A stretch of DNA of 64,000 nt, from contig NZ_FNPT01000001.1 in assembly GCF_900107375.1 (NCBI RefSeq), forward strand, positions 124,001-188,000. Reading direction: 5' to 3'. Position numbers and translations under genes: made by a program. Shown in pieces: positions 1 to 64,000 of this stretch. The DNA comes from Lysobacter sp. yr284. GTDB taxonomy: Bacteria > Pseudomonadota > Gammaproteobacteria > Xanthomonadales > Xanthomonadaceae. Each line of letters starts with the position of its first letter. Position 1 is the stretch's first letter. The notes beneath the pieces are model-generated. The model did no database searches, was not told the origin of the DNA, and saw only the letters and a program-made list of their open reading frames with translations.

Positions 1-329
1 GCGAACGCGTTAGGGTGCGTGAATGCCGCAAGGTGGGGGACGCCGATGCGATTGCGTTGTACGCAGGGCTTGCGCGCGCGCAATGCCGTGCCGCACCCGC
101 ATCGCGCATAGACACGTCCCAGCCCCGGCCATGGATGCGGCGAGGCCGGCGCAACGCTGGCGCACGGGACGAGCGCACCGGCGCGTCGCGGGTGCCCGAG
201 CGCGGCTCGCAAGCCCGGCACGGCCGCCGGCCGGCCTCGACGCCGGCCCGGGCGGCAGGCTCAGCCGGCCTTAATGCCATCGCGCCGCGGGGCGACTACT
301 CTGGCGCTCTCTACCCAGGATCGCCGCTC
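1..329. other. Gene-free left edge of the window
   Basis: I find no supportable gene in this stretch. Several reading frames stay open because stop codons are rare at this GC content, but the translations are arginine/alanine-rich with no recognisable domain. The segment probably holds the upstream region of the DUF2939-like gene that follows. Confidence 0.5.
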
Positions 330-881
330 ATGAAGAAATGGATCGCCGCCCTGGTCCTGGCCGCCGTGCTGCTGCTCGGCTGGATCGCCGCGGGACCGTT
401 CATGACCGTCAACGCCATCCGCACCGCGGTCAAGCAGGGCGACACCGCCGCGCTGTCCAAGCACGTGGACTTCACCTCGGTGCGGCTGGGGCTGAAGGCC
501 CAGGTCGACGACTATCTGGTGCGCCGCGCCGGCCCGTCGGTGCAGTCCAGCCTGCTCGGCGCGATCGGCCTGGGCATGGCCAGCAGCGTGGCCGGCGGCG
601 CGGTGGATGCCATCGCCACGCCGATGGGCATCGGCGCGGTGCTGGAAGGCCGCAACCTGCTCAAACGCTTCGACCCTTCCGCGCCGCGCCGCGACGCCTA
701 TGAACCGGTCGAGCCGGCCGAACCGCTCAAGCAGCTGAGCTATCGCTTCGAAACCCCGTCGCGGTTCACCGCGACGGTGAACAACGCCGACGGCGACCCG
801 GTGGTGTTCGTGCTGACCCGCCAGGGCCTGAGCTGGCGGGTGACCGAAGTGCGGCTGCCGCTGGACAAGATGCTGCCTTGA
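330..881 (+). CDS. DUF2939-like membrane-anchored protein
   Basis: This encodes a 183-residue protein of unknown function. Residues 1-28 form one hydrophobic N-terminal segment (MKKWIAALVLAAVLLLGWI) that serves as a signal anchor or uncleaved signal. The next part (AIRTAVKQGDTAALSKHVDF) is the pattern typical of the DUF2939 family, in which a short helix and a 'D/N-F-xx-VR-xxLK' segment follow the membrane anchor. The C-terminal third (FTATVNNADGDPVVFVLTRQG) looks like a small beta domain. The ATG at 330 is chosen because it starts directly at the signal segment; a longer frame upstream is low-complexity and unlikely. The DUF2939 assignment rests on recognition of the pattern only. Confidence 0.75.
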   Translation: MKKWIAALVLAAVLLLGWIAAGPFMTVNAIRTAVKQGDTAALSKHVDFTSVRLGLKAQVDDYLVRRAGPSVQSSLLGAIGLGMASSVAGGAVDAIATPMGIGAVLEGRNLLKRFDPSAPRRDAYEPVEPAEPLKQLSYRFETPSRFTATVNNADGDPVVFVLTRQGLSWRVTEVRLPLDKMLP

Positions 882-888
882 AACCCGT

Positions 889-981
889 GTAGGAGCGACG
901 CGAGTCGCGACCGCGACAACGCAACCGCGCCGCGGCTGCGCAGCAGGCGCGTTGTCGCGGTCGCGACTCCGTCGCTTCTAC
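889..981. repeat. REP-like inverted pair, family 1 (copy a)
   Basis: Two arms face each other, beginning GTAG at 889 and ending CTAC at 981. The left arm reads GTAGGAGCGACGCGAGTCGC and holds a small hairpin GCGAC-GCGA-GTCGC. This stem differs from the GCGGC/GCCGC stem of other copies by a compensatory pair. The head-plus-stem-loop layout resembles the GTAG-headed SMAG/REP elements of Stenotrophomonas. Confidence 0.8.
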
Positions 982-1141
982 ACGGCGGGCGACGGCGGAC
1001 GCCGCAACCGCCACGGCGCTTGCTTTCCCACGGTCGCAGCAATACTTTTCACGCCAACGCCGCCCGCCGCGCGCGCGGCGCCGGCCGGACAGGCATGCCC
1101 GGCCCCGATCGTCACCGCCACACGACTTGGACCGGACCGCC

Positions 1142-1531
1142 ATGAAAACGATCTTCCCCGCCCTCGCCTTCGCCCTGCTCGGCCTGACCGCCAGCGCCGC
1201 CCACGCCCAGGGCGAGTGCGACAAATACCGCACCAGCTACGACAAGACCTATTGCTTCGCCAAGCTGTTCCTGGAGTCGGACAAGGAACTCAACACCGCC
1301 TACACCGACCTGCGCGGCGTCGCCAAGGAGCCGGCCAAGAGCCAGCTCAAGCAGACCCAGCTGCAGTGGATCAAGTACCGCGACGCCAGCTGCGAGAGCT
1401 CGGGCAGCATCAACGTCGACTGCAACTACCGGGTCAACCGCGAGCGCACCGAGTACCTGCGCGACCGCGTGCGCGAGTGCAAGGCCGGCACCTGCCGCGC
1501 CGACATGATCGTCAAGCAGTCCTGGAACTGA
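1142..1531 (+). CDS. LprI/DUF1311-like secreted protein
   Basis: The 129-residue product starts with a clear Sec signal peptide (residues 1-22, cleavage expected after AHA-Q). The mature part has the LprI-like (DUF1311) pattern: paired cysteines, 'ELNTAYTDL', then 'LKQTQLQWIKYRDASC'. Family members include the mycobacterial lysozyme inhibitor LprI, but most have no tested role, so periplasmic location is firmer than function. Six or more cysteines suggest disulfides. The ATG at 1142 is preferred over an in-frame start five codons upstream because it begins the signal peptide. The gene stands alone between two repeats. Confidence 0.8.
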   Translation: MKTIFPALAFALLGLTASAAHAQGECDKYRTSYDKTYCFAKLFLESDKELNTAYTDLRGVAKEPAKSQLKQTQLQWIKYRDASCESSGSINVDCNYRVNRERTEYLRDRVRECKAGTCRADMIVKQSWN

Positions 1532-1622
1532 GCGAGCCCGCCATCGCGGATCGCCCGCGCAAGCCACGCCCGACGGCGTGGCTTGCGTCGTTTTGGGGTC
1601 TGCGAAACTGCGGTGGACCGCT

Positions 1623-1716
1623 GTAGCAGCGGCGCGAGCCGCGGCTGCGGCAACGCACCTGTTGCGGGGGGCCAGCGTAGTTGCGTTGTCGCGGTCGCGG
1701 CTCGCGCCGCTCCTGC
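1623..1716. repeat. REP-like inverted pair, family 1 (copy b)
   Basis: The left arm begins GTAGCAGCGGCGCGAGCCGC and the right arm ends GCGCCGCTCCTGC, so one terminal base pair has decayed. The inner hairpin is GCGGC-GCGA-GCCGC. It lies between the ends of the convergent LprI-like and 5'-nucleotidase genes. Confidence 0.8.
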
Positions 1717-1742
1717 ACAGCGCCGAACGCTGCGAGCGGGCC

Positions 1743-2663
1743 TCAGCGGTTGGCGACCCCGTGCGGCACATGCCCCGCGGCCACATGCCCGCGCGCCGAG
1801 GCGATGTTGTTCTCCGAATCGTCGAAGAAGATGTCGGCGCCGAACGCCTCCAGGAACGGCCCCTTGGCGCGGCCGCCGAGGAACAGCGCCTCGTCCAGGC
1901 GGATGTCCCATTCGCGCAAGGTGCGGATCACCCGCTCGTGCGCGGGCACCGAGCGCGCGGTCACCAGCGCGGTGCGGATCGGCGCGTCCTGGCCGACCGG
2001 GAACGCCGCCTGCAGCCGGTGCAGCGCATCCAGGAAGCCGCGGAACGGGCCACCCGACAGCGGCTCGCCGGCGTGGTTGCGCTCGTGCTCGGCGAACGCG
2101 GCCAGGCCGCCCTCGCGCGACACCCGCTCGCCCTCGTCGTCGAAGATCACCGCGTCGCCGTCGAAGGCGATGCGCAGCTGGTCCGGCGGCAGGTGCGGCG
2201 CCAGCCTGGCGTTGGGCACCGCCGGCAGCAGGGTCGCCGCGGCGATCCCGGCTTCCAGCGCCGCGCTGACGTCCTGGGCGTTGGCCGACAGGAACAGGTC
2301 GGCGCCGAACGGGCGGATGTAGGGGAACGGCGGCGCGCCGTTGCTGAACGCCGCGCGCTTGATCGACAGGTCGTGGTGGGCGATCGAATTGAAGATGCGC
2401 AGGCCGCTGTCGGCGGAATTGCGCGAGATCAGGATCACCTCGACCCGCGGCGCGTCCGCCGGCGCATCGCGGTTCAGCGCCAGCAGCTTGCGCACCAGCG
2501 GGAAGGCGATGCCCGGGCGCAGGACGTCGTCTTCGCGCGCGCGCTGGAACGCGGCATAGGCGTCGATGCCCTCGCGTTCGAACAGCGAGTGGCTCTCTTC
2601 CATGTCGAACAGGGTTCGCGAGGAAATCGCGACAATCAACGGGTCGGCATCGCGGTCGGGCAT
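1743..2663 (-). CDS. Cytosolic 5'-nucleotidase (PF06189 type)
   Basis: This 306-residue soluble protein matches the bacterial relatives of cytosolic 5'-nucleotidase I, which remove phosphate from nucleoside 5'-monophosphates. Visible landmarks are 'VAISSRTLFDMEESH' near the N-terminus, 'VILISRNSADSGLRIFNSI' around residues 76-93, the acidic 'FDGDAVIFDDEGE' near residues 167-179 and a late 'DIFFDDSENN' that fits a HAD-like metal site. The ATG at 2663 is preferred: the frame stays open upstream, but that part translates a REP-like repeat. It is divergent from the permease gene, with a half repeat between. Confidence 0.85.
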   Translation of the reverse strand: MPDRDADPLIVAISSRTLFDMEESHSLFEREGIDAYAAFQRAREDDVLRPGIAFPLVRKLLALNRDAPADAPRVEVILISRNSADSGLRIFNSIAHHDLSIKRAAFSNGAPPFPYIRPFGADLFLSANAQDVSAALEAGIAAATLLPAVPNARLAPHLPPDQLRIAFDGDAVIFDDEGERVSREGGLAAFAEHERNHAGEPLSGGPFRGFLDALHRLQAAFPVGQDAPIRTALVTARSVPAHERVIRTLREWDIRLDEALFLGGRAKGPFLEAFGADIFFDDSENNIASARGHVAAGHVPHGVANR

Positions 2664-2979
2664 GGGGCTATTGTGCCTGAGGCGGGGATCAGGGGCTGAG
2701 AATCGGCGACCGGATCGCGGCGCGAGCGGTTGCGCGGTTGCCGCATTGGCGCGGTCGCGGCTTGCGCCGCTCCTGCAAGGGGCTTCGGACGTCGCCGTCC
2801 ATGCCACGACCGCGATAGCTCCCGGATGCCGCCGCGCACGTCGCCCACCGCGATACTCGACGACGGTGCCGATCCGGGCTGGCCGGTATCTCGCTGCGGC
2901 CGGCTCGCCGCCGCCGCGCTCGCCCCCGCCGCCGATGCGGTATCGTGCCGCACTTCCCGCCGCACCCCGGACCCGCTCG
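2664..2979. other. Divergent intergenic region
   Basis: This 316-base region separates the divergent 5'-nucleotidase and permease genes, so both promoters should be here. I see one half of a family 1 repeat (2749-2776) but no convincing promoter match and no small gene. Confidence 0.5.
2749..2776. repeat. REP-like family 1, single arm (copy c)
   Basis: A lone arm, GCGGTCGCGGCTTGCGCCGC followed by TCCTGC, matches the right arm of the other family 1 copies. No partner arm is visible nearby. Confidence 0.7.
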
Positions 2980-4353
2980 ATGACCGCCAGTCCCGCCGCC
3001 TCCGACCCGCAGCTCGGTCACGCCCTCAAGTCGCGGCAGTTGGTGATGATGGGCCTGGGCAGCGCGATCGGCGCCGGGCTGTTCCTGGGCTCGGGCGTCG
3101 GCGTGCAGACCGCCGGGCCGGCGGTGCTGCTGTCGTACCTGATCGCCGGCACCCTGATCATCATCGTCATGCGCGCGCTCGGCGAGATGGCGGCCGCGCG
3201 CCCGACCAGCGGCGCGTTCTCGGTCTACGCCGCCGACGCGATGGGCCCGACCGCGGGCGCGACCCTGGGCTGGCTGTGGTGGGTGCAGATCGTGATCGTG
3301 GTGGCGGCCGAATCGGTCGGCGCGGCCGGCTTGCTGGCCACGGTGTGGCCGCAACTGCCGGTCGCGGCCACCTCGCTGGTGTTCATGAGCGCCTTCACCC
3401 TGGTCAACCTGCTGGGCGTGCGCAACTTCGGCGAGTTCGAGTTCTGGTTCGCGATCCTCAAGGTCGCCGCGATCCTGGCCTTCATCGCCATCGGCGCCGC
3501 CCTGCTGCTGGGCCTGCTGCCGGGCGTGCCCTCGCCGGGCCTGAGCAATTTCAGCGAACACGGCGGCTTCGCGCCCAAGGGCTGGGCCGGCATCGGCGCG
3601 GCCCTGCTGGTGGTGGTGTTCGCCTTCGGCGGCACCGAGATCGTCGCCGTCGCCGCGGCCGAGACCCAGGACCCGCAGCGCAGCATCACCCAGGCGATCC
3701 GCACCGTGGCCTGGCGCATCCTGGTGTTCTACATCGGCTCGCTGGCGGTGATCATCGCGGTGGTGCCGTGGACCAGCGATCACCTGAAGTCGCCGTTCGC
3801 GGCGGTGCTGGAAGTGGCGCGGATTCCCGGCGCGGCGACCGCCATCACCCTGGTCGCGGTGGTGGCGCTGCTGTCGGCGCTCAACGCCAACCTCTACGGC
3901 GCCTCGCGCATGATCTACTCGCTGGCCCAGCGCCAGGAGGCGCCGCGTTTCCTCGCCCGGCTCAGCCGCAGCCAGGTGCCGGTGGCGGCGGTGCTGGCGA
4001 GCGTGGCGTTCGGCTTCATCGCCACCGCGCTGGAGCTGCTGTACCCGGACAAGGTGCTGCCGGCGCTGCTCAACGTGGTCGGCTCGACCTGCCTGCTGGT
4101 GTGGACCCTGTCGCTGCTCGCCCAGCTGATCCTGCGCCGCCGCGCCGACCGCGCCGGCACCGCGCTGCCGTTCAAGATGTGGGCGTTCCCGTACGTGACC
4201 TACCTCGGCCTGGGCATCCTCGCCCTGGTGTTCGTGCTGGCGCTGATGACTCCGGGCCCGCGGGTGCAACTGCTGTCGACGATCGGGCTGACCTTGGGCA
4301 TCGCCGCGATCAGTGAGATCGCGCGGCGGATGCGGGCCGGCCGTCGCGGCTGA
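2980..4353 (+). CDS. APC-superfamily amino acid permease
   Basis: The 457-residue product has about twelve hydrophobic segments and the N-terminal helix I signature 'GLGSAIGAGLFLGSG' (around residues 25-40) of the amino acid transporter family of the APC superfamily. 'ALGEMAAARPTSGAFSVYA' follows, then a conserved 'FAFGGTEIVAVAAAE' in helix VI. It should import an amino acid with protons at the inner membrane; the substrate cannot be read from the sequence (the AroP/GabP/CycA group is the closest style). The ATG at 2980 begins a short cytoplasmic leader of usual length. No partner gene is present. Confidence 0.88.
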   Translation: MTASPAASDPQLGHALKSRQLVMMGLGSAIGAGLFLGSGVGVQTAGPAVLLSYLIAGTLIIIVMRALGEMAAARPTSGAFSVYAADAMGPTAGATLGWLWWVQIVIVVAAESVGAAGLLATVWPQLPVAATSLVFMSAFTLVNLLGVRNFGEFEFWFAILKVAAILAFIAIGAALLLGLLPGVPSPGLSNFSEHGGFAPKGWAGIGAALLVVVFAFGGTEIVAVAAAETQDPQRSITQAIRTVAWRILVFYIGSLAVIIAVVPWTSDHLKSPFAAVLEVARIPGAATAITLVAVVALLSALNANLYGASRMIYSLAQRQEAPRFLARLSRSQVPVAAVLASVAFGFIATALELLYPDKVLPALLNVVGSTCLLVWTLSLLAQLILRRRADRAGTALPFKMWAFPYVTYLGLGILALVFVLALMTPGPRVQLLSTIGLTLGIAAISEIARRMRAGRRG

Positions 4354-4478
4354 AATACTTTAAAAAACAAGCGCAAGCTATTGATCTGGCTTGATTTAAT
4401 CGCCCGATCCTAAAGCGTTTTCTCAACGACAGCGGCCGCGCCGTCTCCGACAGCGTCGGCCTGCCCCAGGACCGGCCC
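4354..4478. other. AT-richer convergent intergenic region
   Basis: Between the convergent permease and NAD kinase genes lies a segment far less GC-rich than its surroundings, including 'aatactttaaaaaacaagcg' and 'cttgatttaatcgc'. A weak stem (AAGC...GCTT with a ten-base loop) is possible. It may end transcription from one or both sides, but no canonical hairpin-plus-T-run is seen. Confidence 0.4.
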
Positions 4479-5258
4479 TCAGCCGCTGGTGAACTGCTCG
4501 ATCAGCATCCGCTCTTCCAGGTTGTGCTCCGGGTCGAACAGCAAGGTGACCGTGCGGTCGCGCGACTCGCGGATGGTGACTTCGACCACGTCGCGCACTT
4601 CGTGCGAATCGGCGGTGGCGCTGACCGGGCGCTTGTACGGGTCGAGCACGCGGAAGCGCACTTCGGTATCGGCCTTGAGCAGCGCGCCGCGCCAGCGCCG
4701 CGGGCGGAACGCGGCGATCGGGGTCAGCGCGATCACCGCCGAGCCCAGCGGCAGGATCGGGCCGTGGGCGGAGAAGTTGTAGGCGGTGCTGCCGGCCGGG
4801 GTCGCGACCAGCACGCCGTCGCAGATCAGCTCGTCCAGGCGGGTCTGGCCGTTGAGGTCGATGCGCAGGTGCGCGGCCTGGCGGGTCTGGCGCAGCAGCG
4901 AGACTTCGTTGTAGGCCAACGAGCCGAAGGTAGCGCCGGACTCGGTCTGCGCCACCATCTCCAGCGGCCGCAGCACCGCCGGCTCGGCATGGGCGAGGCG
5001 TTCGTACAGGTCGCCGGCGCCGCCGGCGTGCTGGTTCATCAGGAAGCCGACCGTGCCCAGCTTCATCCCGTACACGGGTTTGCCGAGCGCGCCGTGGCGA
5101 TGCAGGGTCTGCAGCATGAAGCCGTCGCCGCCGAGCGCGACCAGGATGTCGGCCTGCGCCGGCTCGCATTGGCCGTGGTCGGCGCTGAGCTCGGCGAGCG
5201 CGCGCTGGGCGTCGTCGGTATGGCTGGCGAGAAAGGCGATGCGTGGCGTCGCGGTCAT
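4479..5258 (-). CDS. nadK: NAD kinase
   Basis: This 259-residue enzyme phosphorylates NAD to NADP with ATP (or polyphosphate) in the cytoplasm. The GGDG motif lies at residues 43-46 in '[15 protein letters not shown]', followed by the conserved 'YNEVSL' and '[17 protein letters not shown]' blocks of the NadK family. Length is normal for the short proteobacterial type. The ATG at 5258 begins the first beta strand (RIAFLASHT); a longer reading of about 33 residues upstream shows no family similarity. It stands alone, convergent with the permease. Confidence 0.95.
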
Positions 5259-5397
5259 CGGCGGCTCCGGGAAGGCGGCGCCAGCATAACCCGGCCGATG
5301 CGGGGGATTGGTGTCGCCGCGGTGGATCGCGGCGCGACGCGCATCTGCGGTTTCCACAACGCGGTCGCAGTTTTCGGCGGTGCGGCGGTCGCTCCGT

Positions 5398-5492
5398 GTA
5401 GGAGCGGCGCGAGCCGCGACCGCGACAACGCAACTGCGCCGTCGCTTTCGCCGTGGGCGTTTTGGCGCGGCCGCGACTCGCGTCGCTCCTAC
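5398..5492. repeat. REP-like inverted pair, family 1 (copy d)
   Basis: The pair runs from GTAGGAGCGGCGCGAGCCGC to GCGACTCGCGTCGCTCCTAC. Its two arms carry different but self-consistent stems (GCGGC/GCCGC on the left, GCGAC/GTCGC on the right), which is good evidence that pairing within each arm is maintained. Confidence 0.8.
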
Positions 5493-5511
5493 GCAGGCAG
5501 ACCCGCATACG

Positions 5512-5543
5512 AAAAACCCCCGCCGTTTCGGGCGGGGGTTTTC
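5512..5543 (-). terminator. Rho-independent terminator of the NAD-GDH gene
   Basis: AAAACCCCCGCC, a short TTTCGGG-type loop region and GGCGGGGGTTTT form a strong GC stem. On the minus strand it is followed by a run of five T residues, about 22 bases past the stop codon of the glutamate dehydrogenase gene. Confidence 0.85.
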
Positions 5544-5565
5544 GTCGCTGCCTAAGCGGCGGCCG

Positions 5566-8500
5566 TCAGCCGCGCGCGGCCAACTGCGACAGGCGCTGCA
5601 CCGCGACCGAGGCGGTCGGGTAGTCCAGGGTCTTCTGCGCCGCCAGTTCGGTCAGCATCGCCAGGGTGAAGCGCAGCGACTGGTCGTCGCGGCTGAGCCA
5701 CTGCTTGACCTTGGCCTCGGCGTTGGCGCCCGGCACCTTCAGCACCTGGCCGACCAGGACCCGGTGCTGGGTCGCCAGTTCCTCGCGCAGCACGCCGCGC
5801 GCGACCGCGTGCCAGCGTCCGTCCACGGCCAGCGCGTCGATCTGCTCCTGCAGCCACGGCAGGCGCAGCGCTTCGCCGAGGCGGAAGTGGACCTTGGCCA
5901 CGTCGACCGGCTTGAGCTTGCGCTCGCGCGCCAGTTCGATGATGTCGCAGCCCGGCTCCAGGTACGGCAGCGCCGCCAGTTGCGCGGCCAGCGCTTCCGG
6001 CACGCCCTTGGCCTTCCAGTCGGCGAACGCGGCATCGTGCGCCGGACGTTCGCCGTCGCCGAGGATGCCGTGGCCGGCGCGGATGTTCTTGAAGCCGTCG
6101 TGGTAGCGCTCCACCGCGGTGGTGATGTCGGGGATCGCGCCGGGACGCGACAGCAGCCAACGGGTGAACGAGCGCTGCAGGTTCCAGATCACCTGCAGGG
6201 CGTCGATCTGGGTCGACTCGGCGACCTTGCCGTCGAGCGCGTCGATCTGCGCCCACAACTCGCGCGCGTCGAGCGTTTCGCGGGTGATAGTGAAGGCCTT
6301 GGCGACCTCGCCCGGGGTGCGGCCGCTGTCTTCCTGCATGCGCAGCAGGAAGGTCGCGCCCATCCGGTTGATGGTCGAGTTGGTCACCGCAGTGGCGATG
6401 ATCTCGCGCTTCAGGCGGTGGTTGTCCATCGCCTTGGCGTACTTGGCCTGCAGCGGCTGCGGGAAGTAGCGGACCAGTTCCTTGGACAGGTACGGGTCTT
6501 CCGGCACGTCCGAATCCAGCATCTGCTGGAACGCGACCAGCTTGGAGTACGACAGCAGCACCGACAGTTCCGGCCGGGTCAGGCCCTGGCCGCGCGCCTT
6601 GCGTTCGGCGATCTCGGCATCGGTCGGCAGGAACTCGATCTGGCGGTCGAGCAGGCCCTGCGATTCGAGCGTGCGGATGAAGTGCAGCTTGCTGCCCAGG
6701 CGGGTCAGGCTCATGCGCTCCATCAGGCTGATCGCCTGGTTCTGGCGGTAGTTGTCGTTGAGCACCAGCTCGGCGACCTCGTCGGTCATCGAGGCCAGCA
6801 GCTTGTTGCGCTCCGGCAGCGTCAGCTTCTTCGCCTGCACCTGCCCGTTGAGCAGGATCTTGATGTTGACCTCGTGGTCGGAGGTGTCCACGCCGGCGGA
6901 GTTGTCGATGAAGTCGGTGTTGAGCAGCACGCCGTGCTGGGCGGCCTCGATGCGGCCGAGCTGGGTCAGGCCCAGGTTGCCGCCCTCGCCCACCATCTTG
7001 CAGCGCAGGTCCGCGCCGTTGACGCGCAGGGCGTTGTTGGCGCGGTCGCCGACGTCGCCGTTGCTCTCGCTGGAGGCCTTGACGTAGGTGCCGATGCCGC
7101 CGTTCCACAGCAGGTCGACCGGCGCCTTGAGGATCGCGCTCATCAGTTCGGCCGGGCTCAGCGCGGTGGCGTTGCCTTCGATGCCCAGCGCCGCCCTGGC
7201 CTCGGCCGACAGCGGGATCGACTTGGCCGAGCGCGCGAACACGCCGCCGCCCTTGCTGATCAGCGCCTTGTCGTAATCCTCCCAGCTCGAGCGCGGCAGC
7301 TTGAACAGGCGGTCGCGTTCCTTGAACGAGCGCGCCGCGTCCGGGTTCGGGTCCAGGAAGATGTGGCGGTGGTCGAACGCGGCGACCAGGCGGATGTGCT
7401 TGGACAGCAGCATGCCGTTGCCGAACACGTCGCCGGACATGTCGCCGATGCCGACCGCGGTGAAGTCCTGGGTCTGGCTGTCGCGGCCGAGCGCGCGGAA
7501 GTGGCGCTTGACCGATTCCCACGCGCCCTTGGCGGTGATGCCCATGCCCTTGTGGTCGTAGCCGACCGAGCCGCCCGAGGCGAACGCGTCGTCGAGCCAG
7601 AATTTGTGCTCGGCGGCGATGCCGTTGGCGATGTCGGAGAAGGTCGCGGTGCCCTTGTCGGCGGCGACGACCAGGTACGGATCGTCGTTGTCGTGGCGCA
7701 CCACGTCGCGCGGCGGCACGATCTTGCCGTCGACGATGTTGTCGGTGATGTCGAGCAGGCCGTTGATGAACATCTTGTAGCAGGCGATGCCCTCGGCCAG
7801 CACCGCGTCGCGGTCGCCGCCCAGCGGCGGGCGCTTGGCGAAGAAGCCGCCCTTGGAGCCGACCGGCACGATCACCGTGTTCTTGACCATCTGCGCCTTG
7901 ACCAGGCCCAGCACCTCGGTGCGGAAGTCCTCGCGGCGGTCCGACCAGCGCAGGCCGCCGCGGGCGACCGGGCCGAAGCGCAGGTGCACGCCTTCCACGC
8001 GCGGGCCGTAGACGAAGATCTCGCGGTAGGGCTTGGGCTTGGGCAGGTCCGGCACCTGCGCGGAGTCGAACTTGTAGCTGACGTAGCCGCGCTCGGAGCC
8101 GTCGCTCGCGCGCTGGTAGTAGCTGGTGCGCAGGGTCGCCTGGATCGCGCCGATGAAGCTGCGCAGGATGCGGTCTTCGTCGAGGCTGGAGACGCGGTCG
8201 AGCAGCGACTTGAGCGCGGTCACCGCGGCCTCGGCCTGGGCTTCGCGCTTGCCGGCGCGCGCGGCGATCACCGGCTCGAGCGCGGCGCGCACGGCCTCTT
8301 CGCCGCTGTGCAGGGCGTCGAACTGGACCTTCAGGCGATCCTGGCCGGCCTTGATCTCGGCCTTGCTCTCGCTGCCGGTGCTCGGGTCGAAGCGCGCTTC
8401 GAACAGCTCCACCAGCAGGCGCGCCAGCAGCGGATAGCGGGCGAAGGTCTCTTCGACGTAGCTCTGCGAGAACGGCACGCCGACCTGCAGCAGGTACTTG

Positions 8501-10653
8501 CAGTACGCGCGCAGCATCGCGACCTGGCGCCAGGACAGGCTGGCGGCCAGGATCAGGCGGTTGAAGCCGTCGTTCTCGGCATTGCCGCGCCAGATCTGGG
8601 CGAAGGCTTCCTCGAAGTTCTCGTCCAGGCGGTCGACGTCGATGTCGTTGTTGGCGGTCTCGACCTCGAAGTCCTGGATGTAGACCGGCTGGGCGTCGAC
8701 GGTGAGCCGGTAGGGGTGCTCGGAGATCACCCGCAGGCCCATGTTCTCCATCATCGGCAGCGCGTCCGACAACGGGATGTCGTCGAGCTGGCGGTAGAAC
8801 TTGAAGCGCAGGCCGCCCTCGCCCGGACGGGTCCGGCACAGGCTCAGACGCAGGTCCTCGGGGCCGGCCAGCGCGGCCAGGTGGGCGATGTCGCGGGCGG
8901 CGACGCCGGCGGAGACCTCGTCGATGTAGCCCGGCGGCAGCGCGCGGCCGTAGCGCTGGATCAGCGCCAGGCCCTGCTGTTCGCCGTTGTTGCGCACCAG
9001 CGCCTCGCGCAGTTCGTCCTGGCGGTTGCGCACGATCTCGGCCAGCTGCGCCTCGATCGCGGCGTTGTCGACCTCGACCGCCTCGCCCGACTTCGGCCGC
9101 ACGATCAGGTGCAGCTGGGCCAGCGGCGACTCGCCGATGTGCACGGTGGTGTCGACGTGCTCGCCGTGCAGCTTGTCCTTGAGCATCGCCTCCACCCGCA
9201 GGCGCACGTCGGTGTTGAAGCGCTCGCGCGGGATGTAGACCAGCACCGAGAAATAGCGGCCGTAGCGGTCGCGGCGCAGGAACAGCTTGCTGCGCACGCG
9301 CTCCTGCAGGCCAAGGATGCCCGAGGTGGTCTTGAGCAGTTCTTCCTCGCCGGCCTGGAACAGCTCGTCGCGCGGCAGGGTCTCCAGCACGTGGCGCAGG
9401 GCCTTGCCGCTGTGGCTGTCGGCCGGCAGGCCGGACTGCTGCATCACGTAGCCGTGGCGCTGGCGCACCAGCGGGATGTCCCACGGGCGGCGGTTGTAGG
9501 CGCTGGAGGTGTACAGGCCGAGGAAGCGCTTCTCGCCGGTCGGGCGGCCCTGGGCGTCGAAGCTCAGCACGCCGATGTAGTCCATGTAGCCCGGACGGTG
9601 CACGGTCGAGCGCGCGTTGGTCTTGGTCAGGATCAGCGCATCGACCGAACCCGACTGCGGCATGTAGTGCGCCGCCAGCGAGGTCAGCGCGCGCGGCTTG
9701 CCCGGCGACTTGCCGCGCAGCAGGCCCAGGCCGCTGTCCTTGATCGCGCGCAGCACGCTTTCGCCGCCCTGCTCGACCACTTCGTACTCGCGGTAGCCCA
9801 GGAAGGTGAAGTGGTTGTCGGCGGCCCAGCGCAGGAACGCCTGCGCCTCGCGCTTGCCGTCCTCGTCGATCGGCATGGTCTGGTTCGGCAGCGCCTCGGC
9901 GACCTGGTTCATGCGCTCGCGCATCTGCGACCAGTCGCGCACGATCGCGCGCACGTCGGCGAGCACGGTCTCCAGCGCCTGCTGGATCTGCGCCATCGCC
10001 TCCGGCGTCTGCCGGTCCAGCTCCAGGTGCATCAGCGATTCGGCCTGGCCCTCGCCCACCGCGGCCAGCTTGCCGGCCTTGTCGCGGCGGAACGCCACCA
10101 CCGGGTGGCCGAGCACGTGCACGCCGATGCCCTGGTCGGCCAGGGCCATGGTCACCGAATCGACCAGGAACGGCATGTCGTCGTTGGCGATCTGCAGCAC
10201 GGTGTGCGGCGACTCCCAACCGTGGCTCTTGAGCTGCGGGTTGAACAGCCGCACCAGCGCGTTGCCGGGCTTGCGGTCGCGGGCGAAGTCGAGGAAGTCG
10301 GCGGCCAGCGCGGCCCAGCCGTCGGCCGCGTGCTGCGGCATCTCGTCGCCGCTCATGCGCTTGTAGAACGCCTGGGCGAAGGCCTCGGCCTCGGCATGGC
10401 GCGCCTTGGGCAGGCGCTTGCGCATGGCCTCGACGATCGGGCGCAGGTCGACGGCCTGGGCGTCCGCCGGCGGCGCGGACTGCGGCGCGCGGCCGGCGGG
10501 CTTGGCCGCCGGCTTGGCGGCGGACTTCGCGGCGGACTTGCTGGCCGGCTTGGCGGCGGCGCGGGCCGTGGCTTGCTTGGCAGAAGCCGGCTCGACGGCC
10601 TTGCGGGCCGGTTTCGCGGGTTCGGACTTGGAAGCTTTGGGTTTGCTGCTCAT
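5566..10653 (-). CDS. NAD-specific glutamate dehydrogenase, large (180-kDa) type
   Basis: The 1695-residue product oxidatively deaminates glutamate to 2-oxoglutarate, feeding the TCA cycle. Length and conserved blocks fit the L_180 family of NAD-GDHs of Pseudomonas, Streptomyces and Xanthomonadaceae: a long N-terminal regulatory region with '[11 protein letters not shown]' near residue 160, a central catalytic core with '[14 protein letters not shown]', '[15 protein letters not shown]' and '[11 protein letters not shown]', and a C-terminal '[12 protein letters not shown]' helical region. The first 70 or so residues are an Ala/Lys/Pro-rich tail with repeated '[11 protein letters not shown]' units, unusual for the family. 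I chose the ATG at 10653 because it is the first codon of that tail; a start about 33 codons upstream is less likely. A terminator follows the gene. Confidence 0.95.
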
Positions 10654-10940
10654 GGGAACGTTTGAGGTCCGGATGGAATGAGGCCCACGCTTGCGCGCGG
10701 GCCGAGAGAAGGGATTAGGGCGTTCGGGGCAGAAGCGGTTGCTGGGCGACAACGGGGCCGGCGCCGTAATCGAGCGACGCCGCGGCGCGGCCGCGCGCTG
10801 GGGGGCGCGGGCCGGCGTGGGGACGGCCCCGGTCGGGGCCAGCGTCGACGAGGTGCGGTGCAGCGCGCAGGCCGTTGCCGCCGTCCTCAGGACAGGCGGT
10901 GGGCCGGGACGAGCCGAAGCGTTTCATCGTGGTTGGGAAG

Positions 10941-12101
<1,161 letters not shown>

Positions 12102-12518
12102 GTCGCACCTCTGCTGGGTTTGAGCGCTGCGGCCGTTCCCCCTTTCGCGGCGCGCTCTGCGGCGCGGTCGCATCCCGGAACGACCGGCGCGTTGGTTCTG
12201 CGTCCTGGTCCGCGGCCCGTGCTGGCGGCCGCGAATGCGAATTGTAGCCGCGCGCGCCGCAGAACCCCACCCATGCGGCTGCCCCGATCTGGCGTCATCC
12301 CTGCCCCGCCGCCGCGCGCTTCAGGCGCCATTGCGCCTTGCTGCACCGCCGCACGACTTGACCTGGGCGCACGGCCGGCACACACTCATCTCTATATCGC
12401 GATACGTTGATGAAAGACGGGAATCGTTTACCGGGCCGGCGCGCGCAGCGCCCTCTCCGGCGTCCGCGTCCGCCGTAAACGCTTGCCCTTTCCTTATTCC
12501 CCATTTCCGACGCCCCCC
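12102..12518. other. Divergent intergenic region with candidate operator
   Basis: A 417-base spacer separates the divergent acyl-CoA dehydrogenase and SahR-like genes. The only clear structure is the palindrome at 12387-12412. I looked for an SAH riboswitch ahead of the methionine genes and did not find its conserved core. Confidence 0.5.
12387..12412. promoter_or_regulatory. Palindromic candidate SahR operator
   Basis: A perfect ten-base palindrome TATCGCGATA (12395-12404) is flanked symmetrically by CATC (12387-12390) and GATG (12409-12412), making a 26-base dyad. It lies about 107 bases upstream of the ArsR-type regulator, in the right place for autoregulation and control of the metH genes. 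Binding is inferred from position and symmetry only. Confidence 0.5.
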
Positions 12519-13487
12519 ATGGATCTCGAAGGCTGGTCCGCAAGACTCAAAGTGTTCGCCGACGCCACCCGCGTGCGGCTGCTCGCCCTGCTCGAACGCG
12601 AGGAGCTGACCGTGGCCGAACTGTCGGCGATCACCCGCCTGGCCCAGCCGCGCGTGTCCACCCACCTGTCCAAGCTCAAGGAAGCCGGGCTGGTGCGCGA
12701 CCGCCGCGCCGGCGTCTCGGCCTACTACCGCTTCGACGAGGGCGCGCTCGACAACGCCCAGCGCTCGCTGTGGCAGACCCTGAGCACCGGCAGCGACGAC
12801 CCGTTGCTGCGCCAGGACGCCGAGCGCGTGCCGGCGGTGCTGGCGATGCGCGCCTCCGACCAGAACTGGGCCGACTCGGTCGCCGGCGACATGGAACGCC
12901 ACTATTCGCCCGGCCGCACCTGGGAAGCGCTGGCGCGCTCGGCGCTGCCGCTGCTGCAGCCCGGCGACGTGCTCGACATCGCCTCCGGCGACGGCGTGCT
13001 GGCCGAACTGCTGGCGCCGCATTCGCACCGCTACATCTGCCTGGACGCCAGCACCAAGGTGGTCGCCGCCGCGTCCGAGCGCCTGCGCAAGCTGCGCAAC
13101 GTGGAAGTGCGCGAGGGCGACATGCACGCGCTGCCGTTCGAGGCCGAGACCTTCGACCTGGTGGTGCTGATGCACGCGCTGACCTACGCCGAGCAGCCGG
13201 CCCAGGCCGTGGCCGAGGCCGCGCGCGTGCTGCGCCCCGGCGGCCGGGTGCTGCTGACCAGCCTGGCCCGGCACGAGCACCGCGGCGCGGTCGAGGCCTT
13301 CGGCCACGTCAATCTCGGCTTCACCGAGAAGGACCTGCAGAAATTCGCGGCCAAGGCCGGTTTCGACATCGTCAGCTGCGAGACCGTCACCCGCGAGCGC
13401 CGTCCGCCGCATTTCGAAGTGATCGCGCTGATGGCGCGCAAGCCGCTGCCCGAGCCGGCCGCGGCGCGCAAGCCGGCCAAGAAGTGA
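12519..13487 (+). CDS. ArsR-family regulator fused to a methyltransferase domain (SahR-like)
   Basis: The 322-residue protein has two parts. Residues 1-85 are an ArsR winged helix ('[14 protein letters not shown]', '[14 protein letters not shown]'). Residues 125-310 are a class I SAM-dependent methyltransferase fold, with motif I '[10 protein letters not shown]' at 151-160, an acidic residue in 'CLDAS' near 176 and '[18 protein letters not shown]'. This architecture is that of SahR, a repressor shown in Desulfovibrio to sense S-adenosylhomocysteine through its methyltransferase-like domain and to control SAM-cycle genes. Ten bases separate it from the first metH ORF, so the two are probably cotranscribed. 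The ATG at 12519 gives the standard ArsR N-terminus. Confidence 0.88.
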
Positions 13488-13497
13488 GGACCCGCCG

Positions 13498-14616
13498 ATG
13501 AAGCAGTTGCCCTGGCTCCACCCCGAACGCGCGCACGCGCTGCTGCGCGGCCTGGCCGCGCGCATCCTGGTCATCGACGGCGCGATGGGCACGATGATCC
13601 AGCAGCACGAACTGACCGAAGCCGACTACCGCGGCGAGCGCTTCGTCGAGGGCTACGACCGCCTGTATTCGCTGCCCCCCGGCGACCACGACGGCACCCA
13701 CGTGCACGGCGAAGGCTGCGGCTGCTCGCGCGACCAGCGCGGCAACAACGACCTGCTGACCCTGACCCGGCCCGAGATCATCGCCGGCATCCACCGCGAG
13801 TACCTGCAGGCCGGCGCCGACCTGGTCGAGACCAACACCTTCAACTCGACCACGATCTCGCTGGAGGACTACGGCCTGCAGCACCTGGCGCGCGAGCTGA
13901 ACCTGGAAGGCGCGCGGCTCGCCCGCGGCGTCTGCGACGAGATCGAGGCGCTCGACCCGGCGCGCCCGCGCTTCGTCATCGGCGTGCTCGGCCCGACCAG
14001 CCGCACCGCCTCGCTGAGCCCGGACGTCAACCGCCCCGGCTACCGCGCGATCAGCTTCGACCAGCTGCGCGAGGCCTACCGCGAGGCCGCCGACGGCCTG
14101 ATCGACGGCGGCAGCGACGTGCTGATGGTCGAGACCATCTTCGACACCCTCAACGCCAAGGCCGCGCTGTTCGCGATCGAGGAAGCGTTCGAGGCGCGCG
14201 GCGCGCGGCTGCCGGTGATGATCTCCGGCACCATCACCGACGCCTCCGGCCGCACCCTGTCGGGCCAGACCGCCGAGGCGTTCTGGTACTCGGTGCGGCA
14301 CGTGCAGCCGACCGCGGTCGGGCTGAACTGCGCGCTCGGCGCCAAGGACCTGCGCGTGCACGTCGACGTGCTGTCGCAGATCGCCGACGCCCACATCAGC
14401 ACCCACCCCAACGCCGGCCTGCCCAACGCCTTCGGCGGCTACGACGAGACGCCCGAGGACATGGCCGCGGTGCTCGGCGAATTCGCCCGCGCCGGCCTGC
14501 TGAACCTGGTCGGCGGCTGCTGCGGCACCTCGCCGGCGCACATCGCCGCGATCGCCCAGGCGGTCGAGGGCGTGCCGCCGCGGCAGCCGTTGCAGTTGGT
14601 CGACGCGGCGGCGTGA
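13498..14616 (+). CDS. metH: Methionine synthase, homocysteine-binding module (split MetH)
   Basis: This 372-residue protein equals the first domain of cobalamin-dependent methionine synthase: a TIM barrel that binds zinc and homocysteine. '[19 protein letters not shown]' opens the barrel; the zinc cysteines are in '[11 protein letters not shown]' and '[15 protein letters not shown]'. The ORF ends cleanly with TGA where E. coli MetH would continue into the folate domain, so the enzyme is made as two polypeptides. AGGA seven bases before the ATG supports the start. It follows the SahR-like gene by ten bases. Confidence 0.93.
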
Positions 14617-14651
14617 GGATTTCCCTCGCTTTTCGCCGCACTCCTTCCTAC

Positions 14652-14736
14652 CGTCATTCCCGCGAACGCGGGAATCCAGAGACTTCAGAGTCCTGTCGCG
14701 ATAAAGCCCTGGGTCCCCGCCTTCGCGGGGACGACG
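14652..14736. repeat. Dispersed inverted repeat between the two metH ORFs (family 3)
   Basis: The element starts CGTCATTCCCGCGAACGCGG and ends with the hairpin GTCCCCGCCTTCGCGGGGAC. It contains two separate stem-loops (TTCCCGCG-AA-CGCGGGAA and CCCCGC-CTTC-GCGGGG). It fills most of the 151-base gap inside the split methionine synthase locus. This kind of sequence is common in Xanthomonadaceae genomes. Confidence 0.8.
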
Positions 14737-14767
14737 AGCCCAAGCCGAAGCCCAATCGAAGCCACGC

Positions 14768-17533
<2,766 letters not shown>

Positions 17534-17594
17534 GCGGCGCCGCCCCGGCGCCGTGCGGCCGGCGTCCCCGGCCGCGCACCCCGGAATGCCACGG

Positions 17595-18317
17595 ATGAGC
17601 GAAATCCTGTTGCCCGAAGACGTTGCCGACGAGGAGTCCCGCGACCCGCGCGGCAACCAGGCCTTCATCGAGAAACACGCCGCGCCCGGCCGCATCGGCC
17701 TGTGCGGCGGCCGCGACTTCATCAACAAGCTGATCCGCAAGGCGCAGTCGCCGCTGACCGACGACGGCCACCGCAGCCTGTGGTCGCACGCCTTCGTCTT
17801 CAGCGAACGGCGCGTGGACGGGCATTGGTGGGTGATCGAGTCCGATCTGGACCTGCGCTACCGGCAGATCCGCCTGGGCGTGCAGGAGAACCGCGTCGCG
17901 CGTTACTACGACGCCGAGGCCTTCCCCAACATCGCCGTGCTCGACTTCGGCCTGAGCCCGGAGCAGGTCCTGCAGGTGCAGCGCGCCGGCCTGGACCTGC
18001 TGGCCGGCCTGTCGAGCTATTCGCTCAGCGAACTGCTCGGCACCATGATGGCGATGCACAGCCGCCGCCTGCGCAAGCGCGGCAACCTGCTGGCCAAGGA
18101 CGGCGCGCTGTTCTGCTCGGCGCTGGTGCAGCACTGCTACCTCGCCGCCGGCATCGAGTTCCTGCCGGGCGTGCCCGGCAAGAACATCGCCCCGCACGAC
18201 ATCGACGAATCGCCGCTGCCGCACGCGACCCACCGGATCCTGCGCGACCTGGGCGTGTCGAGCGTGCGCGAGATCGGCCATTCGCTGCGCGAACGGCTCG
18301 GCACCGCGTTCGACTGA
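17595..18317 (+). CDS. Permuted papain-like (YiiX/YebB-type NlpC/P60) hydrolase candidate
   Basis: The 240-residue protein has no signal peptide and no membrane segment. The order of likely catalytic residues, His65 in 'LWSHAFVFS', Glu82 in 'WWVIESDLD' and Cys174 in 'DGALFCSALVQHCYLAAG', is the His-first, Cys-late order of circularly permuted NlpC/P60 enzymes such as YiiX. This suggests an amide or thioester hydrolase, possibly of peptidoglycan or lipid type, but the similarity is at motif level only. The start is uncertain: ATG at 17595 is given, and an ATG three codons upstream is also possible. It lies just after metH with no obvious functional link. Confidence 0.65.
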   Translation: MSEILLPEDVADEESRDPRGNQAFIEKHAAPGRIGLCGGRDFINKLIRKAQSPLTDDGHRSLWSHAFVFSERRVDGHWWVIESDLDLRYRQIRLGVQENRVARYYDAEAFPNIAVLDFGLSPEQVLQVQRAGLDLLAGLSSYSLSELLGTMMAMHSRRLRKRGNLLAKDGALFCSALVQHCYLAAGIEFLPGVPGKNIAPHDIDESPLPHATHRILRDLGVSSVREIGHSLRERLGTAFD

Positions 18318-18530
18318 GCCGCCGCGCGGCGGCGCGAACCTCCCCCTGCGTATCGCACAACCGCGCCCGCGTCGCCGTACGGCGCGCGGATGCGGCCCCG
18401 CAGCGACGCTCATCGACGCGCAGGCCGCGGCCGCGGCCTGCGCGAATGTCGATGCGACCGCGCCCAACCGCCGCAGCCGCAGCGGCGGGCGCCCGCCGCC
18501 GGCGCATCGAGCCCGGCGGCGCAACCGGCC

Positions 18531-19364
18531 TTACGGCTGCGGCAACTGCTCGACGTTGTAGCGCGCCACCGAACAGCTGGCGAAGCCCGACGGCTGGACG
18601 TTGATGAACACGTTCTCCACGCAGGTCGCATCGACCGCGCCGACGAGGCCTTCGCCGATCGGCTGGCGCGACATGATGGTGTTGTGCACCACCCGCGCCC
18701 GCGGCGAGTTCATGAACTGGATCATGCGGTGGCCGGTCTCGAAGTCGAGGAACTGGTTACCGGTGAGCTGCGCGTCGGGCGACTCGCCCAGTTCCAGGCC
18801 GCCGCGGCCGCGGTAGCCGGCGACGACGTTGTTGGCGATCACCGCGCCCGGCAGGCCGTGCACGCGCAGCGCCGGGCCCCAGTTCGCCGGCTGGCCGCTG
18901 TCGTAGCCGATCACCCGGTTGCCGACGATGCGGACCGGCTCGGCCGGCGGCCCGGGCGGGCCCTGGAACGGATTGCCGTGGACGATGATCGGCGTGTCCT
19001 GGGCGCGCAGCACGGTGTTGTTGAGCAGTTGCGCGCCGCTCGCCACATCGGCCTGGATGCCGTTGGCGAAGCCGTCGACGCGGCAGTTGCGCACCACCAC
19101 CTTGCCGCCGCCGCGCACCATGATGCCGACGCCGCCGCCGGGACCGCCGCCAATGGAGAGGTTGGTCAGGGTGCGGGTGCGGCAGTCGAGTTCGATGTCG
19201 GGGCCGTTGATCTCGATCGGCAGGCTGCGGTTGCCGCTCAGGCAGTACTTGCCGGGCGCGGAGATGCCGACCTGGGTCGCCGGCAGGATGGTGTCGCAGG
19301 CCAGCGCGTTGGCGCTGAGCAGCAAACCGGCCAGGGCCAGGCCGGTCTTGGAAGTCAATCGCAT
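18531..19364 (-). CDS. Secreted parallel beta-helix protein, copy 1
   Basis: A 277-residue protein with a Sec signal peptide (residues 1-23, cleavage near ANALA-C). The mature part has short repeats of the right-handed beta-helix type: 'IELDCRTRTLTNLS', 'VVVRNCRVDGFANGIQADV', 'AQLLNNTVLRAQDTPIIV', 'VRIVGNRVIGYD', 'AVIANNVVAGYRG', 'AQLTGNQFLDFE'. Such folds occur in pectate lyases and other surface or carbohydrate-acting proteins, but no catalytic pattern is evident. AAGGA about nine bases before the ATG supports the start. The next gene upstream is a clear paralogue, so the pair arose by duplication. Cysteines at the start and end ('ACDT', 'CSVARYN') may form a cap disulfide. Confidence 0.75.
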   Translation of the reverse strand: MRLTSKTGLALAGLLLSANALACDTILPATQVGISAPGKYCLSGNRSLPIEINGPDIELDCRTRTLTNLSIGGGPGGGVGIMVRGGGKVVVRNCRVDGFANGIQADVASGAQLLNNTVLRAQDTPIIVHGNPFQGPPGPPAEPVRIVGNRVIGYDSGQPANWGPALRVHGLPGAVIANNVVAGYRGRGGLELGESPDAQLTGNQFLDFETGHRMIQFMNSPRARVVHNTIMSRQPIGEGLVGAVDATCVENVFINVQPSGFASCSVARYNVEQLPQP

Positions 19365-19486
19365 GCAGTAATCGTCCTTGTCTTGGGAGTGGGTCCGACG
19401 CGACAGCGGCGGCGCGGCCATCGCCGCGTCGCCGCCGCGTGGGCAGTGTGGCGGCCGCGCATCTCAGCGATGGCGACCGCCGGGGC

Positions 19487-20296
19487 TCAGTCGTTGCTGA
19501 TCTGGTGGAGGTTGTGGCGCCGCACCGAACACGGTTCGAAGCCCGCGTCGACGACGTTGACGAACACGTTCTCGATGCAGGTCGCATCGCTCGCGCCGGC
19601 CAGGCCCTTGGCGTTGACGCCGCGGCGCAGCATCACCGTGTTGTGGACCAGCCGCGCGCGCGGCGACTCGCGCATGTCCACGGCGATGCCGCCGCCTTCG
19701 TTCAGATCGAGCAGCTGGTTGCCGGTCAACTGCGCGTCCGCGGCGCGATTGAGATGGATCGCGGCATAGCCGCGGAAGCCGGCCACGAGGTTGTTGGTCA
19801 GCACCGGCTTGGGCGAATGGTTGATATCGATGGCGCGTTCGGCGCCGGTCTGCGCCTGGTAGTAGAAGATCCGGTTGCCGGTCAGGCGCAGGCCGCCGCC
19901 TTCGGGCCGATCGGGGCCGCGCGCCGAGATCGCCTGGCCGTTGGCGACGATGGTGTTGTTGAGCAATTGCGCGTCGCTGTAGTCCTCGACCGACATCGCC
20001 AGATTCCAGCCGACCAGGCGGCAGTTGCGCACTACCGCGCGGCTGCCGCCGCGCAGGTGCACGCCCTCGTTGGCCCAGGGCTCGTCCTGGCGATGAGTCA
20101 GGCTGCGGCCGCGGCAGTCCAGCTCGACGTCGCTGGCGTTGATGCGGATGGGGTTTTCGCGATTGGCGGCGAGGCAGTACGTGCCGGGCGCGTCGATGTC
20201 GCGCTGCTCGGGCGGCAGCACGGTGTCGCAAGCGAGCACGGGCGCGGCGAACAGGCAGGCGGCCGCGGCGAACGCGGCCAGGGGCAGTAAGCGCAT
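19487..20296 (-). CDS. Secreted parallel beta-helix protein, copy 2
   Basis: The 269-residue paralogue of the neighbouring gene shares the layout: signal peptide (residues 1-20), 'ACDTVLPPEQRDIDAPGTYC', 'ELDCRGRSLTH', and repeated beta-helix rungs ('VRNCRLVGWNLAMSVEDY', 'AQLLNNTIVANGQAI', 'VLTNNLVAGFRGYAAI', 'AQLTGNQLLDLNEGGGI') ending 'CIENVFVNV...CSVRRHNL'. The two proteins align along their whole length but have clearly diverged. AAGGA five bases before the ATG at 20296 decides the start over ATGs further upstream. Export is secure; the function is not known. Confidence 0.78.
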   Translation of the reverse strand: MRLLPLAAFAAAACLFAAPVLACDTVLPPEQRDIDAPGTYCLAANRENPIRINASDVELDCRGRSLTHRQDEPWANEGVHLRGGSRAVVRNCRLVGWNLAMSVEDYSDAQLLNNTIVANGQAISARGPDRPEGGGLRLTGNRIFYYQAQTGAERAIDINHSPKPVLTNNLVAGFRGYAAIHLNRAADAQLTGNQLLDLNEGGGIAVDMRESPRARLVHNTVMLRRGVNAKGLAGASDATCIENVFVNVVDAGFEPCSVRRHNLHQISND

Positions 20297-20670
20297 AAAG
20301 TCCTTGTAGTGGTTGCAGTCCATGGGAAGCGCGCCGGCGCGATTCGCCGGACGCGCGCCGAGTATGCGCAGGCGCGGATCGCACCCTCGGCGACGAGGCG
20401 AAATCGGCCGGTGTTTATTTGTATTGCGTGCGCTTCGTCGTCGCACTGTCCGTTGCGCGGGCGCGGCGCCGAGCGCACGCGCGAACCCGCGCCGGCGATG
20501 CCGCCCGCGTGCGTGGGTGGCGCGCCGCCACCGCCCCGCATCGGCGCCGCGCCAGCGCCGTCGCCGCAGCGCGCGCCGCTCCCGCGCACGCCGCCGTCGA
20601 ACCGCTACCGCCCGACTGTACGCAATGGTATGTTTCGGCCACCCACCGCCCTGCGGGCCCCCGCGCCGCC
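20297..20670. other. Divergent intergenic region
   Basis: A 374-base spacer separates the divergent beta-helix and alpha/beta-hydrolase genes. A lower-GC patch near 20410-20430 ('gtgtttatttgtattgcgtg') may hold the minus-strand promoter, but the match is not good enough to call. No small gene is visible. Confidence 0.45.
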
Positions 20671-21525
20671 ATGTCCGACCTGCTGCTGTTCTCCCACGCC
20701 AACGGCTTCCCGGCCCCGGTCTACCGGGTGATGCTGGAGCAGCTGTCGGCGCGCTACCGGATCGTGCGGCCCGAGCGGATCGGCCACGACCCGCGCTATC
20801 CGGTGACCCTGGACTGGCCGCACCTGGTCGAGGAACTGGCCGAGCGCGCCCAGGCCGCCGCCGGCGATGCCGGGCGGATCTTCCTGGTCGGCCATTCGCT
20901 CGGCGGCTACCTGAGCCTGCTGGCCTCGCACCGGCTCGCCGGCAGCGCCCTGGCCGCGCGCCTGGCCGGGGTGGTGATGCTGGACTCGCCGCTGATCGCC
21001 GGCTGGCGCGCGCGGCTGGTGCAGCTGGGCCGGCGCACCGGGCTGGACAACCTGGTCATGCCGACCCGCGCCACCCTGCAGCGCCGCCGCCACTGGCCCG
21101 ACCGCGCCGCGGTGCGCGCGCACTTCCTGGCCAAGCCGACGTTCGCGCGCTGGGACCAGCGCGTGCTCAACGACTACGTCGAGCACGGCACCCGCGCCGC
21201 CGACGACGGCGCGCGCGAGTTGGCGTTCGAGCGCGAGATCGAATACCGCATCTATCGCAGCCTGCCGACCACCTCGCTGAGCGGGCTGGCGCCGAAGCTG
21301 CGGGTGCCGGTGGGTTTCCTCGCCGGCACCCGCTCGCGCGAGCTGCGCAACGCCGGCGAGGCGGCGACGCGGCGGCTGGTCGGCAAGCGCTGGGCCTGGG
21401 TCGAAGGCAGCCACCTGTTCCCGATGGAGCGGCCGCAGGAGACCGCGGCGGCGATCGAGGCGATGCTGGCGCGGATCGCGCCGGCGGCGGCCGACGCGGT
21501 GCCGCTGCGCCCTACCGGCAGCTGA
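20671..21525 (+). CDS. Alpha/beta hydrolase
   Basis: The 284-residue cytoplasmic protein has the alpha/beta-hydrolase nucleophile elbow 'LVGHSLGGYLSLL' with Ser76, an early 'LLFSHANGFP' oxyanion segment and a late 'VEGSHLFPMERP' that supplies the catalytic histidine. 'MLDSPLIAGWRARLV' follows the fifth strand, as in many uncharacterised esterase-like proteins. The substrate cannot be inferred. The ATG at 20671 starts directly at the first strand. A REP-like pair follows the gene. Confidence 0.85.
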   Translation: MSDLLLFSHANGFPAPVYRVMLEQLSARYRIVRPERIGHDPRYPVTLDWPHLVEELAERAQAAAGDAGRIFLVGHSLGGYLSLLASHRLAGSALAARLAGVVMLDSPLIAGWRARLVQLGRRTGLDNLVMPTRATLQRRRHWPDRAAVRAHFLAKPTFARWDQRVLNDYVEHGTRAADDGARELAFEREIEYRIYRSLPTTSLSGLAPKLRVPVGFLAGTRSRELRNAGEAATRRLVGKRWAWVEGSHLFPMERPQETAAAIEAMLARIAPAAADAVPLRPTGS

Positions 21526-21546
21526 TTCGCGCGGGTTCGCTCCGCT

Positions 21547-21641
21547 GTAGGAGCGGCGCAAGCCGCGACCGCGAAACGACGGCTACGGCGCGACCGACGT
21601 CGTAGTTGCATTGGCGCGGTCGCGGCTTGCGCCGCTCCTAC
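21547..21641. repeat. REP-like inverted pair, family 1 (copy e)
   Basis: The arms run from GTAGGAGCGGCGCAAGCCGC to GCGGCTTGCGCCGCTCCTAC and are perfect inverted copies over the outer 26 or so bases. It lies between the convergent hydrolase and DUF2058 genes. Confidence 0.85.
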
Positions 21642-21687
21642 AAGGGAAACACGGCCGCGTCGCTCGGTGCGGCCGCCCTCGCGCAAA

Positions 21688-21719
21688 ACGAAGGCCGCGA
21701 CTCGCGTCGCGGCCTTCGT
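21688..21719 (-). terminator. Terminator of the ugd-slyX-DUF2058 unit
   Basis: ACGAAGGCCGCGAC and GTCGCGGCCTTCGT form a perfect 14-base stem with a four-base loop. On the minus strand it is followed by TTTT, about 46 bases past the DUF2058 stop codon. Confidence 0.75.
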
Positions 21720-21765
21720 CGAAACTGCGTTCGCGGACCGCGCGGGCGCCCTGCCCGCGCGAACC

Positions 21766-22533
21766 TCACCAGACCAGGTCGTCCGGCACCTGGTACATCG
21801 GGTCCGCGTACGGATCGTCTTGCGCCGGCGCGTTCGGATCGACCTTCAGCGCCACCGCCGGCGGGAAGATCGCCTCGGCCTGGGCCAGCATCGCCGCCGT
21901 CACCAGCAGATAGCGGCCTTCCTGCTGCAGCACGCCCAACTCGCCGGCATTGAGCTGCTTGAGCTGGTCGGCGGTCACGTAGACGCGCTTGATCTTGCCG
22001 CCGTACGGGAAATGGCGGGCGATGTCGGCGTCGGCGACGTTGAGCGCCTGGTCCTTGAGCAGTTCGGCCAGCCGCGCCCGCGCTTCGCGGCGCAGGCGCG
22101 CTTCTTCCTGCTTGGCCTGCTCGGCGGCGATGCGCTCGTCCTTCTCGCGCTGGGCGCGGATCGCGTAGGCCTTGGCCAGGTCGATGTCCTCGCGCGTGGC
22201 CGCGCGCCCGCCCTGGCCGGGACGGCCGCCGCGGCCGCGCTCGCCCGGCTTGGCGCCCGGACGGGCGGCGCCGGCTTCGCCGGGCTTGCCGCCGGGGCGG
22301 CCCTGGCCGGGCCGCGCGCCGCTGCGCTCGTGCGCGCCGGGCTTGGGCCCGCCGGGGCGGCCGTCGCCGCGGGCGGCGCCGTCGGCGCGCGCTGGCGGCT
22401 TGCCGCCGTGGGGCTTGCCGCCGGCGCCGGGCTTGCCGCCGCGGCGGTCCTCGCCCTTGCGTTCGTGGCGTTCGGGCTTGGGCGCGGGCTTGAAACCCAG
22501 GCCCAGCAATTGGTCGCGCAGGCTATCGCTCAT
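21766..22533 (-). CDS. DUF2058 (YaiL-like) protein with long basic linker
   Basis: The 255-residue protein keeps the DUF2058/YaiL ends: 'MSDSLRDQLLGLGFKP' at the N-terminus and, from about residue 113, a charged coiled coil ('EDIDLAKAYAIRAQREKDER') and the C-terminal domain 'VADADIARHFPYGGKIKRVYV'. Residues 25-112 are a very long Gly/Pro/Lys/Arg-rich stretch with repeated 'GGKP', 'RPG' and 'RGRGG' units, far longer than in E. coli YaiL; such RG/GG tracts often bind RNA. It follows slyX by ten bases, so it is in the ugd-slyX transcription unit. No biochemical role is established. Confidence 0.85.
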   Translation of the reverse strand: MSDSLRDQLLGLGFKPAPKPERHERKGEDRRGGKPGAGGKPHGGKPPARADGAARGDGRPGGPKPGAHERSGARPGQGRPGGKPGEAGAARPGAKPGERGRGGRPGQGGRAATREDIDLAKAYAIRAQREKDERIAAEQAKQEEARLRREARARLAELLKDQALNVADADIARHFPYGGKIKRVYVTADQLKQLNAGELGVLQQEGRYLLVTAAMLAQAEAIFPPAVALKVDPNAPAQDDPYADPMYQVPDDLVW

Positions 22534-22543
22534 TGCAGATTCG

Positions 22544-22774
22544 TCAGTAGTGCGGCGGCGGCGGTTCGCTGCTGGCGTCGCCGGTCAGGGGGCTCGCGGC
22601 GAACGCCGCGCGCAGGTGCTTGATCTCTTCGAGCGCGCGGTGCAGCAGCAGCGCGTTGCGCGTTTCCTCGCTGCGCGCGGCGGCGAGCGCGTCGCTGAGT
22701 TCGGTCAACGCGTGCTCCTGGAACGCCAGGCGCGTTTCCAGGTCGACCAGGCGCTGTTGGATGTCTTGGCTCAC
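22544..22774 (-). CDS. slyX: SlyX family protein
   Basis: A 76-residue protein with the SlyX pattern: a heptad-repeat coiled coil ('QRLVDLETRLAFQEHALTEL', then 'ALEEIKHLRAAF') followed by a proline-rich end 'SSEPPPPHY'. The conserved C-terminal tail PPHY is diagnostic of the family. The start is GTG, nine bases after the ugd stop codon. SlyX function is unknown; E. coli slyX lies next to slyD (an FKBP isomerase), and here two FKBP genes lie upstream on the same strand, which may be coincidence. Confidence 0.88.
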   Translation of the reverse strand: MSQDIQQRLVDLETRLAFQEHALTELSDALAAARSEETRNALLLHRALEEIKHLRAAFAASPLTGDASSEPPPPHY

Positions 22775-22783
22775 GGCGGCGGC

Positions 22784-24127
22784 TCAGGCGTCGATGCGGA
22801 TCGAACGGCCGCGGCCGATGCCGTAATAGGCCAGGTCCGCGGCCTCGACCTCGTCGGGATGGTACAGGTTGCGTCCGTCGAAGATCACCGCGTCGGCCAG
22901 GGCCTGGCGCACGCGCACGAAGTCCGGGCTGCGGAACTGCTTCCACTCGGTCACCACCACCAGCGCATCGGCGTCGGCCAGCGCGGCGCGCGCCGAGTCG
23001 CACAGCACCAGGTCCTCGCGCTCGCCGAAGATGCGCAGCGCTTCCTCGCTGGCCTCCGGGTCGTAGGCGCGGACCCTGGCCCCGGCCTCCCACAGCTGCG
23101 CCAGCAGGCGCCGGCTGGAGGCCTCGCGCATGTCGTCGGTGTTGGGCTTGAACGCCAGGCCCCAGACCGCGAAGGTCTTGCCGCGCACATCAGAGCCGTA
23201 ATGGCGCTGGATCAGCTCGAACAGATGGCCCTTCTGGCTGTCGTTGACCGACTCCACCGCATCGAGCAGGCGCGCGCCGTAGCCGTGCTGCTGGGCGGTG
23301 CGCGCCAGCGCCTGCACGTCCTTGGGGAAGCACGAGCCGCCGTAGCCGGCGCCGGGATAGATGAAGTGCCAGCCGATGCGCGGGTCCGAGCCGATGCCCT
23401 GGCGGACCATCTCGATGTCGGCGCCGACTTTCTCGGCGATGTTGGCGATCTCGTTCATGAAACTGATCTTGGTCGCCAGCATCGCGTTGGCCGCGTACTT
23501 GGTCAGCTCGGCCGAGCGCACGTCCATCACCACGATGCGCTCGTGGTTGCGGTTGAACGGCGCGTACAGGCGCTTGAGCTTCTCCACCGCGAGCGGGTTG
23601 GCCGCGCCGATGACGATGCGGTCCGGGCGCATGCAGTCGTTGACCGCGTCGCCCTCTTTCAGGAATTCGGGATTGGAGGCGACGTCGAACGCCACCTGCG
23701 CGCCGCGCGCGGCCAGTTCGGCGGCGATGCTCGCCTGGACCTTGTCGGCGGTGCCGACCGGCACGGTCGACTTGTTGACCACGATCACCGGGCGCTCGAT
23801 GTGGCGGCCGATGGTCTGCGCCACCGCCAGCACGTACTTGAGGTCGGCGCTGCCGTCCTCGTCGGGCGGCGTGCCGACGGCGATGAAGATCAGGTCGCCG
23901 TGGGCGATCGCGCCGGCGGCGTCGGTGGTGAAATGCAGGCGGCCGGCGGCGTGGTTGGCCTTGACCATCGGCTCCAGGCCCGGCTCGTAGATCGGGATCG
24001 CGCCGCGGTTGAGGCCCTCGACCTTGGCCTGGTCGATGTCGACGCAGACCACGTCGTGACCGACGTCGGCCAGGCAGGTGCCGGTGACCAGGCCCACATA
24101 GCCGGTGCCGAAGATGGTGACGCGCAT
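22784..24127 (-). CDS. ugd: UDP-glucose 6-dehydrogenase
   Basis: The 447-residue enzyme oxidises UDP-glucose twice with NAD to give UDP-glucuronate for exopolysaccharide or LPS. It has the N-terminal Rossmann motif '[19 protein letters not shown]', the conserved '[12 protein letters not shown]', '[13 protein letters not shown]', '[13 protein letters not shown]' and the catalytic cysteine in '[13 protein letters not shown]', then a C-terminal '[13 protein letters not shown]' domain. Length and order are typical. AAGGA about eight bases upstream of the ATG at 24127 supports the start. It heads a compact unit with slyX and the DUF2058 gene (gaps of nine and ten bases). Confidence 0.95.
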
Positions 24128-24347
24128 TGCTGTGTTCCTTGGGTGGAGCGGAATCGGTGGAGACGCGGGCCGCCGTCGGGCGCGGCGGCGCCGGTTGCCG
24201 CAAGGGTATGGGGACGCGGGACGCGCTGCAAAAGCCGTCGCCGCGCCGCCCTGGGCGTCGCGTCCCGGCGGGCGACCCCGCCGGGAACGCATACGCGGCG
24301 GGCGGCGCCGGCGCGCGGATCGCGCGCCGAGGCCGCCAGCGGTCCGG

Positions 24348-25208
24348 TCAGTGCTTGCCCGGACCGGCGCCCATGGCCGCCGGATCGGCGCCGCCGGCGC
24401 CCGGGCCGGCCGCGTCGGGCTTGACGATGTCGAGCAGTTCCACGTCGAACACCAGGGTCGCGTTCGGGCCGATCGGGCCGCCCGGGGTGCCCTGCTCGCC
24501 GTAGCCGAGCTTGGACGGGATCCACAGCTTGAACTTGCTGCCGACCGGCATCAGCGCGATGCCTTCCTGCCAGCCCGGCACCACCGCGCCGAGCGGGAAC
24601 ACCGCCGGCTCGTTGCGATCGTAGGAGCTGTCGAAGGTCTTGCCGTCCAGGGTGGTGCCCTTGTAGTGCACGCGCACCGTGTCGGAGGCCTTGGGCTTGG
24701 CGCCCTTGCCCTCGCTGACGATCTGGTACTGCAGGCCCGAGGCGGTGGTCACCACGCCGGCCTTCTTGCCGTTGGTGGCGAGGAACTTCTCGCCGTCTTC
24801 CTGGTTCTTCTTGGCCGTCGCCATCATCTTCTCGACCTGCTTGTTGCGCACGGTCTCCTGCAGGCGCTGGCGGATCTGCATCGCTTCCTCGTCGGTCAGC
24901 GCGACCTTCTCGCCCTTCATGCTGGCCTGCATCGCCTTCTGCAGCACGGCCAGGTCGATGTCGTCCTTGAGCAGCTCCAGCGAGCGGCCCATGTCCATGC
25001 CGATCAGGTAGCTGTTCTGCTCCTTCTCGGACTTCATGCCGCCCAGGACCTTGACGTCCTTGGAGGCGTCGGCGGCCTTGTCGCCGCCCTTGGCGTCGGC
25101 CGCGGCCTTGTCGCCGGCCGGCTTGCCGGCCTGGTCGCAGCCCGCGGCGAACAGCGCCGTCGAGGCCACGGCGATCGCCAGGGCGGTATTGCGCATGAAA
25201 GGCTTCAT
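24348..25208 (-). CDS. FKBP-type peptidyl-prolyl isomerase lipoprotein
   Basis: The 286-residue protein has a signal peptide ending in a lipobox (LFAAGC, residues about 22-27), so it is anchored in the envelope. An Ala/Lys/Asp-rich linker follows, then the FkpA/Mip-type N-terminal helical dimerisation domain ('[16 protein letters not shown]', '[14 protein letters not shown]') and the FKBP domain ('[20 protein letters not shown]', '[20 protein letters not shown]'). It should fold or hold proteins at the periplasmic face. A Gly/Ala/Pro-rich tail of about 25 residues ends it. AGGAG lies nine bases before the ATG at 25208. A paralogue lies directly upstream. Confidence 0.92.
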
Positions 25209-25326
25209 CAAACTGCACTCCTGAAAAGACGGGAAGACCGGAAGGTGGATGGCCGGCCGGACACGCTGCCCGGCGTCGGCTGAACGTTGCGTCACGCGCC
25301 GCGCGCGAGCGCGCGGCGCGCGGGGA

Positions 25327-26271
25327 TCACAGGATGTCGAGCAGCTCGACCTCGAAGGTCAGCACGGCGTTGGGGCCGATGCTCGGCGGCGCGCCGTTCG
25401 GGCCGTAGGCCAGCTCGGACGGAATCCAGAACTTGAACTTGCTGCCCACCGGCATCATCGCCAGGCCTTCCTGCCAGCCCTGGATCACGCCGTTGACCGG
25501 GAATTCGGCCGGCTGGCCGCGATCGTAGGAGCTGTCGAACGTCTTGCCGTCCAGCAGCGTGCCCTTGTAGTTCACGCTGACCTTGTCGGTCGGCTTGGGA
25601 CGCTCGCCCGAGCCCTGGCGCAGGATCATGTACTGCAGGCCCGAGCCGGTCGAGAACACGCCCTTGACCTTCTTGTTCTCGTCGAGGAACGCCTTGCCTT
25701 CCTTGAGGTTCTTCTCGCCGGCCGCGGCCGCGTCGGCCTTGGCCTTGGTCTGCATGCGCTCGCTGAAGTTGGTCAGCACGGTGCGCGCGTCGCCGTCGGC
25801 CAGCAGCGGCTTGCCGCCGCCGAGCGAGGTGCGCACGGCCTGGGCCAGCACCGGCAGGTCGATTTCGGATTTGATCTGCTGCAGGGCCGGGCCGACCATG
25901 AAGGTGCCGATCATCAGGCCGACCTTGGTCTTGTCGACCGCCGGCGGCGGCGTGCCCGGCGGGGTGCCCTGGGCCGGCTTGCCCTCGCGCGAGGCGATGC
26001 GCGCGCGCAGCGCGGTGTCGACGGTGCGGGCCTCGTCCTGGGTGATCAGGGGCTTGCCGCCGTCGAACACGTTCTTGACCGCTTTTTCGAACGCCGCGGC
26101 GTCGAGGTCCGGGCCGACCGGCTTGAGCGAGGACGCCACGTCCATGCCGATGGCGTAGCTGATTTTTTCGCGTTCGTTGGCGAGCACGGATTTGTCCTGG
26201 GCAGAGGCGGCGCCAGCGAACAGCGCCGCGGTGGTCATCAACACGGCCGCGCCGCGCACGAAGGGCTTCAT
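25327..26271 (-). CDS. FKBP-type peptidyl-prolyl isomerase with doubled N-terminal domain
   Basis: This 314-residue periplasmic isomerase has a cleavable signal peptide (ends near ASA-Q25) and no lipobox. It carries two tandem copies of the FKBP N-terminal helical unit: residues about 35-95 ('KISYAIGMDVASSLKPVG', then 'GGKPLITQDEARTVDTAL') and about 115-172 ('KVGLMIGTFMVGPALQQIK', then 'GGKPLLADGDARTVLTNF'), separated by a Gly/Pro/Thr linker. The catalytic FKBP domain follows ('[20 protein letters not shown]'). FkpA/Mip proteins normally have one such unit, which makes a V-shaped dimer; two copies in one chain could make a monomeric equivalent. Both FKBP genes begin MKPF, suggesting a tandem duplication. 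Confidence 0.9.
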   Translation of the reverse strand: MKPFVRGAAVLMTTAALFAGAASAQDKSVLANEREKISYAIGMDVASSLKPVGPDLDAAAFEKAVKNVFDGGKPLITQDEARTVDTALRARIASREGKPAQGTPPGTPPPAVDKTKVGLMIGTFMVGPALQQIKSEIDLPVLAQAVRTSLGGGKPLLADGDARTVLTNFSERMQTKAKADAAAAGEKNLKEGKAFLDENKKVKGVFSTGSGLQYMILRQGSGERPKPTDKVSVNYKGTLLDGKTFDSSYDRGQPAEFPVNGVIQGWQEGLAMMPVGSKFKFWIPSELAYGPNGAPPSIGPNAVLTFEVELLDIL

Positions 26272-26520
26272 TAGGGTCCCGCTCCTGGTGTCCTGGGTAT
26301 CGATCTTGCAATCGGATGGCGCGCCGCCGCGCGGCGCGAGCCCGCCATTGTCGCGGGCGCGGCCGTGGGCGGCAACGCTCCAGTGTGACGGCGGACCGGC
26401 GTTTTAGTTCCGCCGCGACGCCGGCGGCGCCGCGGGGAAACCTGACCGGGCGCCCAGATCGCTCCGCGCCGGCCGGCCGCGGCGCCTGCGCGGGGCGCGC
26501 TCAAGGCGCCATCGCCGCGC

Positions 26521-27150
26521 TCAATGCGCCGCGGACGCCTTCGGCGCCGGCGCCGCCAGGGCGCGCTCGATCGCCGCGACCACCGCCGGATCGTCCGGCG
26601 TGGTCTTGCTGCCGTAGCTGGCGATCAGCTTGCCGTCGCGGCCGATCAGGTACTTGTGGAAGTTCCACTTCGGGGTCTCGCCGCCGGCGGCCTTGGCCAG
26701 GTCCTTGTACAGCGGCGTGGCCTGCTCGCCGACCACGTGCACCTTCTCGAACATCGGGAACTTGACCCCGTAGGTCAGCGTGCAGAACTCCTGGATCTGC
26801 TTCTCGTCCTCGAATTCCTGGGCCTTGAAATCGCCCGAGGGGAAGCCGAGCACGGCGAAGCCGCGCGCCTTGTACTTGGCGTGCAGGCCTTCCAGCGCCT
26901 CGAATTGCGGGGTGAAGCCGCACTTGCTGGCGGTGTTGACCACCAGCACGACGTCGCCGGCGTAGGTCTTGGCCAGGTCGACCGGCTGCTTGCCGGCCAG
27001 CGGGCGGTAGCTGCGCTCGAGCAGGCCGCCGGCGGCGCCGGCGGCGACGGCGGCGCCGGCGGCGACGGCGAGCGCCAGGCCCAGCGCCAGCGCGACGGCG
27101 GCGCGGCGGCGGGTCCGGGAGGGGGAATGCGAGGGGGCGACAACGGACAT
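26521..27150 (-). CDS. Glutathione peroxidase family protein, exported
   Basis: A 209-residue thiol peroxidase of the GPx family with an N-terminal Arg-Arg-Arg and hydrophobic segment (residues about 14-41), indicating export or membrane anchoring. The peroxidatic cysteine is Cys77 in 'NTASKCGFTPQ'; the rest of the active site is in 'GFPSGDFKAQEF' and 'WNFHKYLIGRDG'. Non-selenium bacterial GPx proteins commonly use thioredoxin rather than glutathione. The usual 'FPCNQF' is 'FPSGDF' here, so the second-site residues differ from the standard pattern. The ATG at 27150 precedes the signal; a longer open frame upstream runs antisense to the next operon and is not coding. Confidence 0.9.
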   Translation of the reverse strand: MSVVAPSHSPSRTRRRAAVALALGLALAVAAGAAVAAGAAGGLLERSYRPLAGKQPVDLAKTYAGDVVLVVNTASKCGFTPQFEALEGLHAKYKARGFAVLGFPSGDFKAQEFEDEKQIQEFCTLTYGVKFPMFEKVHVVGEQATPLYKDLAKAAGGETPKWNFHKYLIGRDGKLIASYGSKTTPDDPAVVAAIERALAAPAPKASAAH

Positions 27151-27230
27151 GGCAGGCCTCGGTGACTGGGGAGCCCGGCGGGGGCCGGAGCGGGACCGGA
27201 CCAGTATGACTTTAGTTGGGTCGGCGGCGA

Positions 27231-27258
27231 TTGACGCGACGTGTTTAGGTGTTATAGT
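27231..27258 (+). promoter_or_regulatory. Sigma-70 promoter of the YtrA-ABC operon
   Basis: TTGACG (27231-27236) and TATAGT (27253-27258) are separated by 16 bases. This is the best promoter match in the window and lies 40 bases upstream of the first gene of the operon. Confidence 0.75.
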
Positions 27259-27271
27259 TGCATACAACACC
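27248..27271. promoter_or_regulatory. Candidate operator for the YtrA-type GntR repressor
   Basis: GGTGTT at 27248-27253 and AACACC at 27266-27271 are perfect inverted arms, with TA (27255-27256) and TA (27263-27264) symmetric inside. The dyad covers the -10 box, so bound repressor would block RNA polymerase. Its GT-TA...TA-AC pattern fits operators of the YtrA group of GntR regulators, and such a regulator is encoded about 525 bases downstream. Confidence 0.65.
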
Positions 27272-27297
27272 GGCCCACTAAAGAGCAGGACGTTCAT

Positions 27298-27792
27298 ATG
27301 AACCGCAAGCTCCATCATTCGATTTCGGCCCTGATGGCCGCCGGCGGCGCCCTGGTGCTGGGCCTGGTGGTCGCCCTGCCCCTGCCCGCCCCCGATGCCG
27401 CCCCGGCGCCTTCGCTGACCGAATTCGCCGCCGACGCGCCGGCCACCCGCCCGATCGAAGTCGACCTGGGCGCGGTCAAGGCCCGGATCAGCTTCGACCG
27501 CGCCTTCCTCGCCCGCGCCCAGGCCCGTTCCGGCGACGTCGCCGGCGCGGTGCGCAAGATCGAGCAGCGCGCCTCGCAGTTGGAGAACGCCGAACGCGCC
27601 AGCGAACTGGCCGGCCTGGCCGGCGCGCTGGCCGGCGACGTCGGCGACCTGGCCGCGCTGGCCAACGCCATCGCCCCGTCCTCCCCCGCCGCCGAGCCGG
27701 CGGCCGAACCCAAGCGCAAGGCCGCAAGCGCCGCGCGCCGCAACCGCAGCAATCTCGTTATGCCCTATTTCTCCTTCCTGTCGCGGGGCTGA
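27298..27792 (+). CDS. Small predicted membrane/exported protein, first gene of the YtrA operon
   Basis: A 164-residue protein I cannot assign. Residues 8-30 are hydrophobic (signal or anchor), followed by a proline/alanine stretch, then a helical region of about 80 residues ('AFLARAQARSGDVAGAVRKI', 'QLENAERASELAGLAGALAG') and a basic end ('PKRKAASAARRNRS'). The ATG at 27298 lies 40 bases after the promoter. It ends three bases before the GntR gene, so the operon starts here. Its place in a self-repressed ABC operon suggests an envelope role. Confidence 0.7.
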   Translation: MNRKLHHSISALMAAGGALVLGLVVALPLPAPDAAPAPSLTEFAADAPATRPIEVDLGAVKARISFDRAFLARAQARSGDVAGAVRKIEQRASQLENAERASELAGLAGALAGDVGDLAALANAIAPSSPAAEPAAEPKRKAASAARRNRSNLVMPYFSFLSRG

Positions 27793-27795
27793 GCC

Positions 27796-28188
27796 ATGAC
27801 CGCAATCCAATGGAGCGACGGCGCTCCGATCTATCGCCAGCTCAAGGAGCGCGTCGTCGCCATGATGCTCGACGGCGTGCTCAAGCCGGGCGACGCCCTG
27901 CCCTCCGTGCGCCAGGTCGCCGCCGAATACCAACTCAATCCCATCACCGTCTCGCGCGCCTACCAGGAATTGGCCGACGAGGCGTTGGTCGAAAAACGCC
28001 GAGGCCTGGGCATGTACGTGACCGAAGAAGCCGCGAAGAAACTGCTCCTCAACGAGCGCGACCGCTTCCTGCGCGAGGAATGGCCGCTGGTGCTCGAACG
28101 CATCGCCCGGCTCGGCCTGCGCGCCGAGGAACTGCTGGCCGGCGAACCGGCCGCCACCAACGGCAGCCACAAGGCGGACGCCCCATGA
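27796..28188 (+). CDS. GntR-family regulator, YtrA subfamily
   Basis: The 130-residue regulator has the GntR winged helix at residues about 10-75 ('PIYRQLKERVVAMMLDGVL', 'GDALPSVRQVAAEYQLNPIT', 'GLGMYVTEEAAKKL') and only a short helical C-terminal part, the hallmark of the YtrA subfamily, which has no large ligand domain and is usually encoded with ABC transporter genes. Its stop codon overlaps the ATPase start (ATGA). It most likely represses its own operon through the dyad over the promoter. Confidence 0.92.
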   Translation: MTAIQWSDGAPIYRQLKERVVAMMLDGVLKPGDALPSVRQVAAEYQLNPITVSRAYQELADEALVEKRRGLGMYVTEEAAKKLLLNERDRFLREEWPLVLERIARLGLRAEELLAGEPAATNGSHKADAP

Positions 28189-29084
28189 CCCACTCCCTGC
28201 ATACCCCGCCCCTGCGCGACGCCGCCGGCGCCGTGGTCCGCGCCCGCGGCCTGCGCAAGACCTACCGCAACAAGGCCGCGCTCGCCGGCACCGACTTCGA
28301 CATCCCCGCCGGCCGCATCGTCGGCCTGATCGGCCCCAACGGCGCCGGCAAGACCACCGCGCTCAAGGCGGTGCTCGGCCTGACTTCGTTCGAAGGCGAA
28401 CTGTCGGTGCTCGGGCTGGACCCGCGCACCCAGCGCGACGAACTCATGCGCGAGGTCTGCTTCATCGCCGACGTGGCGGTGCTGCCGCGCTGGCTGCGGG
28501 TGCGCGAGGCGATCGAGTTCGTCGCCGGCGTGCATCCGCGCTTCGACCGGGCCAAGTGCGAGCGCTTCCTGCACGGCACCCAGCTCAAGCCCGACCTGCG
28601 CGTGCGCGAAATGTCCAAAGGCATGATCGTGCAGCTGCACCTGGCCCTGGTGATGGCGATCGACGCGCGCCTGCTGGTGCTCGACGAGCCGACCCTGGGC
28701 CTGGACATCCTCTACCGCAAGCAGTTCTACCAGCGCCTGCTGGAGGACTATTTCGACGAGAACAAGACCATCGTGGTCACCACCCACCAGGTCGAGGAGA
28801 TCGAGCACATCCTCACCGACGTGATGTTCATCCGCGACGGCAAGATCGTGCTGGACTGCCCGATGGAGAACGTCGGCGAGCGCTTCGTCGAGGTGCTGGT
28901 CGACCGCGACAAGGCCGAGCACGCGCGCACGCTCGGGCCGCTGGACGAACGCGCATTGCCGTTCGGCAAGACCGTGATGCTGTTCGACGGCGTCGCCGCC
29001 GCCCAGCTCGACGGCCTCGGCGAGACCCGCACGCCGGGCCTGGCCGACCTGTTCGTCGCCACCATGAAGGGGACCTACGCATGA
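28185..29084 (+). CDS. ABC transporter ATP-binding protein
   Basis: The 299-residue ATPase has Walker A 'GPNGAGKT' at residues 50-57, Walker B 'LLVLDEPT' and the switch histidine in 'VVTTHQVEEIEH'. The signature loop reads 'MSKGMIVQL', a degenerate form of LSGGQ also seen in YtrB/CcmA-like export ATPases. It has a C-terminal extension of about 80 residues after the nucleotide-binding domain. It overlaps the regulator by four bases and the permease by four bases (both ATGA), so the three proteins are translationally coupled. Confidence 0.93.
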   Translation: MTHSLHTPPLRDAAGAVVRARGLRKTYRNKAALAGTDFDIPAGRIVGLIGPNGAGKTTALKAVLGLTSFEGELSVLGLDPRTQRDELMREVCFIADVAVLPRWLRVREAIEFVAGVHPRFDRAKCERFLHGTQLKPDLRVREMSKGMIVQLHLALVMAIDARLLVLDEPTLGLDILYRKQFYQRLLEDYFDENKTIVVTTHQVEEIEHILTDVMFIRDGKIVLDCPMENVGERFVEVLVDRDKAEHARTLGPLDERALPFGKTVMLFDGVAAAQLDGLGETRTPGLADLFVATMKGTYA

Positions 29085-30109
29085 ACGCCGCCACCGACGA
29101 CTTCTCCGTACCCGCCGCCGTTCCGCGCGCGGCCGCCGCGATCCCGCCGTCGCGGGTGTTCGTGATGCTGCTCAAGCGCGAGTTCTGGGAACACCGCGGC
29201 GGCTTCCTGTGGGGCCCGCTGATCGCCGGCGCCATCGCCATCGTCTTCACCGTGCTCGGCGTCATCGGCGGCTCGGTGCTGTTCCGCAAGGTCGCCAACC
29301 AGCACGGCGAAGGCATCAACTTCGAGATGAGCGGCGGCGAGATCGGCCGCGCCGGCAGCATCGGCGACGCCGCCCTGGCCGGCGGCCTGGGCATGGTCTG
29401 CCTGGTGTTCGTGTTCGTGGTGTTCTTCTACGCGCTGGGCTCGATCTACGACGAGCGCAAGGACCGCAGCATCCTGTTCTGGAAGTCGCTGCCGGTCTCC
29501 GACACCCAGGCGGTGCTGTCCAAGCTGGTGTGGGCGCTGCTGCTGGCGCCGCTGCTGGCCGCGGCGATCGGCCTGGCGGTGGGCCTGGTGATGTGGGTGC
29601 TGGCGTGGCTGGCGGCGGTGCTCAACGGCTTCCCCGGCGCCGACGCGATCTTCACCCAGGCCCATCCGCTGCAGTTGCTCGGCGAGTTGGCGGTGTCGGT
29701 GCCGGTGTACGCGCTGTGGGCGCTGCCGACCGTGGGCTGGCTGATGCTGTGCTCGGCCTGGGCGCGCAGCGTGCCGTTCGTCTGGGCGGTGGTGATCCCG
29801 CTGCTGGCCTGCGTGTTCGTGAGCTTCCTCGACATCATGCCGGGCATCGAGATCCCGCATGGCGCGATCTGGTACACGGTGGCGCTGCGCGGCCTGCTCA
29901 GCGTGGTACCGGGCACCTGGTTCCTGCACGAGCAAATGAACGGCGACGCGCAACAAGCCGCGCTCAAGGGCACCGAGGCGCTGAGCCAACTGGATTCGGT
30001 CAACAGCCTGCACGTGCTGGCCACCGCCGACCTGTGGATCGGCGCGGCGCTCGGCGCGGCCATGATCTACGCCGCGATCCGCCTGCGCCGCTGGCGCGAC
30101 GACGGCTGA
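29081..30109 (+). CDS. ABC transporter permease (ABC-2 type)
   Basis: The 342-residue membrane protein has about six hydrophobic segments: near residues 42-65, 105-125, 150-185 (two), 210-245 and 315-335. 'FYALGSIYDERKDRSILFWK' resembles the coupling segment of ABC-2 type permeases. One large external loop lies between the first two segments and another before the last. With the ATPase it forms an exporter of unknown substrate; related YtrA-linked systems respond to cell-wall antibiotics, but nothing in the sequence shows the substrate. Confidence 0.9.
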   Translation: MNAATDDFSVPAAVPRAAAAIPPSRVFVMLLKREFWEHRGGFLWGPLIAGAIAIVFTVLGVIGGSVLFRKVANQHGEGINFEMSGGEIGRAGSIGDAALAGGLGMVCLVFVFVVFFYALGSIYDERKDRSILFWKSLPVSDTQAVLSKLVWALLLAPLLAAAIGLAVGLVMWVLAWLAAVLNGFPGADAIFTQAHPLQLLGELAVSVPVYALWALPTVGWLMLCSAWARSVPFVWAVVIPLLACVFVSFLDIMPGIEIPHGAIWYTVALRGLLSVVPGTWFLHEQMNGDAQQAALKGTEALSQLDSVNSLHVLATADLWIGAALGAAMIYAAIRLRRWRDDG

Positions 30110-30220
30110 GCCGCCGCTGGCCGGCGGGGATCGGTCACGATCCAACGCAACCGGGCTTTCAACCCTGCCGGCCCCCAGCGCATCCCAGCCTTACCCTTCG
30201 TTCCTGCCCAGGACCCCGCC

Positions 30221-31000
30221 ATGCGCTTCTCGCCTTCCGCACGCCCCCTGCTCGCCCTGCTCTGCGCCGCGCTGTTGCCCGGCGCCGCCTTCGCCGCCGA
30301 CCGCTGCGACAACGCCCAGCCGCGCAACCTCTCGCTCGACCTGCGCGGCGTGGACGCGGTGGTGTTCGAGATCGGTTCCGACGACCTGGTCCTGGAGGGC
30401 GGCAGCGGCGCGCCCGCGGTCACCGGCCGCGCCTGCGCCAGCAATCCCGCCGACCTCGCCGGCCTGACCCTGACCCAGCGCCGCGAAGGCAACAAGCTGG
30501 TGGTCGCCGCCGAGCACTCCAAGCGCTTCGGTCTGAGCTTCAGCGGCCACCGCTACATGCGGCTGCACGCGAGCGTGCCGCAGAACCTGCGCGTGCAGCT
30601 CAAGGTCGGCTCCGGCGACGCCTCGGTGCGCAACGTCGCCGCGCTCAGCGCCGACGTCGATTCCGGCGACATCTCGATCGAGAACGTGCGCGGCCTCACC
30701 GTCGCCTCGGTCGGTTCCGGCGACATCGTGCTGCGCGACATCGGCCCGCTGCAGATCGTCAGCCTCGGCTCGGGCGACCTGAAGGCGCGCAACGTCGGCG
30801 GCGACGTCCGCATCGGCACGGTCGGTTCCGGCGACGTCGACCTCGACCAGGTCGCCGGGTCGGTCACGCTCGACCGCATCGGCTCGGGCGACCTGGAAGT
30901 CGACGGCGTGCGCGGCGACCTGCGCGTGGCCCGGATCGGCAGCGGCTCGGTCAACCACCGCGGCGTGTCCGGCCGGGTCGACGTGCCCAAGCAGGACTGA
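30221..31000 (+). CDS. Secreted GIN/DUF2807-like beta-solenoid protein
   Basis: A 259-residue periplasmic or outer-surface protein with signal peptide (ends near AFA-A). From residue 130 it has seven regular repeats that each start 'GSGD' (variants DSGD and GSGS), spaced 17, 18, 18, 19, 19 and 19 residues. Units such as 'GSGDLKARNVGGDVRIGTV' predict a right-handed beta-solenoid, as in head-GIN (DUF2807) proteins. No enzymatic motif is seen; an adhesive or scaffold role is possible. AGGA precedes the ATG. It follows the permease by 111 bases and is probably in the same operon. Confidence 0.8.
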   Translation: MRFSPSARPLLALLCAALLPGAAFAADRCDNAQPRNLSLDLRGVDAVVFEIGSDDLVLEGGSGAPAVTGRACASNPADLAGLTLTQRREGNKLVVAAEHSKRFGLSFSGHRYMRLHASVPQNLRVQLKVGSGDASVRNVAALSADVDSGDISIENVRGLTVASVGSGDIVLRDIGPLQIVSLGSGDLKARNVGGDVRIGTVGSGDVDLDQVAGSVTLDRIGSGDLEVDGVRGDLRVARIGSGSVNHRGVSGRVDVPKQD

Positions 31001-31097
31001 CCGCCTGCATCGATGCGGACGGCGCGCCGTCCGCATCGCCGCGACCGCCCTTTCCCGCCTTCCCCATCCCACACCCGCTTCGCCCGGAGCCCCGTCC

Positions 31098-31643
31098 ATG
31101 ACCGCCCGCACCTCGTCCGCCGTTGCCTTGCTCGCCGCCGCGCTCGCGGCCGCCTTCGCCGGCGCCTGTTCGCGCCTGCCCGACGGCGAGGTGCACGTGT
31201 CGGTGATCGACCACATCTCGATGGCCGGCGACAAGGTGCTGCTGCGCGGCGCCGGCGGCAGCGCGCAGATCGGCCCCGACGGCGCGATCGCCATCGACGG
31301 CGGCGCGCTGGCGCTCACCCCGGCGCAACAGGCGCTGGGCCGCGAGTTCTACCAACAGGCCATGGGCATGCGCCACGACGGCGTCGCCATCGGCAAGGCC
31401 GGCGCGGCGATGGCCGGGCAGGCCCTGAGCACCGTGGCTCAGGACCTGCGCGACGGCAACACCGACCAGACCGAGGCCAAGATCCAGGCCGAGGCGGACA
31501 AGCTGGAAGCGCAGGCGCTGCAGCTGTGCCGACGCGTGCAGGCGCTGCGCGACGTGCAGCAGCGGCTGAGCGCGGCGTTGCCGCAGTTCGAGCCGTACGC
31601 GCGCATTTCCGCCAGCGCCGGCGACGACTGCCGCAAGCGCTGA
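31098..31643 (+). CDS. DUF2884-like (YggN-type) lipoprotein
   Basis: The 181-residue protein has a signal peptide ending 'AFAGACSR', which may be a lipobox, so it is probably lipid-anchored. The mature region begins 'VHVSVIDHISMAGDKVLLRG' and 'ALTPAQQALGREFYQQAMGM', a strand-rich start followed by long helices, and ends with paired cysteines ('LCRRVQALRDVQQRL', 'DDCRKR'). This resembles the DUF2884/YggN family, whose function is unknown. It is the last gene of the 27-31.6 kb operon and converges with the YiaA/B gene. Confidence 0.7.
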   Translation: MTARTSSAVALLAAALAAAFAGACSRLPDGEVHVSVIDHISMAGDKVLLRGAGGSAQIGPDGAIAIDGGALALTPAQQALGREFYQQAMGMRHDGVAIGKAGAAMAGQALSTVAQDLRDGNTDQTEAKIQAEADKLEAQALQLCRRVQALRDVQQRLSAALPQFEPYARISASAGDDCRKR

Positions 31644-31662
31644 GCCGGCCGCCGCGGCCGGC
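31644..31662. terminator. Possible bidirectional hairpin between convergent genes
   Basis: GCCGGCCG and CGGCCGGC form an eight-base stem with a three-base loop in the 31-base space between two convergent stop codons. There is no T-run on either side, so it is a weak candidate. Confidence 0.35.
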
Positions 31663-31674
31663 CGCGGCGCCGGA

Positions 31675-32106
31675 TCAATCGAAGCTGCGTTCTTCCACGC
31701 GTTCGCTGCCGTCGCCGCTGTCGCGGGTGTTCTTCTGCACCGCGATCGCGGCGAACAGGCTCATCGCATAGGCCATGGCGTAGAAGCCCTTCTCGCTGAA
31801 AGCCAGCTCGGCGTTCCACAGGCCGACGAACAGCAACGTCAGCGCGCTGATCACCGAGAACCAGGCCAGGCCGTAGTAGATGTTGGTGACCGGAATGCCT
31901 TCCATGCGGTCGCGCACCGACTTCTGCACCGACACGGCCGCGAACAGGCCGTACAGCAGCAGGGTCAGGTAATAGCCCTTCTCGTTGAGCTGCATGGTCG
32001 AGGCGTTCCACAGGCCGACCAGGTAGGCCAGCGAGCCGAGCAGCAGCGCGCCCCACGAGGCGCCGACGAACGCCGCGGTGGGCTTGCGGGAGATGGCACG
32101 GTTCAT
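31675..32106 (-). CDS. YiaA/YiaB family inner membrane protein
   Basis: The 143-residue protein has four hydrophobic segments arranged as two similar halves: 'GLWNASTMQLNEKGYYLTLL' and 'GLWNAELAFSEKGFYAMAYA', each followed by 'LFAAxxVQKxxRD'. This internal duplication is the mark of the YiaA/YiaB family, where E. coli has separate YiaA and YiaB. Function is unknown. AAGGAAG seven bases before the ATG at 32106 supports the start. Confidence 0.88.
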   Translation of the reverse strand: MNRAISRKPTAAFVGASWGALLLGSLAYLVGLWNASTMQLNEKGYYLTLLLYGLFAAVSVQKSVRDRMEGIPVTNIYYGLAWFSVISALTLLFVGLWNAELAFSEKGFYAMAYAMSLFAAIAVQKNTRDSGDGSERVEERSFD

Positions 32107-32747
32107 AGCATCGCTTCCTTGAGTGAGTAGCGGCCGGCGCACGCCAGAGATCCGCCGCCCGCGCGGGCGGCTTGCCGTGCGGACGCTCCCAGCCCGCGCC
32201 GGCACTATGCCAAGCGCCGCGGCAGCTGTCATCCGCACGGCGGCACGGCGGCCGGCGCTGCGCCGCCATGCGCGGGAGGCGGCACGCGCCGCGCGCCATC
32301 GCAGCGGCCGATGCCGGCGCGGCTAGACGCAGCGACCGGTCGCCGGCACGCGAAAGGCGGAATGTTCAAGCAAAGAATTCGTCGCGATGCGTCGATCGGC
32401 TCGCACAGGCCTCAAGCGCTGGCGGGTGCCCCGAGCCTCGCGATGCCTGTGCGGCATGCGCCGCCGCTGCAGCAGGCGTGTGCAGAAACAAACAAAATCT
32501 CACGCACGCCCACTTAATGCGTGCCGAAATCGGGAAATCCGAACGCCGGCTTCGCCTGCGATCGAGCAGGCCCCTACTTGGCGCCGGCGTGCAGAACCGA
32601 GCCTGACGCGGGCCGATCCGCACCGCCCGATCCAACGCCAAACCCCGGCCACCGGCCGAGCGCCGGCCGCGGCGCACGCAGCGCGCCGGGCGCGCGCCGT
32701 TGCGGCGCGCGGGCCCGGACCGGGCAATCCCGGTCCGGGACGCGGCC
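32107..32747. other. Gene-free region with hairpin near its right end
   Basis: In 641 bases I see no supportable gene on either strand; short frames here are arginine-rich shadows. A lower-GC patch at 32465-32525 contains 'aaacaaacaaaatctc' and an inverted CACGCA...TGCGTG pair. The hairpin at 32714-32739 is listed separately. Confidence 0.45.
32714..32739. terminator. Hairpin after the small lipoprotein gene
   Basis: CCCGGACCGGG and CCCGGTCCGGG form a perfect 11-base stem with a CAAT loop, nine bases past the stop codon of the minus-strand small lipoprotein gene. No T-run follows, so it could be a terminator or an mRNA 3' stabiliser. Confidence 0.5.
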
Positions 32748-32927
32748 TCAGTGCGCGGTGCGGACGCTGGCGACGGCGACCTTGGCCGCGTCCACCGCGG
32801 CCGGAGCGGCGCGTCCGCTCAGGTCGACATGGGCATTGTCGAAGTAGGGAATCGACTGCGGCTTGCAGGCGGCGCAGGCCAGCAGCGAGACGATGGCGGC
32901 GTACCGAAGGAAACGATTGGACTTCAT
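32748..32927 (-). CDS. Small (59-aa) lipoprotein
   Basis: The frame encodes 59 residues starting MKSNRFLRYAAIVSLLACAA. The N-terminus is basic, followed by a hydrophobic core and a lipobox 'LLACAAC' with two candidate cysteines (Cys18 and Cys21); a lipobox fit is best at LLAC18. The mature part is short ('KPQSIPYFDNAHVDLSGRAA') and ends 'VASVRTAH'. GGAG nine bases upstream supports the start, and a hairpin follows the stop. I know no family for it. Genes this short are often missed, and it lies alone in a large gap with no partner. Confidence 0.7.
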   Translation of the reverse strand: MKSNRFLRYAAIVSLLACAACKPQSIPYFDNAHVDLSGRAAPAAVDAAKVAVASVRTAH

Positions 32928-33465
32928 GAGCGAGGCTCCATTAGTTATGGCTGGCCGGGCGGCCAGGGGCTGCGGGGAAACTCGTGCGCGCGCCGCATCC
33001 TGCCTCGCGCGAACGACAGTTACTTCAATCCCGCCGCGGCTGATCCGTGATGACCGCAGGGTTACCGCTCAATAACCCCGCGCCCGCGCCGGACCGCGAC
33101 GGACGTCTTGCGGCGGCCGAAACCGCCGGTTTCCCGCAACGATGCCGCATCGCGGCATCGTTGCGGAGGTCGCGGGCCTGGACGCCGGCGCGGACCGCGC
33201 CCTCGCACGGTCCGGCGGAGGCGCCGGAAACTCCGGCCGCACCCGCGTTGCGGCGCCCCTGCCCGCCCCGGTTGGAATATTATCCGCGCTCGCGCTTGGA
33301 TATTCCTCCCGAGCAGCGAGGATATACAGGCGCATGCGCCGGAAAATCCCACACCGGTCGCGAAACTAAATGCTGGAACATTCTGCGCCGAGGTTTCCCC
33401 CGCCTGCAGCGCAGCGATCGGTGCGATTGTGCATCAAATCGCGCGCTGCGCGAACGCCGCCGCGC
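32928..33465. other. Gene-free region rich in inverted repeats
   Basis: No gene is supported in these 538 bases, but there are several perfect dyads: GGGTTA/TAACCC at 33059-33078, a 15-base stem at 33134-33166, GGAATATTATCC (33274) facing GGATATTCC (33298), and the palindrome GGCGCATGCGCC at 33329-33340. The patch at 33270-33330 is AT-richer than its surroundings. A structured RNA or a complex control region is possible. Confidence 0.5.
33134..33166. other. Perfect 15-base-stem hairpin
   Basis: CCGCAACGATGCCGC and GCGGCATCGTTGCGG pair perfectly around a three-base loop (ATC). It matches none of the dispersed repeat families in the window and is not next to a stop codon. Confidence 0.7.
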
Positions 33466-36700
<3,235 letters not shown>

Positions 36701-36731
36701 TCCAGCTCGCGGCGCGGCTGCGCTCCTGCCT

Positions 36732-36863
36732 GTAGGAGCGGCGCAAGCCGCGACCGCGAATCCGCAACCGCGCCGACAGCTTCATTGGCCTTGCCGGGCG
36801 CTGGCTGCGATGAGGCCCGCTCGCTAGCCGCGAGGTCGCGGTCGCGGCTCGCGCCGTTCCTGC
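36732..36863. repeat. REP-like inverted pair, family 1 (copy f)
   Basis: The left arm is GTAGGAGCGGCGCAAGCCGC; the right arm ends GCGGCTCGCGCCGTTCCTGC, with one mismatch in the outer stem. The spacer between arms is longer than in other copies. It lies after purB. Confidence 0.75.
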
Positions 36864-36986
36864 GAAGGCTGCGATGCGATCGGGCGGAGATAAAAATCCT
36901 GCTTGGCGCAGCCGCAATTTCTTTTTGATCCGCGCCGGATCCGGATCGGGGATAGTGATCGCCACGCCCCCGCCAGGATTCCACGC

Positions 36987-37937
36987 ATGCGTCTGCCCGC
37001 CGCCCTGTTGGCCGCTTCGATCGCTTCGATCGCTTCTGCGCTGCTCGCCGGCTGCGCCAACGCGCCGCAACGCGGCGATGCGCACGCCGCGGTCGCGGCC
37101 GCGGTCGCGATCGCGCCCTGCCCGGCCAAGCCCAAGTGGGACGATCCCACCGCGCCGCGGCATATCCACGGCAATACCTGGTACGTCGGCACCTGCAGCA
37201 TCAGCGCGATCCTGATCACCTCCGAGGCCGGCCACATCCTCATCGACGGCGCCATCGACAGCGCCGTGCCGGGCATCGAAGCCAATATCCGCGCGCTCGG
37301 CTTCGATCCCGGGCAAGTGCGCTACATCCTCAATTCGCACGAGCACATCGACCACGCCGGCGGCATCGCCCGGCTGGCGCGCGACACCGGCGCGCGCGTG
37401 GTCGCGCGCGAACCGGCGGCGACGGCGCTCGAACGCGGCAAGGGCGACCGCGGCGATCCGCAGTTCCTGACCGTGGCGGGCTTCGCGCCGGTACCCTCGG
37501 TACAACGCATCGGCGACGGCGACGCGCTGCGGCTGGGCGCGCTGGAACTGACCGCGCATGCGACGCCCGGCCACACGCCCGGCGGCACCAGTTGGACCTG
37601 GCGCTCCTGCGACGAGGCCGGCCAATGCCGCACCGTCGTCTACGCCGACAGCCTGACTCCGTTCAGCGACAAGGTGTACCGCTACAGCGACGACGCCGCG
37701 CATCCGGGCGCGCTGGCCGCGTACCGGCGCGGCATCGAGACGGTCGCCGCGCTGCCGTGCGAGATCCTGCTGACCCCGCATCCCGGCGCCAGCGACCTGT
37801 TCGAACGCATCGGGCCGCAGGCGAGCAAGCCGCTGGTCGATACCGGTGCCTGCCGCGCATATGCGGCCGTCGGCGCGGCCAAGCTCGATGCGCGGCTGGA
37901 GCAAGAGCGCGCGCAGCCCGCCCCCGCCGCGCATTGA
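36987..37937 (+). CDS. Subclass B3 metallo-beta-lactamase, lipoprotein
   Basis: The 316-residue protein has all zinc ligands of subclass B3: HEHIDH at residues 118-123 (His118, His120, Asp122, His123), the histidine in 'ATPGHTPGGTSWTW', and His in 'LTPHPGASDLFERI'. The residue that is a zinc-binding Cys in B1/B2 enzymes is Ser ('YADSLTPFSDKVYRY'), as in B3. Residues 1-23 end in a lipobox (LLAGC), so the mature enzyme should be membrane-anchored, unlike soluble L1 of Stenotrophomonas. It should hydrolyse beta-lactams including carbapenems in the periplasm. AGGA eight bases before the ATG at 36987 supports the start. No regulator gene is adjacent, which fits a resident chromosomal gene. Confidence 0.92.
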   Translation: MRLPAALLAASIASIASALLAGCANAPQRGDAHAAVAAAVAIAPCPAKPKWDDPTAPRHIHGNTWYVGTCSISAILITSEAGHILIDGAIDSAVPGIEANIRALGFDPGQVRYILNSHEHIDHAGGIARLARDTGARVVAREPAATALERGKGDRGDPQFLTVAGFAPVPSVQRIGDGDALRLGALELTAHATPGHTPGGTSWTWRSCDEAGQCRTVVYADSLTPFSDKVYRYSDDAAHPGALAAYRRGIETVAALPCEILLTPHPGASDLFERIGPQASKPLVDTGACRAYAAVGAAKLDARLEQERAQPAPAAH

Positions 37938-37976
37938 GCCGCAGCGCTCGGTTTGCAGGCACGCGCGAACGCCTTT

Positions 37977-38059
37977 GTGGGAGGGACTTCAGTCCCGACG
38001 CTTTCCGATCCGATCGCGGCGAATCGACGGAAAATCGTCGGCACTGAAGTCCCTCTCAC
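37977..38059. repeat. REP-like inverted pair, family 2 (copy h)
   Basis: The left arm is GTGGGAGGGACTTCAGTCCC, with stem GGGACT-TC-AGTCCC; the right arm mirrors it (ACTGAAGTCCCTCTCAC). Compared with GGGGCT/AGCCCC in other copies the stem shows a compensatory A-T for G-C change. Confidence 0.8.
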
Positions 38060-38199
38060 AGTCGCAACCGGCCGCATCCACCCGCACCATCGCCCCGCAC
38101 CATCGCCCCGCGCCCACGCCCGCACCGCCACACCCTACGCCCACACCGCCTTAGCATCCGCCCGCGCACACTGCCCGCACTCGTCCGCGGAGCCCCGCG

Positions 38200-38598
38200 A
38201 TGCACTTGTTGATCAACCTCGACGTCCCCGACCTCGACGCCGCGCTCGCGTTCTACACCCGCGCCTTCGGCCTGCACGTCGGCCGCCGCATCGGCGGCGA
38301 CGCGGTCGAGCTGCTCGGCGGGCCGGCGCCGATCTACCTGCTGCACAAGCCCGAGGGTTCGCTCGGCGCCGGCGACCAGGCCCGCGGTTATGCACGGCAC
38401 TGGACGCCGCTACATCTGGACGTGGTGGTCGAGGACCTCGACGCGGCCCTGGCCAGCGCGCTGGCGGCCGGCGCGCGCCAGGAGGGCGAGGCGCGCAAGG
38501 CCAGTTGGGGGCGGATCGTGCAGTTGTCCGATCCGTTCGGGCACGGCTGGTGCCTGTTGCAGTTCCTCGGCCGCGGGTACGACGAAATTTCGGCATGA
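38200..38598 (+). CDS. VOC (glyoxalase-fold) family protein
   Basis: The 132-residue protein has two vicinal-oxygen-chelate halves: 'LLINLDVPDLDAALAFYTRA' to 'PIYLLHKPEG', and 'PLHLDVVVEDLDAALASALA' to 'VQLSDPFGHGWCLLQF'. This fold covers glyoxalase I, dioxygenases and antibiotic-binding proteins, and the motif set does not separate them. The last part ('DPFGHGWCLLQ') is typical of PhnB/glyoxalase-like proteins. It directly follows a family 2 repeat and precedes roxA. Confidence 0.85.
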   Translation: MHLLINLDVPDLDAALAFYTRAFGLHVGRRIGGDAVELLGGPAPIYLLHKPEGSLGAGDQARGYARHWTPLHLDVVVEDLDAALASALAAGARQEGEARKASWGRIVQLSDPFGHGWCLLQFLGRGYDEISA

Positions 38599-38766
38599 GC
38601 GCGACGCGGCCGGCGCAGGCGGGCCGCGGGTCGCCTCGACGGCGCTCGGCGTAACCGCGGCCCGCGCCGCGCCTGCAACGGCCATGCGTGCGTTCGCCGT
38701 CGCGGCGGCGGCGCGCGCGATGAGCGACAATGGGTTTTTCCGCGCATCGCCCCACCGCCGCCCGCC

Positions 38767-40008
38767 ATGGCCACCCAGAAAACCGCCCCCGCCTTCCCGA
38801 TCGAGATCGACGCCGCCCGCCGCCCGCCGCTGGGCATGAACCCGGCCGCGTTCCTGCGCGATTACTGGCAAAAACGCCCGCTGCTGATCCGCAACGCCTT
38901 CCCCGGCCTGCAGTCGCCGCTGCAGCCCGAGGACCTCGCCGGCCTGGCCTGCGAGGAAGGCGCGCTGGCGCGGCTGATCCAGCACGATCGCGCGCGCGAT
39001 CATTATTCGGTGCGCCACGGGCCGTTCGAGGAATCCGATTTTCCGGGGCTGCCGCAGCAGGACTGGACGCTGCTGGTGCAGGACGTGGACAAGTGGGACG
39101 CCGACGTCGCCGCGCTGCTGCCGGCGTTCTCGTTCCTGCCGCGCTGGCGCATCGACGATGTGATGATCTCCTTCGCCGCGCCCGGCGGCTCGGTCGGCGC
39201 CCACGTCGACCAGTACGACGTGTTCCTGTTGCAGGGCCAGGGGCACCGGCGCTGGCAGATCGACGCGCGCCCCAACCCGCCGCAGGAGTTCCGCAACGAC
39301 GCCGAACTCAAGCTGCTGCGCGAGTTCGAGCCCAGCCACGAGTGGACGCTCGGCCCCGGCGACATGCTCTACCTGCCGCCCGGCGTGCCCCACCACGGCG
39401 TCGCCGAGGACGCCTGCCTGACCTTCTCGGTCGGCATGCGCGCGCCGTCCGCGGCCGAACTGATGGGCGACTACATCGATACCCTCGCCGGCGACGCCGA
39501 CGAGGCGCTGCGCTACACCGACCCGGACCTGGCCCCGCCGCGCGATCCCAACGAGATCGACGCCGCGGCGATGCAGCGCGCGGTGCAGGCGCTCAACGCG
39601 CTGCGCATGAACGACCCCGACCGCCTCGGCGACTGGTTCGGCCGCTTCATCACCGTCTACCGCGCGGCCGGCGAAGTGTCCGCCGGCGGCGCGCCGGCGC
39701 CGGCGCGGGCCGAGCTCGAATTCGCCCTCGACCAGGGCGCGGCGCTGTGGCGCCACCCGTGGTCGCGCATGGCCTGGCGCCGCGCCCACGCCAAGGGCGG
39801 CGCCGCGCGCCTGTACGTCAGCGGCCAGGAATTCGCGCTGCCGGCGCGCGACGCGCAGGCGCTGGCAGCGGCGGTCGAACTCGACCTGGCCGGCTACTCG
39901 GCCCTGTCCGGCGCCGGCCGCGACTGCGTGCTGGCGCTGGTCGCCGGCGGCCATTACCGCCTTGGCAGCGACGAGGACGACGGCGAAGACGGCGGCGAGG
40001 AGGAATGA
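38767..40008 (+). CDS. roxA: Ribosomal protein L16 arginine hydroxylase family (YcfD/RoxA)
   Basis: The 413-residue protein is a JmjC-type Fe(II)/2-oxoglutarate oxygenase of the YcfD/RoxA family, which hydroxylates an arginine of ribosomal protein L16. 'FLRDYWQKRPLLIRNAF' opens the family; iron ligands are His146 and Asp148 in 'GAHVDQYDVFLLQ' and a histidine in 'PPGVPHHGVAED' (about residue 209). A long helical C-terminal domain with 'HPWSRMAWRRA' follows, and the last residues are an acidic tail (DEDDGEDGGEEE). The stop overlaps the start of the next gene (ATGA), so the two are coupled. Confidence 0.92.
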   Translation: MATQKTAPAFPIEIDAARRPPLGMNPAAFLRDYWQKRPLLIRNAFPGLQSPLQPEDLAGLACEEGALARLIQHDRARDHYSVRHGPFEESDFPGLPQQDWTLLVQDVDKWDADVAALLPAFSFLPRWRIDDVMISFAAPGGSVGAHVDQYDVFLLQGQGHRRWQIDARPNPPQEFRNDAELKLLREFEPSHEWTLGPGDMLYLPPGVPHHGVAEDACLTFSVGMRAPSAAELMGDYIDTLAGDADEALRYTDPDLAPPRDPNEIDAAAMQRAVQALNALRMNDPDRLGDWFGRFITVYRAAGEVSAGGAPAPARAELEFALDQGAALWRHPWSRMAWRRAHAKGGAARLYVSGQEFALPARDAQALAAAVELDLAGYSALSGAGRDCVLALVAGGHYRLGSDEDDGEDGGEEE

Positions 40009-40925
40009 GCGCGCCCGCCCCCGCCGCCAGCTTCCGGGTGGTCGCGGTCGAGGACTACGCCGCCGCCCAGCCGGCCCTGCGTGCGGTGCGCGAGGCGGTG
40101 TTCGTGCGGGAACAGAACGTGCCGCTGGACCTGGAGTTGGACGCCGGGCGCGACCCGCAGTGCCAGCACGTGCTGGCCTTCGACGCCGCCAGCGAGCCGA
40201 TCGGCACCGGCCGGCTGACCCCGGACCGGCGCATCGGCCGCATGGCGGTGCTGGCGTCCTGGCGCGGCCGCGGCGTCGGCGAGGCCCTGCTGGCGGCGCT
40301 GCTCGAACGCGCCCAGGCGCTGGGCTGGCGCGAGGTCTCGCTGCACAGCCAGGCCGGCGCCACCGGTTTCTACGCCCGCCACGGCTTCCTGCCGTTCGGC
40401 GAGCGCTTCTTCGAGGCCGGGATCGAGCACGTGGCGATGTACCGCCTGCTCGGCGCGGCCAATCCGGTCGCCGGCCGCGAGGCCGCGCTGGCGGCGCTGG
40501 CCGGGATCCTCGCCCAGGCCCGCCGCGGCCTGTGGATCTGCAGCCGCGACCTCGACCCGGGCCTGCTCGACCGCGCCGAAGCGGTGGCCGGCCTGCGCCG
40601 CTTCGCCACCGGCGGCGGCCAGGTGCGGGTGCTGCTGCACGATCCGGCCGCGCCGCAGCGCGCGCTGGCGCCGCTGATCGGGCTGGCCCAGCGCCTGCCG
40701 ACCGCGTTCGAGTTCCGCGCGATCGAGGAAACCGTCGATCAGAACGACCCGGCCGCCTACCTGGTCAACGACCGCGACGGCTGGTACTACCGCCCGCTCG
40801 GCCACCGTTTCGACGGCGAGACCCGCATCGACGGCGGCCCGCGCGCGCGCCAGCTGCGGGCGCGGTTCGAACCGGTGTGGGAACGGGCGCGGCCGTGCAG
40901 CGAGTTGCGCGCGCTGGGGATCTGA
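40005..40925 (+). CDS. GNAT acetyltransferase fused to a C-terminal domain of unknown function
   Basis: Residues 1-145 are a GNAT acetyltransferase ('REAVFVREQNVPLDLELD', then the acetyl-CoA loop in 'MAVLASWRGRGVGEALLAAL' and 'GATGFYARHGFLPFGERF'). Residues about 155-306 are a separate region with 'GLWICSRDLDPGLLDRAEAV', 'VRVLLHDPAAPQRAL' and 'DGWYYRPLGHRFDGE', like the phospholipase-D-like DUF7931 region found after some GNAT domains. The total of 306 residues is twice a normal GNAT. The ATG at 40005 overlaps the roxA stop by four bases. The coupling suggests a role linked to ribosome or protein modification, but that is inference. Confidence 0.85.
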   Translation: MSAPAPAASFRVVAVEDYAAAQPALRAVREAVFVREQNVPLDLELDAGRDPQCQHVLAFDAASEPIGTGRLTPDRRIGRMAVLASWRGRGVGEALLAALLERAQALGWREVSLHSQAGATGFYARHGFLPFGERFFEAGIEHVAMYRLLGAANPVAGREAALAALAGILAQARRGLWICSRDLDPGLLDRAEAVAGLRRFATGGGQVRVLLHDPAAPQRALAPLIGLAQRLPTAFEFRAIEETVDQNDPAAYLVNDRDGWYYRPLGHRFDGETRIDGGPRARQLRARFEPVWERARPCSELRALGI

Positions 40926-40948
40926 GCGCCGGCGGGCTCCGGGCTCTT

Positions 40949-41031
40949 GTGGGAGGGGCTTCAGCCCCGATGCTTTTGTCTCAGATCGCCGCGACCCGAA
41001 AAGAGAGCACCGGGGCCGAAGCCCCTCCCAC
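40949..41031. repeat. REP-like inverted pair, family 2 (copy i)
   Basis: GTGGGAGGGGCTTCAGCCCC on the left mirrors GGGGCCGAAGCCCCTCCCAC on the right. It sits between convergent genes. Confidence 0.85.
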
Positions 41032-41075
41032 AAGAGCCCGAGGCCCCGCAGCCGGGCCCAGGCCCAGCCGCGGCG

Positions 41076-41528
41076 TCACCCGCCGCAGGCCTTGACCACC
41101 GTCACCTTGCCGCCCGGCGCCAGTTCGAACCGGCACACCGCCTTGACCCGGCTGTCGTAGGTCGCCACTCCGCGCAACTCGACCCGCACGCCCGCGGCGG
41201 TCCGGGTGAGCTTCGGCGGCCCCAGCGCGTAGTGCCCCGGCGCCACCAGTTCGGCCTCGTGCACGATCCGGGCCAGGCCGTCCTCGCCGCCGTCGCCCTT
41301 CCACTGCGCGCGCACCCCGGTGGAGACGTGCTCGAAGCCCTGGCTGGCCACGATCACCCGGTACACGCCCTCGCCGGCCGCATCGCTCCAGCGGCCGCCC
41401 TGGACCACCGCCTCCACATTGGGCCCCACCGCCGCCGCCTCGTCCGCGGCCCGCGCCGCGCCGGTCGCGCCGAAGCCCAGGCCCGTCGCCAGCCACAGTC
41501 CCAGTCCCGCTCGCATCGCCCTTCGCAT
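41076..41528 (-). CDS. Secreted protein of unknown function
   Basis: The 150-residue product has an N-terminal signal peptide (residues 1-28, cleavage near ARA-A). The mature part is strand-rich ('EGVYRVIVASQGFEHVSTGV', 'RTAAGVRVELRGVATYDSRV') and ends with two cysteines ('AVCRFEL', 'VVKACGG') that probably form a disulfide. I do not recognise a family. A start four codons later is possible and would leave the signal intact. It precedes sucA in divergent orientation. Confidence 0.7.
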   Translation of the reverse strand: MRRAMRAGLGLWLATGLGFGATGAARAADEAAAVGPNVEAVVQGGRWSDAAGEGVYRVIVASQGFEHVSTGVRAQWKGDGGEDGLARIVHEAELVAPGHYALGPPKLTRTAAGVRVELRGVATYDSRVKAVCRFELAPGGKVTVVKACGG

Positions 41529-41958
41529 GCCCGGCTCCTTCGCCTTCGCTGTCGTCCGTCCCGGTCGGCCGGGACCCGGCGCCAGCCTAGCCAGCGTCCG
41601 CGGTTGCGCACAATCTTCGCGCCTGCCGGCGCTGAAAGCGATTCCAGCCGCGCCGCGGCGCCGGCAGCCTGAGCGCGGCCTAAACCGCGGCCGGCGCCGC
41701 GCCGGCTTGAAAGCCGCGCCGGCGACCGCAAGAAATTACCCGTCCGCGCCGCTGCGCGCGCCGCCTTGCCGGAACGGTCCGCTCGACGGTCCGGTCCGGC
41801 CCGACGCCGGAAATCGAACCAAAACCGCCACATAGACGTAAGTAGTTATGCCTTTGCGCTTAACACTGCCGCTATAATTCCGAGCCTTGTCTGCGCCCGG
41901 CGCCATGCCCGCGCGCGCCGACCCCACTCCCGTCCAATAGAGTTTCCCGATAGCCATC
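41529..41958. other. Upstream region of sucA
   Basis: This 430-base spacer between divergent genes holds the -10 box at 41873 and an AT-richer stretch from 41815 to 41885. I see no leader ORF or riboswitch pattern. Confidence 0.5.
41873..41878 (+). promoter_or_regulatory. Likely -10 box of the sucA-sucB-lpd operon
   Basis: A perfect TATAAT lies 81 bases upstream of the sucA start in an otherwise GC-rich region. The -35 region at the right distance (CCTTTG-like) is poor, so an activator may be needed. Confidence 0.5.
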
Positions 41959-44790
<2,832 letters not shown>

Positions 44791-44893
44791 GGCGCGGGCT
44801 CCTTGAGGCTCCGGCGCCGATGCGGGCGCCGGCGCTTCGCCGAACACTCCAGATTCGAAAATCCACCTTCAAGCACTCCAGGATGCCTGCCCC

Positions 44894-46105
44894 ATGAGCA
44901 CCGAGATCAAAGTCCCCGTTCTGCCCGAGTCGGTCTCCGACGCCACGATCGCCACGTGGCACAAGAAGCCGGGCGACGCGGTCAAGCGCGACGAGAACCT
45001 GGTCGACCTCGAAACCGACAAGGTGGTGCTCGAAGTGCCCTCGCCGGTCGACGGCGTGCTCAAGGAAATCAAGTTCGAGGAAGGCGCGACCGTGACCAGC
45101 CAGCAGCTGATCGCGATCGTCGAAGCCGGCGCCGCGGCCGAGTCGAAGCCGGCCGCCGCCGCCGCGCCCGCCGCCGCCAAGGCCGAGGCCGCTCCGGCCG
45201 CCGGTGCGCAGCCGGTGACGCCGAAGGCCGACGCGCCCAAGGCCCCGGCCGCCAACGACCAGCTGCCGCCGGGCGCGCGCTTCGCCGCCAACACCCAGGG
45301 CGTGGACGCCGCGCAGGTCGAAGGCACCGGCCGCAAGGGCGCGGTGACCAAGGAAGACATCCTCAACTACGCCAAGTCCGGCGGCGTGGGCTCGGCCGCG
45401 GGCGCGCGTCCGGAAGAGCGCGTGCCGATGACCCGCATGCGCGCGCGCATCGCCGAGCGCCTGATGCAGTCGAAGAACTCCATCGCCATGCTGACCTCGT
45501 TCAACGAAGTCAACCTGGGCAAGGTCATGGCCATGCGCAAGGAGCTGGGCGAGTCCTTCGAGAAGGCCAACGGGGTCAAGCTCGGCTTCATGAGCTTCTT
45601 CGCCAAGGCCGCCGCGAATGCCCTGCAGCGCCACCCGATCGTCAACGCCTCGGTCGACGGCAACGACGTGATCTACCACGGCTACGCCGACATCTCGATC
45701 GCCGTGTCGACCGACAAGGGCCTGGTGACCCCGGTGCTGCGCAACGTCGAGCGCATGGGCTTCGCCGACGTCGAAAAGGCCATCGGCGATTACGCCAAGA
45801 AGGCCCGCGACGGCAAGCTGGCGCTGGAAGACCTGCAGGGCGGCACCTTCACCATCACCAACGGCGGCACCTTCGGCTCGCTGATGTCGACCCCGATCGT
45901 CAACCCGCCGCAGTCGGCGATCCTGGGCATGCACGCGATCAAGGAGCGCGCCATCGTCGAGAACGGCGCCGTGGTCGCCGCGCCGATGATGTACATCGCG
46001 CTGTCCTACGACCACCGCATCATCGACGGCAAGGACGCGGTGCTGTTCCTGGTCGACATCAAGAACCAGCTGGAAAATCCGCACCGCATGCTGCTCGGCA
46101 TGTGA
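44894..46105 (+). CDS. sucB: 2-oxoglutarate dehydrogenase E2 (dihydrolipoyl succinyltransferase)
   Basis: The 403-residue core subunit has a lipoyl domain (residues 1-77) with the lipoylated lysine in '[14 protein letters not shown]' (Lys43). An Ala/Pro-rich linker follows, then a peripheral subunit-binding domain ('[20 protein letters not shown]') and the catalytic domain ending '[20 protein letters not shown]' with the active-site His and Asp. It transfers the succinyl group to CoA. It starts 103 bases after sucA and is presumably cotranscribed. Confidence 0.97.
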
Positions 46106-46114
46106 TGCCCCAAG

Positions 46115-46234
46115 CCCCTCTCCCGCTCGCGGGAGAGGGGTCGGGCCGAGGGCAAGCCGCGATTACGCCAGCCCCCTGCCCCGCGCCTCCCCTCATCCGC
46201 CCTTCGGGCACCTTCTCCCGCCCGCGGGAGAAGG
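46115..46234. repeat. Paired hairpin repeats between sucB and lpd (family 4)
   Basis: CCCCTCTCCCGC-TC-GCGGGAGAGGGG at 46115-46140 and CCTTCTCCCGC-CC-GCGGGAGAAGG at 46211-46234 are two similar hairpins about 70 bases apart. Repeats of this type are common between Xanthomonadaceae genes. Within an operon they may stabilise or process the sucAB message. Confidence 0.8.
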
Positions 46235-46253
46235 GAAAGGCAAAGGAATCTCA

Positions 46254-47678
46254 ATGTCTGAGCAATTCGACGTAGTCGTCATCGGCGCCGGCCCCGCCGG
46301 CTACCACGCCGCCATCCGCGCCGCGCAGCTGGGCCTGAAGACCGCGTGCATCGACGCCGCGCTCGGCAAGGACGGCAAGCCCGCGCTCGGCGGCACCTGC
46401 CTGCGCGTGGGCTGCATCCCGTCCAAGGCGCTGCTCGACAGCTCGCGCCAGTACTGGAACCTGCAGCATCTGTTCGGCGAACACGGCATCAGCGCCGACA
46501 ACGCCAAGATCGACGTCGGCACCATGGTCGGTCGCAAGGACAAGATCGTGAAGCAGTTCACCGGCGGCATCGCGATGCTGTTCAAGGCGAACAAGATCGC
46601 GCCGTACTACGGCTTCGGCACCCTGCACCCGGGCAACATCGTCAAGGTCAAGCAGCACGACGGTTCCGAGGTCGAGCTCAAGGGCACCAACGTCATCATC
46701 GCCGCCGGTTCGGACTCGATCGAACTGCCGTTCGCCAAGTTCGACGGCGACAAGATCGTCGACAACGTCGGCGCGCTGGACTTCACCGAAGTGCCCAAGC
46801 GCCTGGGCGTGATCGGCGCCGGCGTGATCGGCCTGGAACTGGGCAGCGTGTGGAAGCGCCTGGGTTCGGAAGTCACCATCCTGGAAGCGATGCCCGATTT
46901 CCTCGCCGCCGCCGACGCCGAAGTCGCCAAGACCGCGGCCAAGGAATTCAAGAAACAGGGCCTGGACATCAAGCTCGGCGCCAAGGTGTCCAAGGCCGAG
47001 ATCAAGGGCTCCGAGGTCCACCTGACCTACAACGACGGCAAGGCCGACCAGCAACTGGTCGTGGACAAGCTGCTGGTGGCCGTCGGCCGCCGCGCCGCGT
47101 CCAAGGGCCTGCTGGCCGAGGGCACCGGGGTCAAGCTCAACGAGCGCGGTCAGATCGAAGTCGACGAGCACTGCCACACCGGCGTCGACGGCGTGTGGGC
47201 GGTCGGCGACTGCGTGCGCGGGCCGATGCTCGCGCACAAGGGCTTCGAGGAAGGCATCGCGGTGGCCGAACTGATCGCCGGCCTGCCGGGCCACGTCAAC
47301 TTCGACACCATCCCGTGGGTGATCTACACCGAGCCGGAAATCGCCTGGGTCGGCCAGACCGAACAGCAGCTCAAGGCCGACGGCGTGCCGTACAAGACCG
47401 GCAGCTTCCCGTTCGCGGCGATCGGCCGCGCGGTGGCCATGGGCGAGCCGGCCGGCTTCGTCAAGGTCATCGCCCATGCCGAGACCGACCGCGTGCTCGG
47501 CCTGCACCTGGTCGGCGTCGGCGTCTCCGAGCTGGTCCACGAAGGCGTGCTGACCATGGAGTTCAAGGGCTCCGCCGACGACCTCGCGCGCATCTGCCAC
47601 GCCCACCCGACCCTGTCGGAGGCGATCCACGACGCGGCGATGGCGGTCGACAAGCGCGCCATCCACAAGGCCAACTGA
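46254..47678 (+). CDS. lpdA: Dihydrolipoyl dehydrogenase (E3)
   Basis: The 474-residue flavoenzyme re-oxidises dihydrolipoamide with NAD. It has the FAD motif 'VVIGAGPAGYHAAIRAAQLG', the redox disulfide Cys49/Cys54 in 'GGTCLRVGCIPSKAL', the NAD motif 'GVIGAGVIGLELGSVWKRLG', and the C-terminal 'ICHAHPTLSEAIHDAAM' with the catalytic His-Glu pair. AAAGGA lies about seven bases before the ATG. It is the third gene of the 2-oxoglutarate dehydrogenase cluster and ends at a strong terminator. Confidence 0.97.
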   Translation: MSEQFDVVVIGAGPAGYHAAIRAAQLGLKTACIDAALGKDGKPALGGTCLRVGCIPSKALLDSSRQYWNLQHLFGEHGISADNAKIDVGTMVGRKDKIVKQFTGGIAMLFKANKIAPYYGFGTLHPGNIVKVKQHDGSEVELKGTNVIIAAGSDSIELPFAKFDGDKIVDNVGALDFTEVPKRLGVIGAGVIGLELGSVWKRLGSEVTILEAMPDFLAAADAEVAKTAAKEFKKQGLDIKLGAKVSKAEIKGSEVHLTYNDGKADQQLVVDKLLVAVGRRAASKGLLAEGTGVKLNERGQIEVDEHCHTGVDGVWAVGDCVRGPMLAHKGFEEGIAVAELIAGLPGHVNFDTIPWVIYTEPEIAWVGQTEQQLKADGVPYKTGSFPFAAIGRAVAMGEPAGFVKVIAHAETDRVLGLHLVGVGVSELVHEGVLTMEFKGSADDLARICHAHPTLSEAIHDAAMAVDKRAIHKAN

Positions 47679-47697
47679 CCGGCCAGGCGGCAACGAG

Positions 47698-47723
47698 AAC
47701 GGCGCACCTGGTGCGCCGTTTTT
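47698..47723 (+). terminator. Rho-independent terminator after lpdA
   Basis: AACGGCGCAC-CTG-GTGCGCCGTT forms a ten-base stem followed directly by TTT and a further T-rich stretch, 20 bases past the lpdA stop. Confidence 0.85.
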
Positions 47724-47811
47724 CGTTTCGGCGCCGACGCGCATCGAGCCGCGTCCGCCGGCGACGCGGCGACCACGACGACAAGAACCACCCTGCGAGG
47801 CAGCGAAAACC

Positions 47812-48405
<594 letters not shown>

Positions 48406-48460
48406 GTCGCCCCGGCGCCTGCACCGTCGGTGCGGGCGCCCACCCTGAGAGGAGAACGAA

Positions 48461-49459
48461 ATGGATTTCCGTTCTTGGCTGTACGTGTCGTGCCTGTGCG
48501 TGGCCGGCCTCGCCGCCTGCGCCGCGTTTCCCGCCGGCGCCGCTGCGCCCGCGCCGTATGTTCCGGTCACCGACTGCGAAGCCGCGCGCCAGCTGCCGGC
48601 CGAAGTCGACGCCGCCGCGCGCCGGATCGCCTGCGAGATTCCGGCCGACTACCGCGAAGACGTTTCCCGCGCCGAAGCGCTCGGCACGATCCTGCGCCGT
48701 CACGACATCGCCGCCTGGCTGACCAGCGATTCCCTCAACGCGGCCGGCGCGCTGAGTTCGCTGCCCGGCGAACCGGCCGGCTGGCTCAGCGAGGAAAACG
48801 GCGACCGCGTCGACGTGCGCTACTTCGCCCGCGCCGACGGCCGCACGGTCGCGTTCGCGCAGTCCTCGCTGCCGTTGCGCACGCCGCTGGCGGCGCGCGA
48901 CTCGCGCCGGCTCGACCCGCCGCAGCCGGCCAGCGAGCGCGAGCTGCGCCTGCTGGCCGCGATCAAGCTCGCGCGCGCGCAATCGATGACGTACTGCGCC
49001 AACGCGCCGCCGAACACCGTCGCCATAGAATGGAGCGAGCCCGAACAACCCGCGCAGATCCTGGTGTTCCTGATGTCGCCGTGGACGGACGATTCGCTGC
49101 CGCTCGGCGGCCACGCGCTGTTGCGCGTGTCGCGCGACGGCAGCCGCGTGCTCGAGCGCTTCGAGCAGACCCGCAGTTGCGTCAACCTGGATCCGCGCGA
49201 ACTGGAAAAAGTCGAAGCGCTGACGATCGGCCACCTGACCTCGGACACGCCGACCTGCTTCCACGCGTTCATGAGCCTGCAATATCGCAAGCCGATCTAC
49301 GTCACCACCGTGCGCAACCGCCTGCTGTGGAAAATCGAAGACGGACGCATCCGCCTGCTGCCGGCCGGCGCGACCGAAGCCGACGACCCGGCCGATGAGG
49401 CAAAAGATGCGAAGAAACGCGGGGCAAAACCCGTGCGGGCTCGCGCCGGCAAGCGCTGA
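48461..49459 (+). CDS. Secreted protein of unknown function
   Basis: The 332-residue protein begins with a signal peptide (residues 1-28) whose 'VAGLAACAAF' could also be a weak lipobox. The mature region contains at least five cysteines, a helical stretch 'REDVSRAEALGTILRRHDIA', an 'ERELRLLAAIKLARAQSMTYC' segment and a strand-rich part 'QILVFLMSPWTDDSLPLGGH', and it ends in a Lys/Arg/Ala-rich tail. I recognise no family. AGGAG lies seven bases before the ATG. It is monocistronic between the LOG and AcuI-type genes. Confidence 0.75.
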   Translation: MDFRSWLYVSCLCVAGLAACAAFPAGAAAPAPYVPVTDCEAARQLPAEVDAAARRIACEIPADYREDVSRAEALGTILRRHDIAAWLTSDSLNAAGALSSLPGEPAGWLSEENGDRVDVRYFARADGRTVAFAQSSLPLRTPLAARDSRRLDPPQPASERELRLLAAIKLARAQSMTYCANAPPNTVAIEWSEPEQPAQILVFLMSPWTDDSLPLGGHALLRVSRDGSRVLERFEQTRSCVNLDPRELEKVEALTIGHLTSDTPTCFHAFMSLQYRKPIYVTTVRNRLLWKIEDGRIRLLPAGATEADDPADEAKDAKKRGAKPVRARAGKR

Positions 49460-49520
49460 GCGCGCCGCGGCGCGCGTCGACGCTGGGCTATCATCGCGGT
49501 CTGCTTCCGGAGCCCGCGCC

Positions 49521-50513
49521 ATGACCGTCCCCGCCGCGTTCAACGCCTTCCGCATCCACAACGACGACGCCGGCTATCGCAGCGGCATCGAAGCGGTGTC
49601 GATCGACGATCTCGCCCCGGGCGAGGTCGTGATCAAGTCCGCTTACTCCTCGATCAACTTCAAGGACGCGCTCGCCGGCACCGGCGAAGGCAAGATCCTG
49701 CGCAAGTTCCCGCTGGTCGGCGGCATCGACGTGGCCGGGCACGTGGTCGCCTCCAGCGACGCCAAGTTCAAGGAAGGCGACGCGGTGCTGGTCACCGGCT
49801 GCGGCCTCAGCGAAGTCCGCGACGGCGGCTACAGCGAGTACGCGCGGCTGGAGGCGAAGTGGGCGATCCCGCTGCCGGCCGGGCTGAGCCTGCGCGAGAG
49901 CATGGTGCTGGGCACCGCCGGCTTCACCGCGGCGCTGGCGCTGTTCCGGCTGCTGGAAAACCGCCAGGCGCCGGAGCTGGGCCCGCTCGCGGTCACCGGC
50001 GCCAGCGGCGGCGTGGGCTCGCTCGCGCTCGACATCTTCAGCCGCGCCGGCTTCGAGGTGCACGCGATCAGCGGCAAGGCCGACCAGGCCGATTACCTCA
50101 AGTCGATCGGCGCCAGCCAGGTGCTCGGCCGCGACGCCCTGGCCACGACCCGGCCGATGGAGTCGGCGCGCTTCGGCGGCGGCCTGGACAACGTCGGCGG
50201 GCCGATGCTCGCCAGCCTGCTCGCGCAGACCGCGCCGTACGGCAACGTCGCCACCGCCGGCCTCGCCGCGACCCACGAGCTGGACACCACGGTAATGCCG
50301 TTCATCATCCGCGGCGCGTCCCTGCTCGGCGTCGCCTCGGCCGGCACCGCGCGCGCGATCCGCGACGAGATCTGGCAGCGCCTGGCCAGCGACTGGAAGC
50401 CGGCCCACCTGGACCGCATCTGCACCCGCGAAGTGGCCCTGTCCGAGCTGCCGCAGGTCTTCCCGGCCATGCTGGCCGGCGGCTCGCTGGGCCGGACCCT
50501 GGTCGTGATCTAG
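49521..50513 (+). CDS. AcuI/YhdH-type acrylyl-CoA reductase family oxidoreductase
   Basis: The 330-residue medium-chain dehydrogenase/reductase has the YhdH/AcuI start 'FNAFRIHNDDAGYRSGIE', 'SSINFKDALAGTGEGKILRK' and 'PLVGGIDVAGHVV', the NADPH-binding 'VTGASGGVGSLALDIFSRAG', and a late 'RGASLLGVASAGTARAIRDE'. Characterised members reduce acrylyl-CoA to propionyl-CoA with NADPH, protecting the cell from a toxic electrophile. No zinc ligands are present, as expected. The ATG at 49521 matches the family N-terminus. Confidence 0.92.
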   Translation: MTVPAAFNAFRIHNDDAGYRSGIEAVSIDDLAPGEVVIKSAYSSINFKDALAGTGEGKILRKFPLVGGIDVAGHVVASSDAKFKEGDAVLVTGCGLSEVRDGGYSEYARLEAKWAIPLPAGLSLRESMVLGTAGFTAALALFRLLENRQAPELGPLAVTGASGGVGSLALDIFSRAGFEVHAISGKADQADYLKSIGASQVLGRDALATTRPMESARFGGGLDNVGGPMLASLLAQTAPYGNVATAGLAATHELDTTVMPFIIRGASLLGVASAGTARAIRDEIWQRLASDWKPAHLDRICTREVALSELPQVFPAMLAGGSLGRTLVVI

Positions 50514-50519
50514 TTGGCA

Positions 50520-50547
50520 TTGCAGCCGCGCGGCGCGTCGCTACAAT
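50520..50547 (+). promoter_or_regulatory. Promoter of the PilH-like gene
   Basis: TTGCAG (50520-50525) and TACAAT (50542-50547) are 16 bases apart, 26 bases upstream of the receiver-domain gene. This suggests the gene is transcribed alone. Confidence 0.55.
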
Positions 50548-50572
50548 CGGCCGCAAGTTCCAGGGGAAAGAT

Positions 50573-50944
50573 ATGGCGCGTATTTTGATCGTCGACGATT
50601 CGCCGTCCCAGCTGATGGGCATCCGTCGCATCGTCGAGAAGCTGGGCCACGAGGCCCTCACCGCAGAAGACGGCGCCGCCGGCGTCGAGGCCGCCAAGCG
50701 CGAGCTGCCCGACCTGATCCTGATGGACGTGGTCATGCCGAACCTCAACGGGTTCCAGGCCACCCGCTCGATCTGCCGCGAAGCCAGCACCAAGCACATC
50801 CCGATCGTCCTGGTCACCACCAAGGACCAGGACACCGACCGGGTGTGGGGCATGCGCCAGGGCGCCAAGGCCTACATCACCAAGCCGTTCAGCGAGACCG
50901 ACCTGTCCGAGATCATCGGCCAGTTGTTGCCCTCGGCCGGCTGA
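50573..50944 (+). CDS. pilH: PilH-like single-domain response regulator
   Basis: The 123-residue protein is one receiver domain: Asp8/Asp9 in 'ILIVDDSPSQLMG', the phosphorylated Asp52 in 'LILMDVVMPNLNGFQATRSI', Thr in 'VLVTTKDQDTDRVWGMRQGA' and Lys in 'YITKPFSETDL'. 'NGFQAT' and 'TTKDQDTDRVWG' closely resemble PilH of Pseudomonas twitching motility rather than CheY. PilH antagonises PilG in the Chp system that controls type IV pili. Here it has its own promoter and terminator and is separate from any pilG/pilI/pilJ gene in the window. The pilH name rests on motif likeness. Confidence 0.82.
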   Translation: MARILIVDDSPSQLMGIRRIVEKLGHEALTAEDGAAGVEAAKRELPDLILMDVVMPNLNGFQATRSICREASTKHIPIVLVTTKDQDTDRVWGMRQGAKAYITKPFSETDLSEIIGQLLPSAG

Positions 50945-50987
50945 ACCGGGCCCGGCCCGCGGCCGCGGCGGCATCGGATGAATGCGG

Positions 50988-51018
50988 GAATCCCGGCCCA
51001 GGCCGGGATTCTTGCGTT
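50988..51018 (+). terminator. Terminator after the PilH-like gene
   Basis: GAATCCCGGCC and GGCCGGGATTC form an 11-base stem (the innermost pairs open to form the loop), followed by a modest T-rich tail, 43 bases past the stop codon. Confidence 0.7.
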
Positions 51019-51154
51019 TGGGCGCCGCGCAATCCGCGGGCACTGCCGCGCACGCGTGTGTCAGCGGTCTTGTTCGCCGGCGTGGCGGGGTTCCGCCCGT
51101 CGGCCGGGCCGCGCCGTCGATCATGTCGCTGGATGGGCGCGGCGGGGCACGGCT

Positions 51155-51248
51155 GTGGGAGGGCTTCAGCCCCGCCGCTTTCGGCTCGGGGCGCTTCGAT
51201 GCATCGCCGCAGCGGATCGAAAGGCGTCGGGCCTGGAGGCCCTCGCAC
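51155..51248. repeat. REP-like pair, family 2, degenerate (copy j)
   Basis: The left arm GTGGGAGGGCTTCAGCCCCG is recognisable and has lost one G of the stem. The right arm (CTGGAGGCCCTCGCAC) is more decayed. It appears to be an old copy. Confidence 0.6.
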
Positions 51249-51290
51249 CAGCGCCGCCGGGCCTGGCTCAGGCACGGCCCGCGCGCAAAC

Positions 51291-52187
51291 TCAGACGCGC
51301 CGCCAATCCTCGCCGAACGCCGCGCGCAGGCCTTCGTAGGCTTCGCGCTGCGCGTCGGTGTCCGCGCGCGGCGCCAGCACTTCCAGCTCGACGATCTGGT
51401 CGCCCGCCGGCGTGCCGGGCAGGCCGCGGCCGCGCAGGCGCAGCTTGCGGCCGGCTTCGGAGTTGGCCGGGATCTTCAGCTCGACCGCGCCGCCCAGGGT
51501 CGGCACGCTGACGCTGGCGCCCAACGCCGCTTCCCACGGCGCCAGCTCCAGCACGTGGATGACGTTGCGCCCGTCCACTTCGAACTGCGGGTGCGCGGCG
51601 TATTCGATCTCCAGCAGCAGGTCGCCGTGCGTGCCCTGCCCGGCCAGGCGGATCAGCTGGCCCGGACGGATGCCCTTGGGCACGCGCACGTCCAGGGTCT
51701 TGTGGTTCACCGAGATGCGCACCTGCCCGCCTTCGTAGACGGTCTCCAGCGACACGGCCAACCGCGCGCGGGTGTCGCCGCGCGGCGGCGCGGCGCGCTG
51801 GTTGAAGCCGCCCGCGCCGGGCGCGGCGCGTCCGCGCCCGAACAAGGTCTCGAAGAAATCGCTGAAGCCACCGCCCGCGCCGCCGCCGGCGAAGATCTCC
51901 TCGAAGTCCGGACCGCCCGGGCCGCCGCCGAAACCGCCCGGCGGCGGCTGCACTTCGTCGCCCGGCCGGTAGCCGCGCACGCGCAGCTGATCGTAGGCGG
52001 CGCGCTTCTGCGGATCGCGCAGCGCCTCGTAGGCCTCGTTGACGGCCTTGAAGCTCTCTTCCGCGCCGGCTTCCTTGCTGACGTCGGGATGGTACTTGCG
52101 CGCCAGCCGGCGGTAGGCGGTCTTGATCTCGGCCTCGCCGGCGCTGGGCTCCACGCCCAGGGTCTCGTAGTAATCCTTGAACTGCAT
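51291..52187 (-). CDS. cbpA: DnaJ-like co-chaperone without zinc finger (CbpA type)
   Basis: The 298-residue protein starts with a J domain (residues 1-70) bearing the HPD motif at 33-35 in '[13 protein letters not shown]'. A Gly/Phe-rich linker follows (about 85-135), then two C-terminal client-binding domains ('[20 protein letters not shown]', '[20 protein letters not shown]', '[20 protein letters not shown]'). The CxxCxGxG zinc finger of DnaJ is absent, so it is a type II J protein like CbpA, which stimulates DnaK. The ATG at 52187 gives the family start ([12 protein letters not shown]). It is divergent from the peroxiredoxin gene. Confidence 0.9.
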
Positions 52188-52396
52188 TCGATGCTCGCTC
52201 CCACGGCGCAAGCGCCAAGCGCAGCGCTGTCCGCACAGGCCGCCTTGACGCATCATTAACCCCACAGCATGGCGACGACCGGCGCGTTTTCAAGCCGCCC
52301 ACCGCGTTCGCCCGGCTCGAAGCGATCCGACGCCCGGCTTTGACGCAAAGTTTAGCCCCGGCTTCCTAGACTCCACCCTCACCCCAGGAGAATCCC

Positions 52397-52873
52397 ATGA
52401 GCATCCAGGTCGGCGACCGCCTGCCCGAAGTCGCGCTCAAGCGCATCAACGAAGGCATCGAGACGGTCGATACCCGCGCCCTGTTCGACGACCGCAAGGC
52501 GGTGCTGTTCGCGGTGCCCGGCGCCTTCACTCCGACCTGTTCGGAAAAGCACCTGCCGGGCTTCGTCGAGCACTTCCAGCAGTTCCGCGACAAGGGCATC
52601 GAAGTGGCCTGCCTGGCCGTCAACGATCCCTTCGTCATGCAGGCCTGGGCGCAGAGCCAGCACGTGCCCGACGGCATGCTGATGCTGTCCGACGGCAACG
52701 GCGACCTGACCCGCGCGCTCGGCCTGGAGCTGGACGCCAGCGCCTACGGCATGGGCACGCGCGCCAAGCGCTTCGCCCTGTACGTCGAGAACGGCGTGGT
52801 CAAGCAGCTGCATGTCGAGGAACCCGGCGAGTACCGGGTGTCCTCGGCCGAATACATGCTCGAACAGGTCTGA
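52397..52873 (+). CDS. Peroxiredoxin (PRX5/Grx-type redoxin)
   Basis: The 158-residue thiol peroxidase has the peroxidatic Cys48 in 'FAVPGAFTPTCSEKHLPGF', the pattern of the Prx5 group, plus 'CLAVNDPFVMQAWAQSQ' and 'LGLELDASAYGMGTRAKRFA'. It reduces peroxides in the cytoplasm, with glutaredoxin or thioredoxin as donor in known members. No fused glutaredoxin domain is present. AGGAG eight bases upstream of the ATG supports the start. Its neighbours (co-chaperone, ferritin-like protein, quinone reductase) suggest a loose oxidative-stress group. Confidence 0.93.
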   Translation: MSIQVGDRLPEVALKRINEGIETVDTRALFDDRKAVLFAVPGAFTPTCSEKHLPGFVEHFQQFRDKGIEVACLAVNDPFVMQAWAQSQHVPDGMLMLSDGNGDLTRALGLELDASAYGMGTRAKRFALYVENGVVKQLHVEEPGEYRVSSAEYMLEQV

Positions 52874-52988
52874 TCCGCGTCGCCGGGCCCGCCGCGCGCG
52901 GGCCCGGCCGCCGCGCATGCGCTCGCTTTTTCATCGCCCCGCTTCACGCACCCGAGGTAGCCCTTCCCCCGACCCGCCAGGAGACGTC

Positions 52989-53648
52989 ATGTCCGCCAAG
53001 CCAGTCAGCCCGCGCCAAACCGCTTCTTCCAAGGCCGCCGCGCCCAAGGTCGCCGCCCCCGCATCCGGCGCGTCCGCCGGCAAGGCCTCCGGCAAGTCCG
53101 GCACGGCCCGTCCCTCGGCCTTCGTCGCCGACATCGACGCCATCCGCGCCCGCGCCCGCAAGCACATCGAGGACGGCGCGATCACCGCCAGCTACGCCGC
53201 CGACCGCGAAGCGGTGATCCGGCTGCTCAACGACGCCCTGGCCACTGAGATCGTCTGCGTGCTGCGCTACAAGCGCCACTACTTCATGGCCAGCGGGCTG
53301 ATGGCCGATGCGATCAAGTCCGAGTTCCTCGAACACGCCAACGAAGAACAGGCCCACGCCGACCTGATCGCCGAGCGCATCGTCCAGCTCGGCGGCGAAC
53401 CCGACCTCAACCCCGACGCGCTGTCGCGCCGCGCCCACGCCGAATACGTGGAAGGCAGCGACCTGCGCGACATGGTCAAGGAAGACTTGATCGCCGAACG
53501 CATCGCCATCGACAGCTACCGCGCGATCATCGACTTCATCGGCGACAAGGACACCACGACCAAGCGCATGATGGAACACATCCTGGCGCAGGAAGAGGAG
53601 CATGCCGACGAGTTGGCCGACATGCTCGACGGCTGGACCGGGCGCTGA
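52989..53648 (+). CDS. Ferritin-like/bacterioferritin-family protein with basic N-terminal tail
   Basis: Residues about 55-219 form a ferritin-like four-helix bundle with the iron-site pattern: Glu in 'LNDALATEIVCVLRYKRHYF', 'EFLEHANEEQAHADLIAERI', 'EDLIAERIAIDSYRAIIDFI' and 'EHILAQEEEHADELADML'. Residues 1-45 are a low-complexity Lys/Ala/Ser/Pro tail ('SSKAAAPKVAAP', 'GKASGKSG'), like the DNA-binding tails of some Dps proteins. The whole may store iron or protect DNA under oxidative stress. The ATG at 52989 starts the tail, with CAGGAG upstream. Whether it binds haem is not clear. Confidence 0.85.
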   Translation: MSAKPVSPRQTASSKAAAPKVAAPASGASAGKASGKSGTARPSAFVADIDAIRARARKHIEDGAITASYAADREAVIRLLNDALATEIVCVLRYKRHYFMASGLMADAIKSEFLEHANEEQAHADLIAERIVQLGGEPDLNPDALSRRAHAEYVEGSDLRDMVKEDLIAERIAIDSYRAIIDFIGDKDTTTKRMMEHILAQEEEHADELADMLDGWTGR

Positions 53649-53742
53649 GCGGCCGCCGCCGGCGCCGCAGTACGCGTTGAGCTTCTGCGTTTGCGACGGC
53701 GTGCCTGCGCGCGATAGCCGGTTGCGGCGCGATCGGTTGCGA

Positions 53743-53825
53743 CGCGGTCGCGGCTTGCGCCGCTCCTACAGGGCAAGTCCGAAGCTGCGACGGCCCCTGT
53801 AGGAGCGGCGCAAGCCGCGACCGCG
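53743..53825. repeat. REP-like pair, family 1, reversed orientation (copy g)
   Basis: Here the arms point away from each other: GCGGCTTGCGCCGCTCCTAC comes first and GTAGGAGCGGCGCAAGCCGC second, with the GTAG heads inside. All other family 1 pairs have the heads outside. It lies between convergent genes. Confidence 0.8.
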
Positions 53826-53861
53826 CCAACGCACCGACGACGAACCCACCTGCGCCCATGC

Positions 53862-54464
53862 CTACGCCGCCGCGCACTGCGCGCCTTCGACGAACAATCC
53901 GCGCCCCAGCTCGAACGCCGCCTGCAGGTGCGCGGTCGCGTCGCGTTCCTCGCTGTCGAAACGAAAGCTCGAACTGACTACGCACGCGCCGCAGTAATCG
54001 AAGATGCCATGGTCGATCTGGGTCTTCATCGCCACGTCGTAGGCATGCTTGAGGTAGGCGCGCTCGTCGGCGCCGCCCAAACCCAGCAGGTGCACGCGCA
54101 GGCGCTGCAGGCGGCCGGTCGCGCGGCCGTCCTGGGTCGCGTAGGCCCAGCCGTTGGCGAAGGTGCGGTCGATCCAGCCCTTGAGCAACCCCGGCATCGA
54201 CCACCAGTACACCGGGTAGACCAGCACCACCGTGTCGGCGCGGTCGATCCGCGCCTGTTCGGCGAGCACGTCGGCCGGCAGCGGCGCATGGCCGCGGTAG
54301 GCGTCGTGGTCGGCCTGGCCGTAGCGCGGGTCGAAGCCCTCGGCGGCGAGGTCGGCGAGTTCGACGCTGTGGCCGGCGGCGCGGGCGCCCTCGCCCACTT
54401 TCGCGGCGACGGCATGGGTCAACGAATCGGCGGCGGGATGGGCGAGGACGATCAAGACGTGCAT
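53862..54464 (-). CDS. NAD(P)H-dependent quinone reductase (flavodoxin fold)
   Basis: The 200-residue protein has the NQO1/YwrO/KefF-type start 'VLIVLAHPAADSLTHAVA' and the FMN/FAD-binding 'VVLVYPVYWWSMPGLLKGWI' and 'RTFANGWAY', followed by 'LLGLGGADERAY'. Such enzymes reduce quinones and other electrophiles by two electrons. Its start lies 17 bases downstream of a perfect 18-base inverted repeat that is a likely repressor site, so expression is probably induced by quinones or electrophiles. The gene is monocistronic. Confidence 0.9.
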   Translation of the reverse strand: MHVLIVLAHPAADSLTHAVAAKVGEGARAAGHSVELADLAAEGFDPRYGQADHDAYRGHAPLPADVLAEQARIDRADTVVLVYPVYWWSMPGLLKGWIDRTFANGWAYATQDGRATGRLQRLRVHLLGLGGADERAYLKHAYDVAMKTQIDHGIFDYCGACVVSSSFRFDSEERDATAHLQAAFELGRGLFVEGAQCAAA

Positions 54465-54481
54465 GGCGGCTCCGATTGAAA

Positions 54482-54522
54482 TTACGAAAAGTAACTTACT
54501 TAATGTAAGTTACTTTTCGTAA
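54482..54522 (-). promoter_or_regulatory. Large AT-rich inverted repeat, probable operator of the quinone reductase gene
   Basis: TTACGAAAAGTAACTTAC (54482-54499) and GTAAGTTACTTTTCGTAA (54505-54522) are perfect inverted copies around TTAAT. Inside are two smaller palindromes, GTAAcTTAC and GTAAgTTAC, with centres 14 bases apart, as expected for two repressor dimers. The sequence style fits HxlR- or MarR-type repressors that control quinone reductases. No regulator gene is adjacent. Confidence 0.75.
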
Positions 54523-54612
54523 AGATTGGTGTCAATCGGCTGACGACCGGTTCCGGCGCCAACCCGGTTCCCGGCGAGGCGATGTGTCGGGTGCGACGTC
54601 GCGCTCTGGGAC

Positions 54613-54642
54613 CAAAAGCGTGGGAACTAAAGTCCCTCCCAC
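54613..54642. repeat. REP-like family 2, single arm (copy k)
   Basis: The sequence AAAGTCCCTCCCAC preceded by AAAAGCGTGGGAACT resembles one right arm of family 2. The partner arm is absent or too decayed to see. Confidence 0.55.
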
Positions 54643-54719
54643 ACGAGCCTGAACCGAACGGCAGCGCAAGCGCGGCCGCACCGGCGAAAACGGCCGCGGC
54701 GCGTGCTTACACTCGCGGC

Positions 54720-55478
54720 ATGAGCCGACACATGGAAATCGCGCGGCTGCGCGAACGCCTGGAACGCGACCACTGGCCCCGCCTGCAGATGAGCCTGATC
54801 GTGCTGCTGACCGGCGCGGTCGGCTTCCTGGCCTCGTTCGCGCTGCTGCAGGCCGGGCTGCACGGCATGGCCCTACGCTATCCCCTCGCCGCCTGCGCCG
54901 CCTACGCGGCGTTCCTGCTGTTGCTGTGGACCTGGGCGCGCAGCCGCGGCCGCGCGTTGGACAACATCGATCTGCCCGATTTCGGCGGCCCGGGCGGCGG
55001 CCCCTCGAGCGCCGGCTGGAACGGCGGCGGCGGCCACAGCGGCGGCGGCGGCGCCCACGCCGGTTTCGACGCGCCGGCGCCGGCGCCATCGTCGCTGCCG
55101 CTGCCGCGCAGCGCCGACGCCGACGCCGATAACGGCTCGGGCTTCTCGCTGCTCGACGGCGCCGACGACTTCGGCTGGGTGCTGATCGCGATCGCCATCG
55201 CCCTGGGCGCCGTGCTCGCCGCCGGGTGGGTGGTGTGGATCGCGCCGGGCCTGATGGCCGAGCTACTGCTCGACGTGGCGCTGGCCGGCGGCCTGTACCG
55301 GCGCCTGCGCCGGATCGAATCGCAGCACTGGCTGTCGACCGCGTTGCGCCGCACCGCGCTGCCGTTCCTGCTGTTGGCCCTGCTCGCCGCCGCGGCCGGC
55401 TTCGCCGGCGCGCGTTACGCGCCGGGCGCGCAGTCCGTCGGCGATGTGTTCGCCGCGCAGCGCGCGGATCGGAGCTGA
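54720..55478 (+). CDS. Membrane protein of unknown function with Gly-rich loop
   Basis: The 252-residue protein has two N-terminal membrane segments (about residues 21-62), a soluble loop of about 75 residues with Gly/Ser tracts ('GWNGGGGHSGGGGAHAGF') and an acidic end, then about three more hydrophobic segments ('WVLIAIAIALGAVLAAGWVV', 'ELLLDVALAGGLY', 'LPFLLLALLAAAAGFAGA'). The pattern of membrane helices plus a Gly-rich tract recalls YgcG/TPM-like proteins, but no TPM domain is present. The start is uncertain (ATG at 54720 or four codons later). Seven bases before the next gene, it is probably cotranscribed with the zinc-ribbon protein. Confidence 0.7.
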   Translation: MSRHMEIARLRERLERDHWPRLQMSLIVLLTGAVGFLASFALLQAGLHGMALRYPLAACAAYAAFLLLLWTWARSRGRALDNIDLPDFGGPGGGPSSAGWNGGGGHSGGGGAHAGFDAPAPAPSSLPLPRSADADADNGSGFSLLDGADDFGWVLIAIAIALGAVLAAGWVVWIAPGLMAELLLDVALAGGLYRRLRRIESQHWLSTALRRTALPFLLLALLAAAAGFAGARYAPGAQSVGDVFAAQRADRS

Positions 55479-55484
55479 CGCGGC

Positions 55485-55874
55485 ATGGACGCGAACAACG
55501 GCGAGGCGTTCCAGTTCTGCCCCTGCGGCGAGCAAGCGACGATCCGCAGCGAAATCCAGGGCCTGTCGTTGCTGGTGACCTGCACCCGCTGCGGCACGGC
55601 CGCGGCGACCACCCGGCCGGACCTGGCGCGGATCGTCGCGATGCGCCACCGGCTCACCCTCGCGCCTGAGCACCGCAACGAGGCCGACACCTTGCGCGCC
55701 GCGGCCTGCCTCGCCGCGCAGAGCGGGCAAGCCGCCCGCGAGGTGCTGCGCGCGCTGCGCGAGGACGGCGCGCTGGCGGAGCTGACCGTGATCGAGGCCG
55801 AGCGTTATGCGCAGGCGCTCGCGCGCAGCGGCTTGTCGGCGCAGATCGAGCCGCCGCCGTATTCGCTGGATTGA
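55485..55874 (+). CDS. Small protein with zinc-ribbon-like cysteines
   Basis: The 129-residue soluble protein has Cys12 and Cys14 in 'FCPCGEQ' and Cys33 and Cys36 in 'VTCTRCGTA', a spacing that suits a structural zinc ribbon. The second half is helical and begins 'ATTRPDLARIVAMRHRL'; its end ('SGLSAQIEPPPYSLD') resembles a ribosomal-L7/L12-like or proteolysis-adaptor fold only loosely. I cannot name a family. It lies six bases after the membrane protein, so the two are likely coexpressed and may interact. Confidence 0.7.
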   Translation: MDANNGEAFQFCPCGEQATIRSEIQGLSLLVTCTRCGTAAATTRPDLARIVAMRHRLTLAPEHRNEADTLRAAACLAAQSGQAAREVLRALREDGALAELTVIEAERYAQALARSGLSAQIEPPPYSLD

Positions 55875-55890
55875 GCGCGGCGGAGCTTTT

Positions 55891-55973
55891 GTGGGAGGGG
55901 CTTCAGCCCCGACGCTTTTGTTTCAGATCGCTGTCGCCTGACACAAAAGCGTCGGGGCTGAAGCCCCTCCCAC
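55891..55973. repeat. REP-like inverted pair, family 2 (copy l)
   Basis: GTGGGAGGGGCTTCAGCCCC and GGGGCTGAAGCCCCTCCCAC are perfect mirror arms, and pairing continues inward through GACGCTTTTGT/ACAAAAGCGTC. This is the best-preserved copy of the family and sits between convergent genes. Confidence 0.9.
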
Positions 55974-56014
55974 AACAGCCTCAGCCCAGCGCCTCGATCA
56001 GTCCTGCACCTCGC

Positions 56015-58411
56015 TCAGCGCAGCACCTTGAACCGCACCCGCGACCACGCGCCGGTGTCGGCCAACGCGGTCAGCGTATGTTCGCCCGGCTCGCCGAAGT
56101 CGTAGTCCAGGCGTCCGCGGCCGTCGGTCTCGCCGATCCAGCGGCCGTCGAGCAGCCAGCGCACCCGCGCGTCGCTGCCGAGCGCGCGCACCGACAGCCG
56201 CAGCGGCGTCGCGCTGCCGGGCGCGCGCGCGAGCGTGGCGAGATCGTCGATGCCTTCGATGCGCAGTTCCTCGGCGGCGTCGCGGCCGTCGGCGCTGCAG
56301 TCCGGCGACAGCGGCGGCAGCCGCGAAGCCCGGCGGGTGTCCGCCGGCAGCCACGGCGAGGCCAGCGCCGGCCAGCGCGCCAGCGCGCGCGCCTCGCGCA
56401 CATGCTCGCGCGCGCAGTCGGCCGACAGCCGCAGGCCGCTGCGCGCATCCACGTCGAAGCGCTCCACGCCCGCGCTCCACAGCCGCGCGTCGCGCTCGGC
56501 GAAGGTCGGCGGCACCGAACCGTCGAGCGTCCAGGCCTCGCGGCGGCGCTGGCACAACTGCGGCTGCGCCGGGTCCGGCGGCAGGCCCAGCGGCCAGCAC
56601 ACCTCGATCTGGCGCACGTTCGCAGGCGGCGGCAGCGGCACCGCGTCGCCTCGCAGGCGCGGCAGGCTGTCGATGGTCTCGAACAACAGCGGCAGCGCGG
56701 TCACCGCGCCGTACTGGCCCGGCAACGGCGTGCCGTCGGGCCGGCCGACCCACACCCCGACGGTGTAGCGGCGCGTGCTGCCCAGCGCCCAGGCGTCGCG
56801 GAAGCCGTAGCTGGTGCCGGTCTTCCAGGCCACGCGCGGGCGGCCGCCGGCGTCGAAGGTCTGCTCGACGCTGCCGGGGCGCGGGTTGGCTTCGAGGATT
56901 TCGCGCACGATCCAGGCCGCGCCCGGCGACAGCAAGCGGCGCTCGATTTTCGGCGCCCCGCGTTGATAGCGCACCCGCCCGGCGATGCCGCCGCGGTTGA
57001 ACGCGGCATACGCGCCGACCAGGTCTTCCAGGCGCGCGCCGGTGCCGCCGAGGATCATCGCCAGGTTCGGCTGCGCGCCGCGCGGCCATTGCAGGTCGAT
57101 GCCGGCGTGGGCGAGGCGCGCGGAGAAGCGCGTCGGGCCGACCCGGTCGAGCAAATCCACCGCCGGGATGTTGAGCGACAGCCGCAGCGCGCTGGCCGCG
57201 CCCACCGGCCCGTTGAAGGCGGTGTCGAAGTTGCCCGGGCGGTAGCCGCCGAAGGATTGCGGCGCATCGACGAACAGGCTTTCCGAATGGATCAGCCCGT
57301 CGTCCATCGCCAATGCGTACAGGAACGGCTTGAGGGTGGAACCGGGCGAGCGCCAGGCCTGGACCATGTCGACGTGGCCCAGCCGCGCGGCGTCGCCGAA
57401 GGTCACCGAGCCGACGTAGGCGCGCGCTTCCAGGCTGGCGTTGTCGACCACCAGCAGCGCCGCCGAGGTGCGTTCGGGCAGGCTCGAGAAGTACGCGGCG
57501 ACGCGGTCTTCCAGGGTGCGCTGCAACTGCGGATCGATGGTCGAGACCACCCGCGCCGCGCGCGGGTTGGCGAAGCGCAGGCGCTGCGCCAGCAGCGGCG
57601 CGAACCGCGGCGGCTGCAGCGAGCGCGCCACCACCGGCTCGAGCTGGGCGTCGGCGACCTGGGCGCGCGTCCACACGCCCAGTTGCGCCATGCGCGCGAG
57701 CACCTTGTCGCGGGCGACGCGCGCGCGCTCGGGCTCGCGGTCCGGGCGCAGCCGGCTCGGCGATTGCGGCAGCACCGTCAGCAGCGCGGCCTCGGCGTGC
57801 GACAGGCGCGAGGACGGCTTGCCCAGATAGGCCCAGCTCGCCGCTTCCACGCCCTCCACGGTGCCGCCGAACGGCGCGCGGTTGAGGTAGAGCGCGAGGA
57901 TCTGCGGCTTGGACAGATGCGCTTCGAGCTGCAGCGCGCGCAGCATCTGCCGGCTCTTGGCCCACAGGCTGCGGCGCGGTTCGCCGGGCTCGGCGTCGAG
58001 GATGCGCGCGACCTGCATGGTCAGGGTCGAACCGCCGGACACCACCCGCCCGCTGCGCAGCCATTGCGCCGCCGCGCGCGCCATCGCCGCGGGGTTGATG
58101 CCCGGATGGCGGAAGAACCAGCGGTCTTCGTAGTTGAGCAGCGCTTGCAGGTACAGCGGCGACACCTGGCTGGCGGCGACCGGATAACGCCACACCCCGT
58201 CGCGGTCGGCGAACGCGCGCAGCGGCGTGCCGTCGCGCGCGACCACCACCGCGCCGGCGTCGCGCGCGCGCGGCAACGGCAGCGGGAAGGCAAGGTCCAG
58301 CAGCATCGCGGCGATCGCCAGGCACGCCAGCGCCAGGGTCGCCCACAGCGCGGCGCGGCGCAGGCGGATGCGGCGCGGGGGCGTGGCGGTGGCGGCGGAG
58401 AGCGACGGCAT
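56015..58411 (-). CDS. pbpC: Penicillin-binding protein 1C
   Basis: The 798-residue inner-membrane peptidoglycan synthase has one N-terminal membrane segment (about 18-42), a GT51 glycosyltransferase domain with the catalytic Glu95 in 'LLNYEDRWFFRHPGIN' and 'GGSTLTMQVARIL', and a transpeptidase domain with Ser358-x-x-Lys361 (SPGSTLKP), Ser412-Leu-Asn414 and Lys530-Thr-Gly (AWKTGTSYGFRDAW). The C-terminal ~130 residues match the BiPBP_C domain ending PBP1C proteins. All catalytic residues are intact. In E. coli, pbpC lies next to the alpha-2-macroglobulin gene yfhM; here two lipoprotein genes come between them. Confidence 0.96.
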   Translation of the reverse strand: MPSLSAATATPPRRIRLRRAALWATLALACLAIAAMLLDLAFPLPLPRARDAGAVVVARDGTPLRAFADRDGVWRYPVAASQVSPLYLQALLNYEDRWFFRHPGINPAAMARAAAQWLRSGRVVSGGSTLTMQVARILDAEPGEPRRSLWAKSRQMLRALQLEAHLSKPQILALYLNRAPFGGTVEGVEAASWAYLGKPSSRLSHAEAALLTVLPQSPSRLRPDREPERARVARDKVLARMAQLGVWTRAQVADAQLEPVVARSLQPPRFAPLLAQRLRFANPRAARVVSTIDPQLQRTLEDRVAAYFSSLPERTSAALLVVDNASLEARAYVGSVTFGDAARLGHVDMVQAWRSPGSTLKPFLYALAMDDGLIHSESLFVDAPQSFGGYRPGNFDTAFNGPVGAASALRLSLNIPAVDLLDRVGPTRFSARLAHAGIDLQWPRGAQPNLAMILGGTGARLEDLVGAYAAFNRGGIAGRVRYQRGAPKIERRLLSPGAAWIVREILEANPRPGSVEQTFDAGGRPRVAWKTGTSYGFRDAWALGSTRRYTVGVWVGRPDGTPLPGQYGAVTALPLLFETIDSLPRLRGDAVPLPPPANVRQIEVCWPLGLPPDPAQPQLCQRRREAWTLDGSVPPTFAERDARLWSAGVERFDVDARSGLRLSADCAREHVREARALARWPALASPWLPADTRRASRLPPLSPDCSADGRDAAEELRIEGIDDLATLARAPGSATPLRLSVRALGSDARVRWLLDGRWIGETDGRGRLDYDFGEPGEHTLTALADTGAWSRVRFKVLR

Positions 58412-58429
58412 CGAAACTTCGGTTCTGTG

Positions 58430-58532
58430 GTGGGAGCGACGTCAGTCCCGACGCTGTCGTTTCAGCTCGCCGGACGCATCGGCAGTTCGCAGCGAAAGGA
58501 AGCGACAGCGTCGGGACTGACGCCCCTCCCAC
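58430..58532. repeat. REP-like inverted pair, family 2 (copy m)
   Basis: The left arm is GTGGGAGCGACGTCAGTCCC and the right arm mirrors GTGGGAGGGGCGTCAGTCCC; pairing continues through GACGCTGTCG/CGACAGCGTC. It separates pbpC from the lipoprotein gene upstream of it. Confidence 0.8.
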
Positions 58533-58571
58533 AAGCGCGGGCCCGGTCGCGAGCCCGCCGTGCGTCGCCGC

Positions 58572-59657
58572 TCAGCCGGCGCCGTTGGGCAGCTGGATGC
58601 GCAGTTCGCCGTCGATCAGGAACAGGCGCATCTCTTCGTACACGCGCCGGCTGGCCTTCTCGCGGTCGAGCACTTCGCCCAGGGTCTTGGCTTCGGCCTT
58701 GACGTCCTTGCCGATGCCGCCGCTGACTTCGATCCGCGCCTGGATCAGTTCCTCGTTGCCTTCGTCGCGGTCTTCGTCCGGGTCCCAGTCGATCCGCAGT
58801 TCCGACCACTCGGTCTCCTCGCCCTGGCTGCGCTGGCCGTAGGCGGTCTCGCCGCCTTCCTGGTCGGGCTCGGGCTTGAGCGCGCGCACCCGGTCCAGCA
58901 GCAGCGCGTAGTCGGCCAGGCGCTGCGCCGGGAACAGGTTGTCGAAATGGCGCTCGGCCATGGCCCGGTCGATGCGGTCGTTGTTGCGCTCGGCCTCGTC
59001 GCCCAGCGGCGTGCCCTGCACCGGCACCTGGCCGAGCGGGATCGGGAACTTGAACGCGTCCAGGATCGCCTTGCGGTCCTTGCGCGCGAACGCGTCGGCC
59101 AGCGCGCCCAGGCGCTGGCGCACGCGCGCGTCGGCGGTTTCGCTGGCGAGCTTGGCCAGGGTCTTGCCGTTCCAGGCGTAGGTCAGGTACTCGCGGGTCT
59201 TGGGCCGCGCGGCGGTGCAAATGTCGGGCACCTGCAGGGTCAGCTTGCCGTGCGCGATCTTGTCCAGGTACACGCAGTCGTCGGGCGTGTCGGCGGCCGG
59301 CAGCAACTGCGGGCCATCGGCGCGGCTGAGGATCGCCGCCCACTTCTTCAGCGTCGCCATCTGCGCGTCGGGCGTGCCCTCGCCGTAGGCGACCACGACG
59401 TCGTCGACGCCGTCGCCGTCGAGGTCGCCGACCAAGTGCTCATAGCCCAGGCGCTCGAAGTCCGGCACGCGCTTGCGCAACGCGGCGAAGGCGGCTTCGG
59501 CGGTTTGCTTGGGGTCGGCAACAGGTTTAGCCGGCGCCGCGGCGGCAGGTGCCGCGGCCTGGGCGGCCGGCGCTTCGGCGGCGGACGGGTCGGCGGCCTT
59601 GCAGGCGGCCAACGCCAAGCCGATCAGCAACGCGGCGGACAATCGGGTGTAACGCAT
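58572..59657 (-). CDS. Lipoprotein of unknown function, paralogue 2 of the A2M/PBP1C locus
   Basis: The 361-residue protein has a lipobox ending at Cys19 (ALAAC), then an Ala/Pro linker to about residue 48. The mature domain contains 'VGDLDGDGVDDVVVAYG' (residues 77-92), a DxDxDGxxD calcium-loop-like motif of the FG-GAP/dockerin style. Later come a helical stretch ('RQRLGALADAFARKDRKAIL') and an acidic segment ('DWDPDEDRDEGNEELIQARI'). The upstream gene encodes a protein of the same plan. I know no named family. It lies between the alpha-2-macroglobulin and PBP1C genes on the same strand. Confidence 0.75.
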   Translation of the reverse strand: MRYTRLSAALLIGLALAACKAADPSAAEAPAAQAAAPAAAAPAKPVADPKQTAEAAFAALRKRVPDFERLGYEHLVGDLDGDGVDDVVVAYGEGTPDAQMATLKKWAAILSRADGPQLLPAADTPDDCVYLDKIAHGKLTLQVPDICTAARPKTREYLTYAWNGKTLAKLASETADARVRQRLGALADAFARKDRKAILDAFKFPIPLGQVPVQGTPLGDEAERNNDRIDRAMAERHFDNLFPAQRLADYALLLDRVRALKPEPDQEGGETAYGQRSQGEETEWSELRIDWDPDEDRDEGNEELIQARIEVSGGIGKDVKAEAKTLGEVLDREKASRRVYEEMRLFLIDGELRIQLPNGAG

Positions 59658-59770
59658 CTATCGCTCCTTGCCGGTGTTCGCGACCGGCGGGGGCCGGCCG
59701 AAGGTCGTGACCGAAACTTCGGTCGAATGGGGGCGCGGCCGCCGTCGCGGCCGGCGCGGGCGCGGCGCTC

Positions 59771-60838
59771 TCAGCTTTCCAGGCCGTCGAGATCGTGCGC
59801 GTCGGCTTCTTCCAGATACAGCTCGCCGTCGATCAGGCGCCAGCGCAGGTGATAGCCGACGCCGTCGCCTTCCGGCCATTCCACGGTCGCGCGCGCGTCG
59901 ACCACGTAGGTGTAGCCGTCGATCTCGACGGTCGCATCGTCAGGCGCTGTGTCGATGAGCAGCTTGCGCTCGCCGGCGTCGGCGCCGCGCGGTTTGACGA
60001 AGCTGACGACGCTCTCGTGAGGATCGAGCCGCTTCAATTCGAGGCGGCTCAAGAGGCCGACCGCATCGGCGAAAGCGCGACGCCGATCAGCGTCGGCGAG
60101 GACCGGGTCGGGCGCCGGCGCGGCTTCGCCGCGGATCGGCGGGCCCGGTCGCAGGTTGGCGTCCAGGGCCGACAGCTTGCCTGCCTCGATCGCCTCGCGC
60201 ATCGCCCGCAGGCGCGACAGCACCCGCTGCCGCGCATCCTCGGTCGACACCCGCACCAGCGCGCCGTTGCGCCATTCGAACTGGTAGTAGTTCAAGGTGC
60301 GCGGGAACGGCAGCATGCACGCTTCCAGCCCGTCGGCCCACAAGCGGCCGTCGCGGATCTCGCGCACCGCCGGGCAGTCTTCGAACTTGTCGGTCTGGTC
60401 GGCTTGCAGCTGCAGGCCGCCGTCGCGCGCCAGCAGCACCCGCACCGATTTGGCGACATGGCGCATCGCGCCTTCGTCGCCGATGCCGTATTCGATCACG
60501 ACATCGTCGCGGCCGTCGCGGTCGAGATCGCCGGTGACGTAGTTGACCTCGAACTTGTCGAACACCGGATCGGCCTTGCGCATGACCGCCTCGGCCTGCG
60601 CGATCAAGGGATCGGGCAGCGGCGGCTTGTCGTGTGGCGTGGTGCCGCCCCAGTTCAGCGCCGGATCGGCGGCCGGCGAAGGCGCCGGCGCCGGCGCGAC
60701 CGAGGCCTCGGCCGCCTGCGAGCTGGTCGAGGCGCCCTGGCGCTTGCATCCGGGCGCCAGCGCCAGCAGCGCCGCGCACAGCGCGACGCTGGCCGCGGCG
60801 GGACGCGCGATGCGTCCCGCGCGCGTCGCCGCGGTCAC
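59771..60838 (-). CDS. Lipoprotein of unknown function, paralogue 1, coupled to alpha-2-macroglobulin
   Basis: The 355-residue protein has a signal peptide with an imperfect lipobox (LAPGC, Cys31). After an Ala/Ser/Pro linker it has 'VTGDLDRDGRDDVVIEYG' (residues 102-118), the same DxDxDGxxD motif as the downstream paralogue, then 'DCPAVREIRDGRLWADGLEA' and 'LNYYQFEWRNGALVRVSTED', again parallel to it. It ends with an acidic strand-rich part. The start is a GTG that overlaps the alpha-2-macroglobulin stop codon (GTGA), so it is translationally coupled to it. This coupling is the strongest evidence that the lipoprotein works with the alpha-2-macroglobulin. Confidence 0.78.
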   Translation of the reverse strand: MTAATRAGRIARPAAASVALCAALLALAPGCKRQGASTSSQAAEASVAPAPAPSPAADPALNWGGTTPHDKPPLPDPLIAQAEAVMRKADPVFDKFEVNYVTGDLDRDGRDDVVIEYGIGDEGAMRHVAKSVRVLLARDGGLQLQADQTDKFEDCPAVREIRDGRLWADGLEACMLPFPRTLNYYQFEWRNGALVRVSTEDARQRVLSRLRAMREAIEAGKLSALDANLRPGPPIRGEAAPAPDPVLADADRRRAFADAVGLLSRLELKRLDPHESVVSFVKPRGADAGERKLLIDTAPDDATVEIDGYTYVVDARATVEWPEGDGVGYHLRWRLIDGELYLEEADAHDLDGLES

Positions 60839-63800
60839 GGCTGACGCACCGTCAGGCTGGCCGGCGCGGCCCTGCCGACGCCGCGCAGCTCAGGCCGGTA
60901 CATGTCCTCGACCAGCGACGGCGGCACCGTGTAAGTACCCGGCGTCACCGCGCGCACCAGGTAGAACACCCGCGCGGTGCGGCCGTCGTCGAGCTTGAGC
61001 GCGGCGACGTAGCGGTCGTCGCGGAACTCCTCGTGCTTGACGTCGGCGGCGCTGGAGCGCTCGGAGATTTCGATCCCGTCCACGACCACGCCGGCCCACT
61101 GCTTGGCGTCGCCGAGGTTGAAGTTCTCGATCTCAAGGCCGGCCGGCAGCAGGTCGGTCAGCAAGGCGTCGGGCATCGCGCTGCGGGCCTTGATCGCGAC
61201 CTGCACGATCAGCGCCTCGCCCTCGACCAGGCTGCCGCCGGACCATTCCTTGCCTTCAGTGGTGTAGTACTTGCGCGTGACCTCGATCTTCGAGCCGTCC
61301 GCGGCCGGCGGCGTACGCGGCACGCCGGCGACTTCGAAGCTGGCGTACAGCGGGGTCGGCCCGTTCGGCGCGAAGCTCACGCCGGCGGCCAACTGGGCGA
61401 AGTCGAAGGCGCGGCCGATCAGCTTGGCCGGCTCGGCGTCGGTGGAACCGCCGGCGACGGTCCAGCGGCCCGACAGCTGCTTGCCCTGGTCGGCCATCAG
61501 CGCCTTGCCCAGCCGCGCCAGCGCGACCTGCTCCTGGGTGCTCAGGTACAGCCAGCCGCTGTTGCGGCGCGCATCCAGGTCGCGGCCCATCGCCACCGCA
61601 CGCGCGTCGTACTCGGGCTGCGACAGCTTGTGCTCGTGCACCAGCGCGATCATCAGCGCGTCGTCGCGCAGGCGGCTGCCGTAGTCGCCCAGGTACTCGG
61701 GGCGTTGCGACGAATCGCGGCCGAAGCCTTCCTTGATCGCCTTGGCGCCGCGCGCCTTGTCGCCCTGCAGGCTCAGCGCCAGGCCCAGGTGCACCAGCGG
61801 CAGCCCGGTCAGGCTCTGTTTGCGGTCGTTGTCGTACAGCGCGCGCAAGGTGCCCAGCGGAGCGCGGTTGACCCGCGCCAGCACGTAGCCGGCGTGGGCC
61901 TGGTAGGCGAACTTGAGGTGCTCGCGGCGGTCGTAGCCGTAGAACGAGGCGTTGCCCGACAGCAGGTCCTCGCCGAGCGCCTTGAGCGCCTTCTGCAGCA
62001 TGGTCTCGGGCACGGCGAAGCCGGCGTCGCGCGCGTCGAGCAGGAACTCGACCACGTACGGGGTCAGCGCCGGGTTGACGTAGTCGCCGTCGCCCCACAT
62101 CGAGAAATGCCCCGAGGCGATCTGCATCGCCGCCAGTCGGCCGAACGCGCCTTCCATGCGCGCGCGCCGCTGCTTGGCGTCGATGCCCTTGACGCCGAGC
62201 ATCTTGGCCGTGGCCTCGTCGAGTTCGAGCGCGGCATAGCCCTTGCTCGTGGTCTGCTCGGCGCAGCCGTACGGGTATTCCAGCGCGCCCTGCAGCGCGC
62301 TGGCGAACGGGATCGGCGGCAACGCGCTGACCACCATGCGCGCGCTGACAGAATCCGGCATCAGGCCGTCGGCGAACTCGCTGCCGAGCTGGATCGCGCC
62401 GATCTCGTCGAGCACGCGGGTGCGCGAACGCAGCACCGACGGCCACGCCGGGCGCACCGGCAGGTCGTAGCGGCGGTCGACCTTGTAGCCGTTGCCGTCC
62501 ACCTGCACCCGCACCTGCGCGACCGTGTAGCCCTCGCGCGCGGTCACCGGGAAGGTCAGGGTCTTCTTCGCGTCCACGCCCAGGGCCAGGGTGTGCTCGC
62601 CGCCGTCCAGCGACAGCGGGCCGATGCCTTCGACCTTGACCTTGAACTCGCCCGGCTTGCCGGTGAAGTTCTGCACGTCCAGGGTCACGTTGCTGCGGTC
62701 GCCCGGCGCCAGCACCCGCGGCGTGCTCGCCTCGGCCAGCACCGGCGCGCGCACGATGGTCTCGGCGTCGCGGTTGCCGTAGCTGCCGCCGGAATACACC
62801 AGCGCCGACACCCGCAAGGTGCCGTTGAAGTCCGGCACCGCCAGCTTGATCCGGGCGATGCCCTGCGCGTCGAGCTTGACCGGGCCGGCGAACAGATCGA
62901 CCGTCTGCACCCGCGCGGTTGGCCGCCGCGCCTGCGGCAGCGCCTGCAGCGCCATGTCGCCGCCGAAACGGATCTTGGCGCTCTCGCCGTCGAAGCTCTC
63001 GATCACCCGCCCGTACACGTCGTAGGAATCCACGCCGAGCCGGCGCTGGGCGAAGAAGTGCGCGGCCGCGTCGGGCACCGCGAAGCGGGTGATGTTGAGG
63101 ATGCCCACGTCCACCGCCGAGACGGTGACGTAGGCGTCCTTGCCGGCCAACTGCGGCGCGCTGACGGTCACCGGCAGGTCCTGCTCGGGCTTCATCAGCT
63201 TGGGCACGTTCAGGCCGACCGCGACCTTGCGCTCGCGCCGGTCCATCGGCACGAAGGCCACGCCGACCGCGCGCGCCGGGGTGATCTTGCTCGGCGCGCT
63301 GCCGCCGCGGAACACCAGCGCGGTGACGTAGACGTCGTGGCGCTCCCAGGCCTCGGTGACCGGGATCTTGAACTTGCTGCCGGCCTTGGCGGCGATCGCC
63401 TGCACGTAGACCATGCGGTCGGTCTCGACCATCAACAGGCCCGGACCTTCGTGCGGCGGCGTCACCGTCACCTCCAGCGTGTCGCCGGACTTGTACGAAG
63501 TCTTGTCCAGCGCCAGCTTGACCTTGTCGGGACGCGCGTCGAGGCCGCGGTTCTGGTCGTCCCAGCTCCAGCCGGCGCGGAACGGATAGCGGGTGGTGAT
63601 CTTGGTCTGCGGGTCGAACACGTCGAGGCGGTACTCGCCCCACTCGACCTGGAAGCTGAGCTTGGACGCGTTGGCGCCGAGATCGACGCTGCGGGTTTCC
63701 ACGTCCTCGAAGCGGCGGGTGAAGTCGTACTTCCAGCCGCCTTCCTCGCCGTAGTTCCAGTGGTAGTCGCGGCGCTCGCGCACCAGGGTCGCGCGCACGC

Positions 63801-64000
63801 CGCTGGCCGGGCGCGGCTTGCCGTCGCTGCCCACGCGCATCAGTTCGAAGCCGACCGTGGCGTTGCTGTCGGCGCCGTCCTTGTCGTCGAACAGCGGGCG
63901 CACGCCGACCAGCGCGTCGGCCGGCCACAGCACCCGCTTGACGCTGCGGTTGACGCTGCGGCCGCCGCTCTCGTAGACGCTGCCGGTGACGATCGCGGCG
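60835..64000 (-). CDS. Bacterial alpha-2-macroglobulin (YfhM-type), 5' end beyond the window
   Basis: At least 1055 codons of a large envelope protein are visible; the frame is open to the window edge ('ESGGRSVNRSVKRVLWPADA'), so the N-terminus is missing. The thioester motif is intact: Cys-Ala-Glu-Gln (62254-62265) in 'YPYGCAEQTTSKGYAALELD'. The alpha-alpha barrel ('MQIASGHFSMWGDGDYVNPA') and the receptor-like C-terminal domain ('RSAMPDALLTDLLPAGLEIE') follow. Such proteins trap foreign proteases in the periplasm; the thioester links covalently to the attacker, and the partner PBP1C is thought to repair the wall. It overlaps the downstream lipoprotein gene by four bases. Confidence 0.95.
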   Translation of the reverse strand, partial: AAIVTGSVYESGGRSVNRSVKRVLWPADALVGVRPLFDDKDGADSNATVGFELMRVGSDGKPRPASGVRATLVRERRDYHWNYGEEGGWKYDFTRRFEDVETRSVDLGANASKLSFQVEWGEYRLDVFDPQTKITTRYPFRAGWSWDDQNRGLDARPDKVKLALDKTSYKSGDTLEVTVTPPHEGPGLLMVETDRMVYVQAIAAKAGSKFKIPVTEAWERHDVYVTALVFRGGSAPSKITPARAVGVAFVPMDRRERKVAVGLNVPKLMKPEQDLPVTVSAPQLAGKDAYVTVSAVDVGILNITRFAVPDAAAHFFAQRRLGVDSYDVYGRVIESFDGESAKIRFGGDMALQALPQARRPTARVQTVDLFAGPVKLDAQGIARIKLAVPDFNGTLRVSALVYSGGSYGNRDAETIVRAPVLAEASTPRVLAPGDRSNVTLDVQNFTGKPGEFKVKVEGIGPLSLDGGEHTLALGVDAKKTLTFPVTAREGYTVAQVRVQVDGNGYKVDRRYDLPVRPAWPSVLRSRTRVLDEIGAIQLGSEFADGLMPDSVSARMVVSALPPIPFASALQGALEYPYGCAEQTTSKGYAALELDEATAKMLGVKGIDAKQRRARMEGAFGRLAAMQIASGHFSMWGDGDYVNPALTPYVVEFLLDARDAGFAVPETMLQKALKALGEDLLSGNASFYGYDRREHLKFAYQAHAGYVLARVNRAPLGTLRALYDNDRKQSLTGLPLVHLGLALSLQGDKARGAKAIKEGFGRDSSQRPEYLGDYGSRLRDDALMIALVHEHKLSQPEYDARAVAMGRDLDARRNSGWLYLSTQEQVALARLGKALMADQGKQLSGRWTVAGGSTDAEPAKLIGRAFDFAQLAAGVSFAPNGPTPLYASFEVAGVPRTPPAADGSKIEVTRKYYTTEGKEWSGGSLVEGEALIVQVAIKARSAMPDALLTDLLPAGLEIENFNLGDAKQWAGVVVDGIEISERSSAADVKHEEFRDDRYVAALKLDDGRTARVFYLVRAVTPGTYTVPPSLVEDMYRPELRGVGRAAPASLTVRQP

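Follow-up and report, generated by a model that had tools for sequence, protein, structure and literature searches.

The minus strand of the 64-kb window, the whole stretch of Lysobacter sp. yr284 DNA that was analysed, carries in order the genes for an alpha-2-macroglobulin (A2M), two predicted lipoproteins (LP1 and LP2), and penicillin-binding protein 1C (PBP1C, encoded by pbpC) (Table 1). The first-pass annotation had described two paralogous lipoprotein genes between a thioester A2M and an intact PBP1C on one strand, and this arrangement was confirmed in the sequence. The A2M gene starts 1.8 kb beyond the window end (L003:13832, equivalent to window position 65832), and the whole protein comprises 1665 aa with a putative lipobox, VAGC, recognized by eye near the N-terminus. 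Bacterial MG domains and a bait region domain of the whole protein exceeded the Pfam cut-offs, and the CAEQ motif corresponds to the CXEQ thioester motif, indicating a type I bacterial A2M rather than a thioester-less type II (mag-type) protein. The TED model was below its Pfam cut-off in the window fragment and absent from the whole-protein matches at E 0.01. PBP1C scored 762 bits against the NCBIfam model PBP_1c (TIGR02073; cut-off 494) and 899 bits against NF008414 (PbpC), which is under that model's own cut-off of 1121; its catalytic motifs EDRWF, STLK (S358), SLN, and KTGT were intact. LP1 and LP2 shared 33% identity across 161 aa (E 3e-9), indicating that they are paralogues. A promoter/terminator scan found no minus-strand promoter-like sites at the locus and four terminator-like sites, compared with a shuffle mean of 5.1. 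Gene spacing by itself suggests that A2M, LP1, LP2, and pbpC may form one transcript.

Table 1. Features of the A2M-pbpC locus (window coordinates).
Feature	Coordinates	Strand	Basis or remarks
A2M, type I alpha-2-macroglobulin, C-terminal part, 1054 codons	60835..64000	-	bMG1/2/3/5/6/10, MG2, BRD, and A2M domains above Pfam cut-offs
A2M thioester motif CAEQ	62254..62265	-	Read from sequence
GTGA, A2M stop overlapping possible LP1 start	60835..60838	-	Four shared bases
LP1, 355-aa predicted lipoprotein, Cys31	59771..60838	-	Disordered head, then propeller-like and second beta domains
LP1 calcium-loop motif DLDRDGRDD, residues 104-112	60503..60529	-	Sequence and alignment
LP2, 361-aa predicted lipoprotein, LAAC, Cys19	58572..59657	-	LP1 paralogue
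LP2 calcium-loop motif DLDGDGVDD, residues 78-86	59400..59426	-	Sequence and alignment
pbpC, penicillin-binding protein 1C	56015..58411	-	Transglycosylase, transpeptidase, and BiPBP_C domains

The GTG at 60838 is the sole in-frame start of the LP1 ORF in the window. The overlap with the A2M stop that had been noted earlier was present, with four shared bases, but it proved weak as evidence. In all 15 LP-bearing genomes, our own included, a GTG or TTG codon lay at the A2M stop in frame with LP1, which would allow coupled translation; however, GTGA also occurred at the A2M stop in 5/5 LP-less congeners, and at least four loci (L010, L011, L012, and L014) contained a later in-frame LP1 start that left a signal-peptide-like stretch, so the overlap proves little. 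Coupled translation would suit accessory subunits that bind A2M and stabilize it or place it in the envelope, as MagA, MagB, and MagF do for MagD. PMC5764988 reports that Pseudomonas aeruginosa Mag proteins bind the type II A2M MagD and that MagB holds MagD at the membrane. The mag operon described there resembles our locus in that an A2M is co-encoded with smaller envelope proteins, but MagD has no thioester and the six-gene operon, as described, does not include pbpC. Since this A2M carries its own putative lipobox, the earlier suggestion of a tethering role for the LPs is unlikely. The two further suggestions, that the LPs report cleavage of the thioester or regulate PBP1C, gained no support from the analysis. 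Together with the later LP1 starts, the occurrence of type I A2M without LPs in five congeners and in other genera sampled also speaks against accessory subunits, and we consider this explanation rather unlikely.

In the LP alignments, a cysteine following Gly or Ala was seen by eye within the first ~40 residues in 15 LP1 and 13 LP2 rows, and the lipobox of the window LP1 (LAPGC) was weak. LP1 and LP2 are thus probably membrane-anchored lipoproteins, with lipidation predicted from lipoboxes judged by eye. The alignments also contained a conserved cysteine pair and a conserved calcium-loop motif with invariant aspartates. No Pfam or NCBIfam family covered the LPs, and searches of PHROGs and NCBIfam gave nothing below E 0.05. 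AlphaFold models (mean pLDDT 81 for LP1 and 78 for LP2) predicted a disordered head, a propeller-like domain bearing the calcium loop, and a second beta domain. The top structure matches were DDB1 propellers, with Z values of up to 9.1 for LP1 (~100 residues) and 7.7 for LP2, which we read as a common blade arrangement. Like FG-GAP/integrin-type propellers (PF01839), the LPs have a DxDxDGxxD loop with flanking strands, and a secreted esterase and integrin alpha-V matched the calcium-loop stretch. Unlike those propellers, they carry just one such loop, and the FG-GAP model scored 12 and 19.9 bits in the two LPs, under its cut-off of 22.1.

Of 20 Lysobacter genomes, 13 had both LP genes in the A2M-pbpC interval, two had one, and five had neither; the place was the same in all 15 LP-bearing genomes. 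The A2M tree implied a single LP gain and a single LP2 loss, and the LP tree was largely concordant, consistent with a pair that was gained once, duplicated early, and lost its LP2 member once. A recent chance insertion in one strain, one of two objections anticipated by the first-pass annotation, was therefore ruled out by the 15 genomes and the single gain on the A2M tree: the LPs are long established and pass by descent within a clade of Lysobacter. The other, that homologues would be mostly away from A2M-pbpC loci, was contradicted by the position of the strong matches, which lay at such loci in 15 of the 16 genomes that had any. The exception, G177, carried an LP relative away from A2M and was the only genome outside Lysobacter with LP profile matches in overlapping samples of 198 genomes from the family, 299 from the order, and 369 from the class, in which at most 10, 6, and 5 candidates per genome were scored, so that misses are possible. 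The LPs were hence not found, at the sensitivity used, as a component of A2M-pbpC loci across the Xanthomonadaceae/Lysobacteraceae or the Gammaproteobacteria, where the earlier annotation had proposed searching for them. As mobile cargo they were also rejected: plasmids had no LP1 match, and of 179 pattern-matching stretches in viral contigs none was confirmed.

A2M and pbpC directly adjoin in most other Lysobacteraceae sampled. In other genera, the gap between them held restriction-endonuclease-like and racemase-like ORFs (judged by eye) as well as TonB-dependent receptors, MacB, HlyD proteins, and others (Pfam). A gap that accepts unrelated genes is what would be expected if the LP pair had an unrelated envelope role and were a hitchhiker held there by descent alone, and the G177 relative away from A2M points the same way. 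Retention of LP1 in 15/15 clade genomes under purifying selection argues against this explanation, which we also regard as rather unlikely.

The dN/dS values of LP1 were 0.26-0.62 in 11 related pairs (17 computed), compared with 0.04-0.17 for A2M and 0.03-0.16 for PBP1C. Values were below 1 in 16/17 LP1 pairs and 14/14 LP2 pairs, the single LP1 exception being G009-G019, a pair nearly without change. The LPs are therefore under purifying selection, yet fast-changing. In pairs involving G002 or G018, nucleotide identity fell at the A2M stop. The shared position in 15/15 genomes, the dN/dS values, and the invariant cysteines and calcium-loop aspartates show that LP conservation is more than chance. 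LP1 evolves far more quickly than either A2M or PBP1C, which disfavors a rigid obligate subunit and is a further point against accessory subunits of A2M. A co-adapted A2M surface was rejected: the LP-bearing A2M stem had 24 fixed changes and its sister stem 20, with no more than five per 100 residues.

We compared the LPs with XAC2610, which PMC10933484 presents as an X-Tfi immunity lipoprotein inhibiting a wall hydrolase, with a calcium loop at residues 151-159 and an inhibitory loop at residues 165-173; the same text places the active loop of XAC2610, PliI, and Tsi1 between sheet strands 2 and 3. On that description, XAC2610 resembles the LPs in its lipoprotein box, its propeller-like topology, and a calcium loop followed by a conserved loop. 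The spacing of its two loops also resembles that of the LP1 calcium loop and a conserved stretch at residues 118-126, although by simple offset LP1 has Gly123, not a tyrosine, at the position of XAC2610 Tyr170. This spacing may be a general feature of FG-GAP-type blades, as the integrin alpha-V match covers the same stretch. The LPs differ from XAC2610, PliI, and Tsi1 in having a further beta domain and no adjoining effector gene, and sequence kinship is not established. In Foldseek, LP1 matched the XAC2610 structure 4qtq weakly (rank 31, E 0.012, probability 0.87, TM 0.23 by target, rmsd 11.9); 4qtq was not among the best 50 Foldseek matches listed for LP2 or the best 50 VIA-align matches listed, nor did it appear among the PDB sequences matched by the LP profiles. 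As XAC2610 surrogates we used lipoproteins encoded next to GH19 ORFs in G025, G126, and G035; one tried against 4qtq by phmmer gave no match. Whole LP and surrogate profiles matched with 84.7% probability when the signal peptide and linker were included, but the match was lost once these were removed: the cores alone scored 18.0, and 60 column shuffles reached up to 18.8.

The X-T4SS effector domain (XVIPCD) was not detected in the locus, and the cognate effector gene expected alongside an XAC2610-type lipoprotein was not found there. The genome had 27 XVIPCD matches, the nearest on the contig ~62 kb from A2M, and a motif filter of their short flanks yielded no convincing XAC2610-like genes. 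These matches, the weak fold and loop parallels, and the location of the G177 relative ~4.5 kb from an XVIPCD protein would agree with an origin of the LPs as immunity (or orphan-immunity) proteins that act on particular wall hydrolases of T4SS/T6SS and were recruited into the operon. With no effector beside the LPs, a core score below the shuffle maximum, inheritance by descent, and no plasmid or confirmed viral match, we judge this origin improbable.

LpoA and LpoB are linker-bearing lipoproteins that activate PBP1A and PBP1B. By analogy, LP1 and LP2 might reach and activate PBP1C: each has a lipobox-like cysteine, a folded tail, and a predicted flexible linker that would follow the lipidated cysteine (~41 residues in LP1 and ~27 in LP2), and LP2 adjoins pbpC. 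However, LP2 is absent in G005 and G006, whose PBP1C is still 90-91% identical to that of the window, and most of the sampled genera have pbpC but no LPs; we consider this role very unlikely.

Lysobacter are soil bacteria known for the secretion of lytic enzymes. Outside the window, genes for M4 proteases with predicted secretion lay divergently beside A2M in 19/19 judgeable Lysobacter loci, with or without LPs, compared with 1 of 21 loci in other genera. Because they also lie beside A2M in LP-less congeners, the M4 neighbours do not go with the LPs. The UP717 ORF, a candidate for the gene upstream of A2M, was dropped as antisense to an M4 protease gene.

The explanation we favor, with a probability of about one in three, is that the LPs are a clade-specific addition to an envelope-protection operon of A2M and pbpC in Lysobacter and would block hydrolases. 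LP1 and LP2 would be made together with A2M and would bind and block envelope-damaging hydrolases, whether proteases or lytic enzymes exported by the cell itself or enzymes released by rivals; A2M would trap proteases and PBP1C would rebuild the wall. Points in its favor are the constant position and single gain of the LPs, the fast change of LP1, the AlphaFold models, the weak XAC2610 parallels, and the M4 genes near A2M; the poor overall fit to 4qtq, the unestablished sequence kinship, the distance to the nearest effector match, the M4 genes of LP-less congeners, and a gap that takes unrelated genes elsewhere count against it. The fast change of the LPs would then reflect changing targets, although it could also be due to relaxed constraint. 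In E. coli, yfhM-pbpC is proposed as a trap-and-repair pair in PMC4498604, and like our locus it combines pbpC and the gene of a thioester A2M in one gene run; Lysobacter differs in the two intervening lipoprotein genes and the M4 protease genes divergently upstream of A2M. A precedent for envelope protection is MagD, a type II A2M that protects against some wall-targeting T6SS effectors according to PMC12663445. A more specific form, which we consider unlikely, is a three-part self-protection module encoded back to back with secreted proteases, in which A2M would trap stray proteases, the LPs would be a new calcium-loop propeller-like family blocking wall- or protein-cutting enzymes, and PBP1C would carry out repair.

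Among the listed titles and abstract beginnings of literature on bacterial A2M, pbpC, and Lysobacter lipoproteins, no work on these LPs was found. What A2M-PBP1C pairs do in bacteria has so far been proposed rather than demonstrated, and in this Lysobacter lineage the pair carries extra lipoproteins and lies next to protease genes. Should A2M, LP1/LP2, and PBP1C guard Lysobacter against the enzymes it makes itself, simple deletion mutants of biocontrol strains could test the trap-and-repair idea, and the LPs would define an uncharacterized family that may inhibit hydrolases.

The first-pass annotation had described a thioester-containing alpha-2-macroglobulin (A2M), an intact penicillin-binding protein 1C (PBP1C, gene pbpC) and two paralogous lipoproteins on the same strand, and all of this was borne out. 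All four genes are read from the minus strand: A2M comes first, followed by the two predicted lipoprotein genes, LP1 and LP2, and then pbpC. The type I A2M carries the CAEQ motif and, judged by eye, a lipobox of its own; PBP1C was intact according to domain and family searches and a motif check. LP1 and LP2 shared 33% identity over 161 aa. The start of LP1 overlaps the A2M stop, LP2 follows after 113 bp with AAGGAG six bases ahead of its ATG, and a further 160 bp separate LP2 from the pbpC start. The host assembly (G000) comprises 46 contigs and 6.25 Mb. The two genes on the far side of pbpC were ordinary by Pfam.

Features at and around the A2M-pbpC locus (window coordinates unless stated)
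Feature	Coordinates	Strand	Remark
Ferritin-like protein	52812-53648	+	far side of pbpC
Flavodoxin-fold protein	53862-54464	-	far side of pbpC
pbpC		-	
LP2	58572-59657	-	361 aa
LP1	59771-60838	-	355 aa
A2M		-	1665 aa; 5' end 1.8 kb beyond the window
Tandem proteases: two M4 metalloproteases, one of them with a P-domain, and one trypsin-like	L003:14639-20000 (window-equivalent 66639-72000, outside the window)		divergent from A2M
Second A2M and pbpC-like gene	L004 (G000:C18:16001-36000)		

An LP2 search of 60 genomes including G000 gave matches in 20. Fifteen were strong (best E <= 1e-17), all within the 20 Lysobacter genomes, and of the five weak ones (E 1e-5 to 8e-4) three came from additional Lysobacter genomes and two from outside the genus. 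The strong matches lay between A2M and pbpC in 15/15 genomes; 13 carried both lipoproteins, and two (G005 and G006) had a single one that grouped with LP1. In overlapping samples of the family, order and class, an LP1 profile matched 7/198 family genomes (six Lysobacter and G177), and a combined profile matched 3/299 order genomes (two Lysobacter and G177) and 1/369 class genomes, namely G000. The G177 protein has 389 aa and the same layout as the LPs; its neighbours, identified by eye, are purA and hflK/hflC-like genes, and neither A2M nor PBP1C was matched in the 18 kb examined around it. This relative shows that the family also exists outside the Lysobacter A2M locus. The two-lipoprotein insertion, previously put forward as a candidate component of an undescribed system, is conserved more deeply (15 Lysobacter genomes, 13 of them with both genes) than the first-pass annotation had means to tell, and is spread less broadly than had been hoped, G177 being the only genome outside Lysobacter that the profiles matched.

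A quick tree built from the A2M of 21 genomes (15 LP-bearing, five LP-less congeners and one outgroup) split the LP-bearing genomes from the others with SH-aLRT 100. Parsimony on this tree required at least two changes: the LPs were gained once, and LP2 was lost once. The LP tree was mostly concordant, with the order of the two deepest LP1 groups swapped. LP1 and LP2 separated fully on it, indicating that their duplication is older than the LP-bearing clade.

We surveyed A2M-pbpC spacing in 99 family genomes including G000, of which 58 had pbpC together with a type I A2M of nearly full length; this count excludes the fragmentary A2M rows from G033, G132 and G129 (in G129 only its second row) and every distant row of the second type. 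The two matches were at most 600 bp apart in 39/58, on separate contigs in 5/58, far apart or on opposite strands in 4/58, and 690 bp to 16 kb apart in 10/58. Two of these ten are LP loci; tblastn (E 1e-2) matched no LP in the other eight gaps, some of whose ORFs could be assigned. The LPs may be hitchhikers with no functional tie to A2M or pbpC, and we retain this explanation because unrelated genes occupy the gap in other genera.

A Pfam scan of four gaps of 7-14 kb (L060, L061, L063 and L064, genera g7 and g17) found TonB-dependent receptors, accompanied in some gaps by a MacB, HlyD or GDPD protein or by a sigma-54 response regulator; the L062 gap measures 16 kb. At L004, a distant second A2M (27% identical) adjoins another pbpC-like gene (37%), and the two matches leave little space between them. 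An A2M of this kind was present in 12/20 Lysobacter genomes (E 1e-60); in the two of these twelve examined for it, G000 and G003, a pbpC-like gene stands beside it.

Selection was compared by dN/dS in 17 genome pairs. In 11 related pairs, values were 0.26-0.62 for LP1, 0.04-0.17 for A2M and 0.03-0.16 for PBP1C, with LP2 at 0.09-0.37 (10 pairs); in five more distant pairs they were 0.48-0.91, 0.20-0.28 and 0.15-0.19, with LP2 at 0.79-0.90 (3 pairs). The LP1 value of 1.16 for G009-G019 rests on almost no change. When G002 or G018 was one member of the pair, nucleotide identity was about 92-97% in late A2M, dropped to about 68-86% across LP1 and rose again within pbpC. Among G000, G008 and G014, LP1 past its first 200 bases was 94-100% identical, at least as high as the adjacent A2M; G000 and G008 were 100% identical over 300 bases of LP1, against about 95-96% in A2M. 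This pattern could reflect exchange of alleles between species.

AlphaFold models (mean pLDDT 81 for LP1, 78 for LP2) predicted a disordered head followed by strands, a helical segment and, last, a second beta domain. We read the eight (LP1) or seven (LP2) modelled strands after the head as two propeller blades. This propeller-like domain is the best-conserved part of LP1, with 41/127 positions invariant in 15 sequences, compared with 19/154 in the tail and 2/74 in the signal and linker. The aspartates of a DxDxDGxxD loop and two cysteines beyond the lipobox Cys were invariant in 15 LP1 and 13 LP2 rows, and LP2 had exactly three cysteines in 13/13. Neither protein reached the cut-off of any Pfam family. 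Matches of the LP profiles to PDB sequences (E < 0.1), a secreted esterase (best 2.4e-9) and integrin alpha-V, were confined to the calcium loop.

DDB1 propellers headed the Foldseek results; for LP1, rank 31 was taken by 4qtq, the structure of XAC2610, a Xanthomonas lipoprotein inhibiting a wall hydrolase. PMC10933484 places the calcium loop of XAC2610 at 151-159 and its inhibitory loop at 165-173. The spacing agrees with that in LP1, where the calcium loop (104-112) is followed by a conserved stretch (118-127) that starts in strand 2 and extends into the loop preceding strand 3; however, a generic FG-GAP blade could produce the same spacing, and the key tyrosine of XAC2610 has no counterpart in LP1 at the offset position. 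A core-only LP profile compared with surrogate proteins standing in for XAC2610 scored no higher than shuffles.

Elsewhere, lipoproteins of 237-269 aa with a calcium-loop-like stretch (GDLTGxGxSD) adjoin GH19-containing ORFs in G126, G025 and G035 (L177-L179) and are possibly immunity proteins; the two scanned against Pfam gave no family over cut-off. G000 had 27 matches to XVIPCD (PF20410), a domain of X-type T4SS effectors.

The M4 and trypsin-like neighbours are predicted to be secreted. Divergent M4 genes lay within about 7 kb of A2M at our locus and in 18/18 additional Lysobacter loci whose upstream sequence was long enough, making 19/19 judgeable loci with LPs present or absent; the trypsin-like gene occurred in 5/19. 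The locus in G012 has just 2.2 kb upstream, holding a P-domain fragment. In other genera, a divergent M4 gene was near A2M in 1/21 loci (G032); these 21 were hand-chosen from the 54 genomes of other genera within the 58. PF02868 had six matches in G000, two at the A2M locus. Lysobacter capsici secretes bacteriolytic proteases hydrolysing peptidoglycan peptide bridges, according to PMC12250508; we do not equate these enzymes with the A2M neighbours.

PMC4498604 reports a proposal in which A2M acts as a periplasmic protease trap and PBP1C in wall repair. At the Lysobacter locus, A2M would trap periplasmic proteases, PBP1C would repair the wall, and the LPs would add blocking of envelope-damaging enzymes. 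We prefer enzyme blocking to a MagD-like scaffold role for the LPs, because A2M has its own predicted anchor, is found without LPs elsewhere and is far more constrained than LP1. The locus is a real, conserved, lineage-specific extension of the known A2M-pbpC gene pair, and its lipoproteins form a family that is unnamed in the libraries searched.
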